Shown here in pieces: positions 1 through 64,000 of a stretch of DNA of 64,000 nucleotides. The stretch covers positions 11,273,474 through 11,337,473 of the forward strand of contig OZ007505.1 in NCBI GenBank assembly GCA_963931865.1. Direction: 5' to 3'. The position numbers and the translations under genes were made by a program. Position 1 is the stretch's first letter; each line of letters opens with the position of its first letter. The notes beneath the pieces were generated by a model. That model was not told where the DNA came from, made no database searches, and was given only the letters and a program-made list of their open reading frames with translations. This DNA comes from Axinella damicornis (Eukaryota; Porifera; Demospongiae; Axinellida; Axinellidae).

Positions 1-251
1 ATCAAAGCTGCCACTGGGCTGCATGTATGCGGGAGTTTGAGGGTGGAGGGAAGGAAGTGGAAGACGGGGAGGAGGAAGGGGACGAAGGAGGGAGGGCAAG
101 ACGGAGGAAAGAGGAGGGGGGGGGGAGGGGGAGGGGGGATTGGGAAGAGGATGCATTGTGTATGCACTGAACACCTCCAAAAGCACAATGATATGAGTAC
201 AGTCAACACATCGTTGTTGAGATCACTCTCAATGGCCAACCACCTTGTCCC

Positions 252-302
252 TAGCCTCGTTTCCAGGCCATTTTCTCCCTCCGAAAACGGCCTGGGAACG
301 TA
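252..302. repeat. Short fold-back repeat, copy 1
   Basis: TAGCCTCGTTTCCAGGCC pairs with GGCCTGGGAACGTA 20 bp away, giving a palindrome of about 50 bp. Further copies lie at 1029-1074 and 6411-6460, and single arms at 46456-46473 and near 54218. Confidence 0.6.
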
Positions 303-1384
303 GATTACCACGACTTGATTATTAGTTTTGGGGGCGTGGTCGGGGCTTAGGGTATGTATTAGGGGGGATGTGCATTTGTTTCCGGAAACGTTTCCACGTT
401 TCCACGCTCGTGTGACGCACACATTATTGAGTTGCTAGAACGAGGCTACCTAGTCCCAGGTCCAGTCTACCTGAATATTCCACCAGTGTGTTCCGATGAA
501 GTTGGAGAAGTGGCACACTGTATGATGATATTAAATCACTCGGGCCGACAAGCCTGCAGCTCAGCTCACACGGTACGGCTCATCAGTCACCTGGTCAACA
601 GTGGTCAACCCTTATTGTGAACCATGCGGTTGTTGTCGCATGTCCAGATCATGTATCTACGACGAGCCACGCCCACAGGAAGTCTGCGCTTTAAATGGAG
701 ATTAAGAAGCTAGGGGCTTGTGTTGTCAGCACAGCCTTTTGGTCGTATTGATCCTCGTAGGGGTAATATTGGCAACAACGTAATGTAGTGCGGTTCAAGA
801 ATGTCCTGATCCCTCCTCCCTAGTCTCGATTGCAGTGGTGGTTACCAAGATTGGTCGCTGTGTCTCTTCTGGGCGTACGGTGCGGTTACTCTGTCACCTC
901 CCGCTTGCTGTGTTCCTCTTTGCCATCAAAGCCAGGTGGGCACGGTCAGATTCAGTGGGTACCTCCAGCACAGGTAATATACTAGTGGAATGCTGAGCAT
1001 TGTGGGGCTGGGCAAGTGTGAGCGAATTTAGCCTCGTTCCCATGCTCGCCGTCTCGGGCCTGGGAACGAGGCTAAAGCGAAATCTGGTGTGTGGATTTAT
1101 AATACTTTCTGTGCTGTTGTTCCTTGCTGCTGTTGTTGCTTGCTCCTGTTGTTGCCTGCAGCTGTTGTTGCCTGCAGAATCTTGTTTCTTGCTGCTGTTG
1201 TTGCTGCTAATTCCGAGGGCTTTCTGTCCATGGCTGGGCTGTATGTGGGTTGTACATGTCATCCAGTATGGTAGCTAAATAAACTCATTGGAAAGTACCC
1301 AGGACGGTTATGTACATGTTATAGCTTGTGACTTCCTACCTGTGCAACCAAGATCAGAAGAGTTGACTGTTGGGTCTGTGGGCA
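303..1384. other. Non-coding stretch with a CTGTTGTTGC-rich block
   Basis: No supported gene. It contains fold-back copy 2 (1029-1074, TAGCCTCGTTCCC with GGGAACGAGGCTA) and a degenerate trinucleotide-like tract of CTG/TTG at about 1,115-1,212. The first 140 bases of the window are a purine-rich GGA/GGG tract. Confidence 0.4.
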
Positions 1385-4300
1385 GCAAGATACGAGTTGC
1401 TGTCACACATTTCAAGGTTTTGTGCTATGGCTGCAACAGTGATACCATAAACTTGGAGTGGCACCTACCATGCTGTCATTGTCTGTGGTGTCTGCATCAG
1501 GTGGGGGGAACACCTTGGCCACCCAGTTGGCAGCTTTTCTGCAAGGCATGTCACAGCAGCAAGTGAATACAGTCAATTGGGACTGGCCTATAGCCACTAT
1601 CCCCAAGAAGCTGCTTGATCGGATGTACAGGTGGGAGTACATTGATCTTGCTGAACTGCTCCCACAGAGTAGTGCGCATGATGCGGCGACCCCCGAGGTG
1701 GACCCCCACCATTTCATGCTGTCCCAGGTTGTGAGCCCAATATAAGCATAAGGTGCAGTCCATCACTGAAGGCATTTGGCATCTATGTGGCAGCCATAGT
1801 GAAGCAGAACCCTCAGGTGATGTCTGCGATGATAGCATACCAGTTGCTCATTGTCAACGCCAGTGAACAATATGATGGTATGTATTGGAGGGCGCATGAC
1901 AACCCAATATCCGGTGAATACAACGGCAGCCGGAAACCGGCGTTGGTGATGCCTAGACATCGATTTGTAGACCGGTTCTTTACTGGGAGGGCAAAGGCTG
2001 TCTCCTCATGCAGTACCTGTGACAGTACGTCACATGGTTCAGACCGCTGTCCATTGAGGCCCCAGAGGACGAAGATGGGCAAATGCCCCCTGGGTTTTTT
2101 TGTTCTGCAAGTGCAAGTGGCCTGGAGATGTCCGCTTTGGGTACAATTCCTCTGGGGACTGTAAGACAGCCTGCAAATTCCGCCACATCTGTGGCTCCTG
2201 TGGAGGCACACACCCAGCCAAGTCATGTGACAGAGAGTGACCTAGCAACTATAGTAGTCACTTAGAGTGGCTCATACTGTTTGTATGTGGTCAATGTGAT
2301 GCTCTCTAATGCATAGTCAGGGGAGTTCCTGCTCCCCCCATTTCAGCAGTATTCTCTACTCTGACACTCCATGTGTTTGTCCTGATGTGATTCTCTGTTG
2401 GGTTTGTGTGTGTGTGTGTGTGTATGTGTGTGTGCATGTACGTGTGCACGCGTGTGTCAAAGGAGGGTTTGGTTGAGATGGGGTTGTGCACAGTGGGTGT
2501 GTGTGGCTGCAGGAAATGGATTGTCAGTAGTAAGATAATCGGACAACATTAATGTGATCCAGCTAGTCTGTTGATAATTTAACTGTTTTGGGCAGCTAAT
2601 CCAGCCAAGTTTGCTCACCCCCACTGGTAAGTACTGCTACAGGGATCATTTGAGACTGTTACGTACAAGCATGCAAACCTAAGTGCAGGGGCATAACTCA
2701 ATAGTTGCTGCCAGTTATTACCCCATTGAACTGGAGGACATGGGCTAGAGCATGTTGTCAGCTGCTCAGCATCCGGAGGTTATTGATGCATACTTGGAAG
2801 AGGAACACACACGTGGCCGCACCATAGGCCCTCTTGATGCCCATGAGGCAGAAGGTGTGTACATCAGCCATTTTGGGGGTCATCCCCAAGTCTCATAAGC
2901 CTGGAAATTGGTGGTTTATTCAACTTGTCCTATCCGGAGGGTGCCAGTGTTAATGATGGCATTGACCAAGAGTTAAGTTCATTGTCCTATGTGTCAGTAG
3001 ATATGACATAATAGACTCCATTAGAACTGTCACAGGGGCAAGGGGCACTACTCGCCAAAATTGATGTGTGTAGCACATACAGGGTGGTTCCAGTCCAACC
3101 CGAGACCGAATGCTGCTTGGAATGTATTGGAAAGCAAGATTTATGTGGATGCTACTTAGCCATTTGGAGTTCACAGCGCCCGATACAATCACGGCTGTGG
3201 CTGATGCTGTAGAATGGGTCCTGCGGCTGAGAGGAGTATGTGATGTCGAGCACTACTTGGACGATTGACGATTCATTACGGTTGGTCCAGAATGTAAAGA
3301 GAATCTGGATATTGTGTGTGGCACCTGTAGGGAGCTCAACTTGCCATTAGTACAGGAAAAGAGTAGGTCCAGTCATCCTTCTCGATTTTGGGGGCATTGA
3401 TTGAACTGAATACAGTTCGGATGGAGATTCGCCTACCACCAGTAAAACTGATGCACACTAAGGAGCTAAGAACAGCTTAGATTATCTGCACCTCAATTGG
3501 GAGTTTAGGACAGATGTGGAATGGTGGCATGTGTTCTTGTCCTGATGGAATGGTGTGTCAGAGTTCGGGCAGAATCCCCGGATGCAAAATTCTGGAGTGA
3601 TTCATCAGGTTCGTGGGGGTGTGGAGCGTTGTGGGGAGGCTTGTGGTTGCAGGTTCAGTGGGTGCCAGGAAGTGAGTTGGCATTGGCGTCCATAGCAGCT
3701 AAGGAATTCCTCCCTATTTTTGTCTCGGCACCGAAGTGCCGAGACACAGTGCTGGATGGTACGTACGTCGTACGTCGCTTTTCGCAATGCGCCCGCGCAA
3801 GTGCACAACCTGCTCTACACTTGTAATAGGGTGTCAAACATATTTATAGCCTGCAAGTAGATCCTCAAAAATGATTATGGGTTTTGCTTGGCTGCTCCTG
3901 AATCCACTTACCAAGACTGTGATCCCAAGTGCATACTAACTACATGCACACACACTCAGCTCTAGCTAGCTAGATACATACAGGAGCTTATGGGCTCCAG
4001 ATAGATAATTTCTGAAAGAATTGGCCAAGGTGTTGTCTAGGTCCATTTATAAATTAAAACGGCCCTCTTGGCTCTGACTAAACATCAAGCCCAGACACGA
4101 CCATACTGCTTTCACCCTATGGGTGAACATTCCCACCTCACCCTGACCCACCCCTTGCTCACACAGAACCTCCAAGGATATTGACGCTGACTTAAGCTGA
4201 AAGTCTCATAGCTAACAGGTTTTGCAGTCATAAAGGGTTAAACAGTGGCCATGTCCTCTGCATGATTCTAGGCTCTAGCTGATACCAAGTCGTGCCGAGA

Positions 4301-4860
4301 CACATCAAGTCTTTTTAAAGACTCACTTGTTCTGGCAGGGGTGAGTCGTGACAAGGTTGCACAATCAGGTGCAATTGTGACAATGAGGCTATCGTGCAGG
4401 TTATCAATGGGAGGTATCCTTTTTTGGTTCATCTGTGCTCGTCATTGTAGCTAAGCATACCCCTGGGAAGGATAATGTGGCGGCTGACATGATATTGCAA
4501 CAATAACATGCAATTCTTCCATGCACAGGTGCCCCATGCAGCTAGCTCATCAATGCCAGTTCCTCCAGTAGCATTGACCACTGGTCAAATTGATTGGCTC
4601 TTGCAAGACTGGACCAACTTGTTCAGTTTTATTTTAAGCAGGCCCTGCTAGCTCCAGCTACAGCAAGATCCTGTGAAACAGCCGAAAAGCTGTATTTTGT
4701 ATTTTGTGAATCAGTTCAGCTACCATCAGTACCAGCTCAGATGCAATGCTTCTGAACTTTGTAGCTGCCCTACATGTACTGTAGCAGGAGAAGGTTTGGC
4801 CAATGGCACAATATAAAATGCTATTTATCGGGTGTACAGCATCGACCTTGCTCCTTGAAA
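1385..4860 (+). mobile_element. Decayed DIRS-type (tyrosine recombinase) retrotransposon
   Basis: Plus-strand pieces appear in DIRS order despite many stops and frameshifts. Gag-like: CKFRHICGSCGGTHPAKSC near 2,170-2,225, a cysteine/histidine cluster typical of these elements. Reverse transcriptase: AAWNVLESKIYVDAT, then FGVHSAPDTITAVADAVEWV and YLDD at 3254-3265. RNase H: SDSSGSWGCGALWGGLWLQV near 3,595-3,660 and, after an insertion, HTPGKDNVAADM near 4,465-4,490. A recombinase N-terminal trace follows: LYFVFCESVQLPSVPAQM (4,690) and IKCYLSGVQHRP (4,815). The order gag-RT-RH-YR is established for DIRS/Ngaro elements; the assignment here is from motif recognition. Boundaries are approximate and I did not identify the terminal repeats. 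Confidence 0.75.
3719..4302. mobile_element. Small TIR element inserted in the RNase H part of the DIRS copy
   Basis: The sequence TGTCTCGGCAC at 3719-3729 and its complement GTGCCGAGACA at 4292-4302 bound 584 bp that interrupt the RNase H reading frame, which resumes at about 4,305. The left end also forms its own hairpin (GTGCCGAGACA again at 3734-3744). No coding content. A target duplication is not clear. Confidence 0.55.
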
Positions 4861-4962
4861 TTACACTTGACTAGCCCTTGACCCTTTCACATAGCAAGTG
4901 GGTACAGCAAATGACAACAAACATAATGATTAAAGCTGTAAATCCTGTAAATATTGTGCTAG

Positions 4963-6102
4963 CATCAGTCCTGGCTCAGCCGCCAACCTAGCGTGTGCTC
5001 AGAATTCAGTGTAGCTAGTGAGTTGGTGATTAATGCTGTATCCCTTGACCAGCGTTTAGTGATTGGAAGGGGAAAACGTGATCCTGCAGCAAACACAGTG
5101 GCGGTTGCAAACCAGACCAGATGAGAGGGCATTGCAGAGGTCCACCAGTTGAGAGGGCATTACAGTGGTCCGCATATACAGAATGGGACGATCAAGAAAG
5201 AAATCTGAAAGAAGATGAATGATCCATCACTGCGCACATACGTACAGATGGAAGAAAGAGGAAAAAGAGTAAAGGAGAAGAAAAAGAAGTATGGAGGAAC
5301 TGCTGCTAGCATGTATCTACATATAGCAGTGATGCCAAATTCATGATGATTAGAAGTTGCATGTAGGCTAACACCCACTGCCATGTAAGGTAATATGCCA
5401 GGCTCAGTGTTTATAAACAGAAACTAGGCAAAAAAAGTGTAATTGAATTCAAAGCCTACTGGTTATGCAGCAGTGATGCCAAATTCATGATGATTAGAAG
5501 TTGCATGTAAGCTAACACCCACTGCCATGTAAGGTAATATGCCAGGCTCAGTGTTTATAAACAGAAACTAGGCAAAAAGTGTAATTGAATTCAAAGCCTA
5601 CTGGTTATGCAGCAGTGATGCCAAATTCATGATGATTAGAAGTTGCATGTAAGCTAACACCCAATGCCATGTAAGGTAATATGCCTGGCTCAGTGTTTAT
5701 AAACAGAAACTAGGCAAAAAGTGTGATTGAATTCAAAGCCTACTGGTTATGCAGCAGTGATGCCAAATTCATGATGATTAGAAGTTGCATGTAAGCTAAC
5801 ACCCAATGCCATGTAAGGTAATATGCCAGGCTCAGTGTTTATAAACAGAAACTAGGCAAAAAGTGTGATTGAATTCAAAGCCTACTGGTTATGCAGCAGT
5901 GAAACAAAATTCATGATGATTATAAGTGCAGGTAAACAAATTACCCAATGCCATTACGTAATGTGCTAGGCTCAGGAGCAAGTAAACAGATGATGGGTAG
6001 TGGCATTTAACTCTGGTCAAGGGATACAGCATTAATTCCCAACTCACTAGCTACACTGAATTCTGAGCACACGCTAGGTTGGCGGCTGAGCTAAGGCTGA
6101 TG
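4963..6102. mobile_element. TIR element carrying a 142-bp satellite
   Basis: A 90-bp terminal inverted repeat is seen at 4963-5052 and 6013-6102; for example TGCTGTATCCCTTGACCAG on the left is mirrored by CTGGTCAAGGGATACAGCA on the right. Between the arms lie four full tandem copies and one diverged copy of a 142-144 bp unit. No transposase is present, so this is a non-autonomous element. Confidence 0.85.
5326..5978. repeat. Tandem satellite, about 142 bp x 4.6
   Basis: Units begin with GCAGTGATGCCAAATTCATG at 5326, 5470, 5612, 5754 and, diverged, 5896. Spacings are 144, 142, 142 and 142 bp. Copies 2-4 differ at only a few sites, indicating recent amplification or homogenisation. Confidence 0.9.
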
Positions 6103-7541
<1,439 letters not shown>

Positions 7542-8218
7542 TGCTGAGCCATTCTGTAATAATGTGTGTTTGAGAAGGAGAGGTGGAATTTAGCTCTTTA
7601 TGCTATGCAGCCCTTTGATGCAGAAGTGGATGCTATAAAACTACTAGCTGTAGAAGAATGAGTTCACATGCAGAACATGGAGTGTTTGCAACTTTGCATG
7701 CATGATAAGTATGACTATCGATCCGTACTCATCTGACGATATCTCTTGTGTTGTTTCTAGTCTGTCCTCCCTTGTTGAGTGAGACCTGTCAGCTCTCCTC
7801 TCTCCTATAGCGATTGGTCGCTCTCCTCTGATGATGCTAGTGTCTTTTGATTTACCACAATCTTCCTTGGAACAGCCCAAGGTTATAAAGAGGGTAATGT
7901 AGCTAATTTGAAACCAAACTTGAGGTGTTCATAGAGCACATACCCCACTCGTAACGTCTATAGGATACAGTGCAGCTACAATTGATGTGACATCTCTGCC
8001 GATGCGCATCGAACAGCCAAGGGTGCTATCGCGTTGTGGGAGTGACCACTTTCCGTATATTGTTCCACACAATTTAGGAATTTGCGCAATGTTGCGCTGG
8101 CCCGGTAGTGTCAAAACTCGTTTTACATTTCACATTGAATTTGGCTACGCTACGCAATCGCTGATTTAGATATACGGTATTTTGCTATTAACGAATATAC
8201 GGTATGCGTGTGCTCTGT
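7542..8218. other. Non-coding stretch
   Basis: No gene or repeat recognised. TATACGGTAT motifs occur at about 8,170 and 8,196 just before the minisatellite. Confidence 0.3.
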
Positions 8219-8490
8219 GTGATCACGGTGTGCAGTCACCGAACGGCCCTGTACTGTGAGTGATCACGGTGTGCGGTCACCGAACTTCCCTGTGCGGTGA
8301 GTGATCACTGTGTGCAGTCACCGAACTGCTCTGTGTGGGAGTGATCACTGTGTGTGACCACCGAGCTGCCCTGTGCGGTGAGTGATCACTGTGTGCAGTC
8401 ACCGAACTGCCCTGTGCGGTGAGTGATCACTGTGTGCGGTCATCGAACTGCCCTGTGCGGTGAATGATCACCGTGTGCGGTCACCAAACT
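8219..8490. repeat. 41-bp minisatellite, seven copies
   Basis: Units start with GTGATCAC at 8219, 8260, 8301, 8341, 8382, 8423 and 8464. The consensus contains GTGTGCAGTCACCGAACTGC and CCTGTGCGGTGA. Copies differ at scattered sites. The unit includes a TGATCA palindrome. Confidence 0.92.
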
Positions 8491-8506
8491 TTGGTCCACA
8501 TGCAGA

Positions 8507-8665
8507 CACTGTCTGTGCTACTGCTTCCAGCCATTGATTGAGAGGGAACTGCAGGATTTCCGTCAGCATTGGAACTCTCACAGATTGAGAGCAAACAGGT
8601 TCGATCACTGTCCATCTGGCATTCCAGGGGACATATATACGGCATTCCTGAACTGACAGGTCATA
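8507..8665 (+). pseudogene. Remnant of an integrase-core (DDE) transposon protein
   Basis: A short stretch reads QPLIERELQDFRQHWNSHRL followed by RANRFDHCPSGIPGDIY. The HWNSHRxR...GxPxxIY pattern is the C-terminal part of a repeat-borne integrase-core family common in cnidarian and sponge genomes, recalled from general knowledge. Only about 50 residues survive; the catalytic part is absent and downstream frames are closed. Confidence 0.45.
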
Positions 8666-9140
8666 TACCTGCAGTTGACCTCATGGATAGCATTTCCGTG
8701 GTCCACTTCAATATTGGCTACAACCCTCCTTTGTACATACAACAGGAACACAGAGTTACTTGAAGAGTAACATCAGCGCTGCCCTTTGGTTGGAGGCCAG
8801 TATCCACTACGCTTCCGATCCACCGCCATTCTATCCACAAGCATTCAAGTTATTTGCAGATACTGCTTTGCACGATCTGTTGCATGGGGATGGCACAAGT
8901 GGACATTGATTCCGGAAATGCAAAAGTGATCTACAAATTTCTTGTGTGCATAGCAGACTAGCTATTGGTTAATGATATGGTCCACATGTGAACTTCCAAA
9001 TTCAGCTCTTAGTTACCTTGTGCGTCGTCAATGATTCGTTCTTGCATTTGCCAACTGCAAAATTACAATAAAATGATATGGTATGATAGAATATGGGTAC
9101 GTGATTATATAAGCATCACCATATGCAAGCTACATGTACG

Positions 9141-9242
9141 TATACCGGAAAATATCACGAGTTTGTTGCCGTAGTGTTGTTACAAGTGCGAAGCACAAAT
9201 AACAATGCCGAAGGTAACAAAAGAGTGATATTTTCCGGTATA
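9141..9242. repeat. 102-bp palindromic MITE
   Basis: TATACCGGAAAATATCAC at 9141 is mirrored by GTGATATTTTCCGGTATA ending at 9242. Most of the interior also pairs (GTTGTTACAAGTGC and GCACAAATAACAATG). Confidence 0.75.
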
Positions 9243-9411
9243 GCTTGGTACTATGGTGATACTGATTTTATCATACAAACCTGGAATTCCATTGCGCGTT
9301 CCTCTACCAATGAACGTAGTAAATGTGCGTAACCATAGCCTTGCTTGGCAACAATAGTTCAGTTCTGGTTTCGATCCTTTCGAAGCTACGTAGTGGCTTA
9401 TGGCGGAGTAA

Positions 9412-10801
9412 CAGAACTGGCAGTGGTACGATCCATTCGACCTCGGGGTGCACGACTACTTGGAGGACTTTGAACTGGACTTCCCAGAGGAGGAGTTTTG
9501 GAACGAATTCCCCGCTCTCAATCTCATGCCCCTTGACCACACCCAGAACCTGGTAAGTTATATTGTATATCAACACCGGTATACGAAGTCATGCAACTTA
9601 CATGCAAAGTAAGTGTCATTGAAATCATTATTATGCAAAATTTAATGCAGAAGGAACACAGAGTACAAGAGAGAAAGAGAATGAAGTACCAGTAATAGAA
9701 CTTGATGATGATGCAGTTGAGAGGTTTGTTGACCAGCAAAAAAAAACAAGAACACAAAGCGAAAGACGGATTTGGACCTGAAAACTTGGTACAGATGGTG
9801 TGAAAAGCATGGGGAGACAAGACAACTCAAGGACATACCTCCAACTGAGTTAGACCGTCTGTTAATTAGGCCACTTCTTTGTGTCGGTCCGCAGGAAGGA
9901 TGGCTCACTGTACAAACCGGACACCCTGTCACCTTTCCACCGCAGTATTGATCGTCATCTGACCAAAGATCTCCACAAGGCATACAGCATCATCCGCGAC
10001 ACCCAGTTTTCTCCCTCCAGAGAGAGACTGAAGGCAACATGGAAGTGAGGGGAAACGCAACAAGCCCAATGCTTCTGACCCTGTTGAGATGACGGAGATG
10101 GAGCAACTGTGGGACAGGTGCCTTGGGGACAAGTGACGCTGCGACTCTCCAGCAGATGGTGTGGTGGCTCATTTGTACCCACATGGGAACCAGGGGACGG
10201 GATGAGCACCATGAGTTCTGAATTGGTGATTTGCAGATCAAGAGCTCATCTGACGGAGCTTAATTCACCTTATTTGCCCGTGAGCGTGGAACAAAGACAC
10301 GGACAGAAGAAGCAGAAAAGAGCACAAATGCCAATTCTCGTGTCTTCAAGCCAAAGATGTGGGCTACCCCAGAGAGAACTGAGCGGTGCCCAGTAAACAC
10401 AATATGTTGACAGATGGCCCCCAGAAATGTGCAAGGACGACTCACCGTTCTACCTCACAGTCAATCACAACCACAAAGTTGGGTCGTACTGGTACAAGAG
10501 GCAACCAGTTGGCATCCACAGGATTGATGGGATTATGAAAACAGTAGCAAGTAACGGGAAGCTCAACGGTAAGAAAACCCAACCATTCTGCCAGAAAGAC
10601 ACAAATCGGCTGTGATGCAGCTTGCTGGCCACAAGAGCGTTCAGAGCCTGAAGCATTACAAGAGACCGTCTCTTGAGCAGGAGAAGCACATGTCTCATTT
10701 GCTGAGCAACTACCATCTATCACCATCTACTTCAGTCGTGCAGCCAGCTTCTCCAGTGCCTGTTCAGTCACCACTTGTTCAGTCAGCAGTTAGTCACTAA
10801 A
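9412..10801 (+). pseudogene. Decayed tyrosine recombinase, Crypton/DUF3504 type
   Basis: An acidic leader (YDPFDLGVHDYLEDFELDFP) ends at a GTAAGT donor (9553). After an AG acceptor near 9,648 come the recombinase N-terminal domain (DLKTWYRWCEKHGETRQLKD; SIDRHLTKDLHKAYSIIRDT) and the catalytic part: CTHMGTRGRDEHHEF with the first arginine, NHSARKTQIG for the HxxR box (in a shifted frame near 10,575), and LAGHKSVQSLKHYKRPS with the second histidine and the tyrosine. All four catalytic-site motifs of tyrosine recombinases can be read, but at least four frameshifts, one in an A-run near 9,740, and several stops break the frame. I infer a dead mobile or domesticated copy; the closest families are Crypton recombinases and the KCTD1/ZMYM-related DUF3504 domain. 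Confidence 0.72.
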
Positions 10802-11431
10802 GAACAGATGAACATTGCAGTATCATCATCCAACCAGGGACTATTTACAAACGGATCATGCAGTAACTGCACATTCAACCTGAACTTCTGGCAAAAGCCA
10901 AAGCGCCCAAGAGTAATCTATTCAGACTCCAAAGACAGACTACTCTACACCTACTATATACGGACAGTCATCGTAACTATGTGTAGCTGAATATTATTAT
11001 CTGTACAAATTATGGCTAAACTGCGGTTCATCTGTACAAAAATAGATTCCTCACCTGCAAATCACACCTCTTCATGAATGCAAAGTTTGTTGCCTTGAGC
11101 TCCCTTTCGTGCTCTAGGAGTGGGGTTACAAAGTTTTTCGAGCTTCCGCTCAGCCCTCTTGAAGATAGCCTAGCCAGTACCAACTACGGGCCAGGAGGTT
11201 TGCTGAACCGTACGTGACTTACAGTACATGATACGATTTCTCGCGTGACCTACAGTACAAAATATGGGTAATATGACATAACTTGAGACAGTGTTGCAGT
11301 CATAATGGTGGCACGACATAATTGTGAAACTCATCACTGATGCAAGCAAGTGTCACCTGCACCTGCAGAAACTATTTAAAACAACAAAATTCAAATACGA
11401 ATGTGGAGTACCTTATTGATGTGAGACAAAC
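10802..11431. other. Non-coding stretch between recombinase and kinase
   Basis: Nothing recognised on either strand. Confidence 0.3.
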
Positions 11432-13787
11432 CTCATCCATATCGACCCTCCTGTGCCTTAGTTTCAGGCAGTAATGCGCCAGTGTCTGAATACTGGCATA
11501 GGGAACAAAGTCATCTCCAGGGATGCAAGGGTCCACCAGCTGTTTGAATTCATGTAGACCTTCCTTGCCAAATGAATCTGAAAACATGGTGTCCTGAACA
11601 CAGAACATAACTATTATACGTAGAACTCGGGGTAAGTACTTAGGAAACTTTGCAGGAATATGTCACTTACAAGTGCCGGAATAGTCCTATTTTCGTCATA
11701 CGCAAACTGCCCACTGTATGTTTCCAGAACTTCCTACAAGTGCATTAGTGGAGACTGATACAAATGTTGGTGGCATTTGGCAGAGAATGTCATTTGTTTA
11801 CCACTCCAGAGCTGTAAAAATCCAGTTTGGGGGACCCATTTCTCCCATCAGATACTCTGGGGCCTGATAACCAGCCGTTCCACATGCTTCATTAACTTTA
11901 ACAATACTCTTTCCTTTTGAGAGCAATGGCATTTTCTTGGCCATGCCAAAGTCACTAATCTTGGCATGCATCTCTCCATCAAGTAGGATGTTGGAGCTGC
12001 ATATATGTAGACACAACACCACCACATCAGTTGAATGCATTCATTATATAGTCAAGAGATATACCTCTTAACATCCAGGCGCACAACTGCTTGTGTGTTT
12101 CCTTGTGTGCTGTGCAGAAAGGAAAGTCCTTCTGCAGCTTCAATACGAATCTGCAGCCGCAGACAAATGTCAATCAGGTCCTTGTCCTGTGATTGATAAA
12201 ACAGTAGCTATTAATGTTACACCTACTGCACAATGATGTCTAAACATTCACTTGCCTGGTGGAGATGTGAGTACAGGGTTCCACCAACCATCAGCTCATA
12301 CACAATTGCTGGTATAGAGAAGGGTCGGTGCAAACACCAAAAATCTTGATAAGCCTGTTGTGCCTATACCTGTGTAATTGTATGCATGCTGATTCGAATG
12401 CTAACCACACTTGTAGTTGGCCGAACAACTCTGGAAAAAGCAACTGTAGGTGCGTTACCTGCTGAAAATCTCAACCTCCGCTGAAATGTGTCGCCAGCCT
12501 TCATGTTGAGCTGTGTAAGTCGGATGGCAAACATACAATAGGGTATGGCTGAAGTTGCACTCACTTCTCCCATTGGACAGTCCTTTACAGCAACATCAGT
12601 TGATCTCAGCCGGCCCCTGTAGACCGTTCCAATTGATCCACTACCAAGCAACTGGCACATGTCGCCTGTAGCTTTGTTGATGTCCCTCATTGTGTATGCA
12701 ATCAGCCCTGGAGAAATCCATGAGGAATGCAACTGAACTTTCATTTACCATGTGTACTGGGTACAGAAGAACTGCCAGAAAAACCATATGATGAACTAGG
12801 GGAACAATGAGCAAGTGTTGAAGATCCATGCGTGGTCTTTGCAGGTATGCTGCATGTGGAACTCTTCTCCTGCTTAACTATGATGACATCATTTTTATCC
12901 TGTACAATGCATGTATAGGTGTGGTAAACATACAATGAACCATAATTTTGCGTAAGAATATACCGTACAGCCTTTCTAACCTCCATCTCTTCTAGTTCAT
13001 AATCAGGAGGGAGCCCCAAATAAAATATGTTGCTGCGGACGAGGACAACCTTTCTATGAATGAAGAAAGCGATGTGAAGACACTGTAATCCACTTCTGCA
13101 TTCTTGTGCAGTAGGTGGGGAAGTGGCAAGTTCATGCCATATGCAAGTTCAATTTTACGCTTCATGGCTTCAACTCCGTCAGATGGAAGGAAAGTACCAA
13201 CCATTTTGAATTTGTTAGGGTGAACACCACGGTATGAGCTACTGGTTTGACGCTTTAGTGAACAGGTTAGCTGCAAAGATGAGCATGTTTGCAGCTATTG
13301 GATGGCATAATTTCATTACCCATTATACCTCTATGGAATTATGCACACATACCATGATTGTGCCACAGACTGATTGGCCTTTTACAACTTTAGGTAGTTT
13401 CGCAGCATGTCCTAAACGGAGTTCTGGCTGAGATGCCCTGTACTCAGACATTATAATGTAGGTTTGGTGACGTACTTGGTGACAGAAATTCTCAATTGTA
13501 CCATTCCTGTTACCTATACCGTAGTCTCTTGAAAATATGCCCACCCTCGAAAATACGCCCACCCCACTTTTCACCCCCTCATCTATGGCAGTGCTATCAG
13601 CCTGCAACATTTGAAATGTATACACTTACCCAGTGCCACCCTTTTTCTTCTTCCCATCCACACGAGTGTCATCACTTTCTTCCCCAGACACCAGCTCATC
13701 CTCATCCTCATCAATTGGCTGTCTTCTCTTCAACCCCCTTGTCCTGCTTGCTCCCTCATTAACACCACTGGGGCCTTCTTTGTCCAT
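11432..13787 (-). pseudogene. Receptor-like/IRAK-type protein kinase with frame breaks
   Basis: Proposed exons: 13787-13630, 13506-13353, 13270-12981, 12899-12749, 12707-12565, 12510-12459, 12369-12256, 12186-12065, 11996-11802, 11733-11671, 11593-11432 (3' end open). The kinase part begins with MRDINKATGDMCQLLGSGSI (Gly-rich loop), then DVAVKD (ATP lysine), ISAEVEIFSRYRHNRLIKIF (alpha-C glutamate), IVYELMVGGTLYSHLHQ, RLDVKSSNILLD (catalytic loop Asp, HRD replaced by RLD), ISDFGMAKK and GTAGYQAPEYLMGE. It most resembles the plant RLK/Pelle/IRAK group. The reading frame changes without a plausible intron near 13,060-13,100, near 12,325 and near 11,835 (a C5 run; the shifted frame gives SPKLDFYSSGV, the alpha-F segment). 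Active-site residues are otherwise kept, so this is a young pseudogene or carries assembly indels. The N-terminal half (acidic, KKKKGG) is unrecognised and might belong to another gene. Confidence 0.6.
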
Positions 13788-14458
13788 CTTAAAGTTGAAC
13801 AGAATGCAGTTACAACACATAAACATGCAACCAATATGTACATCAGCTAATACCTGGATGCTACGTTCACAGGGGAGACACCGGCTTCCGTTAACGAGTC
13901 CAGGTTCAAATGTTAAAGCTTCCCTTACCATGTACATACTTGGAAACTATTTGGAGATTATCTGGACTGTGCACACCACCCAATTAAGTTATGGAATTCA
14001 ATTTGCTTCAGCAATCATCATTAAGTATCAATCAAAGAACTGCAGTACAAATAAACATTAATACATAAACAATGCATGATATATAAAAGGCTAGAATAAA
14101 TTGGATATGAAAGGCTAGATATGACAAGCTGGTGAACTGAATCCTTTAAACTAATGTGATCTTCAAATTATTCCACCAGAGTGGATACTTCAGAATCACC
14201 TGTGTGCGTTAACAAAATAGGTACTTGGATGAATTATCTACACAGAATGAAGTTGCAGTATCAACATTTGCTTTGTCTGTTGAGCTATAATATTCCATGG
14301 TGGACATAAAAGAAGAGGTGCTGCTAAGCATGTAGTTAGCAATAGTACATCTACCAAGGTGATACTTGAATGCAATTTGGGTTGAAGTAATAATAAGCCC
14401 AGTGCACCCATTGGTAATGAATGGGGCACGCACAGATCTAGATATAGACGTACCTCAT

Positions 14459-14513
14459 AGCTGGATTGAATTGGATCTCAGATTTCACGTGGACCTTGAA
14501 TAAGGCCTCCTAC
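14459..14513 (-). CDS. Possible isolated exon
   Basis: GAG-initial stretch EALFKVHVKSEIQFNPAMR lies between an AG acceptor and a GTACGT donor. Together with the fragments at 14,947-14,760 it could be an exon of a BEN-type or coiled-coil protein. No firm family. Confidence 0.25.
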
Positions 14514-14699
14514 AAAAATGAACAATTGGGATATAACTACTACATCATCATTAGATGAGAGCAGGTCTTCCTTAGTTATGTAACCTCAAGCCATCATTGA
14601 CATCAGCTACCCACGTGCACATTGTGGCACAAGTCAGATAGAACATTCCTCCTTGTATATGGTTTTTTCCCTTGGCTATGCCTCTGGTATAACCGCGTC

Positions 14700-16300
14700 C
14701 GTGCAGGACATAATTATGGGCACATAACTTCCTCTGTGACATGGTCTAGCACATACATCAAATTTTGCTTGTACGTGCAACAACTTACACTGAGTGCATT
14801 TGGGTACGCTCTTTTCTTTCCCTTAGTAACAGGTACTTGATTCTCCTTTTCAGCAAGCGGGGATATTTGGATCTTTGTTTCATTCAGGTCATCACGAACA
14901 GATGCAACTGTCCTACAAAGTGAGTCATGCTTTTTCAGAAGTTCCATATATTTTCATATCAGCAACTGATGGTCCACTACTAGCGCTTGAACATGAACTC
15001 GAAGAACGGCTACAACCTGGCCTCTGCTGCTGTCTATGTGGCGTAGAGTTAAAGAGTCACTGTTGCTGCCATCATCGTCTGGATGGGACCGTGCACCGTC
15101 ACCAAAGGGGTCTTCTGGCTCAGAACAGTGCTGTAAAACTTGCTTCTTCTTAAAGGTTGTGATAGGTGGTCTCATGACAGAAAACACCTCCAGTATCATG
15201 GAACAGTATGTTGAACCGGTTGCGACGAAATGTGGCCAAGAGTAGGTAATCCACTCCATTGGTATGTGTGCTAACCAGGAATTGAGGCAGAAAAGCCATC
15301 CTAGGCCTTGAAGTCCATGCAGGTGCAATGATAATTCCACCTAGCATGCTCTGCTAAAGAGGCTGCATGTGGCACTATCCGCCTAACAAGGACAGTTTGC
15401 AATGCCGTCCAGAAACATGGGTCCCAACGGGCAGGTGTGCACCCCATTTTCACCCATTTTCCTTCCAACATGCGCTGCAATGGGCCAGTCAGCAGCTTGT
15501 TGATCAGCCCATTGGCTTTACACCCTGCCATGTAGACTGGATCGGCTGCAACTGCTTTGAGCCGGGAATTTTCTGCACCATACTCCTCAAAAATGAACAG
15601 TGCCAGACTTCTCATCTGAGAGGTCAGTCCAGCCTGCCTTCACTTCAGAGAGGATTTTCTCCCTCTAACGGAGAGTTAAACTTCTCTGCTGAATGCCTGT
15701 CTGACCTGGTATTCTTGATGGTGGTTATAATTCACTTTCCTTGGTGACTGGATGTGGTGTCATCAGGTCCATCACTGATGTTATCAATGTCTGTGATGAC
15801 TTGGTCAAGAACCTCCAATGTGTTGGCTGCACTGCCAGCTTTCGTATCGCACAGTGCAACTGAATAGCAGGCATCTGTTGTTGAGATTTGGTGTCCTCCA
15901 TACTTTTCACCAAACTTGGTAGTCCCGGTAGTCCCGTCTGTATGGAGGGTGTTGAATGCAGTTGTTGGTAGCACTTGTAGTTTGAAGCTTCAGCAATCAT
16001 GTTGTTGATCGTTGATGGTGCAGGATGACGTTCGACTGTTATCCTGCTACACGTAGCACTCTGTATATAGTTGCCAAGAGAGAGCAAGGAGATGCAGCAT
16101 TCCTGAACCTCGTCAGTGTACCTCCCATCAGTAAAGGTTTGAAGCTTGGTATTTCTCTCACCTTCGAGCTGATCAATATGATCTTGCTGCTGTTCCAGCT
16201 CATGTTGCACTTCAGCTATCTGTATCTGTAGCTGCAGCTCCGCTATGTCATTTTCATCCTCACTAGAAGAGAGTTCCATTACTTTCAGCTTCTTCCTAAT
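14700..16300 (-). pseudogene. Decayed copy of a repeat-borne invertebrate protein family
   Basis: Minus-strand fragments in order: an acidic/coiled-coil segment (LQIQIAEVQHELEQQQDHID) followed by FTDGRYTDEVQECCISLL; TDGTTGTTKFGEKYGGHQIS and TLEVLDQVITDIDNI near 15,950-15,800; EEYGAENSRLKAVA and WVKMGC near 15,590-15,470; and LATFRRNRFNILFHDTGGVF near 15,230. I recall this order (TDGTTKFGE then FRxNRFNILF) from a multicopy uncharacterised family in cnidarian and sponge genomes, probably carried by a transposon. A 10-bp duplication inside the GTT KFGE motif and several stops and shifts break it. Exon-like pieces at 15,153-14,990 (HCSEPEDPFGDGARSHPDDD) and 14,947-14,760 (SPLAEKENQVPVTKGKKRAY) may be its tail or another gene. 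Confidence 0.5.
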
Positions 16301-16486
16301 TAGCGCTCTTGTGGCATGTTGCTCGTTATTCTGTTTTTTGATACTTGTATTATTGTGAGTACAAAATTTTGTGATTTGAAGGTACCTCAGATTTTGTGGG
16401 TTTTCACTTAGCAAAGTCCTGCTACTTAATAATTCAATTGAATTCGCTAATGATATTATTAGTGAATGCAAATGTAGTGAATTCAC

Positions 16487-17379
16487 CTGCGCTCACTCAC
16501 TTCACTAAGCTTTGTAGCAGCAGTTAATGATATTAGCCTAACCGAAAGGAATTATAGTTGAAAAGATCAAGTGGTTACCCCAATATGATGTATGGCACCC
16601 AAGTAATAGTGACCAGATTTTAAACACCACCGCTGAAGTCCTCTTTGATTGGTGACTTTGCAACCGAAGTTGAAGGCTGCTTGCACACAGGAGATAGCTA
16701 TAGGGTGCGGAAATTTGAGGACGACGCTTACTGTATTAACACAGCATAGAATTCTTTCGGACATGATCTGTTGGCATCACTAGTTCAAGGCTGATTTTTC
16801 TGTGAGAAGTAGTTACATTGCGCAAGCATATCTTGATGATGTACTCATTAATGAGTGGTTGTGGTCAGAGTCGCGAATGTGGAGAGTATGGCTGTGTGCA
16901 ATTGTGTGTGAAGTTTTGAGCATGAAAACCAATTGGGAACGTTATCTAGGGTATACATATGTTTGAGTAAATTGCAAGCCATTAAACTGACCTCCAAAGT
17001 CTATACGGTTGGTAAAGGGTTTCAGAACTAAAAGCACGACCTTACTGATTCGAGTTTCAGTAATTATCAGCGGTCTTCACACTAAGTAATTTGATACACA
17101 TTGCAAGAGTACTTGGTGCGCTTGCCCCTTTAGGTGCATGGCCAATTGTCCACAACATTTTATACATTATTATATCTGCCCAGACATGCAACTTAATTAT
17201 CAGTGGGTGTGGTTTGGCCAGCTTTTCCCACTGGGAGTTGTTAACTTTCCTGGCATGAGTCTTTGTGCATGCCTGCGGGCCTATTTATCTGGGAGTGAGT
17301 GATGGTCGATTATGTATAGTGCCTTGACAAACTGATTTGTGAATCTCTGGATACCCTCACTCTTCTCCTTCCCCATTAG
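16487..17379. other. Non-coding stretch
   Basis: No gene recognised; AT-rich, no clear repeat. Confidence 0.3.
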
Positions 17380-17928
17380 AATGTTTTGCCCCTGTATCAA
17401 AGAAAGCAGAGCAGCTTCTCCAGCCAAAGGGAACAGCACAAGGCACGCATCAACGTGCAGCTACAACAGGTATGTGGTGTAAAGTGTTATGTGTGTGTCA
17501 GCACTGAGCATTATAAGTGCTTGTATATACGAGCTTTCAGGCATGGTTGGCAATGAAAGCATGGAGCTCACCTTTCCCTTGGCTGTTTGTGGCTTATACA
17601 CTGACTTACCACAACAACTGAACATAGCGACCAGAGTGCAGATTTGCTGTCGTTCTCATCAAACACAGAGATGGGGGTGCTGGGGATACTGATCAAATCC
17701 ACCTCTTTAGGTACCAATCCGCTTTAATGTGTGAAATGATCCACACTTAGTAATTTATGCTTACAGAGTGAGTTAATGCTGAATGGCAAGGATTGTTTTT
17801 CCCCAAACTAGTTATTATTCTTGAGAAAGATACCTCTTTACCCCTCCCTAATCCCTCCCTCCCTCCCTCTGATCCCTCCCTAGCTCACCAGCCTCCAGAA
17901 GATTGGAGTGTGTGACTACAATCTATAA
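17380..17928 (+). CDS. Two candidate 3' exons of an unrecognised plus-strand gene
   Basis: 17380-17469 follows a good pyrimidine-rich acceptor (TTCCCCATTAG), is open for 30 codons (NVLPLYQRKQSSFSSQREQH then KARINVQLQQ) and ends at GTATGT. 17884-17928 follows CCCTCCCTAG and reads LTSLQKIGVCDYNL then stop, in matching phase 0. The basic, Gln-rich peptide is not recognised and I could not find exons upstream, which may have been disrupted by the repeat-borne sequence at 14.7-16.3 kb. Confidence 0.3.
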
Positions 17929-19479
17929 GAGCAGCGACTATCGATGGCAGTGTCAGATCCATAAATTCTGTAAGCAAGTTATGAAACACATGGTATTAAG
18001 TAGTGAACATCTTGTGCAGAGATGGGGGATTACTTTGATTGTGCATATTCTGCTGGGATGGATGGGGCTGCATAGTGTTCTATTGGGATTGGAAGCTCTG
18101 ACCCTGCCCTCCATCATCACCTTGTTCAGCTTCATTCTAATGTCTCCAAAACCATGGCGCTTGATACATACTCTAATGGTATACCCATCCTAGTCCTAAA
18201 TTATGAGGGGCTGGGGACACACATTTTCTGTGTATTTTTTTTCTTTTTCGAGAGGTGTCCTAGAATAGGACAGGCCCTCATTGAATTGTACTTTGTTGTA
18301 CGTGTAGTTGATGTCAAGTTTCCTGTTGAGGTTATCAATGGGACATTTTGACTAAATTTCAAAAGAGATATACAGCAAATGTTTAATTGTCTAATTGTTT
18401 TCTGTTCTGAACTGCAGTGCTGTAGAGTGCATCAAAATGCATTCATGGGGAAGTCACTCCAGGTGTTCAGTTAGTGACTCAAGGTGACCAGCTGTCCAGC
18501 AAACTACATGTAGCTACGTAGAGAGACTTTGAAGATTGCCTGCACAACTCTCAAGTTCATCATTATAATTATCTTATGCGCTCTTGGCCATGTTGATGTA
18601 CAGAGAATACCAGTAGCAATTTTTTAAATTTCTCTATGCATTCACTTTCCTGAGAGAGGACAAAGATGACAGTTTGGAATTCAAATCTGGTGTGTAGGAC
18701 ACTATATTCTAGTCTTGACCATGGAACAAGCAGTGAATATATTCTACACTGTCAAACATGCAGATCTAGTGCAGCCCAACATGATGGCATAATGACAATC
18801 ATTAAGATAATTACTGGTGTTAGTCGATCCTATAGTTTTACTTCCCTGTTACTTATTGTTGGTAAAGAGTTAACCATGCAGGTTATACAATTTCAGCTAT
18901 ACTGCTAATGTGTAGGGCATATAATATTGTATTCACCCATGCTGCTCTACACATAAATTATTATTCCTTATTTCCCACCCTCAACAGAAAAACCAAGGTA
19001 TTGGAGATGCGGCATTCCTAATCAAAATGAACTGAACTGGAGTGGTCAAGTTGTATAAAATTATAAGACTTGTTTGTAGCTTTTCTCAGTCTCTCGAGTG
19101 GATGTCTAGCTGGTCTGTGAGTTACGTAGATGCCAGTATTTTCTTATAAGTCTGACACTTGTATCCTGAACTAAGCCTTCACTGCTCAAACTGCAGCTGC
19201 ATGCAGATATTTGTGTGCTCCACAGACACAAACTGATCACTTATCCCAGGCCTGTTGCGCGCTTGCGCACTGGGTAAAAATGAACTTGGACGTTCTTTAT
19301 CCATTCTATTAAGTTCCTTAAATCCCACTGAAGACACAAAGTTTTCATGCAGGTCCTAGGCCCCATTGGAAAGGGATGGTGATGACATCATCACTGAACT
19401 CGCTTGAGTTATGGCAGTATGTACATGCTCACTTTTTTTTCTGGAAGGGCAATTGCAAAGTGCATAATAGCTAAAACCC
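17929..19479. other. Non-coding stretch
   Basis: A single alternative terminal exon, KNQGIGDAAFLIKMN with stop after CTCAACAG at about 18,987, is possible but unsupported. Otherwise nothing. Confidence 0.25.
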
Positions 19480-19560
19480 AGGGTGGCTGCATGGTGAGCG
19501 TTGAAAGGTTGTTGGTTCGATTGAGTCCCACCATTGCCGGCGCCATATAAAGTATACGAG
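19480..19560 (+). repeat. tRNA-derived SINE-like head
   Basis: GTGGCTGCATGGTGAGCG resembles a polymerase III A box and GGTTCGATTGAGTCC, 30 bp on, a B box. No cloverleaf closes, so this is a SINE remnant rather than a tRNA gene. Confidence 0.35.
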
Positions 19561-19891
19561 ATTTCTTTCTCTCCTAGCTATAGGAGTTGACTCAGCTCTA
19601 CGTGCTATAGCTGCTGAGCACCTCTAGTTCATGCTAGAGATCAGTGGCCATTCCCATATTATTAGCTACATTTCTGAGTTCTGGAGCTTGGAATGATGGA
19701 AATTATGAAAGGTTACAGTTTAATGGAAGGTGCAGCACTTCTGAGTCAAAATCGGTATCTTTCAGAGCATGCAGCACTATATTGCCCAGTCTATACAGCA
19801 TGGCCGGCGCACACGGTAGGGCAGGTAGGGCAATGGCCATACCACTTTTTCCAGGATCCTTATATCACTACTTCACACCCTCTGCCTTAGA

Positions 19892-21045
19892 CAGGGGCGG
19901 ATCTTGGGGGGGGGGGCACCGGGGGCCGGTGCCCCCCCCCCCCCCCCCCCCCCCCCCCTTTTGCTTCTTCACCGCTTTGGTTACGGGATACCCAAATGTA
20001 ATTAACGTCTGATTAATTAAGTGGGCGTGGCTTCCTAGTTTTACAACTAATGTGGAGCTCGTTCTGGCTCACGCACTATGAAGTACAAGAGATGTATCAT
20101 TGGATGCTGCGGAGATCAGCGGTATAAGCGCTAGGGCACATGCACTGCGTGCAGTTATCGTACGACTCTGTTACAAGGATTTTTTGACGTCAAATTTTGG
20201 AGATAGAAAGGGACATTCCGAGCACAAATCGTACTTTATCGAGACCTACCTTGCCGATAGTGGTGACAGAGACCGTAGTGAAAGCCCGGGGAGGTCTACG
20301 ATGAGAGATAGAATCGACGGAAGTCGAAAGTGGAAGTCACAGAGGTCAAACCGTCCCCCTTTCAGCACGTACTACTTCACGGAAAGAGCCGACTATCGCT
20401 GTTCTGCTGTCTCTGGCACTGCAACAGGTACCTCACTTTCACTCGCGGTAACAGCGCACACCCTACACTGAACGGCAGCGAAGACGTTTGACGTCGAAAA
20501 TCAGTGGCCATCACGAACACGTCTTCACTATGGCAGGACAGCAGCTGCCTTGGTTAGGCGCATGCGTACAGGAAGTCACGCCCATTTAATTGGCCTAATA
20601 CAGGAAGTCACGCCCACTTAATTACCTAATTAGTTATTGGGTATCCCGTAACCTTAACTTGCTGCCGCTACGTTGCAACTCCTGGCCTGGCCTCCTCAGC
20701 TCGCAATACCGTGCGTTGCCTGAAACCGAACGGCTTGGGAACGAGACCACGATCTAGTATACCCCTCCGTGTACGTACGTATTATGTTCGTGAGCGAAAT
20801 TTGAGCAAGGAAGAAGCTCATGGCGGCCCTGGGACCTGCAATCTCGTACATCTGGAACTTGCAGTGCAAAGCGCGAAGGTGCCACGAGAGCCCATCCTGA
20901 GAAGTGAAAAATGAAGGCGAAAAATTTTTTCCTCGCTTCGCGCGGACTGATCGGCGCTACGCGCCTCTATGCACTGCCTCCGGCAGCGTTTAATATATAG
21001 TGCCCCCCCCCCCCCCCCCTTTCATAAATCCTGTATCCGCCCCTG
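19892..21045. mobile_element. Non-autonomous TIR element with long G/C runs
   Basis: CAGGGGCGGATC at 19892 is mirrored by GTATCCGCCCCTG ending at 21045. Just inside the arms lie a G run and C run (19907-19960) on the left and an 18-C run (21002-21019) on the right, so the ends can form a long G:C stem. The interior holds a nested element and no intact gene. Confidence 0.65.
19979..20653. mobile_element. Nested TIR element
   Basis: GGTTACGGGATACCCAA at 19979 and TTGGGTATCCCGTAACC ending at 20653 are perfect inverted termini; the next 40 bp also pair loosely (GTGGGCGTGGCTTCCT and AGGAAGTCACGCCCAC). 675 bp, no transposase. It sits inside the 19892-21045 element. Confidence 0.75.
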
Positions 21046-21079
21046 CCCTACCACCTCTAAAGGGAGTGCTCCGGCCCTG

Positions 21080-21480
21080 ATACACACACTGCTAGCACTA
21101 CAACAAAGATCAGCCACTACATTGAGATTAACCTTCGCGTTATTTTTATAAACTCATTAATGGTGTGTATTTGTATTATGACCTACCCCTTGTACCTCAC
21201 ACATCACAGTATGCACTTCGCAACAACCACTCCCTTGTTCAATTCAGTGCTCACACAAATTGTTTCTATTATTCCTTTTTCCCGTATGTAACTTCCCTGT
21301 GGAATACATTACCTGACTCTATTACTTCTGCACCCTCTATATATACATTTAAGAACCTTGTTCATCTAGTATAGTTTGTATGGGCATGTGCTTGTATTAG
21401 TGTTTTTCAGTATTCACTATGTCCTTTGCATTTGCATAAAGTTTTATAGAAAAAAAATAGAAAAAAAAAACCCTCTTAGA
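21080..21480 (+). mobile_element. LINE 3' fragment
   Basis: QQRSATTLRLTFALFL, then KLINGVYLYYDLPLVP and FFPYVTSLWNTLPDSITSAP read as the C-terminal end of a non-LTR retrotransposon polymerase protein (the WNxLP...SAPS-FK motif), followed by an A-rich tail near 21,450-21,470. Related in kind to the LINE at 36.9-39.1 kb. Confidence 0.7.
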
Positions 21481-24442
21481 GGACCTGATTGGTCAGCTAT
21501 TGCATAGCTGTTCTTTGTTGGGCAATATTCATAATTTTGTCATAGGGTGACAAAAGTGGCAGGTGAGTTAAGTGCCTATAGCTATGAAATAAACTACCCA
21601 ACTTAGGTTATCAGATCTGCCAGTATGCAGTGCACCCTCAGTGTGTGTTGTTGAAGGCTAAGAACCAGAGTGAGCATGCATACCTCCACATGAAAACTAT
21701 TGTCATAGAAAATCAGTAGCGGTGCTTTTGTGTGAACAAATGATAGCTTAATATTCTACCTGGAAGCAGGGGTTCATTATCATATACCCTTCATCTGCAT
21801 AGTACTTGGATATCACATCACTTCACCGTGTACCAATCAGATGCCATATGCCAGCTGTGTACATGTGCCTGTGTATGTGCCTAAACAAATTATATATAGC
21901 TATGAAGAGGAAACAGCATAGCAACACCATGGCAACTTAGTGGGATGAAGCAACAGGCTTCAAGTTTGTAGCTCCTTGTTTCAGAATAACCATGGCCAAA
22001 TCATCATCAACCTCTTGTTGTTCAGTACGACAGTGGATGGTACAGCTGAACCGAGCTAGTATGCTGATTCATTAATAAAGAGAACAAAATATTGATGATG
22101 ACGTGAGTGAATTGGACAAATCGCATAATTGCTATTGGCAACTTGCAGTATACAGCCAAGTCCACGGCCGTGCACATTAGAAGCAAATATTTAGGATGAC
22201 AACTACTAACTAAGCAATTCCAAAATAGTTCCAATATTATTTCAATCCATTATTACTGTCGGCCTCCGAAGTCCGTGGGATCATCTAGATAGAACAAGAA
22301 AGATTGGTGAATGAAACTTTAAGGGTGTGGATGTTCATAACACTTGGATGGTTTAGACACATGTAAAATTTTATACCGGGAGTAAACTCGGGAGTATAAG
22401 TCCCAATCAATGCATGCAGGCCAAGTTCACCGCATCTAGTCTCGCGGGTCAGCCCACTTCACGCAAGAATATATACATCACATCCTGAATTCTCCATGAA
22501 GTGTGGGCATGCACAAGTAATCGGTCTATATGTCAGTGTGTCAATCTTCATCTTTGTGGGCAGTTACAGCAAACCAGGTCTTCCTGGGGGTCGTCTTTCC
22601 TCTCAGAATACAAGTTAACAGCATTTCTGTGCTTGATAGGTGGAAGTTCTCTTTAAAATGTTGTTCAAATGAAAGCTTTTTCAAGCTATACTGGAACCCT
22701 TTTTCGTCAAGTACCCAATGATGTCATTTTATTCCAAATAAGAACAGTCCGAAAGCACCACTTCTGTACAGTGATATATGTGCTCTACTGGGCACCTCAA
22801 GTTATCTATGTGGCTAATATCATGCCATGGTGCATGTAATGAGCATACAACTACAGTCATATAATTCAACTACAGAAGATTTTTATACAACTGCAGTCAT
22901 AATACAACTATAGAAGATTTTATCCAACTACTTATACAGTCATATAACAAAGTACGAACCAGCAAGACGATTGGCTGCTTTTCCAAGAGCATCTAGATGG
23001 ATAGAAACATGCATGTAAACCTCTCACAGGAATGCTGTATCAACTACTCTAGTTATATCACAGTAAAATAATAGCGGCTAGATTGTTACTTTAACTCTTT
23101 ACCAACCGATGACTGCAAAAGCCGTCATAAGCTCCCGTATTAGCCTATGGGGATTTTATACCTTAGTATGGCCACACAATAACTTCCCTATAGGGTGCTA
23201 GGTCTAGAGGTCAGGGAGATGAATGTCATATTGTGGCAAATGCAAGATACAGGGAATTGTACACCACACTTATTTTAACTGCAAGTGTACAATGGCACAT
23301 CTGGACTACTGTTGGGTTTTAACTCACTTGGCACCATTATCTTGTCTGTGACCACAATTGACATTATGTTAAAGTATAAACAACTTATTTTCTGTATAAC
23401 ACTAAATTATGTACCACATCCTGTCTTACAATCGGCATGGAATACTTGAGAAGCAAGATTACAGTACCCAGGTTGGCACCAAAATGCAGTGACAAATTAA
23501 TGACTGTTACTGCACTCTGGAATTATAGATGGGTTCATATAGCTGCAGCACTGAATGCAGCAAGGGACTACTGCGGTAATTGGTGTGCAACTCACAGAAT
23601 TACAACTCAAGTCTACACCCAGGAATTTTAGTGATATTGGGGTCTGCACTTCCCCTGAGTCTAGAGTTTTAGGTTGCAACCATGAGTTAGGTTTCAAGGA
23701 CTGCTCCCTGAGTACTAGTCTCTAGAGTGGAGGGCAAGTTATATAATACTAGGGGATTGAGGTAGCTATTTGGCTCTTCACCTATATATCTATGCCATTC
23801 ACAGGGCGACACAACCTAAGCACAATGAGTGCTTTCTTGCTGTTCTCAACACAGTGGTCATTTTAAGAGGATACTTAGCTAGGCAAGTCTACTAGCTATG
23901 TAGCTAGCTAACACCAAATTCTGTGACCACCAACAGCTACGTAGTTCTGCAACATGTCAAACTCTCATGCATGGTCTCATTACTACTTTCAGTCAGACAC
24001 AACCTTCTACTTCCTCAGTGGTACCCACTGGCTTACTGTGTGCTGCGGACCTAAAGCCATTGGTGTTCCCTTATTATCAGCATGCTACAATCTTCATCCA
24101 TTTTTAGCTTCCATGCTAGGCTAATTAGCTAATGTGTAGTTAGTTAAGGCCTTACCACAATTTTTTTTTCCTGTCTAAAATTTGAGGCAGGTGCTTGACT
24201 GGAGCATAGTCATGCATAAGCTCTAGAGCTATTTGAATAATATACTATTTCAGTCTCCAAAATTGGTATACGAGTGGACAAATAAGCTGGTTCAAACCAC
24301 AGGCTTGATTCATGATCAAGGGTAAAGAATTACCTTGTAAAGCAATAGAGATGGATTTGAACCAGCATGCATGGGATCTTTCGTGTACATATCATAATAG
24401 TTATATATCACACCATATATCCAAGTATAGCCAAATCCTACA
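21481..24442. other. Non-coding stretch downstream of the receptor gene
   Basis: No supported gene on either strand. Short imperfect direct repeats (ACAACTACAGTCATA) occur at 22,849-22,940. Confidence 0.35.

Positions 24443-24492
<50 letters not shown>
24443..24492. repeat. Poly-C tract of 50 bp
   Basis: An uninterrupted run of C following CATC. Proline- and glycine-only frames through it are artefacts. Confidence 0.95.
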
Positions 24493-24495
<3 letters not shown>

Positions 24496-24922
24496 CATCA
24501 AGTGCTTCCTTTTTTTTCTCGTTAGATATCTCTCAGTAACTTGTAATATAGAGGCGTTACTGAGTGGCCTAAGATCAGACTACCAAGTATGCAGTTTTTA
24601 CAGGGGTAAAAGTTAACCATGTCACATGTACTTAGTACATTATTAGTTTCTCCAATTATCCCAAGACCCTCTCTCGGACAATGTTACTAAGGGTCTGGTT
24701 ACTCTGGCCTCATGCAAGAGTCTCAAATGAATTCAAACTGGTAGAACTACTCATGGTTTAAAATGTAAACGCCATCAATCTACAAAATTATTATTGGTAG
24801 CTATCACTGCAGCAGTTTGCTCGCTGGCTACAATAAGTGCACAAATCACAGTAATATAGTGTATGCTAAGCTACATACTGTAGCATGCTAGTGCTGTAAA
24901 CTAGATCTATAGAACAAGTATG

Positions 24923-25590
24923 TTATTGAGCTGAGCCTTCAGCTGCACCCTCGTCAGTAGTTGCTTCTTGCTGTCTGCCATGTTCATACTTAGACAACTT
25001 TCTGGTGCTTGGCTTCTTGGAGCGGACAGGTGGTGGGCTATCCGTAGATTCAGGCAGTGCTTCATAAATGTGTGATTGACTGCTGAATGGGGTTATCCGT
25101 GACCTACGAGGCTTTCGAGGTTGAACTGTAGATTCATGGGGATGTTCACTTTGTTGATCTGCTCCTTCGAATTCTTTTCGTTCAGGTGGGGGAGTAGGTG
25201 CCCAGTCACTGATTTTCTCGTAGTCAGGTTTGCCTGGGGATACAATGCTCTGAAGCCAGCTTCTTTTACGGCCATGCTGTTCAGGAGGTAGGTTAGTGTT
25301 TGGTACTTCATAGACTGGGTTTTCTTGATCGTGTTCTTGTTTCCCCTCCACATCCTGAGGACTAACTTGTTCAACCCCCTGCTGCTGCCTTTGTACTTGA
25401 CCGTAACTTGGGTTGTCTTCCATTTCCATTTGCACCGCAGTGAAAGGGGAACTAGTAAAAGCGTGAAAACATAAAAAAGACATGATGAACAATACTTCTT
25501 GAGAAGTGCTATTCTTCACAATAATGCACATGCATAGTTTGGTATCACAGTCATGCTAATCAGAATCTTTTCTTTTCTTTCAAACCTTAC
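24923..25590 (-). other. Cytoplasmic tail of the receptor with NPxY and Pro-rich motifs
   Basis: After TM7 about 290 residues follow, begun in exon 26184-25591 (Ser/Thr-rich, [16 protein letters not shown]) and completed in exon 25451-24923. The last exon shows [42 protein letters not shown] and [13 protein letters not shown], ending EGAAEGSAQ. Two NPxY motifs resemble endocytosis or PTB-binding signals of LDL-receptor relatives, and the proline clusters could bind SH3 domains; both roles are inferred from motif only. Confidence 0.88.
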
Positions 25591-28500
25591 CTCACATCTT
25601 TGTTTTCAACATATCTGTTGACATAATCATAATCGTGGGAAGTGTCGGCTTGACTTTCAAGAGACTTAGGCTTTGAAGCACTCTGCTTTCCTAATGTTGA
25701 AAAGCCTGTGGAATCAGTTGAGGTTGAAGAAGGTAGTGTTGACGCCTTCCCAGTCACATTTTCTGATCGGCCATATCGTGAAACACTGTAGGCTCTGGAT
25801 GACTTTGTTCGGATGGTGGAAAACCACTCTTTCCACAACTGTTTGGCGTCTTTGTTTCGTATCCCATGGAATGCAAAGATCAGAATGCCTTGCAGAGAAA
25901 CAAAGATGGTGAAAAGTATCTGGAATGCAAGTGTGACTCCTTCCACAGAAGAGCTGGTGGCAGTAAGTCCAAGCCCCCATCCAAGTCCAAAAACGATAGC
26001 TAGACCAACTGCAATAATAAAGTTACGTTTGAACAGCTTCCTTGTGTCTGTATTGTTGCCATGTGCAGCAGAGTGCTTGATGAGGGATGCCATGATTACA
26101 ATGAACACCACCCAGTTAAAGATGTAGAGCAGTACAAATGGTAGAATGAGTCCAAACCAAAATGGCCACTGAGTTGCTCGGCAGCTGCAAAGAGGGGGAG
26201 TTGCATGCAATGTAGCATCAAGACAAAATTCTAACACGATGAGTCAGACACAAGATACGTAACATAGCAGAAACCAGATTCAGTGTATTGCTATCATTTT
26301 ATGGAAAAGAGGGGCAACTTACTAGAAACGGTTGACGTAGTAGTCATGACCCACTCCAGCAGATATCGCAACGATCACCAGGGGTACCACTGCATGCACA
26401 TACACATTTGAATACTATAACCACCCACAAATAAACCCTAGCTGTTTATTGCTGCATGCCAGGATCAATGTGTTTAAGGTACTGCCAGAATGATGTGTTA
26501 TTAGTTAGGTATTGACTTACGCCACGTTGCAAGTGCAGCTTTCAAGATGAACTTGGATTCAATCCTCTGAGTGCCTAATATTACCACCAGCTTCGTGTAA
26601 AGTAGTATGGATTCTGCCACAGTCCATCCGAAGAACACAAGCATGAAGTAATGCAGCAGTGCAGAACTGATGCCACACAACACAGGGATTGAAGTGAGAT
26701 AGGCTCCAGTCAGGAAGAAAATGTACAGGCCCACCAAGGAGATGCTGAGGTTGATAAGAATCTGGCCATGTATGGATGTGCGCAGCTTCCTGCAAGGTGG
26801 GAATTATATCATAACTATCTCTAACAGAAAATGACTCCAGATATCTGTCAACACACTTTGAGCTTAGGTAGGTCACGATGAATGCAAGAAGACACAGGAG
26901 GGAGATCGACAGGCCGACATAGGTGATCACAGACAGAACAAGAGCAGCAGCTGGATGTGGAGGCTTAGGATTCAGATCCTATGCAGGATTGAACATGTTC
27001 ATGAGATCACAGATGGATGAGATAGCTATGCACACAATAGATAATTATACTTACGAAAAGGATACCAAAGTGAGCCAGTTGAGTACATTCACAGTGTTTA
27101 TCATTTCTACTGTTGGTAACAATTTCTCTACATCCTTCCGTAGACCAGGAACCAAATCCACCTGTATAAAATAAAATCAGTGTAGTTATAATTATATGTT
27201 GCACTAGCATGTATAAACTGCAAATCATCAAACCATTATTGGTTGTGTCCCAGTGTACACAGCTACTATCTCCGCTTTCATCCTGCAATGCCTGTGGTGA
27301 AAAATGGTGCACATAGTCTCGTGTCTAGTTAAATCGTTGTGCATATAACAGCTAATGACTACATGTAGCTACCTGATTTGTACGAAATTGAAGCTGCAGA
27401 GGTGTTTGAAGAGTTGTATTCCGTGTGACTTCTTTTCTGGTTCTTATAGATGTGCGGCGAGAACGTGTGGCAGCATTTTGTGCACACCTTAGCCTTGCTC
27501 CTATAATGATTGAGCCAATACTGTTGTTTGCATTCATTGATTGAAACAGTCCATCGCTCCGGAAGACGCTATAACTCAATCTATAATTATTGTTTGCATG
27601 TGTCCCTTGATTTTCACACGCACTCAGCACAGAATTTGATATTTGTAGCGATGCAGTTGCACTGTTTAATGCCTCCATCATGGTTACAAGTGCACTTTGG
27701 TCGATTGTATTAGTAATATTTGTTGCTTCTTCAACAGAGCCCAAGTCAACACTGAAGGCTTCACCTGCAAATGTAGTTTCATCAACATCCTGCACTTGAA
27801 GTGCAAAACTTTGCAAGGCATATAATGTCCTGTTAGCAGATGTATTGGTTTCCACTTCATCTGCAAATGTTTCCAGACTGCTTAGCAGCCTAAAGAAGAT
27901 ACAAAACCCGATCACAATAATTATTATTATTACACAGAAATGGAACTGGATACATGCCTTGAAGAGGAGTTTGTTTCCATCTGACTGCTCAACAAGGTAT
28001 CATCATCTGCTAACTGCAGATTGTCACAGATTTGTAAGTAGTTCTGCCTCACCTGTATCATACGTGATGTATTTTGTTGTAGTGCACATAATTGCAATTT
28101 CATCGCAGTACAGTGTATACAAACTATACCTGAGGGTCACGAACAGCGTCTTGTGTTAGTTGCTCAGCAATGAATGTGGCAGCAGATATGACAGTGGGAG
28201 TAAGATTTTCAGCATCCATGGTGATGCTTACCACATCTCTAGATACATTCAAGGGAGCATTGGCGACTTGCTGCATAGATGGAAGTCAACACGTGTATAC
28301 TATTACATATACAAGATCTGAAATTGCTCACACCGCATGCCACATGCATACATATAGCTTGGTCACATGGCTTATAAACAATCTGAGACTATGCTCACTC
28401 TTCAACTTCAAATGTAGCTGCTCTATAGCTTGGCAAACACTGGAGGTCATGCAGGCTCATCCCCTGACAACCAAGGTGAAAATCTCATGCCTTCCTCATA

Positions 28501-31500
28501 TTCCGCTCAGTATCTGGCAGAAAAGCTATAAACACTCCTTGATGAATGTGACAGTTATGCGTGTATGCATGTACGTACATGCATACACGCATATTAGTGG
28601 TTAAGTTACGTATGAGTTCACATACCACCGCATTTTCACACAAGTGCCTGGTGACTTCAGATACAAAGACAGCACATTGGGTGATATCTACTTGACTCCA
28701 TCTCCCACCATTTGAGTATGTACCAGTACACTGACGAAATGTATTCCCACTCTGAGACCCAAGAAGGTCTTGGCATGGACACGGTTCTGAAAGAGTTGTG
28801 CCTATTTCCACTTCTTGCCATGTGTAAAGGTAGCTGATGCCACCGAAATCAAAAGTTCTAGTCTCTCTTGGACATCCATCTGCAGAACCAAAGGAATGCA
28901 GTGTGTCCACATAGTCATTGCAGTGATCAGCACACATGGCAACATGCTACAAAAATTAAGAAGTGCATCTCACATGCATAAGTTTGGCTTCTTACCATAT
29001 CTCACAATTTCAATGACTTGAAATCTTGCAAAACTCTGAAGCCGTTCACTAAGGATACTCCTGACAAATCCATAGGGTTTACCATTGTTGACTGGCCAAT
29101 TAACTGTGAATACATACGTTGTTTCTTGTTCCTGTAAACTAAATTGAACATGCATAAATTATGACTGTGTATTTTATCCATCAAATGGGTTACATGCACG
29201 TACCTTGTATTCAGTACTTGTATAGAATAGATACTTGCACTGGAGTTCAAGAGGGTGGTACCAACCATCCCAAGCAATTCCTGGATGGAAACATCAACAA
29301 GTATACATTATCATACCCAAAGAGTTTTAAGACACAAGTATATTATACCACATATTGCATACCCTTGGAATACTGTCATGATCCTCAGTGTGGTTGATGC
29401 CAAGTTGAACTTTGTATTGATAGACACCTTAGAAAAGATTAGCACATATAAATTTAGGTACAGTGTTTCATGTTCTTATAATATGAAAGACAACTGGTTT
29501 ATTGGAATTGTGCTTTGGTGCAAGCGCGTCACTGCACGAGGCATTCTGCGCAAATGCATATTTCTAGATAATTATAACAATGAATCTACAGCGTTTCATG
29601 CTCTTAATAAGGTATACCTGGAATTGCAACTTCTGCGAGATTGGATGATACTTGCCCTCCAGGATTCACAGCCTCACAAGAATACCTGCCCCTACTCCCA
29701 GGGGAAGCTTCAGGAATATAGAGGTAAGGCAGGGTTTCTCCTGGTATCAGTTCACCATCTTTACGCCACTTGTATATTGGTGCAGGATAGCCAACTGCCT
29801 CACAAGTGAGGTTTATTGGCTGGACAAGTTGTGCAGTTATATTTTCTGGTGGGCTAGTAATATTGGGCTCAGTAGCAGGTCTGTCAACTGAACGCAAAGT
29901 ACAAATAATTCATGCAGATATCTTGCATGGCTTGGAAGATGCACACATACCTCTTTCACTGCAGTTGATGCCAGTGTAGACTGGAGTGCACAAACATTCA
30001 TAACCAGCCAATAGGTCTACACATGTTCCACCATGCTGGCATGGTGAATCTATTCCAATGGCACTCCTACATTCGTTCCTCACTGCATGTCACAATAGAA
30101 ACATAGTTATGGAGACAGAAACATGGCAAGCTACAAGCTACTCAGTGACTTACTAGTCACCGTGATGTGGTGACTGACTGTGGTGGAAACTTCACCAATG
30201 GCACCATTTGTAGCCTCACACAGATATTCACCACTATCCACAGTACTGGCATTGCGCACAATGAGGATACTTGTGGTGACTTGTACTTCACCACTGAGCT
30301 GTTTCTCAATGGTCACCAAAACTCTTGAACTGTTCAGAACAACTTTTACTTCCTCTTCATCTCTCTTGAGCCAAATAATAGATGACTGGCGACTTCCACC
30401 ATAACTACACCTCAGTGATATCATGGTGAGCTCTCCAAAAGTGTGATTCCCTGTGACAACTGGGACCACTACATTCATTGGAAGAGGTCAAAGAAATTCA
30501 TAACATTCACATTATTTCTATAAAGCAGAATACCGGTTAGAAATGAAGAAGAAAATATTAATGTTTTTTTTTTATGGATGTGTAACAGGCCTAGGCTCAA
30601 ATATATGTATAAGTCCAAGAGAAACACCATGGGCAATATTGGTAAGCATGAAACCCACGACATTTCAAACTCAGTTTTTTGCTGTCACTGTAAGGTAGGG
30701 CGGGGTAATTCGGGCCACTTCAACTTCAGGTCAACGGTAACTAAAACGGACAGACTTTAGGCAAACTTCTGGCCATGTATATCCAGGGACTCAACCTGCC
30801 TACAACTCACTAGAAGCAAGAATCCAATGGATGCTTCTTTCCTGTTGCAACGTTGAAGTGGCCCGAATTACCCCGTGGCCCGAATTACCCCGCCCTACCT
30901 TACACAATAGATTATTTTGTTGAGGCCTTAGAGTAAGCAGCAGACTGGCAGTCACAATAACTGCACATGCAAGCAGCTAGAGAAAAGGCCATTGCTTACC
31001 AATAATGCCAAGTTGAGCTGATGCATTGATAGACTGTCGCCCAGCAGTCACAACGCAAATGTAGATTCCTTGATCAGACCAAGTCACATTGTGAATTGTC
31101 AGCATGCTACTCCTTAAACCGACAGTAATCGAATACTTGGAGCTGACAGGTCCAGTTTCATCCCCTACAATATTAATCTGTGCAGGGGAGTTGTCATTGC
31201 TCTGGTATTGCCAGACAATAGAAGTAGGACTTGCATGTACTGAACATTGGAAATGGGCTGGCCTTGAAGAAATCACAGCTATATTCTCCGGTCTGTCATC
31301 AAATTCCAAGATGATTCCTATCAAAATTATGAAGGACAATGCAGTTTGTACGCGATTCAAGTCAGGTATCAAGTTCATAATTATGCAAGAATATGTTTCC
31401 ATATTTCACTACCAGTTACAAGAGAGGCTGTTGATTTAGACCACGAAGTGCAGCTGAGTAGTCTAAATCGACCACAAAAGGGATTTCCAATAGACCACAA

Positions 31501-34500
31501 AAGGACATACGCTATAACTGGCTTGCATGTACTATAGCTAACTGAATTAGTGATCCCTGCATGCTCCAACTGGTTGAAAATTGAGAATTAGAATGTGCTA
31601 GCCATGGTCTAATTTCACAGTCAGCATGGTCTAATTTTTATAAACCAAAGCTGTTGCATGACTGTATTATCGGAGTATATAAAATATACTTTGATCCGCC
31701 AACGCACTATAGTAGACAATATGGCGCTCAAAGTGAACACTTAACTCTGTCTTTCAACACACTACTAGGCGATAATACTGTCTACAAGGTCATAAGACCA
31801 GAGAATTTGTCTCATAAGTTATGCTTTTCAACCATGCAATCATCATGCAAAATATAAATAGAAAGATGGAACAAGTGTGAATGGATGGCATTGGTAGATA
31901 CACTGGTAGTTGTGGTTGCATAAGTTATAGTGACCTCTATACAATACAACAAACCCAGTGAAAAATCACACTCAGGTTACCTCACACAATCCAAGCATAA
32001 CTATTATACCGGTAGCATAAATCTGCATGCACAATTTTCCGAATGGCAGGACCATGAAATCTCAGTACACTGTCCGAAAATGTGTGCTGTTCCCATTAGT
32101 TTGGTATATATGGTACAGCACACTCTTCGCATTGTGCTGGCACATTTACAGTTTCTTACGTACCAGTTGGAGGACATATTTCAATGGCATCCCTGCAGCA
32201 GTCTTCAAAGATATGACAGAGGGAATCACAGAAGCAATTTTGCGGTTCTCCTTCACACGCACCACCGGTGCAACATGATGTGAAATTTGCAGCCCTGCAG
32301 GAACCTGCAAACACAACTGCACCTTAAAGCAATCCACATAGATTAATTTGCGACATGCATACCAGGCGTAGCAGGTCTCGGAGTTGTTAGATTAGAAGCT
32401 GTATGGGAAGTCAAAAGGACAAGCAAAATGTTAGATCAGGTAATAACTTTAAGTCATATCACACATACAAGTGCAATTTTGGTGATCCTCCTCAAGAGAC
32501 ATCCCATCTGGACAGGCACAGGAGAATCCACGAGAGTCTGCAGAGCTCAGCAGACAAAGGTGACTGCACACTCCACGGTCACCTCCACATGGGTTTTGTG
32601 CTGTGGAACATGAACTAATGACATCAAGACTGGAATGTTGAATGGACAGCCTTGAAAGTGAATGTATACAGGAATCATGTCCACACTAAACAATCTGTTA
32701 CCCATATTAGTAGATAGCATACCTTGCGGCTGCCTTTCTTCAGTTACAATTTGGATTCCAAATGGTTGACCACACACATTCGTGTCAATAAGCGATTGCA
32801 CTGCTTGTCCTCCTGACTTGCTGGTTGAAAAAATTCCTGCATCCTGCCAATCTGAAAAGTAGAGTGTGTCCTCAAACAAAGTGATTCCAAATGGATGGGA
32901 GCCACTAATATTCACAAGGACTCTTCTGTTTGAACCATCCACATTTGAGCTCTCTATCTTGTCCAGGCTAGCATCTGTCCAGTAGAGTACTTGGGTGGAA
33001 TAGTCCAGTGTGAGACCATTTGGCCAGACCAAGCTGGTGTTGTGAATGACTGATCTATTACTCCCATCCATTGAGGCTTTCTCTATCTTGCCAACTGTGC
33101 CCCAGTCTGTCCAGTACATCCATCTGAAATTAGAAGATTGCATTCATGGTTAACAAATGCCCCATTATGTTGTTTTGTGTTACGTTAACACCAAAGAATG
33201 CACACCTTGTTTTGGGGTCAACAATTATTGCTCGTGGTATGGATGAGGATCCTGTTGATATCAAAGTTGCCCGGTAACGATCCAAAAGATCAAGAACTTC
33301 CACAGTTTTAAGTTCAGCATCTGTCCAGTAGAGTTTGTTGCTGACCCAATCCACTGTAACACCATCTATACATATTATAATATTAATAATGATCTTACCA
33401 TGCATACTTTGGATCAGATTGACAAAGAATTATACCTGGTGTGCCTACTCGTGATTCCACAAGAGAAATTGCTCCTGAACCATCTAGCTGGGACTCCCAG
33501 ATTTTGTTTTCAGCAACGTCTGTCCAGAAGAGACGATTTTGCCTGGGTGATGCATGTAAAATAGTATCCTTATTAGACGATATGATACACTCTTGTTCTA
33601 ACAATGATGCACTGCAAACCTGTAATCAAAGTCCAAAGCAATTGCGTGCGTAAGTCCACTCGCTGCAATGCTTGTTCTGTTACCATCCAGACTTAGCTGG
33701 CTTATGAAGGTTCGCCTTGCAAACAAGATGTATGGTTGTGGGACTGTGTAGACATTAAATAAACACAAGAACATGTTAATTTTATATATTGTCAGCTAGT
33801 ATACCAAACCAGTTCATATACAATTAGGTTGATTTATTGTTGAGGTGCATGCAGTGAAATCATAGAAAATTGTACCCGTCCAAGTCTCACACCATATAGG
33901 TGATGAACACGTACCACTGTTTATCACATTCTCACACACAGGTCCATATTAGTGCAAAGATATACCCGTAGAAAGGCAGTCATTTGGTACATCGCTGCAA
34001 CAGTCTCCAAATTGGTGGCAGTTTGCATCACAGAAGCAGTTTGAAGGTTGACCCTCACAAGAACCTCCAACACAGCACCTGGAGTAACCAGCTGCTGCAC
34101 AGGAACCTTTCCAAAAGTACGTAACATACAGATAAAACTAACTGGAACACAAATTCATAAGCACATCGTCATTTCTAGAATCACTGAGTATACCTTCTGA
34201 AGGAGGGCTTGGAGGAATTGCAGCACCTGGGATCGCTGCAGAACATTAGAACACAGTTTGTGATGGCCTAGTTTTGTGCTCAAATGGAGTGAATGCCTAT
34301 ACGCATGCAATAAACATGGCTGTGATTTTTCGCAGAGGAAATATTCCACTAGAGATTACTGGATAAAATACATGGTGCGTGCATAGGAAGTGCTCAGTGT
34401 TCTGCACGCATTCCTGTAAATTACACTAGCTAGGATATATCTTTCTATATGTGGAGGCTAAACTACATGCAGTGACAGGCCAACATGGAGAAGAGCTGTT

Positions 34501-37500
34501 GCTTGTTTGCATGTGACATGGGAGGCTTGAAACTGCTGCAGTGCACCTGGTACTGGAGCAACATATAAGTCTTTCATTGGTGGAAGGGCTGATTCAACAA
34601 CTTGGATATTTTCTTGCATATAGGACACTCAGTACACCAGCCAGTAGACTCTACAAATCCTCAACATGCATAAGTACTGATGATTAGGTTTGACATCCTC
34701 CTAATCATAGCTTACTTCAGACGTTTCCATTTACTTACTATGTTACCAATCATGTAGAGGGCTACGTAGAGATGTCATTAGTTCATATTTGAATATAATA
34801 GCTAACTCTTTAAATATATTAGCTAGCTATGGTACTTCTGCATAATTATATGCATGTGGATAAGTACAGCATACCATTGCAGCTGTATTGGTTGACCAGA
34901 GACATCCCCTCCGGACAAGCACAAACAAATCCCCTTGGATACAATACACTCAGGAGGCATAAGTGACTGCAGTTTCCATTATTATTGCCACATGGGTTTG
35001 CAGCTGCGAAATAGTGATATCATAGTTATTGCATACAAGACTGCAACACAAAAGAAACTCTAATTTTTGATTGGATTCTTCTCATTGGTATGTGGGTGGG
35101 CGCCGGCAAAGATAAGGACAAAATTCTGGAACATTTTATAGGAAGGCCTTAGCTGCATGGTGGACTATGTCCTGTCACAAAATTTGGAATTGTTGATGCC
35201 AAATTTGGGAATGTGCTGGTATATATATATATATAATGGTGTGAATGTAACAAAGAGCCCCTAGCCATATAGCCTGTTATGCAAAAATTGACCTCTGCAG
35301 GAAGTCTTTAGAAATAAAGGTGATGTCAAAGGTTGAAGAAAGCAAGTGATTTCATTAAAAAGGAAATTTGAAGCACTTTACACAACATTAATCGGAGGAA
35401 GGGGCAGTTTTGACTCTTTCAAAGTGGTGTAGCCGGAAATAATGCCCACAAGTTTAGTCACTTCAGCACAGAAATAATTACAATGCAGCTACTGCTTAGG
35501 CAATCAAGACAATTATAATGGAGAGGAAATGTGCAGGGGAGAGGAAATTTGTAGTGGAGAAGAAGAATTTCAACTACGTGGTGGGAGGATAAACAGAGGA
35601 GCAAGTAATGCAAAACTACCTTGTGGCTGCCGCTGTTCACTAAAAACTTGGATACCATACGGGCGCAAATAGCAATCAGTCTGATAAAGAGTTTGCACAC
35701 TTTGTCCTCCAGATTTGTTAGTCATAAGAATGCCATTCAATATCCAGTCTGAAAAGTAGATTGTGTCCTCAAGCAACGTGATTCCAAATGGATGGTAGCC
35801 ACTGACATTCACAAGGATCCTTCTGTTTGAACCATCTGTGTTAGAGCTCTCTATCCTGTCCAGGTAGGCATCTGTCCAGTAGAGGACTTGGGTGGAATAG
35901 TCCAGTGTGAGACCATTTGGCCAGACCAAGCTGGTGTTGTGAATGACTGTTCTATTGTTTCCATCCATTGAGGCTTTCTCTATCTTGCCAACTGTGCCCC
36001 AGTCTGTCCAGTACATCCATCTACAAAAGTAAAATCAAAACTGTATCCCAATGTTCCACAATATGTTTTACATGCAATAATCACTTGCCCCCATGGAAAT
36101 GAACTACTGGGCATGTGCAAATGTTGCCAGGAAGAGTTTGTGACATATAGAACACATACCAGTACAGGTGCAGAGTAAATTACACTAAATTATGAACAAT
36201 CTAGCTCGTACAGATAGTATTAATCATGGTGTCAATCTCTGAATCCATCTGAACAGGGCCGAATATGCGTAGATGGCGGACAATGCTGGCACACAGCCCA
36301 TCCTCCGGGAAATATACCTTGGCACGGTGGTCAGCAAACATGGCATTGGACAGTTAGTGTGTACACTAAGACGCTAGAATTTTGGAACACTTTCCGAGCC
36401 ACATGACAGAGCAATCAGGCAGTTAGATGCAAATTCTGGTGTCACAATTTCGTCGCAGGCGCCAGACTTTCCTGAGATTGTTGTTAATGGACACCTCAAT
36501 GGAGTGGATTGAAGAGCATGACAGATTCTAGTGGCCACACCCGTACAATGACAAGCTGTTGTACACTGTCCAGAGCTTCCTGACCCCACTGGTCTGCTGT
36601 CAACTTGGAGGTCTTATTGCCATCATGCACAGCAGCAGTAATTCATAATAGAAACAAATTCTGTGCTTTCCAGCACACAAAACGAGGTTGCAATCATTTA
36701 CCTATTTAGGTATGAAACTTGATGAAAATGTATCCTAATATATAGAATTCCTGTCCAGCCAGGGTATCTAGCAATGGACCATTCTCAGTGGACATGTAGC
36801 GTACACTCTGTGCGTACATGTTTCACGCAAATCAGTTTGTACAGAGCACAATGATATTGATCCCTTCTGTGGAGATATAAGCACATGCGCATACACATTT
36901 TCTTTACATCAAGTTGTACAATCCGCATCTCATGTCAGCCCTAGCTGTACTTCTTCACTTATTGATCTTGTGTTCTTGCCTAATTTATCACAATTATGTT
37001 CGTGTTCTGTTGCCCCCCATTGGCAAATTCTGACTACAACAGCTTGCACCTGGGACTTGCCCTGCCCTCACTAACATCCCAGAAACAAAAATCAAGGCTT
37101 GTCTGGAGGTATGCCCAGGCAGACTTTGATAATGCCAAGGCAATGATTGAGACCACTGATTAGGACTCCCTAATTACAGAGGACATCAATGTGTCATTGA
37201 CAAATTGGCAGGCAAGATTCATGACGATTATGCATGCCAAGATGTTTCACCTCCTAACAGGTGGAACCTGCCCTGGCTGTCAAAGAAAATCATTCAATCC
37301 ATCAGAAGGAGAAATTATCTCTGAGGCCAGACGATCAAGTAGTGATAACTCCTATCAAAAGAATAGGATGAGGAGCAAAGTGACTTCTTATGCTGCGAGG
37401 TGCAAAAGCTGCATACATGCGCAGGCTAAACCCTTAGAACAAGATGAAGTTCTGGAAGGCTGTTAAGTATAATCAACTCACCCCCCACCTGTGCTCACTC

Positions 37501-40500
37501 ACAATGGAGTAGATGCCTCAACCAGTACTGACAAGGCTGCCATGCTAAACACATTTTTTGGTGAATGTTTTAATCACTCCATTGTCTCCGCTTGGCTTTC
37601 CAGACCTGGACGAGATTGACCACACTGAACATTGTCCTGAAGATTTTCTATGTACAACTGAGGAAGTGGAGTGGTTGCTAAACAGACTTGTCCTATGGTC
37701 CAGATGTTATTTCAGCTAGGATGCTATAGGCTGTAGCTCCTAGTATTGCTCCATCTATTACAATTTGTCCACCAAGACGGCTTGTTTTCCATCCATGTGG
37801 AAAGTGGCCAGTTCCTAAATCGAACAATCATACCAGCCCTTCCAACTCTTAGTAAACTTTCAGAACATCATGTTCACTTCTTGGTCACCAAGCATCTGTC
37901 TTTATACGACCCCATTTCGTGTAACCAGTGGGGTTTCCCTGCAGTCCGTAAAATCAACAGTCTCTGCACTACTAACATCTACTCATGAGTGACTTCAACA
38001 GATGGATGCAGGAAGGGAGGTGTGCACCGTGTTTTTCGACATACCAAAAGCCTTGGATTCTGTTCCCCACAGGGCACTACTCGAGATGCTCAAACAGCTG
38101 AACCTCAACCCTGTTTTGACTAGATGGATTTGCAGCCTTAGACAAAGAGTTGTGGTGGACGGCAATCCTCTGATACATATCTGTTGACTCAGGTGTACCC
38201 CAGGGTTCAATCTTGGGTCCTGTTTTGTTTCTCAATTATATTGATGGTATTGCAGACACTAACTTATCTTCAGGTTCCAAGATGTCTATTTATGCAGATG
38301 ACATGATGCTGTTCAAGACCATCCAGTCAAGTGCTGACTAGCTACACAGACTTGCAAAATGATATTGACTGTTTGAACAATTGGGTGACTGCCAACTACC
38401 TTCAGCTCTCCAAAATGTAAATGCATGCTGCTCTCCAGAAAGAAAAACCCATCACAGCCCCCTGCCCTGAAACTCGGTTCCTCTACTCTAGACAGAGTCT
38501 ACTCCTATAGATACCTTAGTCTACTCCAGACGTCAACCCTGAATTGGTCTGATCACATAAGTGCCATTTGCTGAAAGCTAAGAGGATGGTTGGTTTACTG
38601 TACAGGTGATTTTATAACAATACAAACTCTCAAAGCCTGTTCCACGTTTTATCTTGCCCTGGTAAGGCTGCACACTGAGTATGCTAGCCAGGTGTCGAAC
38701 CCTCACTTGCACAAAGACATTGATCAGCTTTAACGAGTACAGAAGTTCGCTCTACGTATATATGTGTGCAAAACAAGGATATGCCGATTTGCTCAATCGC
38801 TTTGATGTACCCAGCTTAGCCCATCGCAGGAATTATTTAAGCTTGTGCTCCATGTACAAGGAACTGGTTTATTTACCCCAAGATATATTTGTGCCCAAGT
38901 TCACCACGTTACGATCAGCATCGAAATCACTCTTAGAGTCTACATTCAACCCTTATGCTCACACAAATGCATTCTTACACTCATTTGAACCTAGCTAAAG
39001 CTCTTTCAGCTTGGAGTTTTCATGTTCTCGGATTTTACTATTATTATTAGCCTCAGCTATTGTATCGTCCATTGCATTTCTTGCATAGAAAAAAAAAACG
39101 ATAACGAGCGACTACGGTATATCAAACAGTTTCATAACCATCATAGCTAAGACTTAGCTATATTGTTTAATAAATGTAGCAAACTAGCTACTTAGATCCT
39201 TAGGTTACACAAGCTGTGTTGTTATGCTTGGTTGGCTATAACAACGGACCAGGATGGATTGCCTTCAGACCACAAGGTTGACACGCGGCCATTTACAAAT
39301 AGATCTTATTCTGTACCAACATAATATTATAATAACTGTGCATTCACCAATGCATACATAACAAAATACAATGCACATAGATCTATATAGCACAAAGCAG
39401 AATGAGCACAGCACTATACACCAGCTACCTGCACAATCTACAAATTCAACATCCAAAGGAAGACTCAAGGTTGTGAAGCGAATTAGTAAACACCAGCATT
39501 GTGTTGTGTGTGTGTATACCATGCTGTACCAATTCATTTGTTTTGGGTGAAGCAAAATTAATCAAGATCTGTATGCTGTTGCCTTACACAGCGTATATAC
39601 TGAAAACATGCCCACAAACAGGATCATATTTCCACTACCCACTTTATCACCACTGCAATGGGCAGGGATACCCATGCATGTTTCAGGGACTGAAAATTCT
39701 GCAATCCACATTTAACAGTCATGTGATCCACTGAATGGGAATAGCTAGTGTAATCCATGTGATCAGATTTACTCAAGGATCTGAGCATCATTCTGAAAAG
39801 AGAGGGGTGCCCTGCATGCCACTCGTTAATATGTCCGACATAATGCACTCCAGTCAGCTGTATAACACTACTGTACTTTGACTATTGGGCCATCCTGGCC
39901 ACTGTTGTCATTATCAGAATTATTATTAATATATAACTATACTTGCCCATTTTGAGGATCCACAACTATGGCCCTTGGTATTGAGTCGGATCCTGTTGAT
40001 ATCAGTTCTCCATGATAGAAATGGTTTGTGAGGTCAAATACTCCTATCGTTTTTCGTTCAGCATCAGTCCAGTAGAGTTTATCTGTGACCCAGTCTACAG
40101 CCAGGCCATCTATAGCAAATGAAATAAGTGCATGCACAATTCATGGGAATGAGGCTGAGGCCTAGAGCATACTGCAGCTGCATGATCATTTACCTGTGGT
40201 ATTCAATCCTGTTTCCAAGATAGAGGTGATCATTGACCCGTCTAGCCTTGACCTTGAGACGGTTTTGGTTGCAACGTCAGTCCAAAATATGGAACTGCGC
40301 CTGTACAATGAAACAGTAAACCTCACCTTTAAACTGTTATGCAATCAATAACCATTGAATAAGTAAGCTGTAGTCCAGGTACGACAAACACAAAACAACT
40401 AATGTAAGTGTACAGATATGACAGAATAAAGCTTGAAAACCTTTACCTGTAGTGAAAGTCAATGGCTACTGCGTTTTGTAGTTTGTGTCCACTGGCCAAA

Positions 40501-43500
40501 ATAGTTGATCTCGTTCCATCCAGGCTCAGTTGCTGGATAAATGGTTGGCTTGCAAATACCAGATAGGCTGCTGGGGAAGCTATAGGAGAAGAGCAAAAAC
40601 CTAGCTATAAAATGTCATATCTTTTGCAATTTTTGTCCTTCTTATCTTGCTATTAGAGTATAGCTAGTTGTACAAATTCCACCAATCAGATTACTCACTG
40701 CGCGGTATCTAAATCGCATAGTGAAACCTCGTATGGGGTTTTACTATTGAGCCCACAAGGTATATACTGTTGTTTACTGTCAAATTGGAATCTATGGCAA
40801 CTAGCTACTGTATTATACAACTGCTTCTACAGGTAGTGCACATAATTGTCTGTGTACTCAGTCTCTGTGTACAATGTAAAAATTAATAGTCAATTTTACT
40901 GGCATTTGGTTACCTCAACTTCAGGCCTACACTGCAAAAATGGTGTAGTTGTTTTGATTGCTTGGTGGTTACTACAGTTGCACCACGTTTGAACATGCAG
41001 GAACCAAGTTGTCTGCATTTCAGTAGCATCCTACATAAAGTGGCCATTCCAGTAGTACCCTACACAAACCTGGTTTATGTACTGGAATGCTCAGTGTAAT
41101 AGGATGCTATCGTCCTCCACATTCTAATAGTATAGTATTGCCTCGATCCTGCATGTCCAAACACGGTGCAGCTGTAGTAACCACCAAGCAGTAAAAATAA
41201 CTACTTTGTTTTTGCAGTGATAATAATTAAGAAATACTCTCCTCTTCATGCTTTCACTAAATTAATAAATGTACCGTAGCCAGGTCATTAAGATGTTTAC
41301 AGTTAGGAATGTGAAGCAGTCAGTGGGTCTCCTTCATGCTCAGTGCACATGCACAAACAACTGAAACAAATTGTTCTTTTTTACAGTGTACGCTATCGTT
41401 GGAAGTACAATCGGTACATGAGAGCTAAGTGGTAGCGGTCAATGACGACACTGGTGGAGTGGAGCCAAGTTGAGGGGCGGAGCCATGTGACTAGATCGAC
41501 TGCTTGATCATGCACGCAAGTCACTCGAGCGCCTTGTATGTCAGCGGCCTTGTCGTACTCATACCCAGTCTGTTATTTCGTCAAAAAGGACCTACGACTC
41601 GTAGGTTATTTTGTTGACAACTAAAGCGCTAGCGTAGTTACCGTTGCTATACTCTAAATCGGTTAGACACTGAGACCAAGGGATCTACACGATTTAGAAA
41701 CCCGAGGGCCCTGGGCTGTAGCATCCAGTAACTGTCCTATCTCAGGAATACAATAATGCCCATCTAGATCTTACCGAATAGCTTACCTCGTTTAACTCTT
41801 TCTTGGAACACTTTCCCTGCTCCTGCTACATCTGTTGGGTTCTGTGGCACAGAATACAAAGTGTATGGAAAAAATACCACACATTTGCATACTAGCTACC
41901 ATGAAGGAACACACCGATTGGGAAGGAGAGTATTCTATTGGTCCATGAAAATGATCCAAACTGTCCAGAACTGCATATCTAAACACAGTACACCATAATC
42001 ATTCAGCTGCACTTCAACCTACATGTAATTAGTATGCATACCTGAAAACGACATTCATTGTTTGCTCATACACCTTGTTTGTACAAGGGAGAGTCCAGGT
42101 GATAAGAAAGCTTTTCCTTGTGGAGGTTGAACAATAGAGAGCAGTGTCCTATAGAAAAGAGTGAACATCGTTACCACAAATGTCTTGTACTTACACGGCT
42201 AAACAAAAAAATATAATAATAGTGTTACTGTGAACAGCTAGTGAATACAATCATAACATAAATCTACATTTGATTGCAATTTTAACACAGATTCCGTTTC
42301 TGATTCCTCAGTGTCCAATCTAAAGCCCAAGTAGATTGGTTACTGTTACATCATCAGATCTGCCTTCAAAAGGTGGTACCTTCAATCACTGAACAGAAGA
42401 ATGACTAATCAGGTAACTAACAAAAAGATTGCACCAATGTGATGGTTTTCAGTTGAAACCTGGTAATGTTTTGCTTGAATTGACTCCTACAGCTAAAACG
42501 TCTGACACTCTAGTAACCACTATGCAAGAATTAGCTAAAGTAACAAATTTGCTTTTGCATGATTGTAGTGTTAATGTCTAGTACATGCTGTAACTTCAAC
42601 ATACTTGTGGTTCCAAGCAGTGAGCTGGCTTCCAGCCTCTGTCAGTCTCCAAGGACACAAACTGTCCCAAAGGATGACCATCGACACATGCCTGGATGAT
42701 AAAATCAGCTATTTTCTTGTGATCAGGTGTCGAATCTTCAGTGGTGAGTTCAACTACACGATAAGAGATCCACAGAAAATAATTGAGTCAGTAGCTATAG
42801 TTGTTGTGGTGAGTAGGAGACCATTAATTTTATACGGACAACAAAGCATACTCGCCACTCTGTCCACAGACTAGCACAGAGGACCAGATTTTCATAACTT
42901 GATAGAGTGTGCTTGTAATCTGTCATTCCTCTGATCAGGCTTATAATTATTATCGAGCTTCATGCATGATATCCAGAAGGTGCACACAGTGGTGGAATCA
43001 AGAGCTCATCCTTTCTGTCAGGAAGTGGTGTAGTTCCTTGTAGGCATCATCAACATTCTGTATTCATGAGATGGGTCCCATGGCATGCATGGTGGCATGT
43101 TTCTTCCGTCTGTATTTCCTTGTTTTTGACTCAGATGGCATGCCCATGCACAGCCTTCTATGAATACTTTAGCACTTTACACCATCCTGCTCTACCCATT
43201 CAGGTAAACACGAATGAATTAACATATTCATTTGACTGTTTTGTCTGCAGGAATTGAGGAAAGCAACAAATGTGGGGTGGAAACTGTGACACGCATCACT
43301 GCAGTCCAACACAATACATTTCCTTGGCTCCCAACTTGCACTTACTTCACTGGATTTTGCTAAGTATAGGTATGCATCTGCTTCAAACAGTATCTCCAGT
43401 TTGTTTAAAGTACTAGACGTCCGATGTGAGCCTTTATAATGCATTATAAATCCCAGCCCAGATCCTCCTTGTTGACCTTGGACTTGCAACCATGATGTGC

Positions 43501-43903
43501 ATGCCCTATGCAAATTGGATCGTCCCAGACACTATAGCTACTAATAGCTTCTCAAGAACATGTCAAGTCCCTTTTCCTATCATTAAATTATAAACCTCGT
43601 TGATCAGTTATATTTAAATTTATTCCACTCCATGCACACTCATCAAACGAGTAGCTTACCACTATACTCATGGCCACAGTCAACTGGGATGCGATTCGAA
43701 ACGCTGTGTAATGCAGCTGTTTCCCTCTTCCAAACTCGCAGCCGAAAAGACTCGACGGACTTCGAAGTACCCGTGACGCTACTTTCGTTCCATGTATGCC
43801 TGATACGCTCATCCTTGCAGTTCTGCAAAGGAACACAAAGTTCTGTGATAGCAACAGTACTGCACAGAAAAATATACAGCACAGCAAACTGCCCCCCGAT
43901 CAT
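24923..43903 (-). CDS. Chimeric adhesion GPCR with LRP-type propellers, somatomedin B, Ig and HormR domains (36 exons)
   Basis: Exons, high to low: 43903-43660, 42753-42605, 42148-42042, 41978-41915, 41841-41787, 40579-40447, 40300-40194, 40109-39947, 36020-35620, 35003-34875, 34235-34194, 34106-33966, 33743-33620, 33542-33436, 33365-33206, 33123-32723, 32600-32469, 32398-32363, 32304-32164, 31317-31000, 30468-30154, 30082-29951, 29887-29618, 29280-29204, 29131-29006, 28946-28626, 28270-28130, 28052-27958, 27889-27373, 27291-27234, 27161-27055, 26978-26857, 26789-26521, 26389-26323, 26184-25591, 25451-24923. Each junction has an AG acceptor and a GT or GC donor, and reading frame is kept throughout (6,894 nt, 2,297 aa). 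Adhesion GPCRs of family B2 are cell-surface receptors; YWTD/EGF modules are ligand-binding parts of LDL-receptor relatives. One protein joining both is inferred from phase continuity across the SMB-to-Ig junction (32164/31317). The least certain junctions are 43660/42753 and 29006/28946. Ligand unknown. Confidence 0.85.
25591..26978 (-). other. Family B2 seven-transmembrane domain
   Basis: Exons 26978-26857 (TM1: [20 protein letters not shown]), 26789-26521 ([20 protein letters not shown] for TM2, then [20 protein letters not shown] for TM3), 26389-26323 (TM4: [19 protein letters not shown]) and 26184-25591 ([20 protein letters not shown] for TM5, [20 protein letters not shown] for TM6, [20 protein letters not shown] for TM7). 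The [10 protein letters not shown] and FQ-LF-SLQG-IF-FH signatures are those of adhesion GPCRs. The TM2-TM3 cysteine (PVLCGIS) and the second-loop cysteine ([11 protein letters not shown]) that normally pair are present. Confidence 0.95.
27055..28270 (-). other. GAIN domain with GPS motif
   Basis: Exons 28270-28130, 28052-27958, 27889-27373, 27291-27234 and 27161-27055. The helical part and beta-sandwich cover about 250 residues. The GPS is split by an intron and retains both tryptophans and four cysteines: [39 protein letters not shown]. In cleaved receptors the triad is His-Leu-Thr/Ser; here the corresponding residues read Gln-Leu-Ala, so the nucleophile and the base are both absent. The intron between 27958 and 27889 needs a GC donor (GCATGT) to keep frame. 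Confidence 0.88.
28556..28593. repeat. 38-bp perfect palindrome
   Basis: Centred on GTAC/GTAC with no spacer: the arm TATGCGTGTATGCATGTAC is followed by its exact complement. It lies in the intron just downstream of the HormR exon, 33 bp from its splice donor. Confidence 0.95.
28626..29280 (-). other. Unrecognised short region and HormR-like domain
   Basis: Exons 29280-29204 and 29131-29006 encode about 68 residues ([20 protein letters not shown] in the frame that keeps phase, then [20 protein letters not shown]) that I cannot assign. The exon at 28946-28626 contains [44 protein letters not shown] and CAVF; the W-x-x-x-x-G-x...CP...R-x-C...G-x-W...C order is that of hormone-receptor (HormR) domains that precede GAIN domains in adhesion GPCRs. 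The splice at 29006 uses GTGAGA; a GTAAGA lies 9 nt further on but would break phase. Confidence 0.7.
29618..31317 (-). other. Three Ig-like domains with an EGF domain between the second and third
   Basis: Each domain is one phase 1-1 exon. Ig1 31317-31000: [17 protein letters not shown] and DQGIYICVV. Ig2 30468-30154: [19 protein letters not shown] and [15 protein letters not shown] 30082-29951: [20 protein letters not shown] then GINC. Ig3 29887-29618: [19 protein letters not shown] and [14 protein letters not shown], a classic I-set pattern. The Cys-Trp-(D/S)xGxYxC signature is present in all three. Several N-x-S/T sites are visible. Confidence 0.9.
30691..30902. mobile_element. Fold-back MITE in a receptor intron
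   Basis: TAAGGTAGGGCGGGGTAATT with CGGGCCACTTCAAC on the left is mirrored on the right, where the GTGGCCCGAATTACCCC segment is present twice. About 212 bp, no coding, within the intron between Ig1 and Ig2. Confidence 0.85.
32164..32600 (-). other. EGF domain, linker and somatomedin B domain of module 2
   Basis: Exons 32600-32469 ([29 protein letters not shown]), 32398-32363 (linker [13 protein letters not shown], Thr/Pro-rich, probably O-glycosylated) and 32304-32164 (somatomedin [37 protein letters not shown], ending in EICPPT). All three are phase 1-1 and mirror module 1 exactly. The last exon ends in phase 1 and joins the first Ig exon without a frame break, which is the key evidence that the LRP-like half and the GPCR half are one gene. 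Confidence 0.88.
32723..33743 (-). other. Second YWTD propeller, residues about 579-842
   Basis: Exons 33743-33620, 33542-33436, 33365-33206 and 33123-32723 repeat the exon layout of the first propeller, with nearly equal lengths and identical phases. Motifs are [44 protein letters not shown] and LYFSDW. The last exon is very close in protein sequence to that of the first propeller (both share [17 protein letters not shown]), which indicates duplication of the whole module within this gene rather than two independent gains. Confidence 0.92.
33966..35003 (-). other. EGF domain, Pro-rich linker and somatomedin B domain of module 1
   Basis: Three symmetric phase-1 exons. 35003-34875 encodes an LDLR-type EGF ([17 protein letters not shown], then CACPEGMSL). 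34235-34194 encodes a 14-residue linker, [15 protein letters not shown]. 34106-33966 encodes a somatomedin B-like domain with eight cysteines: [18 protein letters not shown], then [18 protein letters not shown] and a final cysteine in NDC. The CxC...C...DCC pattern is characteristic of that knot-like fold, which in vitronectin and ENPP proteins mediates protein binding. Confidence 0.88.
36021..36879. other. Rest of the large receptor intron, 3' side
   Basis: No exon fits here in phase. A Cys-rich minus-strand open stretch at 36589-36374 ([12 protein letters not shown]) hints at an old fragment but has no supporting neighbours. The rest is unassigned. Confidence 0.4.
36880..39098 (+). mobile_element. 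Decayed LINE (non-LTR retrotransposon) inside the receptor intron
   Basis: Reverse-transcriptase landmarks read on the plus strand: AKAMIETTD and [17 protein letters not shown] in the linker, [20 protein letters not shown] followed by YADDMML (38291) for the catalytic site, [20 protein letters not shown], and the C-terminal [20 protein letters not shown]. The 5' part resembles the end of an apurinic-type endonuclease ([26 protein letters not shown]). Many stops and frameshifts show it is dead. It ends in an A-rich stretch near 39,090. It lies opposite to the host gene, wholly within the intron between 39947 and 36020. The 5' end is uncertain, probably truncated. Confidence 0.85.
40932..41220. 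mobile_element. TIR MITE in the intron before the first propeller
   Basis: CACTGCAAAAATGGTGTAGT and GCTTGGTGGTTACTACAG on the left are mirrored by CTGTAGTAACCACCAAGC and TTTGTTTTTGCAGTG on the right. Arms about 65 bp, total about 290 bp, no coding. Confidence 0.7.
41787..43903 (-). other. N-terminal block of the chimeric receptor: signal peptide plus unrecognised Cys-containing region
   Basis: The ATG at 43903-43901 opens a hydrophobic leader ([20 protein letters not shown]), a convincing signal peptide, followed by about 185 residues over five exons that I do not assign to a family. Visible landmarks are [45 protein letters not shown] and [10 protein letters not shown], so several paired cysteines are likely. 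The last exon ([18 protein letters not shown]) runs in phase 1 directly into the first propeller. The join from 43660 to 42753 is phase compatible but skips another open stretch at 43505-43346; cDNA could change this part. The upstream 230 bp (43904-44135) separate the start codon from an inverted repeat and should hold the promoter; I see no clear TATA box. Confidence 0.6.
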
Positions 43904-44135
43904 GTTGCCTCCACGGATTGCAGATTTCAGTAAAACGGCGCACTATAATATACTCGATGTGGTATGTTCATGCATGAGACTTCTCCGTTACGCATTCCAG
44001 GTTCAAAGTTCAAAGTTACGTACAGACATCGTTCTCAGGCCGTCTCCCGCTTCGTTTTTAGTCGCATACGGTATACCTTTGAACCCCGGCCCGTCAGCAA
44101 GGTGGACACGGTCATGAAGCAACTCGGACTACACG

Positions 44136-46093
44136 CAGTCCAATCGCCACAGTACCGGAAGTCCATTCACGCCTGTACAAATTTATTTACAACGCCACGT
44201 ATGCGTCACGCGGAACATTTCCGGAAGTATGCGGTATAGCAAAATCTGAAGCAATGAAGTGACCGCACAAAAATTGTTATAACTTCGGATGTGGTGTAGT
44301 GATATTAATAATTTTTGGTATGCAAGCTCAGCTACAGCAGCTCTACGCACCAATGCATGTGTAAAGTTTGTAGCTTACTCAGAACGAGAGATATGAGCTG
44401 ACAACTGGATTTGAGTGAAAATGAGCGCCATCTTCACAAAAATTGGTGCCGTTTGCATTAACCAACTCCTGGACAGCTATTGCAGGTATTTTGTTCAACA
44501 AGTATGAATGCTATAGTTAGGGTTTACATCAGTTTCCGTGTTCCAGCAATGCAAATGGTATAAACAGTCTGCATAATTTTAATGCATGCGGGAATGAGAA
44601 AATGTAGCTACTGCATGACAGAGAACTCTACATAGAGGCTCTGAAGTCTGTTCCTGAGTCAGCAGATGGTACAGAGCACTTCACACTTGAAGATGAAAGT
44701 ATAAAGTGCTAGCAAACAGAGTCAGCAGATATTATTCAGGTTCAGCTAACAACGTCCAAAGTTCAACCTGGCCAGTGCAGCTTCTGCTCACTGCTCTGCA
44801 AGAAGAGTAATCCAAGGTACACACATCCTATAGCAGTGAAAGAAAAACAGAGGGAAGGGTACATGCTGACCACACTGGATGCATTAGCACAGGAGATGCT
44901 TGATAAGAGGGTTATAGCATTTGATGCAGAGCAGGGTAGGGCATAGCATTCCCAATAGGGTTGTGTATACTGATCATTACAAAACGCAGTCTAGCCACTA
45001 GCCCCTCTCCGCCCGCCCGGTCAAGCGGCAAAGCCGCGCGCCGTGAGCGGAGGGCAGAGAGGGTCTAGCAAACATTGCACTTGATCACATTTCTCTGGAA
45101 TGCCAATTACATGTACCTGTGAACCAGTGAAGTGCCAGCTAGAGTTGAGGACGACTTCTGTACGCTTGGAGGCATCCAGGTTGGACTATATAGTTTAGCT
45201 CGAGTGGAGGCTATTAGACGCGCTCTGCCAGGCTGATACAGGAGGTACCAGTGAACATACATGTAGACAGCATAGCCTGATAGGCACAATTGGTTATAAG
45301 TGGCTATACATGTGGCTAAGTGGTTGCAGATGCAAGACAGGATGTGCAGCCATTAGTTGTCACCATAAAATGAACGGCAGACAGAGGACCTGGATGCCAC
45401 AGCATTATTTGTACCGTTGGGGCTCACCTTCCATGTGAGAGTGACAGATCTCGACTGAAGTACATGCATGTAGACGATATAATACAGGAGCACCGGTCCA
45501 GCAGAAGACGATGGTATTCTGCCAGAAAGACTGGATGAGAGATGGTGAAGAGCTAGATGAGGTTATAGAACATGAATTCAGTGAAGATAGTGATCATTAA
45601 TTAAAATTATAGCGGCCTGATGTTGTTGTGTGTATCAATATGTGCATGTTTAATCCTCTGCACTGAGAAATCATCTGGATCAGGGTTATACAAACTGGTG
45701 CCGTTTCTATTAACCTTCATCCACAAACTTAGAACTCATCCTGCCAGTTCAGTAGACCCATAGCTAACTGCTAATAGCACTAACACCCGTGTTCCAGCCC
45801 CTAGGAAGAAGATATACCCCTGAACATCACATTTGACCTTTCAAAAAGGTCAACATGAGCACACTAAAGTGCTAATTCCCTTTATGCTCGAGGTCTTCGA
45901 CCAAGATAAGGTCGATTTTATTACAACCATACTCCTACTTACCTCGAACCAGTGTAGCCCGACCCTTCGCCATCTTCGAGGAGAGAAATAACATCGCTAG
46001 AACTGCACGATGTAAAAAACGCCATTTTCAGACAGGAAGTGACCGTGCGCTGCAATTAAATTCCCGGAAGTTGGTACGTTGGCGATTGGACTG
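44136..46093 (+). mobile_element. 1.96-kb TIR element, left copy
   Basis: Begins CAGTCCAATCGCC and ends GGCGATTGGACTG; flanked on both sides by CACG (44132-44135, 46094-46097), a likely 4-bp target duplication. It is the inverted partner of the copy at 47434-49270, with about 120 extra bases near 44,215-44,330. Contains an open stretch of 69 codons (about 44,727-44,935) and, near 45,000-45,100, a GC-rich subrepeat shared with the element at 63.57 kb. Confidence 0.85.
44727..44935 (+). pseudogene. Open reading frame fragment in the left TIR copy
   Basis: Reads SADIIQVQLTTSKVQPGQ, CSFCSLLCKKSNPRYTHPIA, REGYMLTTLDALAQEMLDKR and VIAFDAEQ, with a CxxC...C cluster that could bind zinc. Upstream the frame continues (ELYIEALKSVPESADGTEHF) after one TAG. 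In the right copy an insertion breaks it. No transposase family recognised. Confidence 0.4.
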
Positions 46094-47433
46094 CACGTAT
46101 GCTCTTCCAGTTTATATTGTCACCACGAAGACAGCAACTTGATGCCAACTGAGCGCTAACGGCGGATAGCACGCACTAACGTTTGACCAAGCGCTTGGTT
46201 ACCTATTGTAGAGGTAGCTAGCTAAGCTATTGTAGTTACCTAGGCTACTACAACCGTACAACAAGGAGATCCATACCTGATGCCTCCAGCGGTCCACCAC
46301 AGTAGCGTAAAAGCCGCTAGGAAACCTGCCTTTAGCCCGTGAACTTCTGGCACGTTGCCATTTTTACATGAAACCGTTGTCCACCTGTGACGTACTTGAT
46401 ACCAGGTGACGGGGGTTCAAAGGTCACGTATGCAACTAAAAACGAAGCGGCAGACGGCCTGGGAACGAGGCTAGGGTGCACTACACTTAAAAATATGGTG
46501 CTACTAGTGGAATGCAGGACATTGTGGGGCGAGCCTGAGCGAGTACATGCAGGTGCTGAATGTGCATAGAGCAGTTGCATGTGCTGAATGTGTATGGAGC
46601 AGTTGCATGTGCTGAATGTGCATGGAGCAGTTGCATGTGCTGAAATGTGCATGGAGTAGTTGCATGTGCATGTCATCAGAATGGGAGAGCATAGCACAAC
46701 TTAAGGACACAGATCACACCAGAAGTATGACACTAAAAATACACTTCACAGCGTTGAAGCAGTCTGGCAGGTAGGTCCAGGAGTGGTCTCGGTCTTTGTT
46801 GTTGACACCAAAGATGACTTCCTCGTTCTCTGCTGATGCCAGATCTGTGTCATGACTGGTCACAGTGAGTTTTGAGTGCAGGCCAGTCAACTTTCCATCC
46901 TCTGGCGATAGTTGAAGCAGTCTAACAGGCACATCACACAGTGACGCTATTCATGCTGCACACCATCATGTTGCTGATGTGCTCTGCACGCAGGACATGC
47001 GATATCTTGAAGTGCTCTCCCCACCTTCATGAAATGCTTTAGCCAGTCAACTTCCCATCCTCTGGCAAATTTATAGCTGAAGCAGTACCCGCTATAGTCT
47101 CCATCCTTACTGAGTGCCTTGTTGAGGTATACTGTTCATAGTTCGCCAGGCGTTTCCCTATCTTTTACGCTCTCTGTAGCGTTCTCTTCGACGTTGAAGG
47201 CGTTTCTGTCTTCTGTCTTCGGCACTATCCATGCCCGTGAACGTTTTCTTTTATCGATATCGTTGTAGCACAATTACACGCGGCATTTGCTCAATAAATT
47301 TCAATTTATCGCAGTCAGTTCGAGTAATTTGAATGCAACACATATATACGGAAAGCTGACCACCGTATATACAGAAATGACCACCGTATATACAGAAATG
47401 ACCACCGTATATACAGAAATTTTATCACACACA
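46094..47433. other. Spacer between the inverted copies, with two short tandem repeats
   Basis: About 46,548-46,675: four copies of a 29-30 bp unit (GAGCAGTTGCATGTGCTGAA). 47,358-47,420: three exact copies of the 21-bp unit GACCACCGTATATACAGAAA(T). A dispersed repeat at 46,360-46,473 also occurs inverted at about 43,990-44,120 (CGCTTCGTTTTTAGT). No gene. Confidence 0.6.
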
Positions 47434-49270
47434 CAGTCCAATCGCCAACGTACCAACTTCCGGGAATTTAATTGCAGCGCACGGTCACTTCCTGTCTGAA
47501 AATGGCGTTTTTTACATCGTGCAGTTCTAGCGATGTTATTTCTCTCCTCGAAGATGGCGAAGGGTCGGGCTACACTGGTTCGAGGTAAGTAGGAGTATGG
47601 TTGTAATAAAATCGACCTTATCTTGGTCGAAGACCTCGAGCATAAAGGGAATTTGCACTTTAGTGTGCTCATGTTGACCTTTTTGAAAGGTCAAATGTGA
47701 TGTTCAGGGGTATATCTTCTTCCTAGGGGCTGGAACACGGGTGTTAGTGCTATTAGCAGTTAGCTATGGGTCTACTGAACTGGCAGGATGAGTTCTAAGT
47801 TTGTGGATGAAGGTTAATAGAAACGGCACCAGTTTGTATAACCCTGATCCAGATGATTTCTCAGTGCAGAGGATTAAACATGCACATATTGATACACACA
47901 ACAGCATAAGGCTGCTATAATTTTAATTCATGATCACTATCTTCACTGAATTCATGTTCTATAACCTCATCTAGCTCTTCACCATCTCTCATCCAGTCTT
48001 TCTGGCAGAATTTCATCGTCTTCTGCTGGACCGGTGCTCCTGTATTATATCGTCTACATGTACTTCGAGATCTGTCACTCTCACATGGAAGGTGAGCCCC
48101 AACGGTACAAATAATGCTGTGGCATCCACGTTGTCTGTCTGCCGTTCATTTTATGGTGACAACTAATGACTGCACATGCATCTGCAACCACTTAGCCACA
48201 TGTAGCCACTTAGAACCAATTGTGCCTATCAGGCTATGCTGTCTACATGTATGTTCACTGGTACCTCCCGCATCAGCCTGGCAGAGCGCGTCTAATAGCC
48301 TACACTCGAGCTAAACTAGTCCAACCTGGATGCCTCCAAGCGTACAGAAGTACACGTCGTCCTCAACTCTACCTGGCACTTCACTGGTTCACAGGTACAT
48401 GTAATTGGCATTCCAGAGAAATGTGATCAAGTGCAATGTTTGCTAGACCCTCTCCGCCCTCCGCTCGCGGCTATGCCGCTTGACCGGCCAGGCGGAGAGG
48501 GGCTAGTGTCTAGACTGCGTTTTGTAATGATCAGTATACACAACCCTATTGGGAATGCTATGCCCTACCCTGGCTCTGCATCAAGTGCTATAACCCTCTT
48601 ATCGAGCATCTCCTGGAGCCTGTGCTAATGCATCCAGTGTGGTCAGCATGTACCCTTCCCTCTGTTTTTCTTTCTCTGCTATAGGATGTGTGTACCTTGG
48701 ATTACTCTTCTTGCAGAGCAGTGAGCAGAAGCTGCACTGGCCAGGTTGAACTTTGGACGCTGTTAGCTGAACCTGAATAATATCTGCTGACTCTGTTTGC
48801 TAGCACTTTATACTTTCATCTTCAAGTGTGAAGTGCTCTGTACCATCTGCTGACTCAGGAACAGACTTCAGAGCCTCTATGTAGAGTTCTCTGTCATGCA
48901 GTAGCTATGTTAATGCAGGTGACTATACATTTTCTCATTCCCGCATGCATTAAAATTATGTAGACTGTTTATACCATTTGCATTGCTGGAACACGGAAAC
49001 TGATGTAAACCCTAACTATAGCATTCATACTTGTTGAACAAAATACCTGCAATAGCTGTCCAGTTGGTTAATGCAAACGGCACCAATTTTTGTGAAGATG
49101 GCGCTCATTTTCACTCAAATCCAGTTGTCAGCTCATATCTCTCGTTCTGAGTAAGCTACAAACTTTACACATGCATTGGTGCGTAGAGCTGCTGTAGCTG
49201 AGCATACGTGGCGTTGTAAATAAATTTGTACAGGCGTGAATGGACTTCCGGTACGGTGGCGATTGGACTG
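47434..49270 (-). mobile_element. 1.84-kb TIR element, right copy (inverted)
   Basis: Same termini as the left copy, opposite orientation, 1,837 bp. It lacks a clear target duplication (ACACA on one side, TCTCG on the other). On its minus strand the terminal ORF piece is intact: MKFCQKDWMRDGEELDEVIE then HEFSEDSDHELKL and stop (about 48,016-47,920). On the plus strand near its left end AAAATGGCG and ATGGCGAAGGGTCGGGCTAC followed by GTAAGT look like a gene 5' end. Confidence 0.82.
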
Positions 49271-50455
49271 TCTCGAGATATGGCAGCATAAATTCAGCCA
49301 CGCAAACCAAATTCATGAAACATGGTTGACTTCAGGGGCTCATAGCTCCAAACCTGATCCCATGATGTGGCTATTTTCTGAAAGTACAGAGATGGGACTT
49401 TCATCAGGCGCAGGTCCGATCATCATAGCACCCTGCGTTCGTGCACTACAGGCGCTTGAATCTGACCATCTTGAGACGCTTCAAGCTAGACCCGACTTTA
49501 CAGCGTTCTCACACAAAACCGGGAGCAGTCTCAACTGTCTTGATAGCTAAATAGACTCTTGACCACCTGAGATACACATATCTCAAAGGATACGTCGCTC
49601 GCATGAACACATCTTGGAACAGTCGGTGCCAAAATCTGCTTCTCGAAGCCGTCTGACATGGCTGTTTCGTTGCACGGAAATCGCATAACTCCGAATTCAT
49701 AACGAATACTACCGGAAGAGGTAACGGACAAATACGAACCTCCGTAAGCTTGCACTCCCTCCTCTGAGTGTAGCTATGATCATGTGACATCCGGTATGTA
49801 TTTATCGGACGCGTTTTCGGATGTTCAGATTATAACTCCAGAGCCAAACAAGAGAGCAACACCAAAACTTGCAACGCACAGAGAAATGGATGTGCACGAT
49901 ATATCGACGGAAGGTAACGCCCACTACCGCACTTGTACAACTTCCGTGCTAGCGCCAGTAGCGCGTCCGAATATAGGTGTCCGATTATTGATAACTTTCT
50001 CCACTTGCAGTCATGCAATTGTATGTGAGAATGCTGTTTAGCATCTTGTGCAAGCTAGTCTCTTTATGGGTAATGAGTAGCTTATAATACTAGCCACATC
50101 AACTTCGCATTACCATTTGTAACATTGTGTGCCCTTAATTGGATCTACACCTGTGTTTTGCACTACATTAAAATAAAATAAAAACACCTGCAGATGTGAG
50201 AAGGTTGTCGCAGGATAGAGGACACCCCCTCCCCCATTCTTATAAAAAGCAGACAAGGATTGTAACTCTTTCAACAAAGCTTCTCTGGAAGATTCAACTC
50301 TTACTGTAATGCTATAATATATAGCTACAATCAGGCTACAATAGAGATATTATTTTGTACAATGATATTCATAATTGGTGCAAGTAGTTTCTCTCGCTTC
50401 GCTCGCTCAGCTACTTCCCCTCGCTCGCATAAGCTTACGTGAGTAATCCAGCGCC
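49271..50455. other. Non-coding stretch
   Basis: Several open stretches of up to about 100 codons overlap on both strands with no splice context or recognisable motif. Confidence 0.3.
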
Positions 50456-50745
50456 GGACAGCTCTCTGTGCAGAGCTGCTGCTCCCCGATTGAGTCCGCT
50501 TCAGCTGCTGCTCCCCGATTGCATCGATCGGCTTCAACTGCTACTCCCCGTTTGCGTCGCTCCAGCTGCTGCTCCCCGATTGCGGCTGCTGCTTGCCGCT
50601 TGCTTCCGCTTCAGCTGCTGCTCGCCGCTTGCTTGCGTCCGCTTCCGCTTGAGCTGCCGCGTCCCCGATTGCGTCCGCTTTCGGCTGCCGCTCCCCAATT
50701 GCGTCCGCTTCAACTGCTGCTCCCCGATTGCTGTTCCAGCCCATG
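50456..50745. repeat. GC-rich degenerate minisatellite
   Basis: Repeats of CAGCTGCTGCTCCCCGATTG interleaved with CGTCCGCTTC, about 33-36 bp, seven to eight degenerate copies. Multiple frames stay open because the repeat avoids stops; no protein is claimed. Confidence 0.8.
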
Positions 50746-51191
50746 CCCCGAACATTCTTCGCGGAGTTCGAGGTTCAGTTATGAAGGTCGCGTGTCACTA
50801 GTCTAGTCCCGACCCACGAACATCCCACTTCCGTCACGCACGCACGCGCGATATATTGATGATGTAATAATGATGCGGCAAATTACGGGGCGGAGTTTCG
50901 CAGCGTTGTCGATCGCCATTGGAGAACGGCCCTATGATACAAAGGTACATAACTCTGGAACGGATGGAGCTCATGCAGGACTTCTAGCGTGCATGGGTTG
51001 CTATTAGTTAAAGGTTAGTACTTGCACTGTACCAAGAAGCAGGCCCTTTTCTCAATGGCACCAGTCAACAGCAGTGGTCTCCGTAGCCTCTGAGGTGTGT
51101 GGAAGATGTGTGAAGGGCGCGGGATATCAACATTGGAACAGGAGCCACTGGGAATAGCATCACAATAAGAATAGATTGGAGAGGGATCCAG

Positions 51192-51263
51192 ATGGAGGGA
51201 GGGAGGGAGGGAGGGAGGGAAGAGAGAATGGAAGGAGGGCTTGAAGGAGGGAGGGAGTAGAGA
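51192..51263. repeat. GGGA-rich simple repeat
   Basis: Runs of GGAGGGAGGGAGGGAGG. Confidence 0.9.
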
Positions 51264-51695
51264 GAGAATCAGGCAATCTGAATTGTATTCTCCTGCATGA
51301 TATCAGTAAATGTTTTGTAACTATATAGAATCTATTGTGCAGTGAGGGTTTTTTTGTCACTTTCCTATTTTGACCCACTCATAGTCTGCATCTCACGATG
51401 CAACATGAGGATGACATGAACTAGGGAGAGCAATAGGAGAGGGCAGGAAGCTAACCCTGCACCACGCTGCTTGTGGCCATTCCGTTGGTGTGCTGTGCTG
51501 TGTCAGCCACACAACACTATCTTAGTGCTTTACAAGGTGAGCATTTGTGCTGTTGCTTTGCTGCCAGATTATCGAGGTGCATTTGTCCACATGTACTCTG
51601 TGCATATTTTGCATCCTAAGTAAGCTTTTCCTCTCTGCCCCTCCCTCTCCAGGTCGCACAGTGAAGGTGTAATCCTCTTTCTGCCTCAGGGAGCT

Positions 51696-54370
51696 ATGTC
51701 AACACCAGGGACCTCAGGAAGTGAGGGGACCGGTAAGTGTTGTTATTAATATTGTTGTTGGCTTGAACAAAGAAAATACCTCTCAGGCTTGTCTTGAAGG
51801 ATTCAATCTCATAGCATGTTGATGCGTAAGGTGCACATCACAAAGAAGGAAGTCTGCTTGGTGACTTGCAAATGTAGCCTCATCCCAGGCCCCATACGAA
51901 AAATCGAATTGCAAATGTGGGTTGCGTGTGGTTGATGCTAAGTAGCCTCCTATGAGGCTAGGTGCAGACAGTTAATGAACGAAGTGCCTAGTTTGGAATA
52001 GCAGCAGGTCAGTATTCAACCCCCCTACATACGGTTTATTTATACACCTGTTATGAAAAGGGGGGCCCGGGGGTTGGATACTGAACTGTTTTATGCTATC
52101 ATTCCAACCTTGTTTCCTTACCTTTTTCCGTCCTGCTACCCCTACATATTGTCGCATTTTCATTGATACTTGTGTAATGTGACGTGACCTACTCCAGTCC
52201 TAGGTTATGCCAGTGTGGCTGTGCCTGGGAGATAGTTGTTGCCAAGCAACCACTTTATTCTCAGCACAAAACCAAAACTGCTTTACACTAGACATAAGTT
52301 ACTTTTACTAGCCGCGAAAGGGGGGTGCATTTGCACTGGGTTGTTGCCAAGCAATCATGCACTTTATTCTGAGCAAAAAAGGTTCCATCCTCTAGGTCAA
52401 GTGCCTTCTTGTAGGGTGTTGTGCCAAATCAATAGGAATTGTTAGGGTCTCTTAGGACTACCATCAACAACAATGCATTAGCCGTGGCTGTGGAATGGTG
52501 AAACACATCGTTGCAATAGTGATTCTAATGAATTGATACACCTGTTATGAAAAAGGGGCCCGGGGGTTGGACACTGAACTGTTTTATGCTATCATTCCAA
52601 CCTTGTTTCCTTACCTTTTTCCGTCCTGCTACCCCTACATATTGTTACATTTTCATTGATACTTGCGTAATGTGACGTGACCTACTCCAGTCCTAGGTTA
52701 TGCAATTAATTGAAACACATCGTTGCAATAGTGATTCCAATTAATTGAATCACTAATTCACTTAATTAGTGATTCTAATTAAGTGAATTTGACCCCTCTA
52801 TATTAAATTATTGCACATGGAAATGACGTCAGAATTATTTACATTGCCACGAGGTCAAAATCTCTCACTGGCGTAGACACTTTGCTAGGTGTAACAATGA
52901 GCTTAAGTGAAACGTTCTGAAGCACAAGGTATGAGGTGTGTCGAAATAGGCTTGGTATTGATCTTCCTGTGACTCACCATCCAATGAAGCCACCTCTGAG
53001 GTTAGCGTTAGCACTGATGGGACTGCCTTCTACTGTTCTACACGAAGGTCAGACATTGTTATAAAAGCTGTAGAATCATCTTGGTCATGATCTTTTCAAC
53101 TGTATGTCTTGATCTACCGTCTCACAGGCGATGACATAAATGTCCGATGATTTCGCGAGCTCGAACTGGAACGATTTGTCGACAGAAGCCTTCTGGTAAT
53201 TTTCTAGTACAGTTAACCGCAATACCGCATTATTTTGCTTTCATGTACATAGGTACACCAGCATGCAATGAGTTAATTCAAACACCCAGGGCCCCTTTCC
53301 AAGAAAGGTGCTTAATATTGTTTGAACACCCACTTTGGAAATTTGCTTGTCATGCAAGCAGCCAACATAATTTATAGTACTGCCTAAGAAAACTTACAGT
53401 GGGTGCAATGCACCAGCCTGCAGTTATTGCAGACAGTAGTGCAGTTCAAGAGGTAGCTATCTGCCTACAAAGTACATGTGATTGTGCTGTTGTGTTGTGG
53501 CAATTGTGTAGCTGTCTTGCCGCTGTGCCTCGATGTAGTCACCGGATCATTTGTCTGTGCTGTATAGATTGACTCTAAATCGAGATTCTCTTGCAAAAAC
53601 CCGAACTCCTTTCAAATGTCCAAGTTGGAAGTTGGAGCCCCAGAATGTAACTCTACATGGTTGACTGTCCTGTTCTTCATTGGAATTTATTAATTTAAGA
53701 TTGGCGTCATGATCCTTTAATACAAATACTGCAACAAGGAGTGCATGAGCCGCCGAAGGTGGCGAAGGAGCGTCAAACTACTATAGACATGTTGTAATCC
53801 CTCATGCCTTACGGTTATACCTTATATGGATGGCCTTTGCAGTATTGACGTTTTGTTCTTCACACTTCTACGCAACGGCCTCTTGCCGTATAAGGTACAA
53901 GTTTGAGATGTGTGAAGGACTACTACTTCGGCTATGGCACATGCTGGGTTTGATGCTCCTTCGCCGCCTTCGGCGGCTCATGTGCTCCTGGCTTCTGATG
54001 TTGAAAGCAAACAAAATTAATGTACATTTGCCCTTTGGTTGAAGTACTTGCACTTTAACCATCAAGGGCTTCCCACACAATTATAGAATTGTAATGTGAA
54101 TCTCATTATACACCCTCTCACCTAATCCACACTCTTCTTTCATGATTGTGCTCATTACACGAGGTTTCTTGTAGCTCCGCTGGTACCTTCTGCCTGGTTT
54201 ACCATTAGGCGGGAGTGTCCTGGGAATGAGGCTAGCTTAGCTTGTGCTATAGACATTGATTGTGTATTTGTATTTCTTCAACAGCACATGAACTGAAACG
54301 AGTGTGGCAGCAGAGGGCATGCGTGGACACGTGCCCCCCGGCACCAGAACCCTGCCACCTACCACTATGA
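51696..54370 (+). CDS. Possible two-exon small ORF
   Basis: ATG at 51696 reads MSTPGTSGSEGT to a strong GTAAGT donor at 51733 in phase 1. The next phase-1 exon I can fit, after TTCTTCAACAG, starts at 54285 (AHELKRVWQQRACVDTCPPA) and stops at 54370, about 40 residues in all. Either this is a short protein or the first exon belongs to a longer gene I could not assemble. Confidence 0.2.
52041..52703. repeat. Direct repeat of about 165 bp
   Basis: 52041-52210 and 52537-52703 are nearly identical (CACCTGTTATGAAAA...; ACTGAACTGTTTTATGCTAT; CTACTCCAGTCCTAGGTTAT). The second copy is itself flanked by GAAACACATCGTTGCAATAG at about 52,500 and 52,713. Confidence 0.85.
53737..53990. mobile_element. TIR MITE
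   Basis: GAGCCGCCGAAGGTGGCGAA then GGAGCGTCAAAC on the left is mirrored by GTTTGATGCTCCTTCGCCG and CCTTCGGCGGCTC on the right, total about 254 bp. Confidence 0.7.
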
Positions 54371-57328
54371 GGGAACTGCCAGCAGTTTGTATACATGCAT
54401 ATGGAGTGTGTCAGGGCACTAGAGGCAGATGCAGCCCACAGAGTAAGACTATTAGTGTATGTGTGGATGCTTATCTCTTCAGTGGGGGACGAAGTGGTAT
54501 TGTGTGGCAACGTAAGGGTTGAGGCATGAGTTACTTGCAGGTGTAAATTAAGGCATGGCTAGGAATGGTAAACATTGTTTGTTGCTATGGTGATGCAAAT
54601 TTTTCAAAGGGACTGATCCTTATTATTTAGTAGACTTCTATGGTGGTTGGCAGCTATAGTATATTGTAGCAAATGACTCCGCCGGTTGATTTGCTGCTGC
54701 CATGTAATTTGCTGCCACTTGACAATTAATTTTGGGCATGTAGCGATGTACCCAATGTCACAATCATAAACATTGCTGCTGATCTTCAAGTGCTTTTGGC
54801 TTGCAATTAGAGTCCCTACCCTCACCTCCCTCCTTCCACCCTCCCTTCTGTCTTCCTTCACCCTTTCAGTACAGGGACTGCCTCGGAAGTGAGAAAGTAG
54901 TGACAGTGCACACTGTGATCTATCATAGCTACTAGAGTGGGAGCTGGAATTAGAATGATCAAACAGAAAAAACCACCACAATGTTACTGGCAATAATACC
55001 ATGAATGAATGTGATGACGCTACGTATCATGGTCGTCATGCCTTATGAGTTGCTTAAATTCCACCCTTTCTGACCTCTCACCATGAACTTAGCTAAACGT
55101 CATTCATGCGCATATGTATTGTGTGTTTGTTGAAATTCTGTACCCATTCATGTGTGGTATCTTTCGTCCATGTGTTGTGAAATCTATTGAAATTCTGTAC
55201 GTGTACATGTATTTACCATTCCCCTGTGGGGTTGCTGGATGACCTTTGACTTTGAGAGTTTGTCAGACCTCTGCACAGGGAGCTGTCCTGCACCAGCCTG
55301 ACTGCTGACATAGGCGAATGAGGTGAAGTATAACTGATGAAGCGAAGCGAGTGAGCTAGCTACTTGTAAGAGTGATGGTTTCACCAAAATTTAAATTATT
55401 ATGCACAATGTCATTAGTTTGAGAAGTGACAAAGCAGTGACAGTGCAAGCACACTGTGATCTATAATAGCTACTACAGTGAGAGCTGGAATTGAAGTGAT
55501 ACAAACAACCACTGCAATTGATGTTACTGGCAATACCAGTTTGCCCTAGTCTATACATATGCATGTAGTGCTTCAGAGCACTAATGAGCTTTGCTCTCCA
55601 TTCTTCATGGTCCTCTCACAACTACCATGCATATGCAGTGATGTCATCATGCACGCAGTAATGTCATCATGCATGTCCAAATCATTTCCACTGGCTGCAT
55701 GGGTTGATGCAAGGTTGTGTACATCAGTCTCCTCCTTGCATGCTGATCTGCAGGGTATATACGTACAGGCAATTGCAAGAGAGGTGGATGGGAAGTAATG
55801 ACGTGTTAATACATTATGGGTGTACTGACAGAGCACCTTATAATTGTCAGTTTCACCTCGTATACCAATCACCTTTGTAACCCATGGACGCATGTGGTGT
55901 TGGGGGAGGAGGTGGAGAACAGAATGCACCCCTCAGTGAAGCACCTGCTGATGTCAACAATACTGTTTAGTGCAGCACTGGGAATACTTCAAACTGGTGA
56001 TTTGGGTCAAAGTAGTGCATACCTATAGCTTTCCTGGAATGGTAAATTATGGAAAGAGGTTTGTATTAGAGAACACTACATGTGGCCATTCCATAATTCT
56101 CCGAAAACACATATTCAACACTGCAATGCAGTAGCAATGTCTGGATTGCATTTTGCAAGTTTCAGCTTGATTCTGAATTTCTGACTGTGGTGCAATCCGG
56201 CCAACATCATTCAATCTTGGAATACGTTATCCTGGCAGGGCAGGAGGGGTATATACCAAATCACCTCAGAAGGAATAATCACTTGTTAGCAAGGAGTCCA
56301 CCTCTTGCAGTGCCCTCCACATCACATGCTGTTATGCAGTTTGAACAAGATGGTGGCCAGTTGACCAGAGAGAGCGGATTTGGAACAGACCCACTGATAG
56401 TTTGCAAATGTTAAGGGAAAAATGTAGGTGACCATCTTGTTCAGAAGTATTTGAAAATGTACATGAAGGTGACCAGAGAATGTTTATATTAATTTATTAT
56501 CCACAAAACCAAAATGTTTTGTAACCTTGTTCCAAGTAAATGACTCAAGGTTACTATTTTCTTGTTGAGCAAAACCTGTTGGATTTACTGCTAGCTATTC
56601 ATTCTGAAGTTTTGAGGTAGCTAGCTATAGCCATGTCAACTGAGATACCTCCACACTGATAATCTGTACAGGGAGGGGAAACATATGCCTGTATGGAAAT
56701 ATCTAGTTAGCATGTACAGTGTAAATAGTTAGCAAAGCCAGTATTGTTTCATATCTAGAATATAATACAATTATGAAGTATGCAAGACTGCTAGCATAAA
56801 AATGCTTAGATTAGTATATCGCGTGGTTTAGGGCAATATGCTGTAGCAATGGCACGCACCAACAGCAATTCTAGTGACCCTGGTCTCAACTAGGAGTCTG
56901 CATGTATCCGCTGATATCAGTGACCAACAAGACCAAGGGACATTCTAAAATACTTGTCATCCAGGAGAACCAAAGGTTGCTCCACATATCCAGCAAATAT
57001 GAAAGCTGCTTTAGGCATCCAGTAGAGACCACTAAGTGCTGTGGTAATTCTCTCCCATACACATAGCAAATGAGTACCGCTAATTCCATGCAGCTCCATC
57101 TTAATCCTATACCTTAATCCTAAGGGGGATAATGATTACATTGTGGTTTGGGGCAATCTGCTTTCCATGGAGACTTTTGCAATCTGCTGTATTACCAAAG
57201 ACAATAGCAGCTCGCATGCATTACAAATTATTGTTTACAGTGGATGAACTTACCCTTGATTTGTAGGTCAGCACCCTTGTTATATCACTGTTGAAATTGT
57301 GTTGTAATATTAGCACCCTTGTTGCAGC
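54371..57328. other. Non-coding stretch
   Basis: No gene assembled. A related pair of short segments, CAGTGCACACTGTGATCTAT at about 54,904 and its variant at about 55,441, indicates a local duplication. Confidence 0.35.
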
Positions 57329-57502
57329 ATGGGCAGCAACAGCAGCCACAGCACACCCGAGCAAACCACGACTGGGGAAGGAAATAAGTCGACTGAAAAT
57401 ATATCTGTAGTCTGGATCGGGCTGAACATAGAGCTGATGTGCAGCGCAAAGGTAGCTCTGATGTGCCCCTTTAACATTCAGGTGTTGTTGTCACATGCAT
57501 GA
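57329..57502 (+). CDS. 57-codon ORF with an N-myristoylation-like start
   Basis: Begins MGSNSSHSTPEQTTTGEGNK, resembling SH4 N-termini of Src-type kinases (Gly2, Ser at position 6), then ENISVVWIG. Possible GT donors occur inside. No SH3, SH2 or kinase exons could be found downstream, so it may be a chance ORF. Confidence 0.2.
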   Translation: MGSNSSHSTPEQTTTGEGNKSTENISVVWIGLNIELMCSAKVALMCPFNIQVLLSHA

Positions 57503-59237
57503 CTGTGTCACTGGTTATATATTGGACTATTGGTCCAGGAGTGAGAGGGCATGCACAATCGATGTATCGTCCAATACAACCTCTTCTTTGTGTGCAATGT
57601 AAGGAGTACTGTGTACATTGAGCACTAGATTCTCACACATGCAGATCAGAGAAGAGCCTGTCCAACATGTTTTACCTGCTACAGATGATTAAATCCTAAC
57701 CAATTTGAACATATACGTTTCATCGAGCCACACTTGCATGGAACCAGACAACATACGTAAGAGAAACAGCAATGAGCTTGAAGTTCTTGAACTCAGTTAG
57801 CTATACCCCATACATAGAGCATAACCATCACAAAGTGAATCAGAGTTCACTAATAACCAATGCTGAAATACAGAAACAAGACGCGATCCTGGGCAGAGAG
57901 CAACCCATGCTGTTACAACCAAATTACAAAGGAATGGTTAAAACAGTTGTACAAAACCAAATCTGTAGATTCCTACCCTACTATTTGGGATTTAGCTTTT
58001 GAGAGGGTGCATGAGTATAGCTAGTAGTGTACCTATATCAGCCTGAAGTCTGGCATTAGCGTCAGTTTAAATCCTTGACCTTCCGGCTTTCCTCCAGGTA
58101 CAGTAGCCCAAACCCAACAAATGCAGTTGAAGTTTGTAATAAATGAGGATTGCCTTGGTCTCATGCCTCTGTACCATCTCGAGCTTTTGAAAGCAGCTAT
58201 CTGGGCTCTATACATATAATTCAAGCAGCAGAGCAACAGGGGATTTTACAGTTGATGCTTAGCTACCACACTGGCTCCTCTGGTGATCCTCTGAATGACG
58301 CCCCATGTACACTCCTAGCCTTGGTAGCTAACAGTTTTATCGATGAGACAACTCCAGCTGAGTAAGGGTGGCTCCAAGGTGATTATGTTCCTTGACTCAA
58401 ATTTACCTGATCATTTACCTAAGAGGTGAGATCGTGTCTCCTGCTTGTAAGATAACCCCAAATCCAAGACTATAGGCAGCTATCATGCCCTCTCCAGCAG
58501 ATAGCTAGCTGGCTACATGTGAAGAACTCCTGTCTTCCATTGTCTCGCAGGACCTTCCAGGACGGAACCATGTTGTTGGTATTGGAGACTAGCTATAGGC
58601 CATGGATGGACAGGTGTTGTGTCTGCAAGGTTTTGCAACGCATAGCTACTACTCTGGGGGTTGCAGTAATTTGGACAATCATACTGCTATTTATTATGCA
58701 GATCAGTCAATGAGATATAGTGATTCAGGTTTTTATAAATGGATAGCGTATAGCTAGGGTATACTTGATCTCCTACACTCTGAGTATAAAAGGAACTGCA
58801 TGTACACACACATTGTAGCTGTGTAAAAATAACTGTCTTTGCATAATTCAAAGTGAACACATATCATCCACATAATTAGCTAAATCCTTTTCATACTCAG
58901 TCTGGGTATATAGTGGTTATTGACAGCCCTCCACTGGAATGCTCTTTAGGTTGGGAAATATAGACATTACCATGCATGTATACATGTACCTCCATCCCAA
59001 TCAGTGCACATCTCATGATGCATGCATGCAGTTACATAACTGCATGGGAAGTTATTATCCAGTTCAACAGTTGTTTGTACGATAAATACAATTTCGTGTT
59101 ACGTATACAGGTGCTTGTTTTCTGGTCTACATGAACTATTACACGCTGCACAATCTATACTCCAAATAGTGTAGCACAAATTAAAAAGGGTGCAGTAGCT
59201 TTCTAGGTGGACACATCGTATTGTGTTGCTTGAAACT
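57503..59237. other. Non-coding stretch
   Basis: Scattered open stretches without splice context or motifs. Confidence 0.3.
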
Positions 59238-62200
59238 TCACTTTCTTTTGAAAGGGTCAAGGGTCTCTGAGGCCCAGTCAGGGTGAACGGTGTAGTGGGA
59301 AGGCTGTTGTCTTTTTGCAGTAAACATTGAGCCTTTGGCAGTCTCCCGCCCAGAACTGGAACGACGCAATTGCTGTCTCTTTGGTGGCTCTGGGTGTCTA
59401 GTGGCAGACACATCAACTGCAGCTGCTTCCCTACAATTCAGTGTTACAATGGTGCCACAGTGACTCTTGTATAATTATTTCAATAAATTTTCTTAGTGGT
59501 ACATCTAAGCCACTGAGACCCGTGAGCCAATGGAAGTGCTACCTACAGCCACTATGGCCATGGGCGGTCAATTCAATGTGTTTGTTGTGTGCCCGAGTAA
59601 AAGTAAATATAGCTGAGAAATACGCCATGGAACAGAGGGAAGCATAAGGTAACAAAGTTGATAATGAAAGCCTTTTGCCTGCCTTTGGCAGTGTGGCTGT
59701 ATATAGCAAAGACAAATAACTTCCCCTGGCCCTGGAAGATGAGCTACGTAACAGTACGTACACCGGCAACGACCAAAAGCTTCAGGTGAAATCCAACTGA
59801 TTTTCACTATAGTTCTCCCTTGCAAAGAGCTTGAGGAAATATTCTAGTAATGCATCATGCATGATGCTGGAACCTACACCAACAGTTCATAACAATTGCC
59901 AACACTCAATGTGTAACAGGTTGGTGCAATTATAGCTAAGTCTGAATCACACTTCATCAACCTCTCACAAGCAAATTATTGACAACCTGGAAAGATGTTG
60001 GAAGTAGCTGTGGGCATTCTTTTCCTCCCTCTGTTTGCGTGAGGGTGTCATCACAGCAGAACGGACCCTAGTAGAGTGCAGGGAAGCTTTTTCAGCAGGA
60101 TCAGGCCTTTTACCATGGGAGCTTATTGTGCGAAAGAATTTGGCAGCAACATGTTGCTCTATTGGAATGAACAGACATTGACAGTTACCAATCTGTTGTA
60201 TACATGTCATGCAGAATACTCTGAAGTGTGTATGATGTATAGCTATCTGAGTGTTCATTGCTTAGATTAAATCAGAGTCCACCACGTAGACATCTTGCAA
60301 GTGGTTACAACGCAATGATCCCATGACCACTACATCCCATACATGTACGTACCTTTCTTGTTAGCACTGGCCAGCCAGTCTTCAACAGCAGGAACTATAT
60401 CTGGATTGAGACTATCATCTAGAGACTAAAGAAGGAATTCAGTTAATATGTACACATTGTAACCTTTGAAATGACAGTATGACTTACCTTCTGCAAGGAC
60501 AATCTTGGTCTTTCTTGAGGAATAGTTGGAAGGCCTCCTACAATGATTTCAGTAGTCACTAAGTTGTAGAGCTGTGATATTGCTCCTTGTATCAACACTG
60601 ATTATTGGGGGTTGAATAATTGCCGATTATCCAATTATTTGTCAAAATTTGTGGAGGCATATGATGTATGTAGTGATGCTTCATTGAGCTCAAAATATGT
60701 ACATACCACCAAGTATTACAAACATACACAATACATTAACAAGCTACGATGTCAGTTTCCTACGATATACCATGAATACACAATAGTATATGAATACACA
60801 ATAGTATGGTTTGCTACGTACAAGTATTAAACTATAGCATTTTCTGTTCCCTTTATTGTGCTCGCTAACATACTCACAAGCAGATTTCAATAATTGATAT
60901 CTTAATTTTACCACCAATAATTGAAGGGCTGAGAACCAGAGTGGTCTAACCCACATAAATTGAATTAGCCTCCCTAAACTTGAGAATACTGTTAACAGTA
61001 CAGTATTCTCAAGTTTAGGGGGGCTAATTCAATTTTTGTGGGTTAGGCCACTCTGGTTCTCAGCCCTTCAATTGGTCTAAGATCTTGATATTGATCAATT
61101 ATTCAATAAATTGATTATTGGTCACAGCTCTACTAAGTTGGTATGATGTATGTCACACATCAAGAGTCTAGATTACCTGTAAGTTGTTTCTGGGGCTGGA
61201 TTGGTTCCAATTGGGCTCGATTTTCCCATGAAGGCTTGGTGAGAAGCTATAGTAACAGAAAGCAACAATTCAACGAATGATTACATACAAGAGTGCATGA
61301 TGCTTATCATCATCATTGACGATGATGTCATCTTGCACTCTTCTTGCATACTATAGGAATAGGGTCGGTCGTTAACTTGGAACCAATGCATAGTAAACGG
61401 AAAGCAAATCAATGAATGATGTAGGAATAGGGGACGGTCATAGATTTGCTGGCCAGAATGATTTTTGTGTGCTATAGAAGCTTCAACTGTCATTCTGTGT
61501 CAAAATGTGGATCTGATCCTCACTGAGTCGCATGCATGAGTAATATGGTAACTAGCTGGGCCCTACTCTATGGGCAGTATCTAGTGATGGAAAGGTCCAA
61601 CCCAGCCTACAACACCACTCTGCCTTGCACCTGGGCCTTCAGACAGTAATGCTGCAACCCATAGTACAATGGCAATCGCAAGCAGCGCGGATGCACACTC
61701 AATGGAATTCATATTATTGCCGAAAATGAATGGCAACTAAAGGGTGTGGTCAATGATACTACTGCACATGCTCAGAAGTGTGACTTACGTGCAGCAACCG
61801 TATTATAATTGTAGAAGATAGATCGATCAATACATACATGTGAGTCAGAAAGTCTCCGCCGCCTGAACTTCTCCATCTCCTTCTGCCTCTCCTTGGCTCT
61901 TTCCACCCTCAATGCTGCTTCAAAGTCCACTCCAGTGGGAACTGGCCCTGTGCAAGCCAGTTAAACAGTGGAAGTCAGCACCTAACTTGAAGAAGTGGTC
62001 TTAAATTACAAGGTGGAATTCCCTGCATACATTAGATACAGTGCTGTATACATGTACAAAAAGAATTTACTTGCAGCATAATATTTTGCTTACGTAGTGG
62101 ATCGTACGATAGTGACTGTAGAGCATTGGCTCGGTAGATAGCAGGGTCAAAACCAAGTTTATTTACACCAGTCAGAACTTCATTTTTGGCATCCCCAGCT

Positions 62201-62746
62201 GCATGTGTATGAATGTCAACATAACACACTGGATCATGCAATAATTGGACAGGTAATAGGAAACTATGGGAACCAATCACCCTAACATCACATAAGGCCA
62301 GCAGCACATTTGGGGATTCCATGACACATTTGAGGTAGCTATGTCTAGATCTGTCCTCCACTACAGTACACTATGATCTGCATGCATTATGATATATCAC
62401 TAAACAAACATTTCATGGCACATTCTCTTCAGTGGAAATGACGGAACTTTAAGGTATGAACCTTCAAAGCTAGCTTTGATCTCAGAAGATAATAGTCAGG
62501 ATAACATATATCAAGCAGAATAGAGACGTTTCTGTGTCCGTTCCCATTTCACCGAATCTGTCTTCAAAAAACCTCAGTCAATTGACCCATGCAGGGAGCT
62601 GCGTCAATCCTGAACTGCTGTTTGACTAGCTAACCTTATGTGTCTCGCATGCACATTTAGTAACTTCTGAGATTACGTAGCACTCGTTTTTGTACTCACA
62701 AACTGGAGAAGACAAGAGCCAAGAGCCTTTGCCATGCCATTCTGCC
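59238..62746 (-). CDS. Unrecognised multi-exon gene with basic, Pro-rich C-terminus
   Basis: Seven exons keep phase: 62198-62094 (NEVLTGVNKLGFDPAIYRAN), 61947-61838 (VDFEAALRVERAKERQKEME then KFRRRRLSDSH), 61246-61177 (LLTKPSWENRAQLEPIQPQK), 60537-60488 (GLPTIPQERPRLSLQK), 60425-60353 (SLDDSLNPDIVPAVEDWLAS), 60158-59987 (EQHVAAKFFRTISSHGKRPD, then Arg/Lys-rich) and 59430-59238 (PPKRQQLRRSSSGRETAKGS, HYTVHPDWASETLDPFKRK, stop). All have consensus GT-AG boundaries. An eighth, 62746-62700 (AEWHGKGSWLLSSPV), joins in phase but is tentative; the start codon is not found. The product has a predicted coiled-coil with a basic patch and no membrane segment. I do not recognise the family. The nearest gene is the receptor, whose start is 15 kb away on the same strand. 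Confidence 0.72.
60919..61073. repeat. 155-bp near-perfect palindrome
   Basis: AATTGAAGGGCTGAGAACCA runs to a centre at GTTAAC (about 60,994) and returns as TGGTTCTCAGCCCTTCAATT. Almost every base pairs. It lies in the intron between exons 61246-61177 and 60537-60488. Confidence 0.92.
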
Positions 62747-63566
62747 CTTAGTGCTTGACTGGATAAAGCAACGCTACATTGTGGTGATGCTTGATTGTGC
62801 TAGTTGTGAGCCCGGTGACATCGCTTATGAAGGATCAAGTTGAGAGAATTGGAAGCGAGGTCAGTATAAAGGGATCAAGTACAATGATGGCCCTATTAGC
62901 CTAAGGGTCCATTCTTCGTAGTTGTGCCAAATAGGACTGGGAAGCAGAATCGTTGGATGTCGAACATGCATTGTTTCAAAAGCCTTCTATGGACCATGGG
63001 TGAGCGACAAAAGCTTCTCTCACGAAATGAGTAGCCATGATCGCGCTTGGTTGACATGGGATTCTTAGCGGACACGTTTACAGGTACTTAACACCACGGG
63101 ATTAATGCAATGATTGCACATTCTACAGTGTGCTGCAAGACCAAGATATCCGACTTCGTTCACCAGACCGTTTCTCCCCATGAGGGGGTGTGGTCTGGGC
63201 ATCAGACTAGAAATTATAGCCTACAAAATTAATAATTACGTATCTGAAGCAAATGGTTAACATGCCTACTGCTTTAACTGTGTACACTATTTACTAAGCT
63301 GCAGCTGTCATTAGTTATTATACTGTAAGTTCCCAAGACTGTAAGAAACATCGAAGTGCAGGGCACACATCAGGATGTGACAAGACACACACACTCAAGC
63401 TCCTAGGAGGATCATGATACCATCAAAATGGAGAGAAACACGGATGTTTCTGTGTTGCCACTTGTTTCGGTGTTTTCCGGATGCCCACACAATGCCATGT
63501 ATTTTATTGAGGTGTGGCACCTGGTTTATTCACCGAGCATTTGTATCAGCAAAGGTGGTGGGTACA
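62747..63566. other. Non-coding stretch, presumed upstream region of the minus-strand gene
   Basis: Should contain the first exon and promoter of the gene above; I could not identify them. Confidence 0.3.
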
Positions 63567-63996
63567 GTCTAGCTGCTAGTCCCTCTCCGCCCGGCCGGTC
63601 AGGCGGGCGTGCGGCGTAGCCGCGTGCGGAGGGCGGAGAGGGTCTAGCCAACATTGCACTTGATTGTGTTTCAACTGACCAAATCAGATCTCACTGAAGC
63701 GATTCGTTCCAATTTTATTCATGACTCTCATGGCTGCAAACTGAGCCGTTCGCGTACGATCAGCCCGGCGGAGAGTGTCTAATAGCCTACATTCGAGCTA
63801 AACTAGTCCAACCTGGATGCCTCCAAGGGTACAGAACTCATCCTCAACTCTAGCTGGCACTTCACCAGTTCACAGGTACATGTAATTGGCATTCCAGAGA
63901 AACGTGATCAAGTGCAATGTTTGCTAGACCCTCTCCGCCCTCCGCACACTCGCTTGACCAGCCTGGTGGAGAGGGGCTAGCGGCTAGACTAAGGTG
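63567..63996. mobile_element. 430-bp fold-back element with GC-rich hairpin ends
   Basis: AGTCTAGCTGCTAGTCCCTC on the left pairs with GAGAGGGGCTAGCGGCTAGACT on the right; GGAGAGGGTCTAGC and GCTAGACCCTCTCC, with TTGCACTTGAT and ATCAAGTGCAA, form a second inner layer. Both ends contain a GC-rich stem (CTCTCCGCCC ... GGGCGGAGAG). The right half (GTACATGTAATTGGCATTCC) is nearly identical to segments at about 45,080-45,250 and 48,250-48,510. Confidence 0.75.
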
Positions 63997-64000
63997 GGTA

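Follow-up and report, generated by a model that had tools for sequence, protein, structure and literature searches.

A single gene on the minus strand of Axinella damicornis contig OZ007505.1 probably encodes a type B2 (adhesion) G-protein-coupled receptor (GPCR) whose ectodomain has grown by exon shuffling. In the predicted protein, a Reeler domain and two tandem modules, each made up of a YWTD propeller, an EGF domain, a linker and a somatomedin B (SMB)-like domain, are joined in phase 1 to an Ig-Ig-EGF-Ig-HormR-GAIN-7TM adhesion GPCR. LDL-receptor class B propellers appear not to have been described in an adhesion GPCR among the proteins and papers searched.

Gene model

Rebuilding the gene from the sequence of the window (the whole 64-kb stretch of DNA analyzed, to which all coordinates refer) yielded a minus-strand model running from 43903 to 24923, with 37 exons, 2,307 codons and one terminal stop. 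An earlier note on this DNA had given the same start at 43903 and the same stop ending at 24923; its counts of 36 exons and 2,297 residues were each too low. Its statement that the exons connect without phase conflict was borne out, as every exon junction is phase-compatible. The 36 introns comprise 34 of the GT-AG type and two of the GC-AG type, which follow exons 8 and 29; intron 8 spans 3.9 kb. The reading frame and the set of domains are not the product of chance, and the exons are predicted to lie in one transcript.

The domain order is signal peptide, Reeler, two copies of YWTD propeller-EGF-linker-SMB-like, Ig, Ig, EGF, Ig, HormR, GAIN/GPS, 7TM and tail. This order agrees with the one proposed earlier, except that the N-terminal Reeler domain had been overlooked. 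In the domain search of the product that the note had suggested, Pfam recovered the propeller, EGF, Ig, GPS and 7tm_2 families; on the full protein, matches included one EGF, two FXa_inhibition (EGF-type) and Ig at three places.

The LRP-like modules

All features below lie on the minus strand. The first YWTD propeller and its EGF domain are encoded by exons 6 to 10 (34875..40579), followed by a short Pro/Ser-rich linker of phase 1-1 in exon 11 (34194..34235) and an SMB-like domain in exon 12 (33966..34106). The second propeller and EGF (exons 13 to 17, 32469..33743), a short phase 1-1 linker (exon 18, 32363..32398) and a second SMB-like domain (exon 19, 32164..32304) repeat this layout of seven exons, and the two modules agree at 231 of 367 residues. 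Ldl_recept_b was matched in seven stretches of the full protein (7.5e-58), and each module carries FWTD, three YWTD and YFSD motifs, so that each propeller is inferred to be six-bladed, counting a first blade that lacks the motif. In isolated pieces, Somatomedin_B (PF01033) scored 13.9 and 14.5 bits (E 0.07 and 0.047) against a cut-off of 23.1, and we therefore name these domains SMB-like only.

The first module aligned across its propeller and EGF with LRP2, LRP4, LRP6 and LDLR chains, and the succession of a six-blade YWTD propeller and an EGF domain in LRP2, LRP4, LRP5/6 and LDLR is the one found in this gene. These receptors have LDLa repeats and a single membrane pass and are not known to carry a GAIN, GPS or 7TM domain; NPxY tails occur among them, though not in all. 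No LDLa (PF00057) repeat, typical of LRPs, was found by Pfam in the full protein at E up to 0.5, and in place of a single membrane helix the gene, read as one, has 7tm_2.

The GPCR half

Downstream of the modules, Ig1 (exon 20, 31000..31317) and Ig2 (exon 21, 30154..30468) were identified by Pfam and by alignment to paralogues, an EGF domain (exon 22, 29951..30082) by Pfam, and Ig3 (exon 23, 29618..29887) by Pfam and by 47.6% identity to a paralogue over the matched stretch. Between Ig3 and HormR, exons 24 to 26 (28996..29427) encode about 95 residues with no family match; the phases of their introns are kept in a paralogue on C5, with positions up to 8 columns off. HormR (HRM) is encoded by exon 27 (28626..28879), where the profile match in an isolated piece (1.6e-4) fell below the Pfam cut-off. 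Exons 28 to 32 (27055..28270) encode the putative GAIN domain and the GPS: GPR128 GAIN subdomain A was matched in an isolated piece below its cut-off of 22 (E 0.0061, 17.4 bits), and GPS (PF01825; 1.2e-8, 35.8 bits against a cut-off of 22.5) adjoins TM1. The class B2 7TM domain (7tm_2, 2.4e-29 in the full protein), with the first part of the tail, occupies exons 33 to 36 (25591..26978), as placed by Pfam and alignment to relatives; its best solved relatives are ADGRG6 and ADGRL3.

Within the 13-residue stretch taken as the cleavage site, the residues are Q-L-A (1773-1775), and the H-L-T/S autoproteolysis triad, which is not universal among adhesion GPCRs, is absent. HFG was considered as the cleavage site and dropped, since the usual C-x-H-L/T order of the GPS places the site at QL/A. 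Because the GPS reads QL/A, the receptor is probably uncleaved. The equivalent residues are QL/G in the Halichondria panicea protein P0121 and RP/G in the C5 paralogue; the locus draws attention to a set of adhesion GPCRs, probably uncleaved, in which the tethered-agonist core is retained.

Relatives of the two halves

Relatives of each half are present in the same genome. Adhesion GPCR paralogues lie at C5:14.59-14.78 Mb and C9:1.94-2.0 Mb, and the one locus modelled among them shares the Ig-Ig-EGF-Ig-HormR-GAIN-GPS-7TM order with SMB upstream; unlike this gene, the paralogues have no YWTD match. No Reeler was found at these paralogues in an exon-by-exon search, which also missed this gene's own Reeler. 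Over the second half of the 7TM, six places on C5 are 52-55% identical to this gene. A HormR match lies upstream in all six of the closest C5 receptors, and four of them have a same-strand SMB match 7.6-10.7 kb upstream, the other two having none at E 0.001. From Ig1 on, 17 of 18 introns (introns 19-35) have same-phase counterparts in the C5 paralogue, of which 12 share their alignment column and the other 5 lie no more than 8 columns away. The two sequences were trimmed to the Ig1 junction beforehand, which makes the intron 19 column equal by construction, and the present gene guided the choice, by eye, of the paralogue's exon boundaries. Intron 36 has no counterpart there.

The upstream half has a relative in an LRP-like gene (C7:1.438-1.446 Mb) that shares the doubled YWTD propeller-EGF-SMB module and a phase-1 donor after SMB2. 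It differs in continuing into a Ser/Thr/Pro-rich stalk and then a single hydrophobic stretch, a membrane helix by eye, and no Ig, GAIN or 7TM match was found past its SMB2 in the 9.8 kb read. SMB2 of the present gene is closer to the first SMB of the C7 gene (63%) than to the SMB of the C5 receptors (39-41%), a point against the single-receptor reading. Of the 40 propeller places tested, two had a listed 7TM match no more than 300 kb away, both of them in this gene; the test covered 40 of 46 propeller matches (six near neighbours of entered places being omitted) and used a portion of the 7TM lists, themselves incomplete. Shuffling of ectodomains is a known feature of adhesion GPCRs. Collectively, the introns of the C5 paralogue and the double module of the C7 gene make it look as though an LRP-like ectodomain had been fused to an adhesion GPCR here, and the relatives of both halves suggest how such a receptor can come about when phase-1 exons are joined.

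In other species, the orthologue search proposed earlier recovered protein-database homologues for each half, with no fused relative among the matches listed: none of the 120 homologues listed of 216 had both a YWTD propeller and a 7TM. Nor was a fused relative found among the database candidates scored, which were 0.55-1.75 times the query length and, in the GPCR-half searches, were those sharing most words; for other sponges, protein models could be fragmented or missing. A Geodia barretti protein named 'LRP6, partial' (P0007, 1,965 aa) shares the repeated YWTD-EGF-SMB modules (43% identity, residues 217-948) and differs in having two NIDO domains and no 7TM. Three Halichondria panicea latrophilin-like/ADGRG6-like proteins (P0121, P0130 and P0131) share HormR-GAIN-GPS-7TM at about 43-44% identity (P0121, 42.6% over residues 1409-2062); P0121 and P0130 have Calx-beta and Sushi domains, P0131 has no further ectodomain family, and all three lack YWTD. 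Propeller exon DNA had no match in viral contigs, and none of the 339 pattern matches to the 7TM piece in genome contigs or the 37 in viral contigs was a relative; bacterial and viral collections are a poor place to look for sponge genes, so these negatives say little.

Outside the LRP family, YWTD propellers occur in the signalling receptors Sevenless/ROS1, which are receptor tyrosine kinases and so carry a kinase where this gene has a GPCR; one paper reportedly concerns dROS1 and its GPCR ligand BOSS. Amphioxus adhesion GPCRs carry Somatomedin B and Kringle domains, with SMB in the ectodomain, and the portion of that report consulted mentions no YWTD propeller (PMC2246102). The earlier note knew of no adhesion GPCR with two propellers and SMB domains, and no such propeller combination was found in the protein and literature searches; the SMB part is less novel than the note stated, given the amphioxus report and the SMB upstream of four of the six close paralogues.

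Cytoplasmic tail and proposed function

Exon 37 (24923..25451) encodes the cytoplasmic tail and the stop, and contains NPSY (residue 2145, 25414-25403) and NPVY (residue 2176, 25321-25310) beside three YxxPhi motifs (YGQV, YEKI and YEAL). Two NPxY motifs were reached in 15 of 100,000 tail shuffles, a figure for motif matches spotted after the tail was read. Exon 37 matched no NCBIfam family. None of seven readable tails in the C5 14.59-14.78 Mb cluster contained NPxY; each was read from its 7TM exon as far as the first stop, a method that a spliced exon-37-like tail would escape and that gave no tail for this gene's own locus (L037). No NPxY was present in the three forward frames of L058 1201-6000, read directly from the DNA rather than from modelled tail exons of the C7 gene.

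On the proposed model, the propellers, SMB-like and Ig domains would bind a ligand in the matrix, on a cell surface or in solution, and force or ligand would move the GAIN domain. The uncleaved, tethered AHFGILF could then act on the 7TM bundle to elicit G-protein signalling, while the NPxY pair, together with several YxxPhi motifs, may recruit adaptors of the PTB or AP2 type, either for uptake through clathrin or for anchorage to the cytoskeleton. The earlier note had proposed endocytic coupling on the ground of the propellers; the two NPxY motifs give this idea a motif-level basis, and no LDLa repeats were found in the Pfam search. That the GPCR doubles as an LRP-type endocytic receptor, with YWTD cargo capture, NPxY-adaptor uptake and non-cleaved tethered-agonist signalling in one molecule, is a speculative reading that we consider less likely than not. 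If true, uptake and G-protein signalling would be united in a single molecule of an early-branching animal, and, should the NPxY motifs work, the receptor would offer a natural test of combining the two.

A purely adhesive role for the same single gene has a somewhat less than even chance of being correct. The propellers and SMB-like domains would then be matrix-binding spacers and NPxY a cytoskeletal anchor, as in integrin beta tails, with no LRP-like endocytosis. The lack of LDLa ligand-binding repeats in the Pfam search favors this possibility, and the Geodia barretti protein, in which these modules are combined with NIDO domains of the nidogen type, suggests a matrix role. However, the YxxPhi motifs YGQV, YEKI and YEAL that accompany the NPxY pair would, as motifs, argue against it.

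Probable N-terminal Reeler domain

Exons 1 to 5 (41787..43903) encode the signal peptide and a probable Reeler domain (PF02014, residues 74-177), which scored 23.2 bits (E 1.1e-4) in an isolated 221-aa piece and 18.8 bits in the full protein, against a cut-off of 21. This region ends in RVKR (residues 208-211), a sequence that matches the furin rule and is placed between the Reeler and the first propeller. One transcript might give rise to two products if furin cut at RVKR, freeing the Reeler and leaving the remainder as the receptor. We regard this as tentative, since the evidence is a motif match; such processing would be compatible with the adhesion GPCR encoded by one gene.

The junction between the modules and Ig1

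The earlier view of a single receptor would fail if the locus held two adjacent genes. The upstream one would encode a Reeler-(YWTD-EGF-SMB)x2 protein, either secreted or with a single membrane pass, whose end falls at SMB2 or shortly beyond it; the downstream one, with a promoter of its own, would encode an adhesion GPCR that begins at Ig1 and uses a Met upstream of exon 20. The two would meet at intron 19 (31318..32163, phase 1), for which the donor scores 8.33 and the acceptor 4.64 bits. When SMB2 is read through its donor, a stop follows after two codons, and in the C7 relative no 7TM follows the double module over the 9.8 kb read. However, SMB2 retains its phase-1 donor, and the phase-1 acceptor of Ig1 recurs in the C5 paralogue, on an exon that is internal there; in that locus an SMB match followed by an Ig match occurs twice.

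Two in-phase terminal exons, each a helix-like stretch with a stop, could end an upstream gene within intron 19, at 32060 and 31902. Their acceptors, at -1.2 and -1.94 bits, are poorer than those of all 36 model introns (-0.36 to 12.89), and such endings are frequent by chance, occurring at the same loose limit in 123 of 316 segments, each of 846 bases and overlapping its neighbours, taken across the window. For a downstream gene, a 29-residue extension with a Met and a hydrophobic stretch can be read in frame upstream of exon 20; it is the most hydrophobic Met extension of exons 2-37, and this Met could be an alternative start. The extension is, however, the in-frame reading of a T-rich acceptor tract, those of exons 15, 32 and 37 also score above 2, and inspection found it to lack small residues at a signal-peptidase site. 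A scan of intron 19 (32163-31318), limited to 120 residues, detected no hydrophobic exon beginning with Met and ending in a phase-1 donor, and recovered exon 1, the positive control, with 81 residues to its donor. A bacterial-type scan of the interval, uninformative for an animal genome, gave four promoter-like hits (3.2 in shuffles) and one terminator-like hit (0.5). The upstream Met, the two helix-like endings and the lack of a fused relative among the matches listed from other species count against the single receptor, while the shared intron phases, the SMB-then-Ig order of the paralogue and the lack of a signal-peptide exon in intron 19 speak for it; two genes are unlikely.

Inspection of intron 19 by eye also revealed a possible Thr-rich mini-exon of phase 1-1 near 31936, encoding 11 residues, which lies outside the model.

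Gene model and domain architecture

The gene was rebuilt on the minus strand from splice sites and reading frame. The resulting splice-site and frame model runs from 43903 to 24923 and comprises 37 exons and 2,307 codons, with a single terminal stop and all junctions in phase. Its start, end and junctions at 32164/31317 and 28626/28270 were the same as in the earlier note; the 36 exons and 2,297 residues counted there are superseded. The 36 introns were GT-AG (34) or GC-AG (2), and the lowest leave-one-out splice scores belonged to two acceptors, of intron 36 (-0.36) and intron 11 (1.52), and to the GC donor of intron 8 (2.4). The gene is real and intact-looking.

Intron 8 (39946-36021, 3.9 kb) contains a plus-strand ORF (37993-38187) that by eye resembles a non-LTR reverse-transcriptase fragment; a 64-residue piece of it had no match in Pfam. 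About 430 bases past the stop codon, at 24444-24492, the plus strand has 49 consecutive C.

Searching the full protein against Pfam gave matches to Ldl_recept_b (7.5e-58), 7tm_2 (2.4e-29), GPS (1.2e-8), Ig at three places, FXa_inhibition EGF twice and EGF. The YWTD, EGF, Ig, GPS and 7TM elements of the previously proposed domain order were thereby matched, while an N-terminal Reeler domain had been left unnamed in it. This domain scored 23.2 bits in the N-terminal piece alone against a cut-off of 21, and 18.8 within the full protein; the piece had no convincing match in the Protein Data Bank (best 0.0072). A furin-type site, RVKR (41799-41788), lies between Reeler and the first propeller. Scores were under the curated Pfam cut-offs for the two SMB-like domains (13.9 and 14.5 bits; cut-off 23.1), HormR (22.4; 26.2) and GAIN subdomain A (17.4; 22).

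The two propeller-EGF-linker-SMB modules each carry five YWTD-type motifs, share the same seven-exon layout and are identical at 231 of 367 residues. Propeller exons 9 (36020-35620) and 16 (33123-32723) have 82% DNA identity, compared with 50-68% for the other six exon pairs. Within this pair, bases 1-150 are identical at 145 of 150 positions and bases 251-400 at 99 of 150, a pattern that looks like a gene conversion tract. Protein Data Bank matches were LRP2, LRP4, LRP6 and LDLR for the first module, and ADGRG6 and ADGRL3 for the 7TM. The best reading of the protein is that of an adhesion GPCR whose ectodomain is LRP-like; it should work as an adhesion GPCR. It was not placed in the LRP family because, unlike members of that family, it has neither LDLa repeats nor a single-pass anchor.

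The propeller and GPCR halves as a probable single gene

The two halves probably belong to one gene, the critical junction being intron 19 (32163-31318), between SMB2 and Ig1. We consider it unlikely that there are instead two genes, with a propeller protein ending at or after SMB2 and a GPCR starting at Ig1. Upstream of Ig1 there is indeed a Met in frame, and its extension is the most hydrophobic of this kind (2.82), but Met extensions of exons 15, 32 and 37 reach 2.32, 2.18 and 2.28. Non-use of the SMB2 donor would lead to a stop after two codons; however, this donor is in phase 1 and scores 8.33 bits, and the Ig1 acceptor is also phase 1 in a paralogous adhesion GPCR gene on contig C5, where it is internal, the Ig1 exon being preceded by another Ig exon. 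A scan of the 846-base intron 19 detected no hydrophobic exon beginning with Met and ending at a phase-1 donor, although the positive control, exon 1, was found; in seven control introns of more than 400 bases, the same scan gave none in five, five in intron 8 and two in intron 20. Intron 19 also contains, at 32060 and 31902, two terminal exons that are in phase and carry a helix-like stretch, but their acceptors score only -1.2 and -1.94. Among the other eight introns of at least 300 bases, such exons were absent from seven and numbered five in intron 8. When the window was divided into 316 overlapping segments of 846 bases, 123 had at least one. Thus, the endings in intron 19 are no commoner than chance gives, although they might be used.

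Relatives of the two halves

The 226 Mb assembly (120 contigs), in which the window is C1:11273474-11337473, was searched for relatives. The nearest 7TM relatives lie in two clusters: one on C5, where six places have 52-55% identity and a seventh 42%, and one on contig C9 (48-51%). Among the matches listed, the nearest named relatives of the GPCR half were from the sponge Halichondria panicea (43-44% identity). The modelled part of the C5 paralogue begins at Ig1 and extends to the stop, giving 1,247 residues; its boundaries were chosen by eye, guided by the window gene, and it was identical to the latter at 464 of 1,213 aligned positions (38.3%). Same-phase counterparts were present for introns 19-35 (17 of 18), 12 of them in an identical column and 5 up to 8 columns away, the column of intron 19 being equal by construction because each sequence had been trimmed to the Ig1 junction before alignment; intron 36 had no counterpart in this alignment. 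The telling points for intron 19 are therefore its phase, which is set by the frame, and the aligned Ig1 residues, which begin one column apart. The C5 paralogue locus, which had no YWTD match, contains the SMB-Ig pair twice in tandem (L059 3392-5647, C5:14707392-14709647), and SMB-Ig units may thus be a moving module in C5-type receptors. Clusters of SMB-like matches also occur at C9:10.82-10.85 and 13.14-13.17 Mb; four of these matches sit within open frames about 860-900 residues long.

For the propeller half, an LRP-like gene on contig C7 encodes YWTD-EGF-SMB twice. Roughly 1 kb further along, one of its exons encodes a stalk rich in Ser, Thr and Pro together with VGAVIGSLVAIVTFIVLVGAAILFVLVVIIRR, a putative membrane helix as read by eye. 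Across the 20 kb read at this locus, the window protein matched neither Ig nor GAIN nor 7TM sequence. Among the matches listed, the nearest named relative of the SMB-bearing module was from the sponge Geodia barretti (43%), with longer LRPs of other animals outscoring it overall. The source is probably a demosponge.

Rarity of the domain combination

Forty propeller places, taken from 46 matches, were compared with the listed 7TM matches for distance. The two in the window gene lie 6.2 and 9.1 kb from a 7TM match, and the next nearest is 311 kb from one among the matches listed; the contig bearing six further propeller places (C4) had no 7TM match among those listed. PF00058 and PF00002 occurred together in none of the best 120 of 216 proteins homologous to residues 200-2130.

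In a paper on the Amphimedon repertoire, a figure legend gives EGF, fn3, Ig, HRM, SRCR and other domains, and somatomedin, LDL and YWTD were absent by word search (PMC4302439). YWTD and somatomedin were likewise absent by word search from a 2025 choanoflagellate paper, which mentions LDLa with rhodopsin-type receptors only (PMC12716839), and from the first 300,000 of 412,533 characters of a 2026 adhesion GPCR review (PMC13197933). From partial texts, Somatomedin B is present in amphioxus adhesion GPCRs (PMC2246102), and a figure legend for Halichondria panicea receptors includes somatomedin B-like, LDLa and NIDO domains, which the text does not assign to single receptors (PMC8242945). An excerpted study of Aplysina under microbial challenge reports a GPCR and a Reeler gene among the changed genes (PMC6208332). 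No other adhesion GPCR with YWTD propellers was found among the protein matches listed or in the matches listed from the open-licence literature, as far as its accessible text goes. The domain combination was not found elsewhere by the genome, protein and literature searches made.

GPS and cytoplasmic tail

Adhesion GPCRs are usually cleaved at H-L/T or S. These residues are missing at the GPS of the window gene (QL/A), as they are in the C5 paralogue (RP/G) and in P0121, a latrophilin-like/ADGRG6-like receptor of Halichondria panicea (QL/G), so cleavage is improbable in this group. For the tethered agonist, an F in third and an L in sixth position are important, and this hydrophobic core is retained.

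The tail contains NPSY and NPVY, together with the YxxPhi motifs YDYV, YGQV, YEKI and YEAL. Two NPxY motifs were reached in 15 of 100,000 tail shuffles, the motif having been picked after the tail had been seen. Tail reading covered 16 loci, of which L055 ended before the 7TM end and L037 (the window gene), L045, L046, L048 and L049 stopped early in that frame. NPxY was absent from all seven readable tails of the C5 14.59-14.78 Mb cluster (L039-L044, L047), from the readable tail of L054 (C5:15.195 Mb) and from the approximately 16 residues past the 7TM in L051 and L052. Part of exon 37 showed 41% identity over 52 residues (E 0.019) to the tail of the receptor at C5:14.774 Mb, a hint that this exon belongs with the receptor family rather than having been imported with the propellers.
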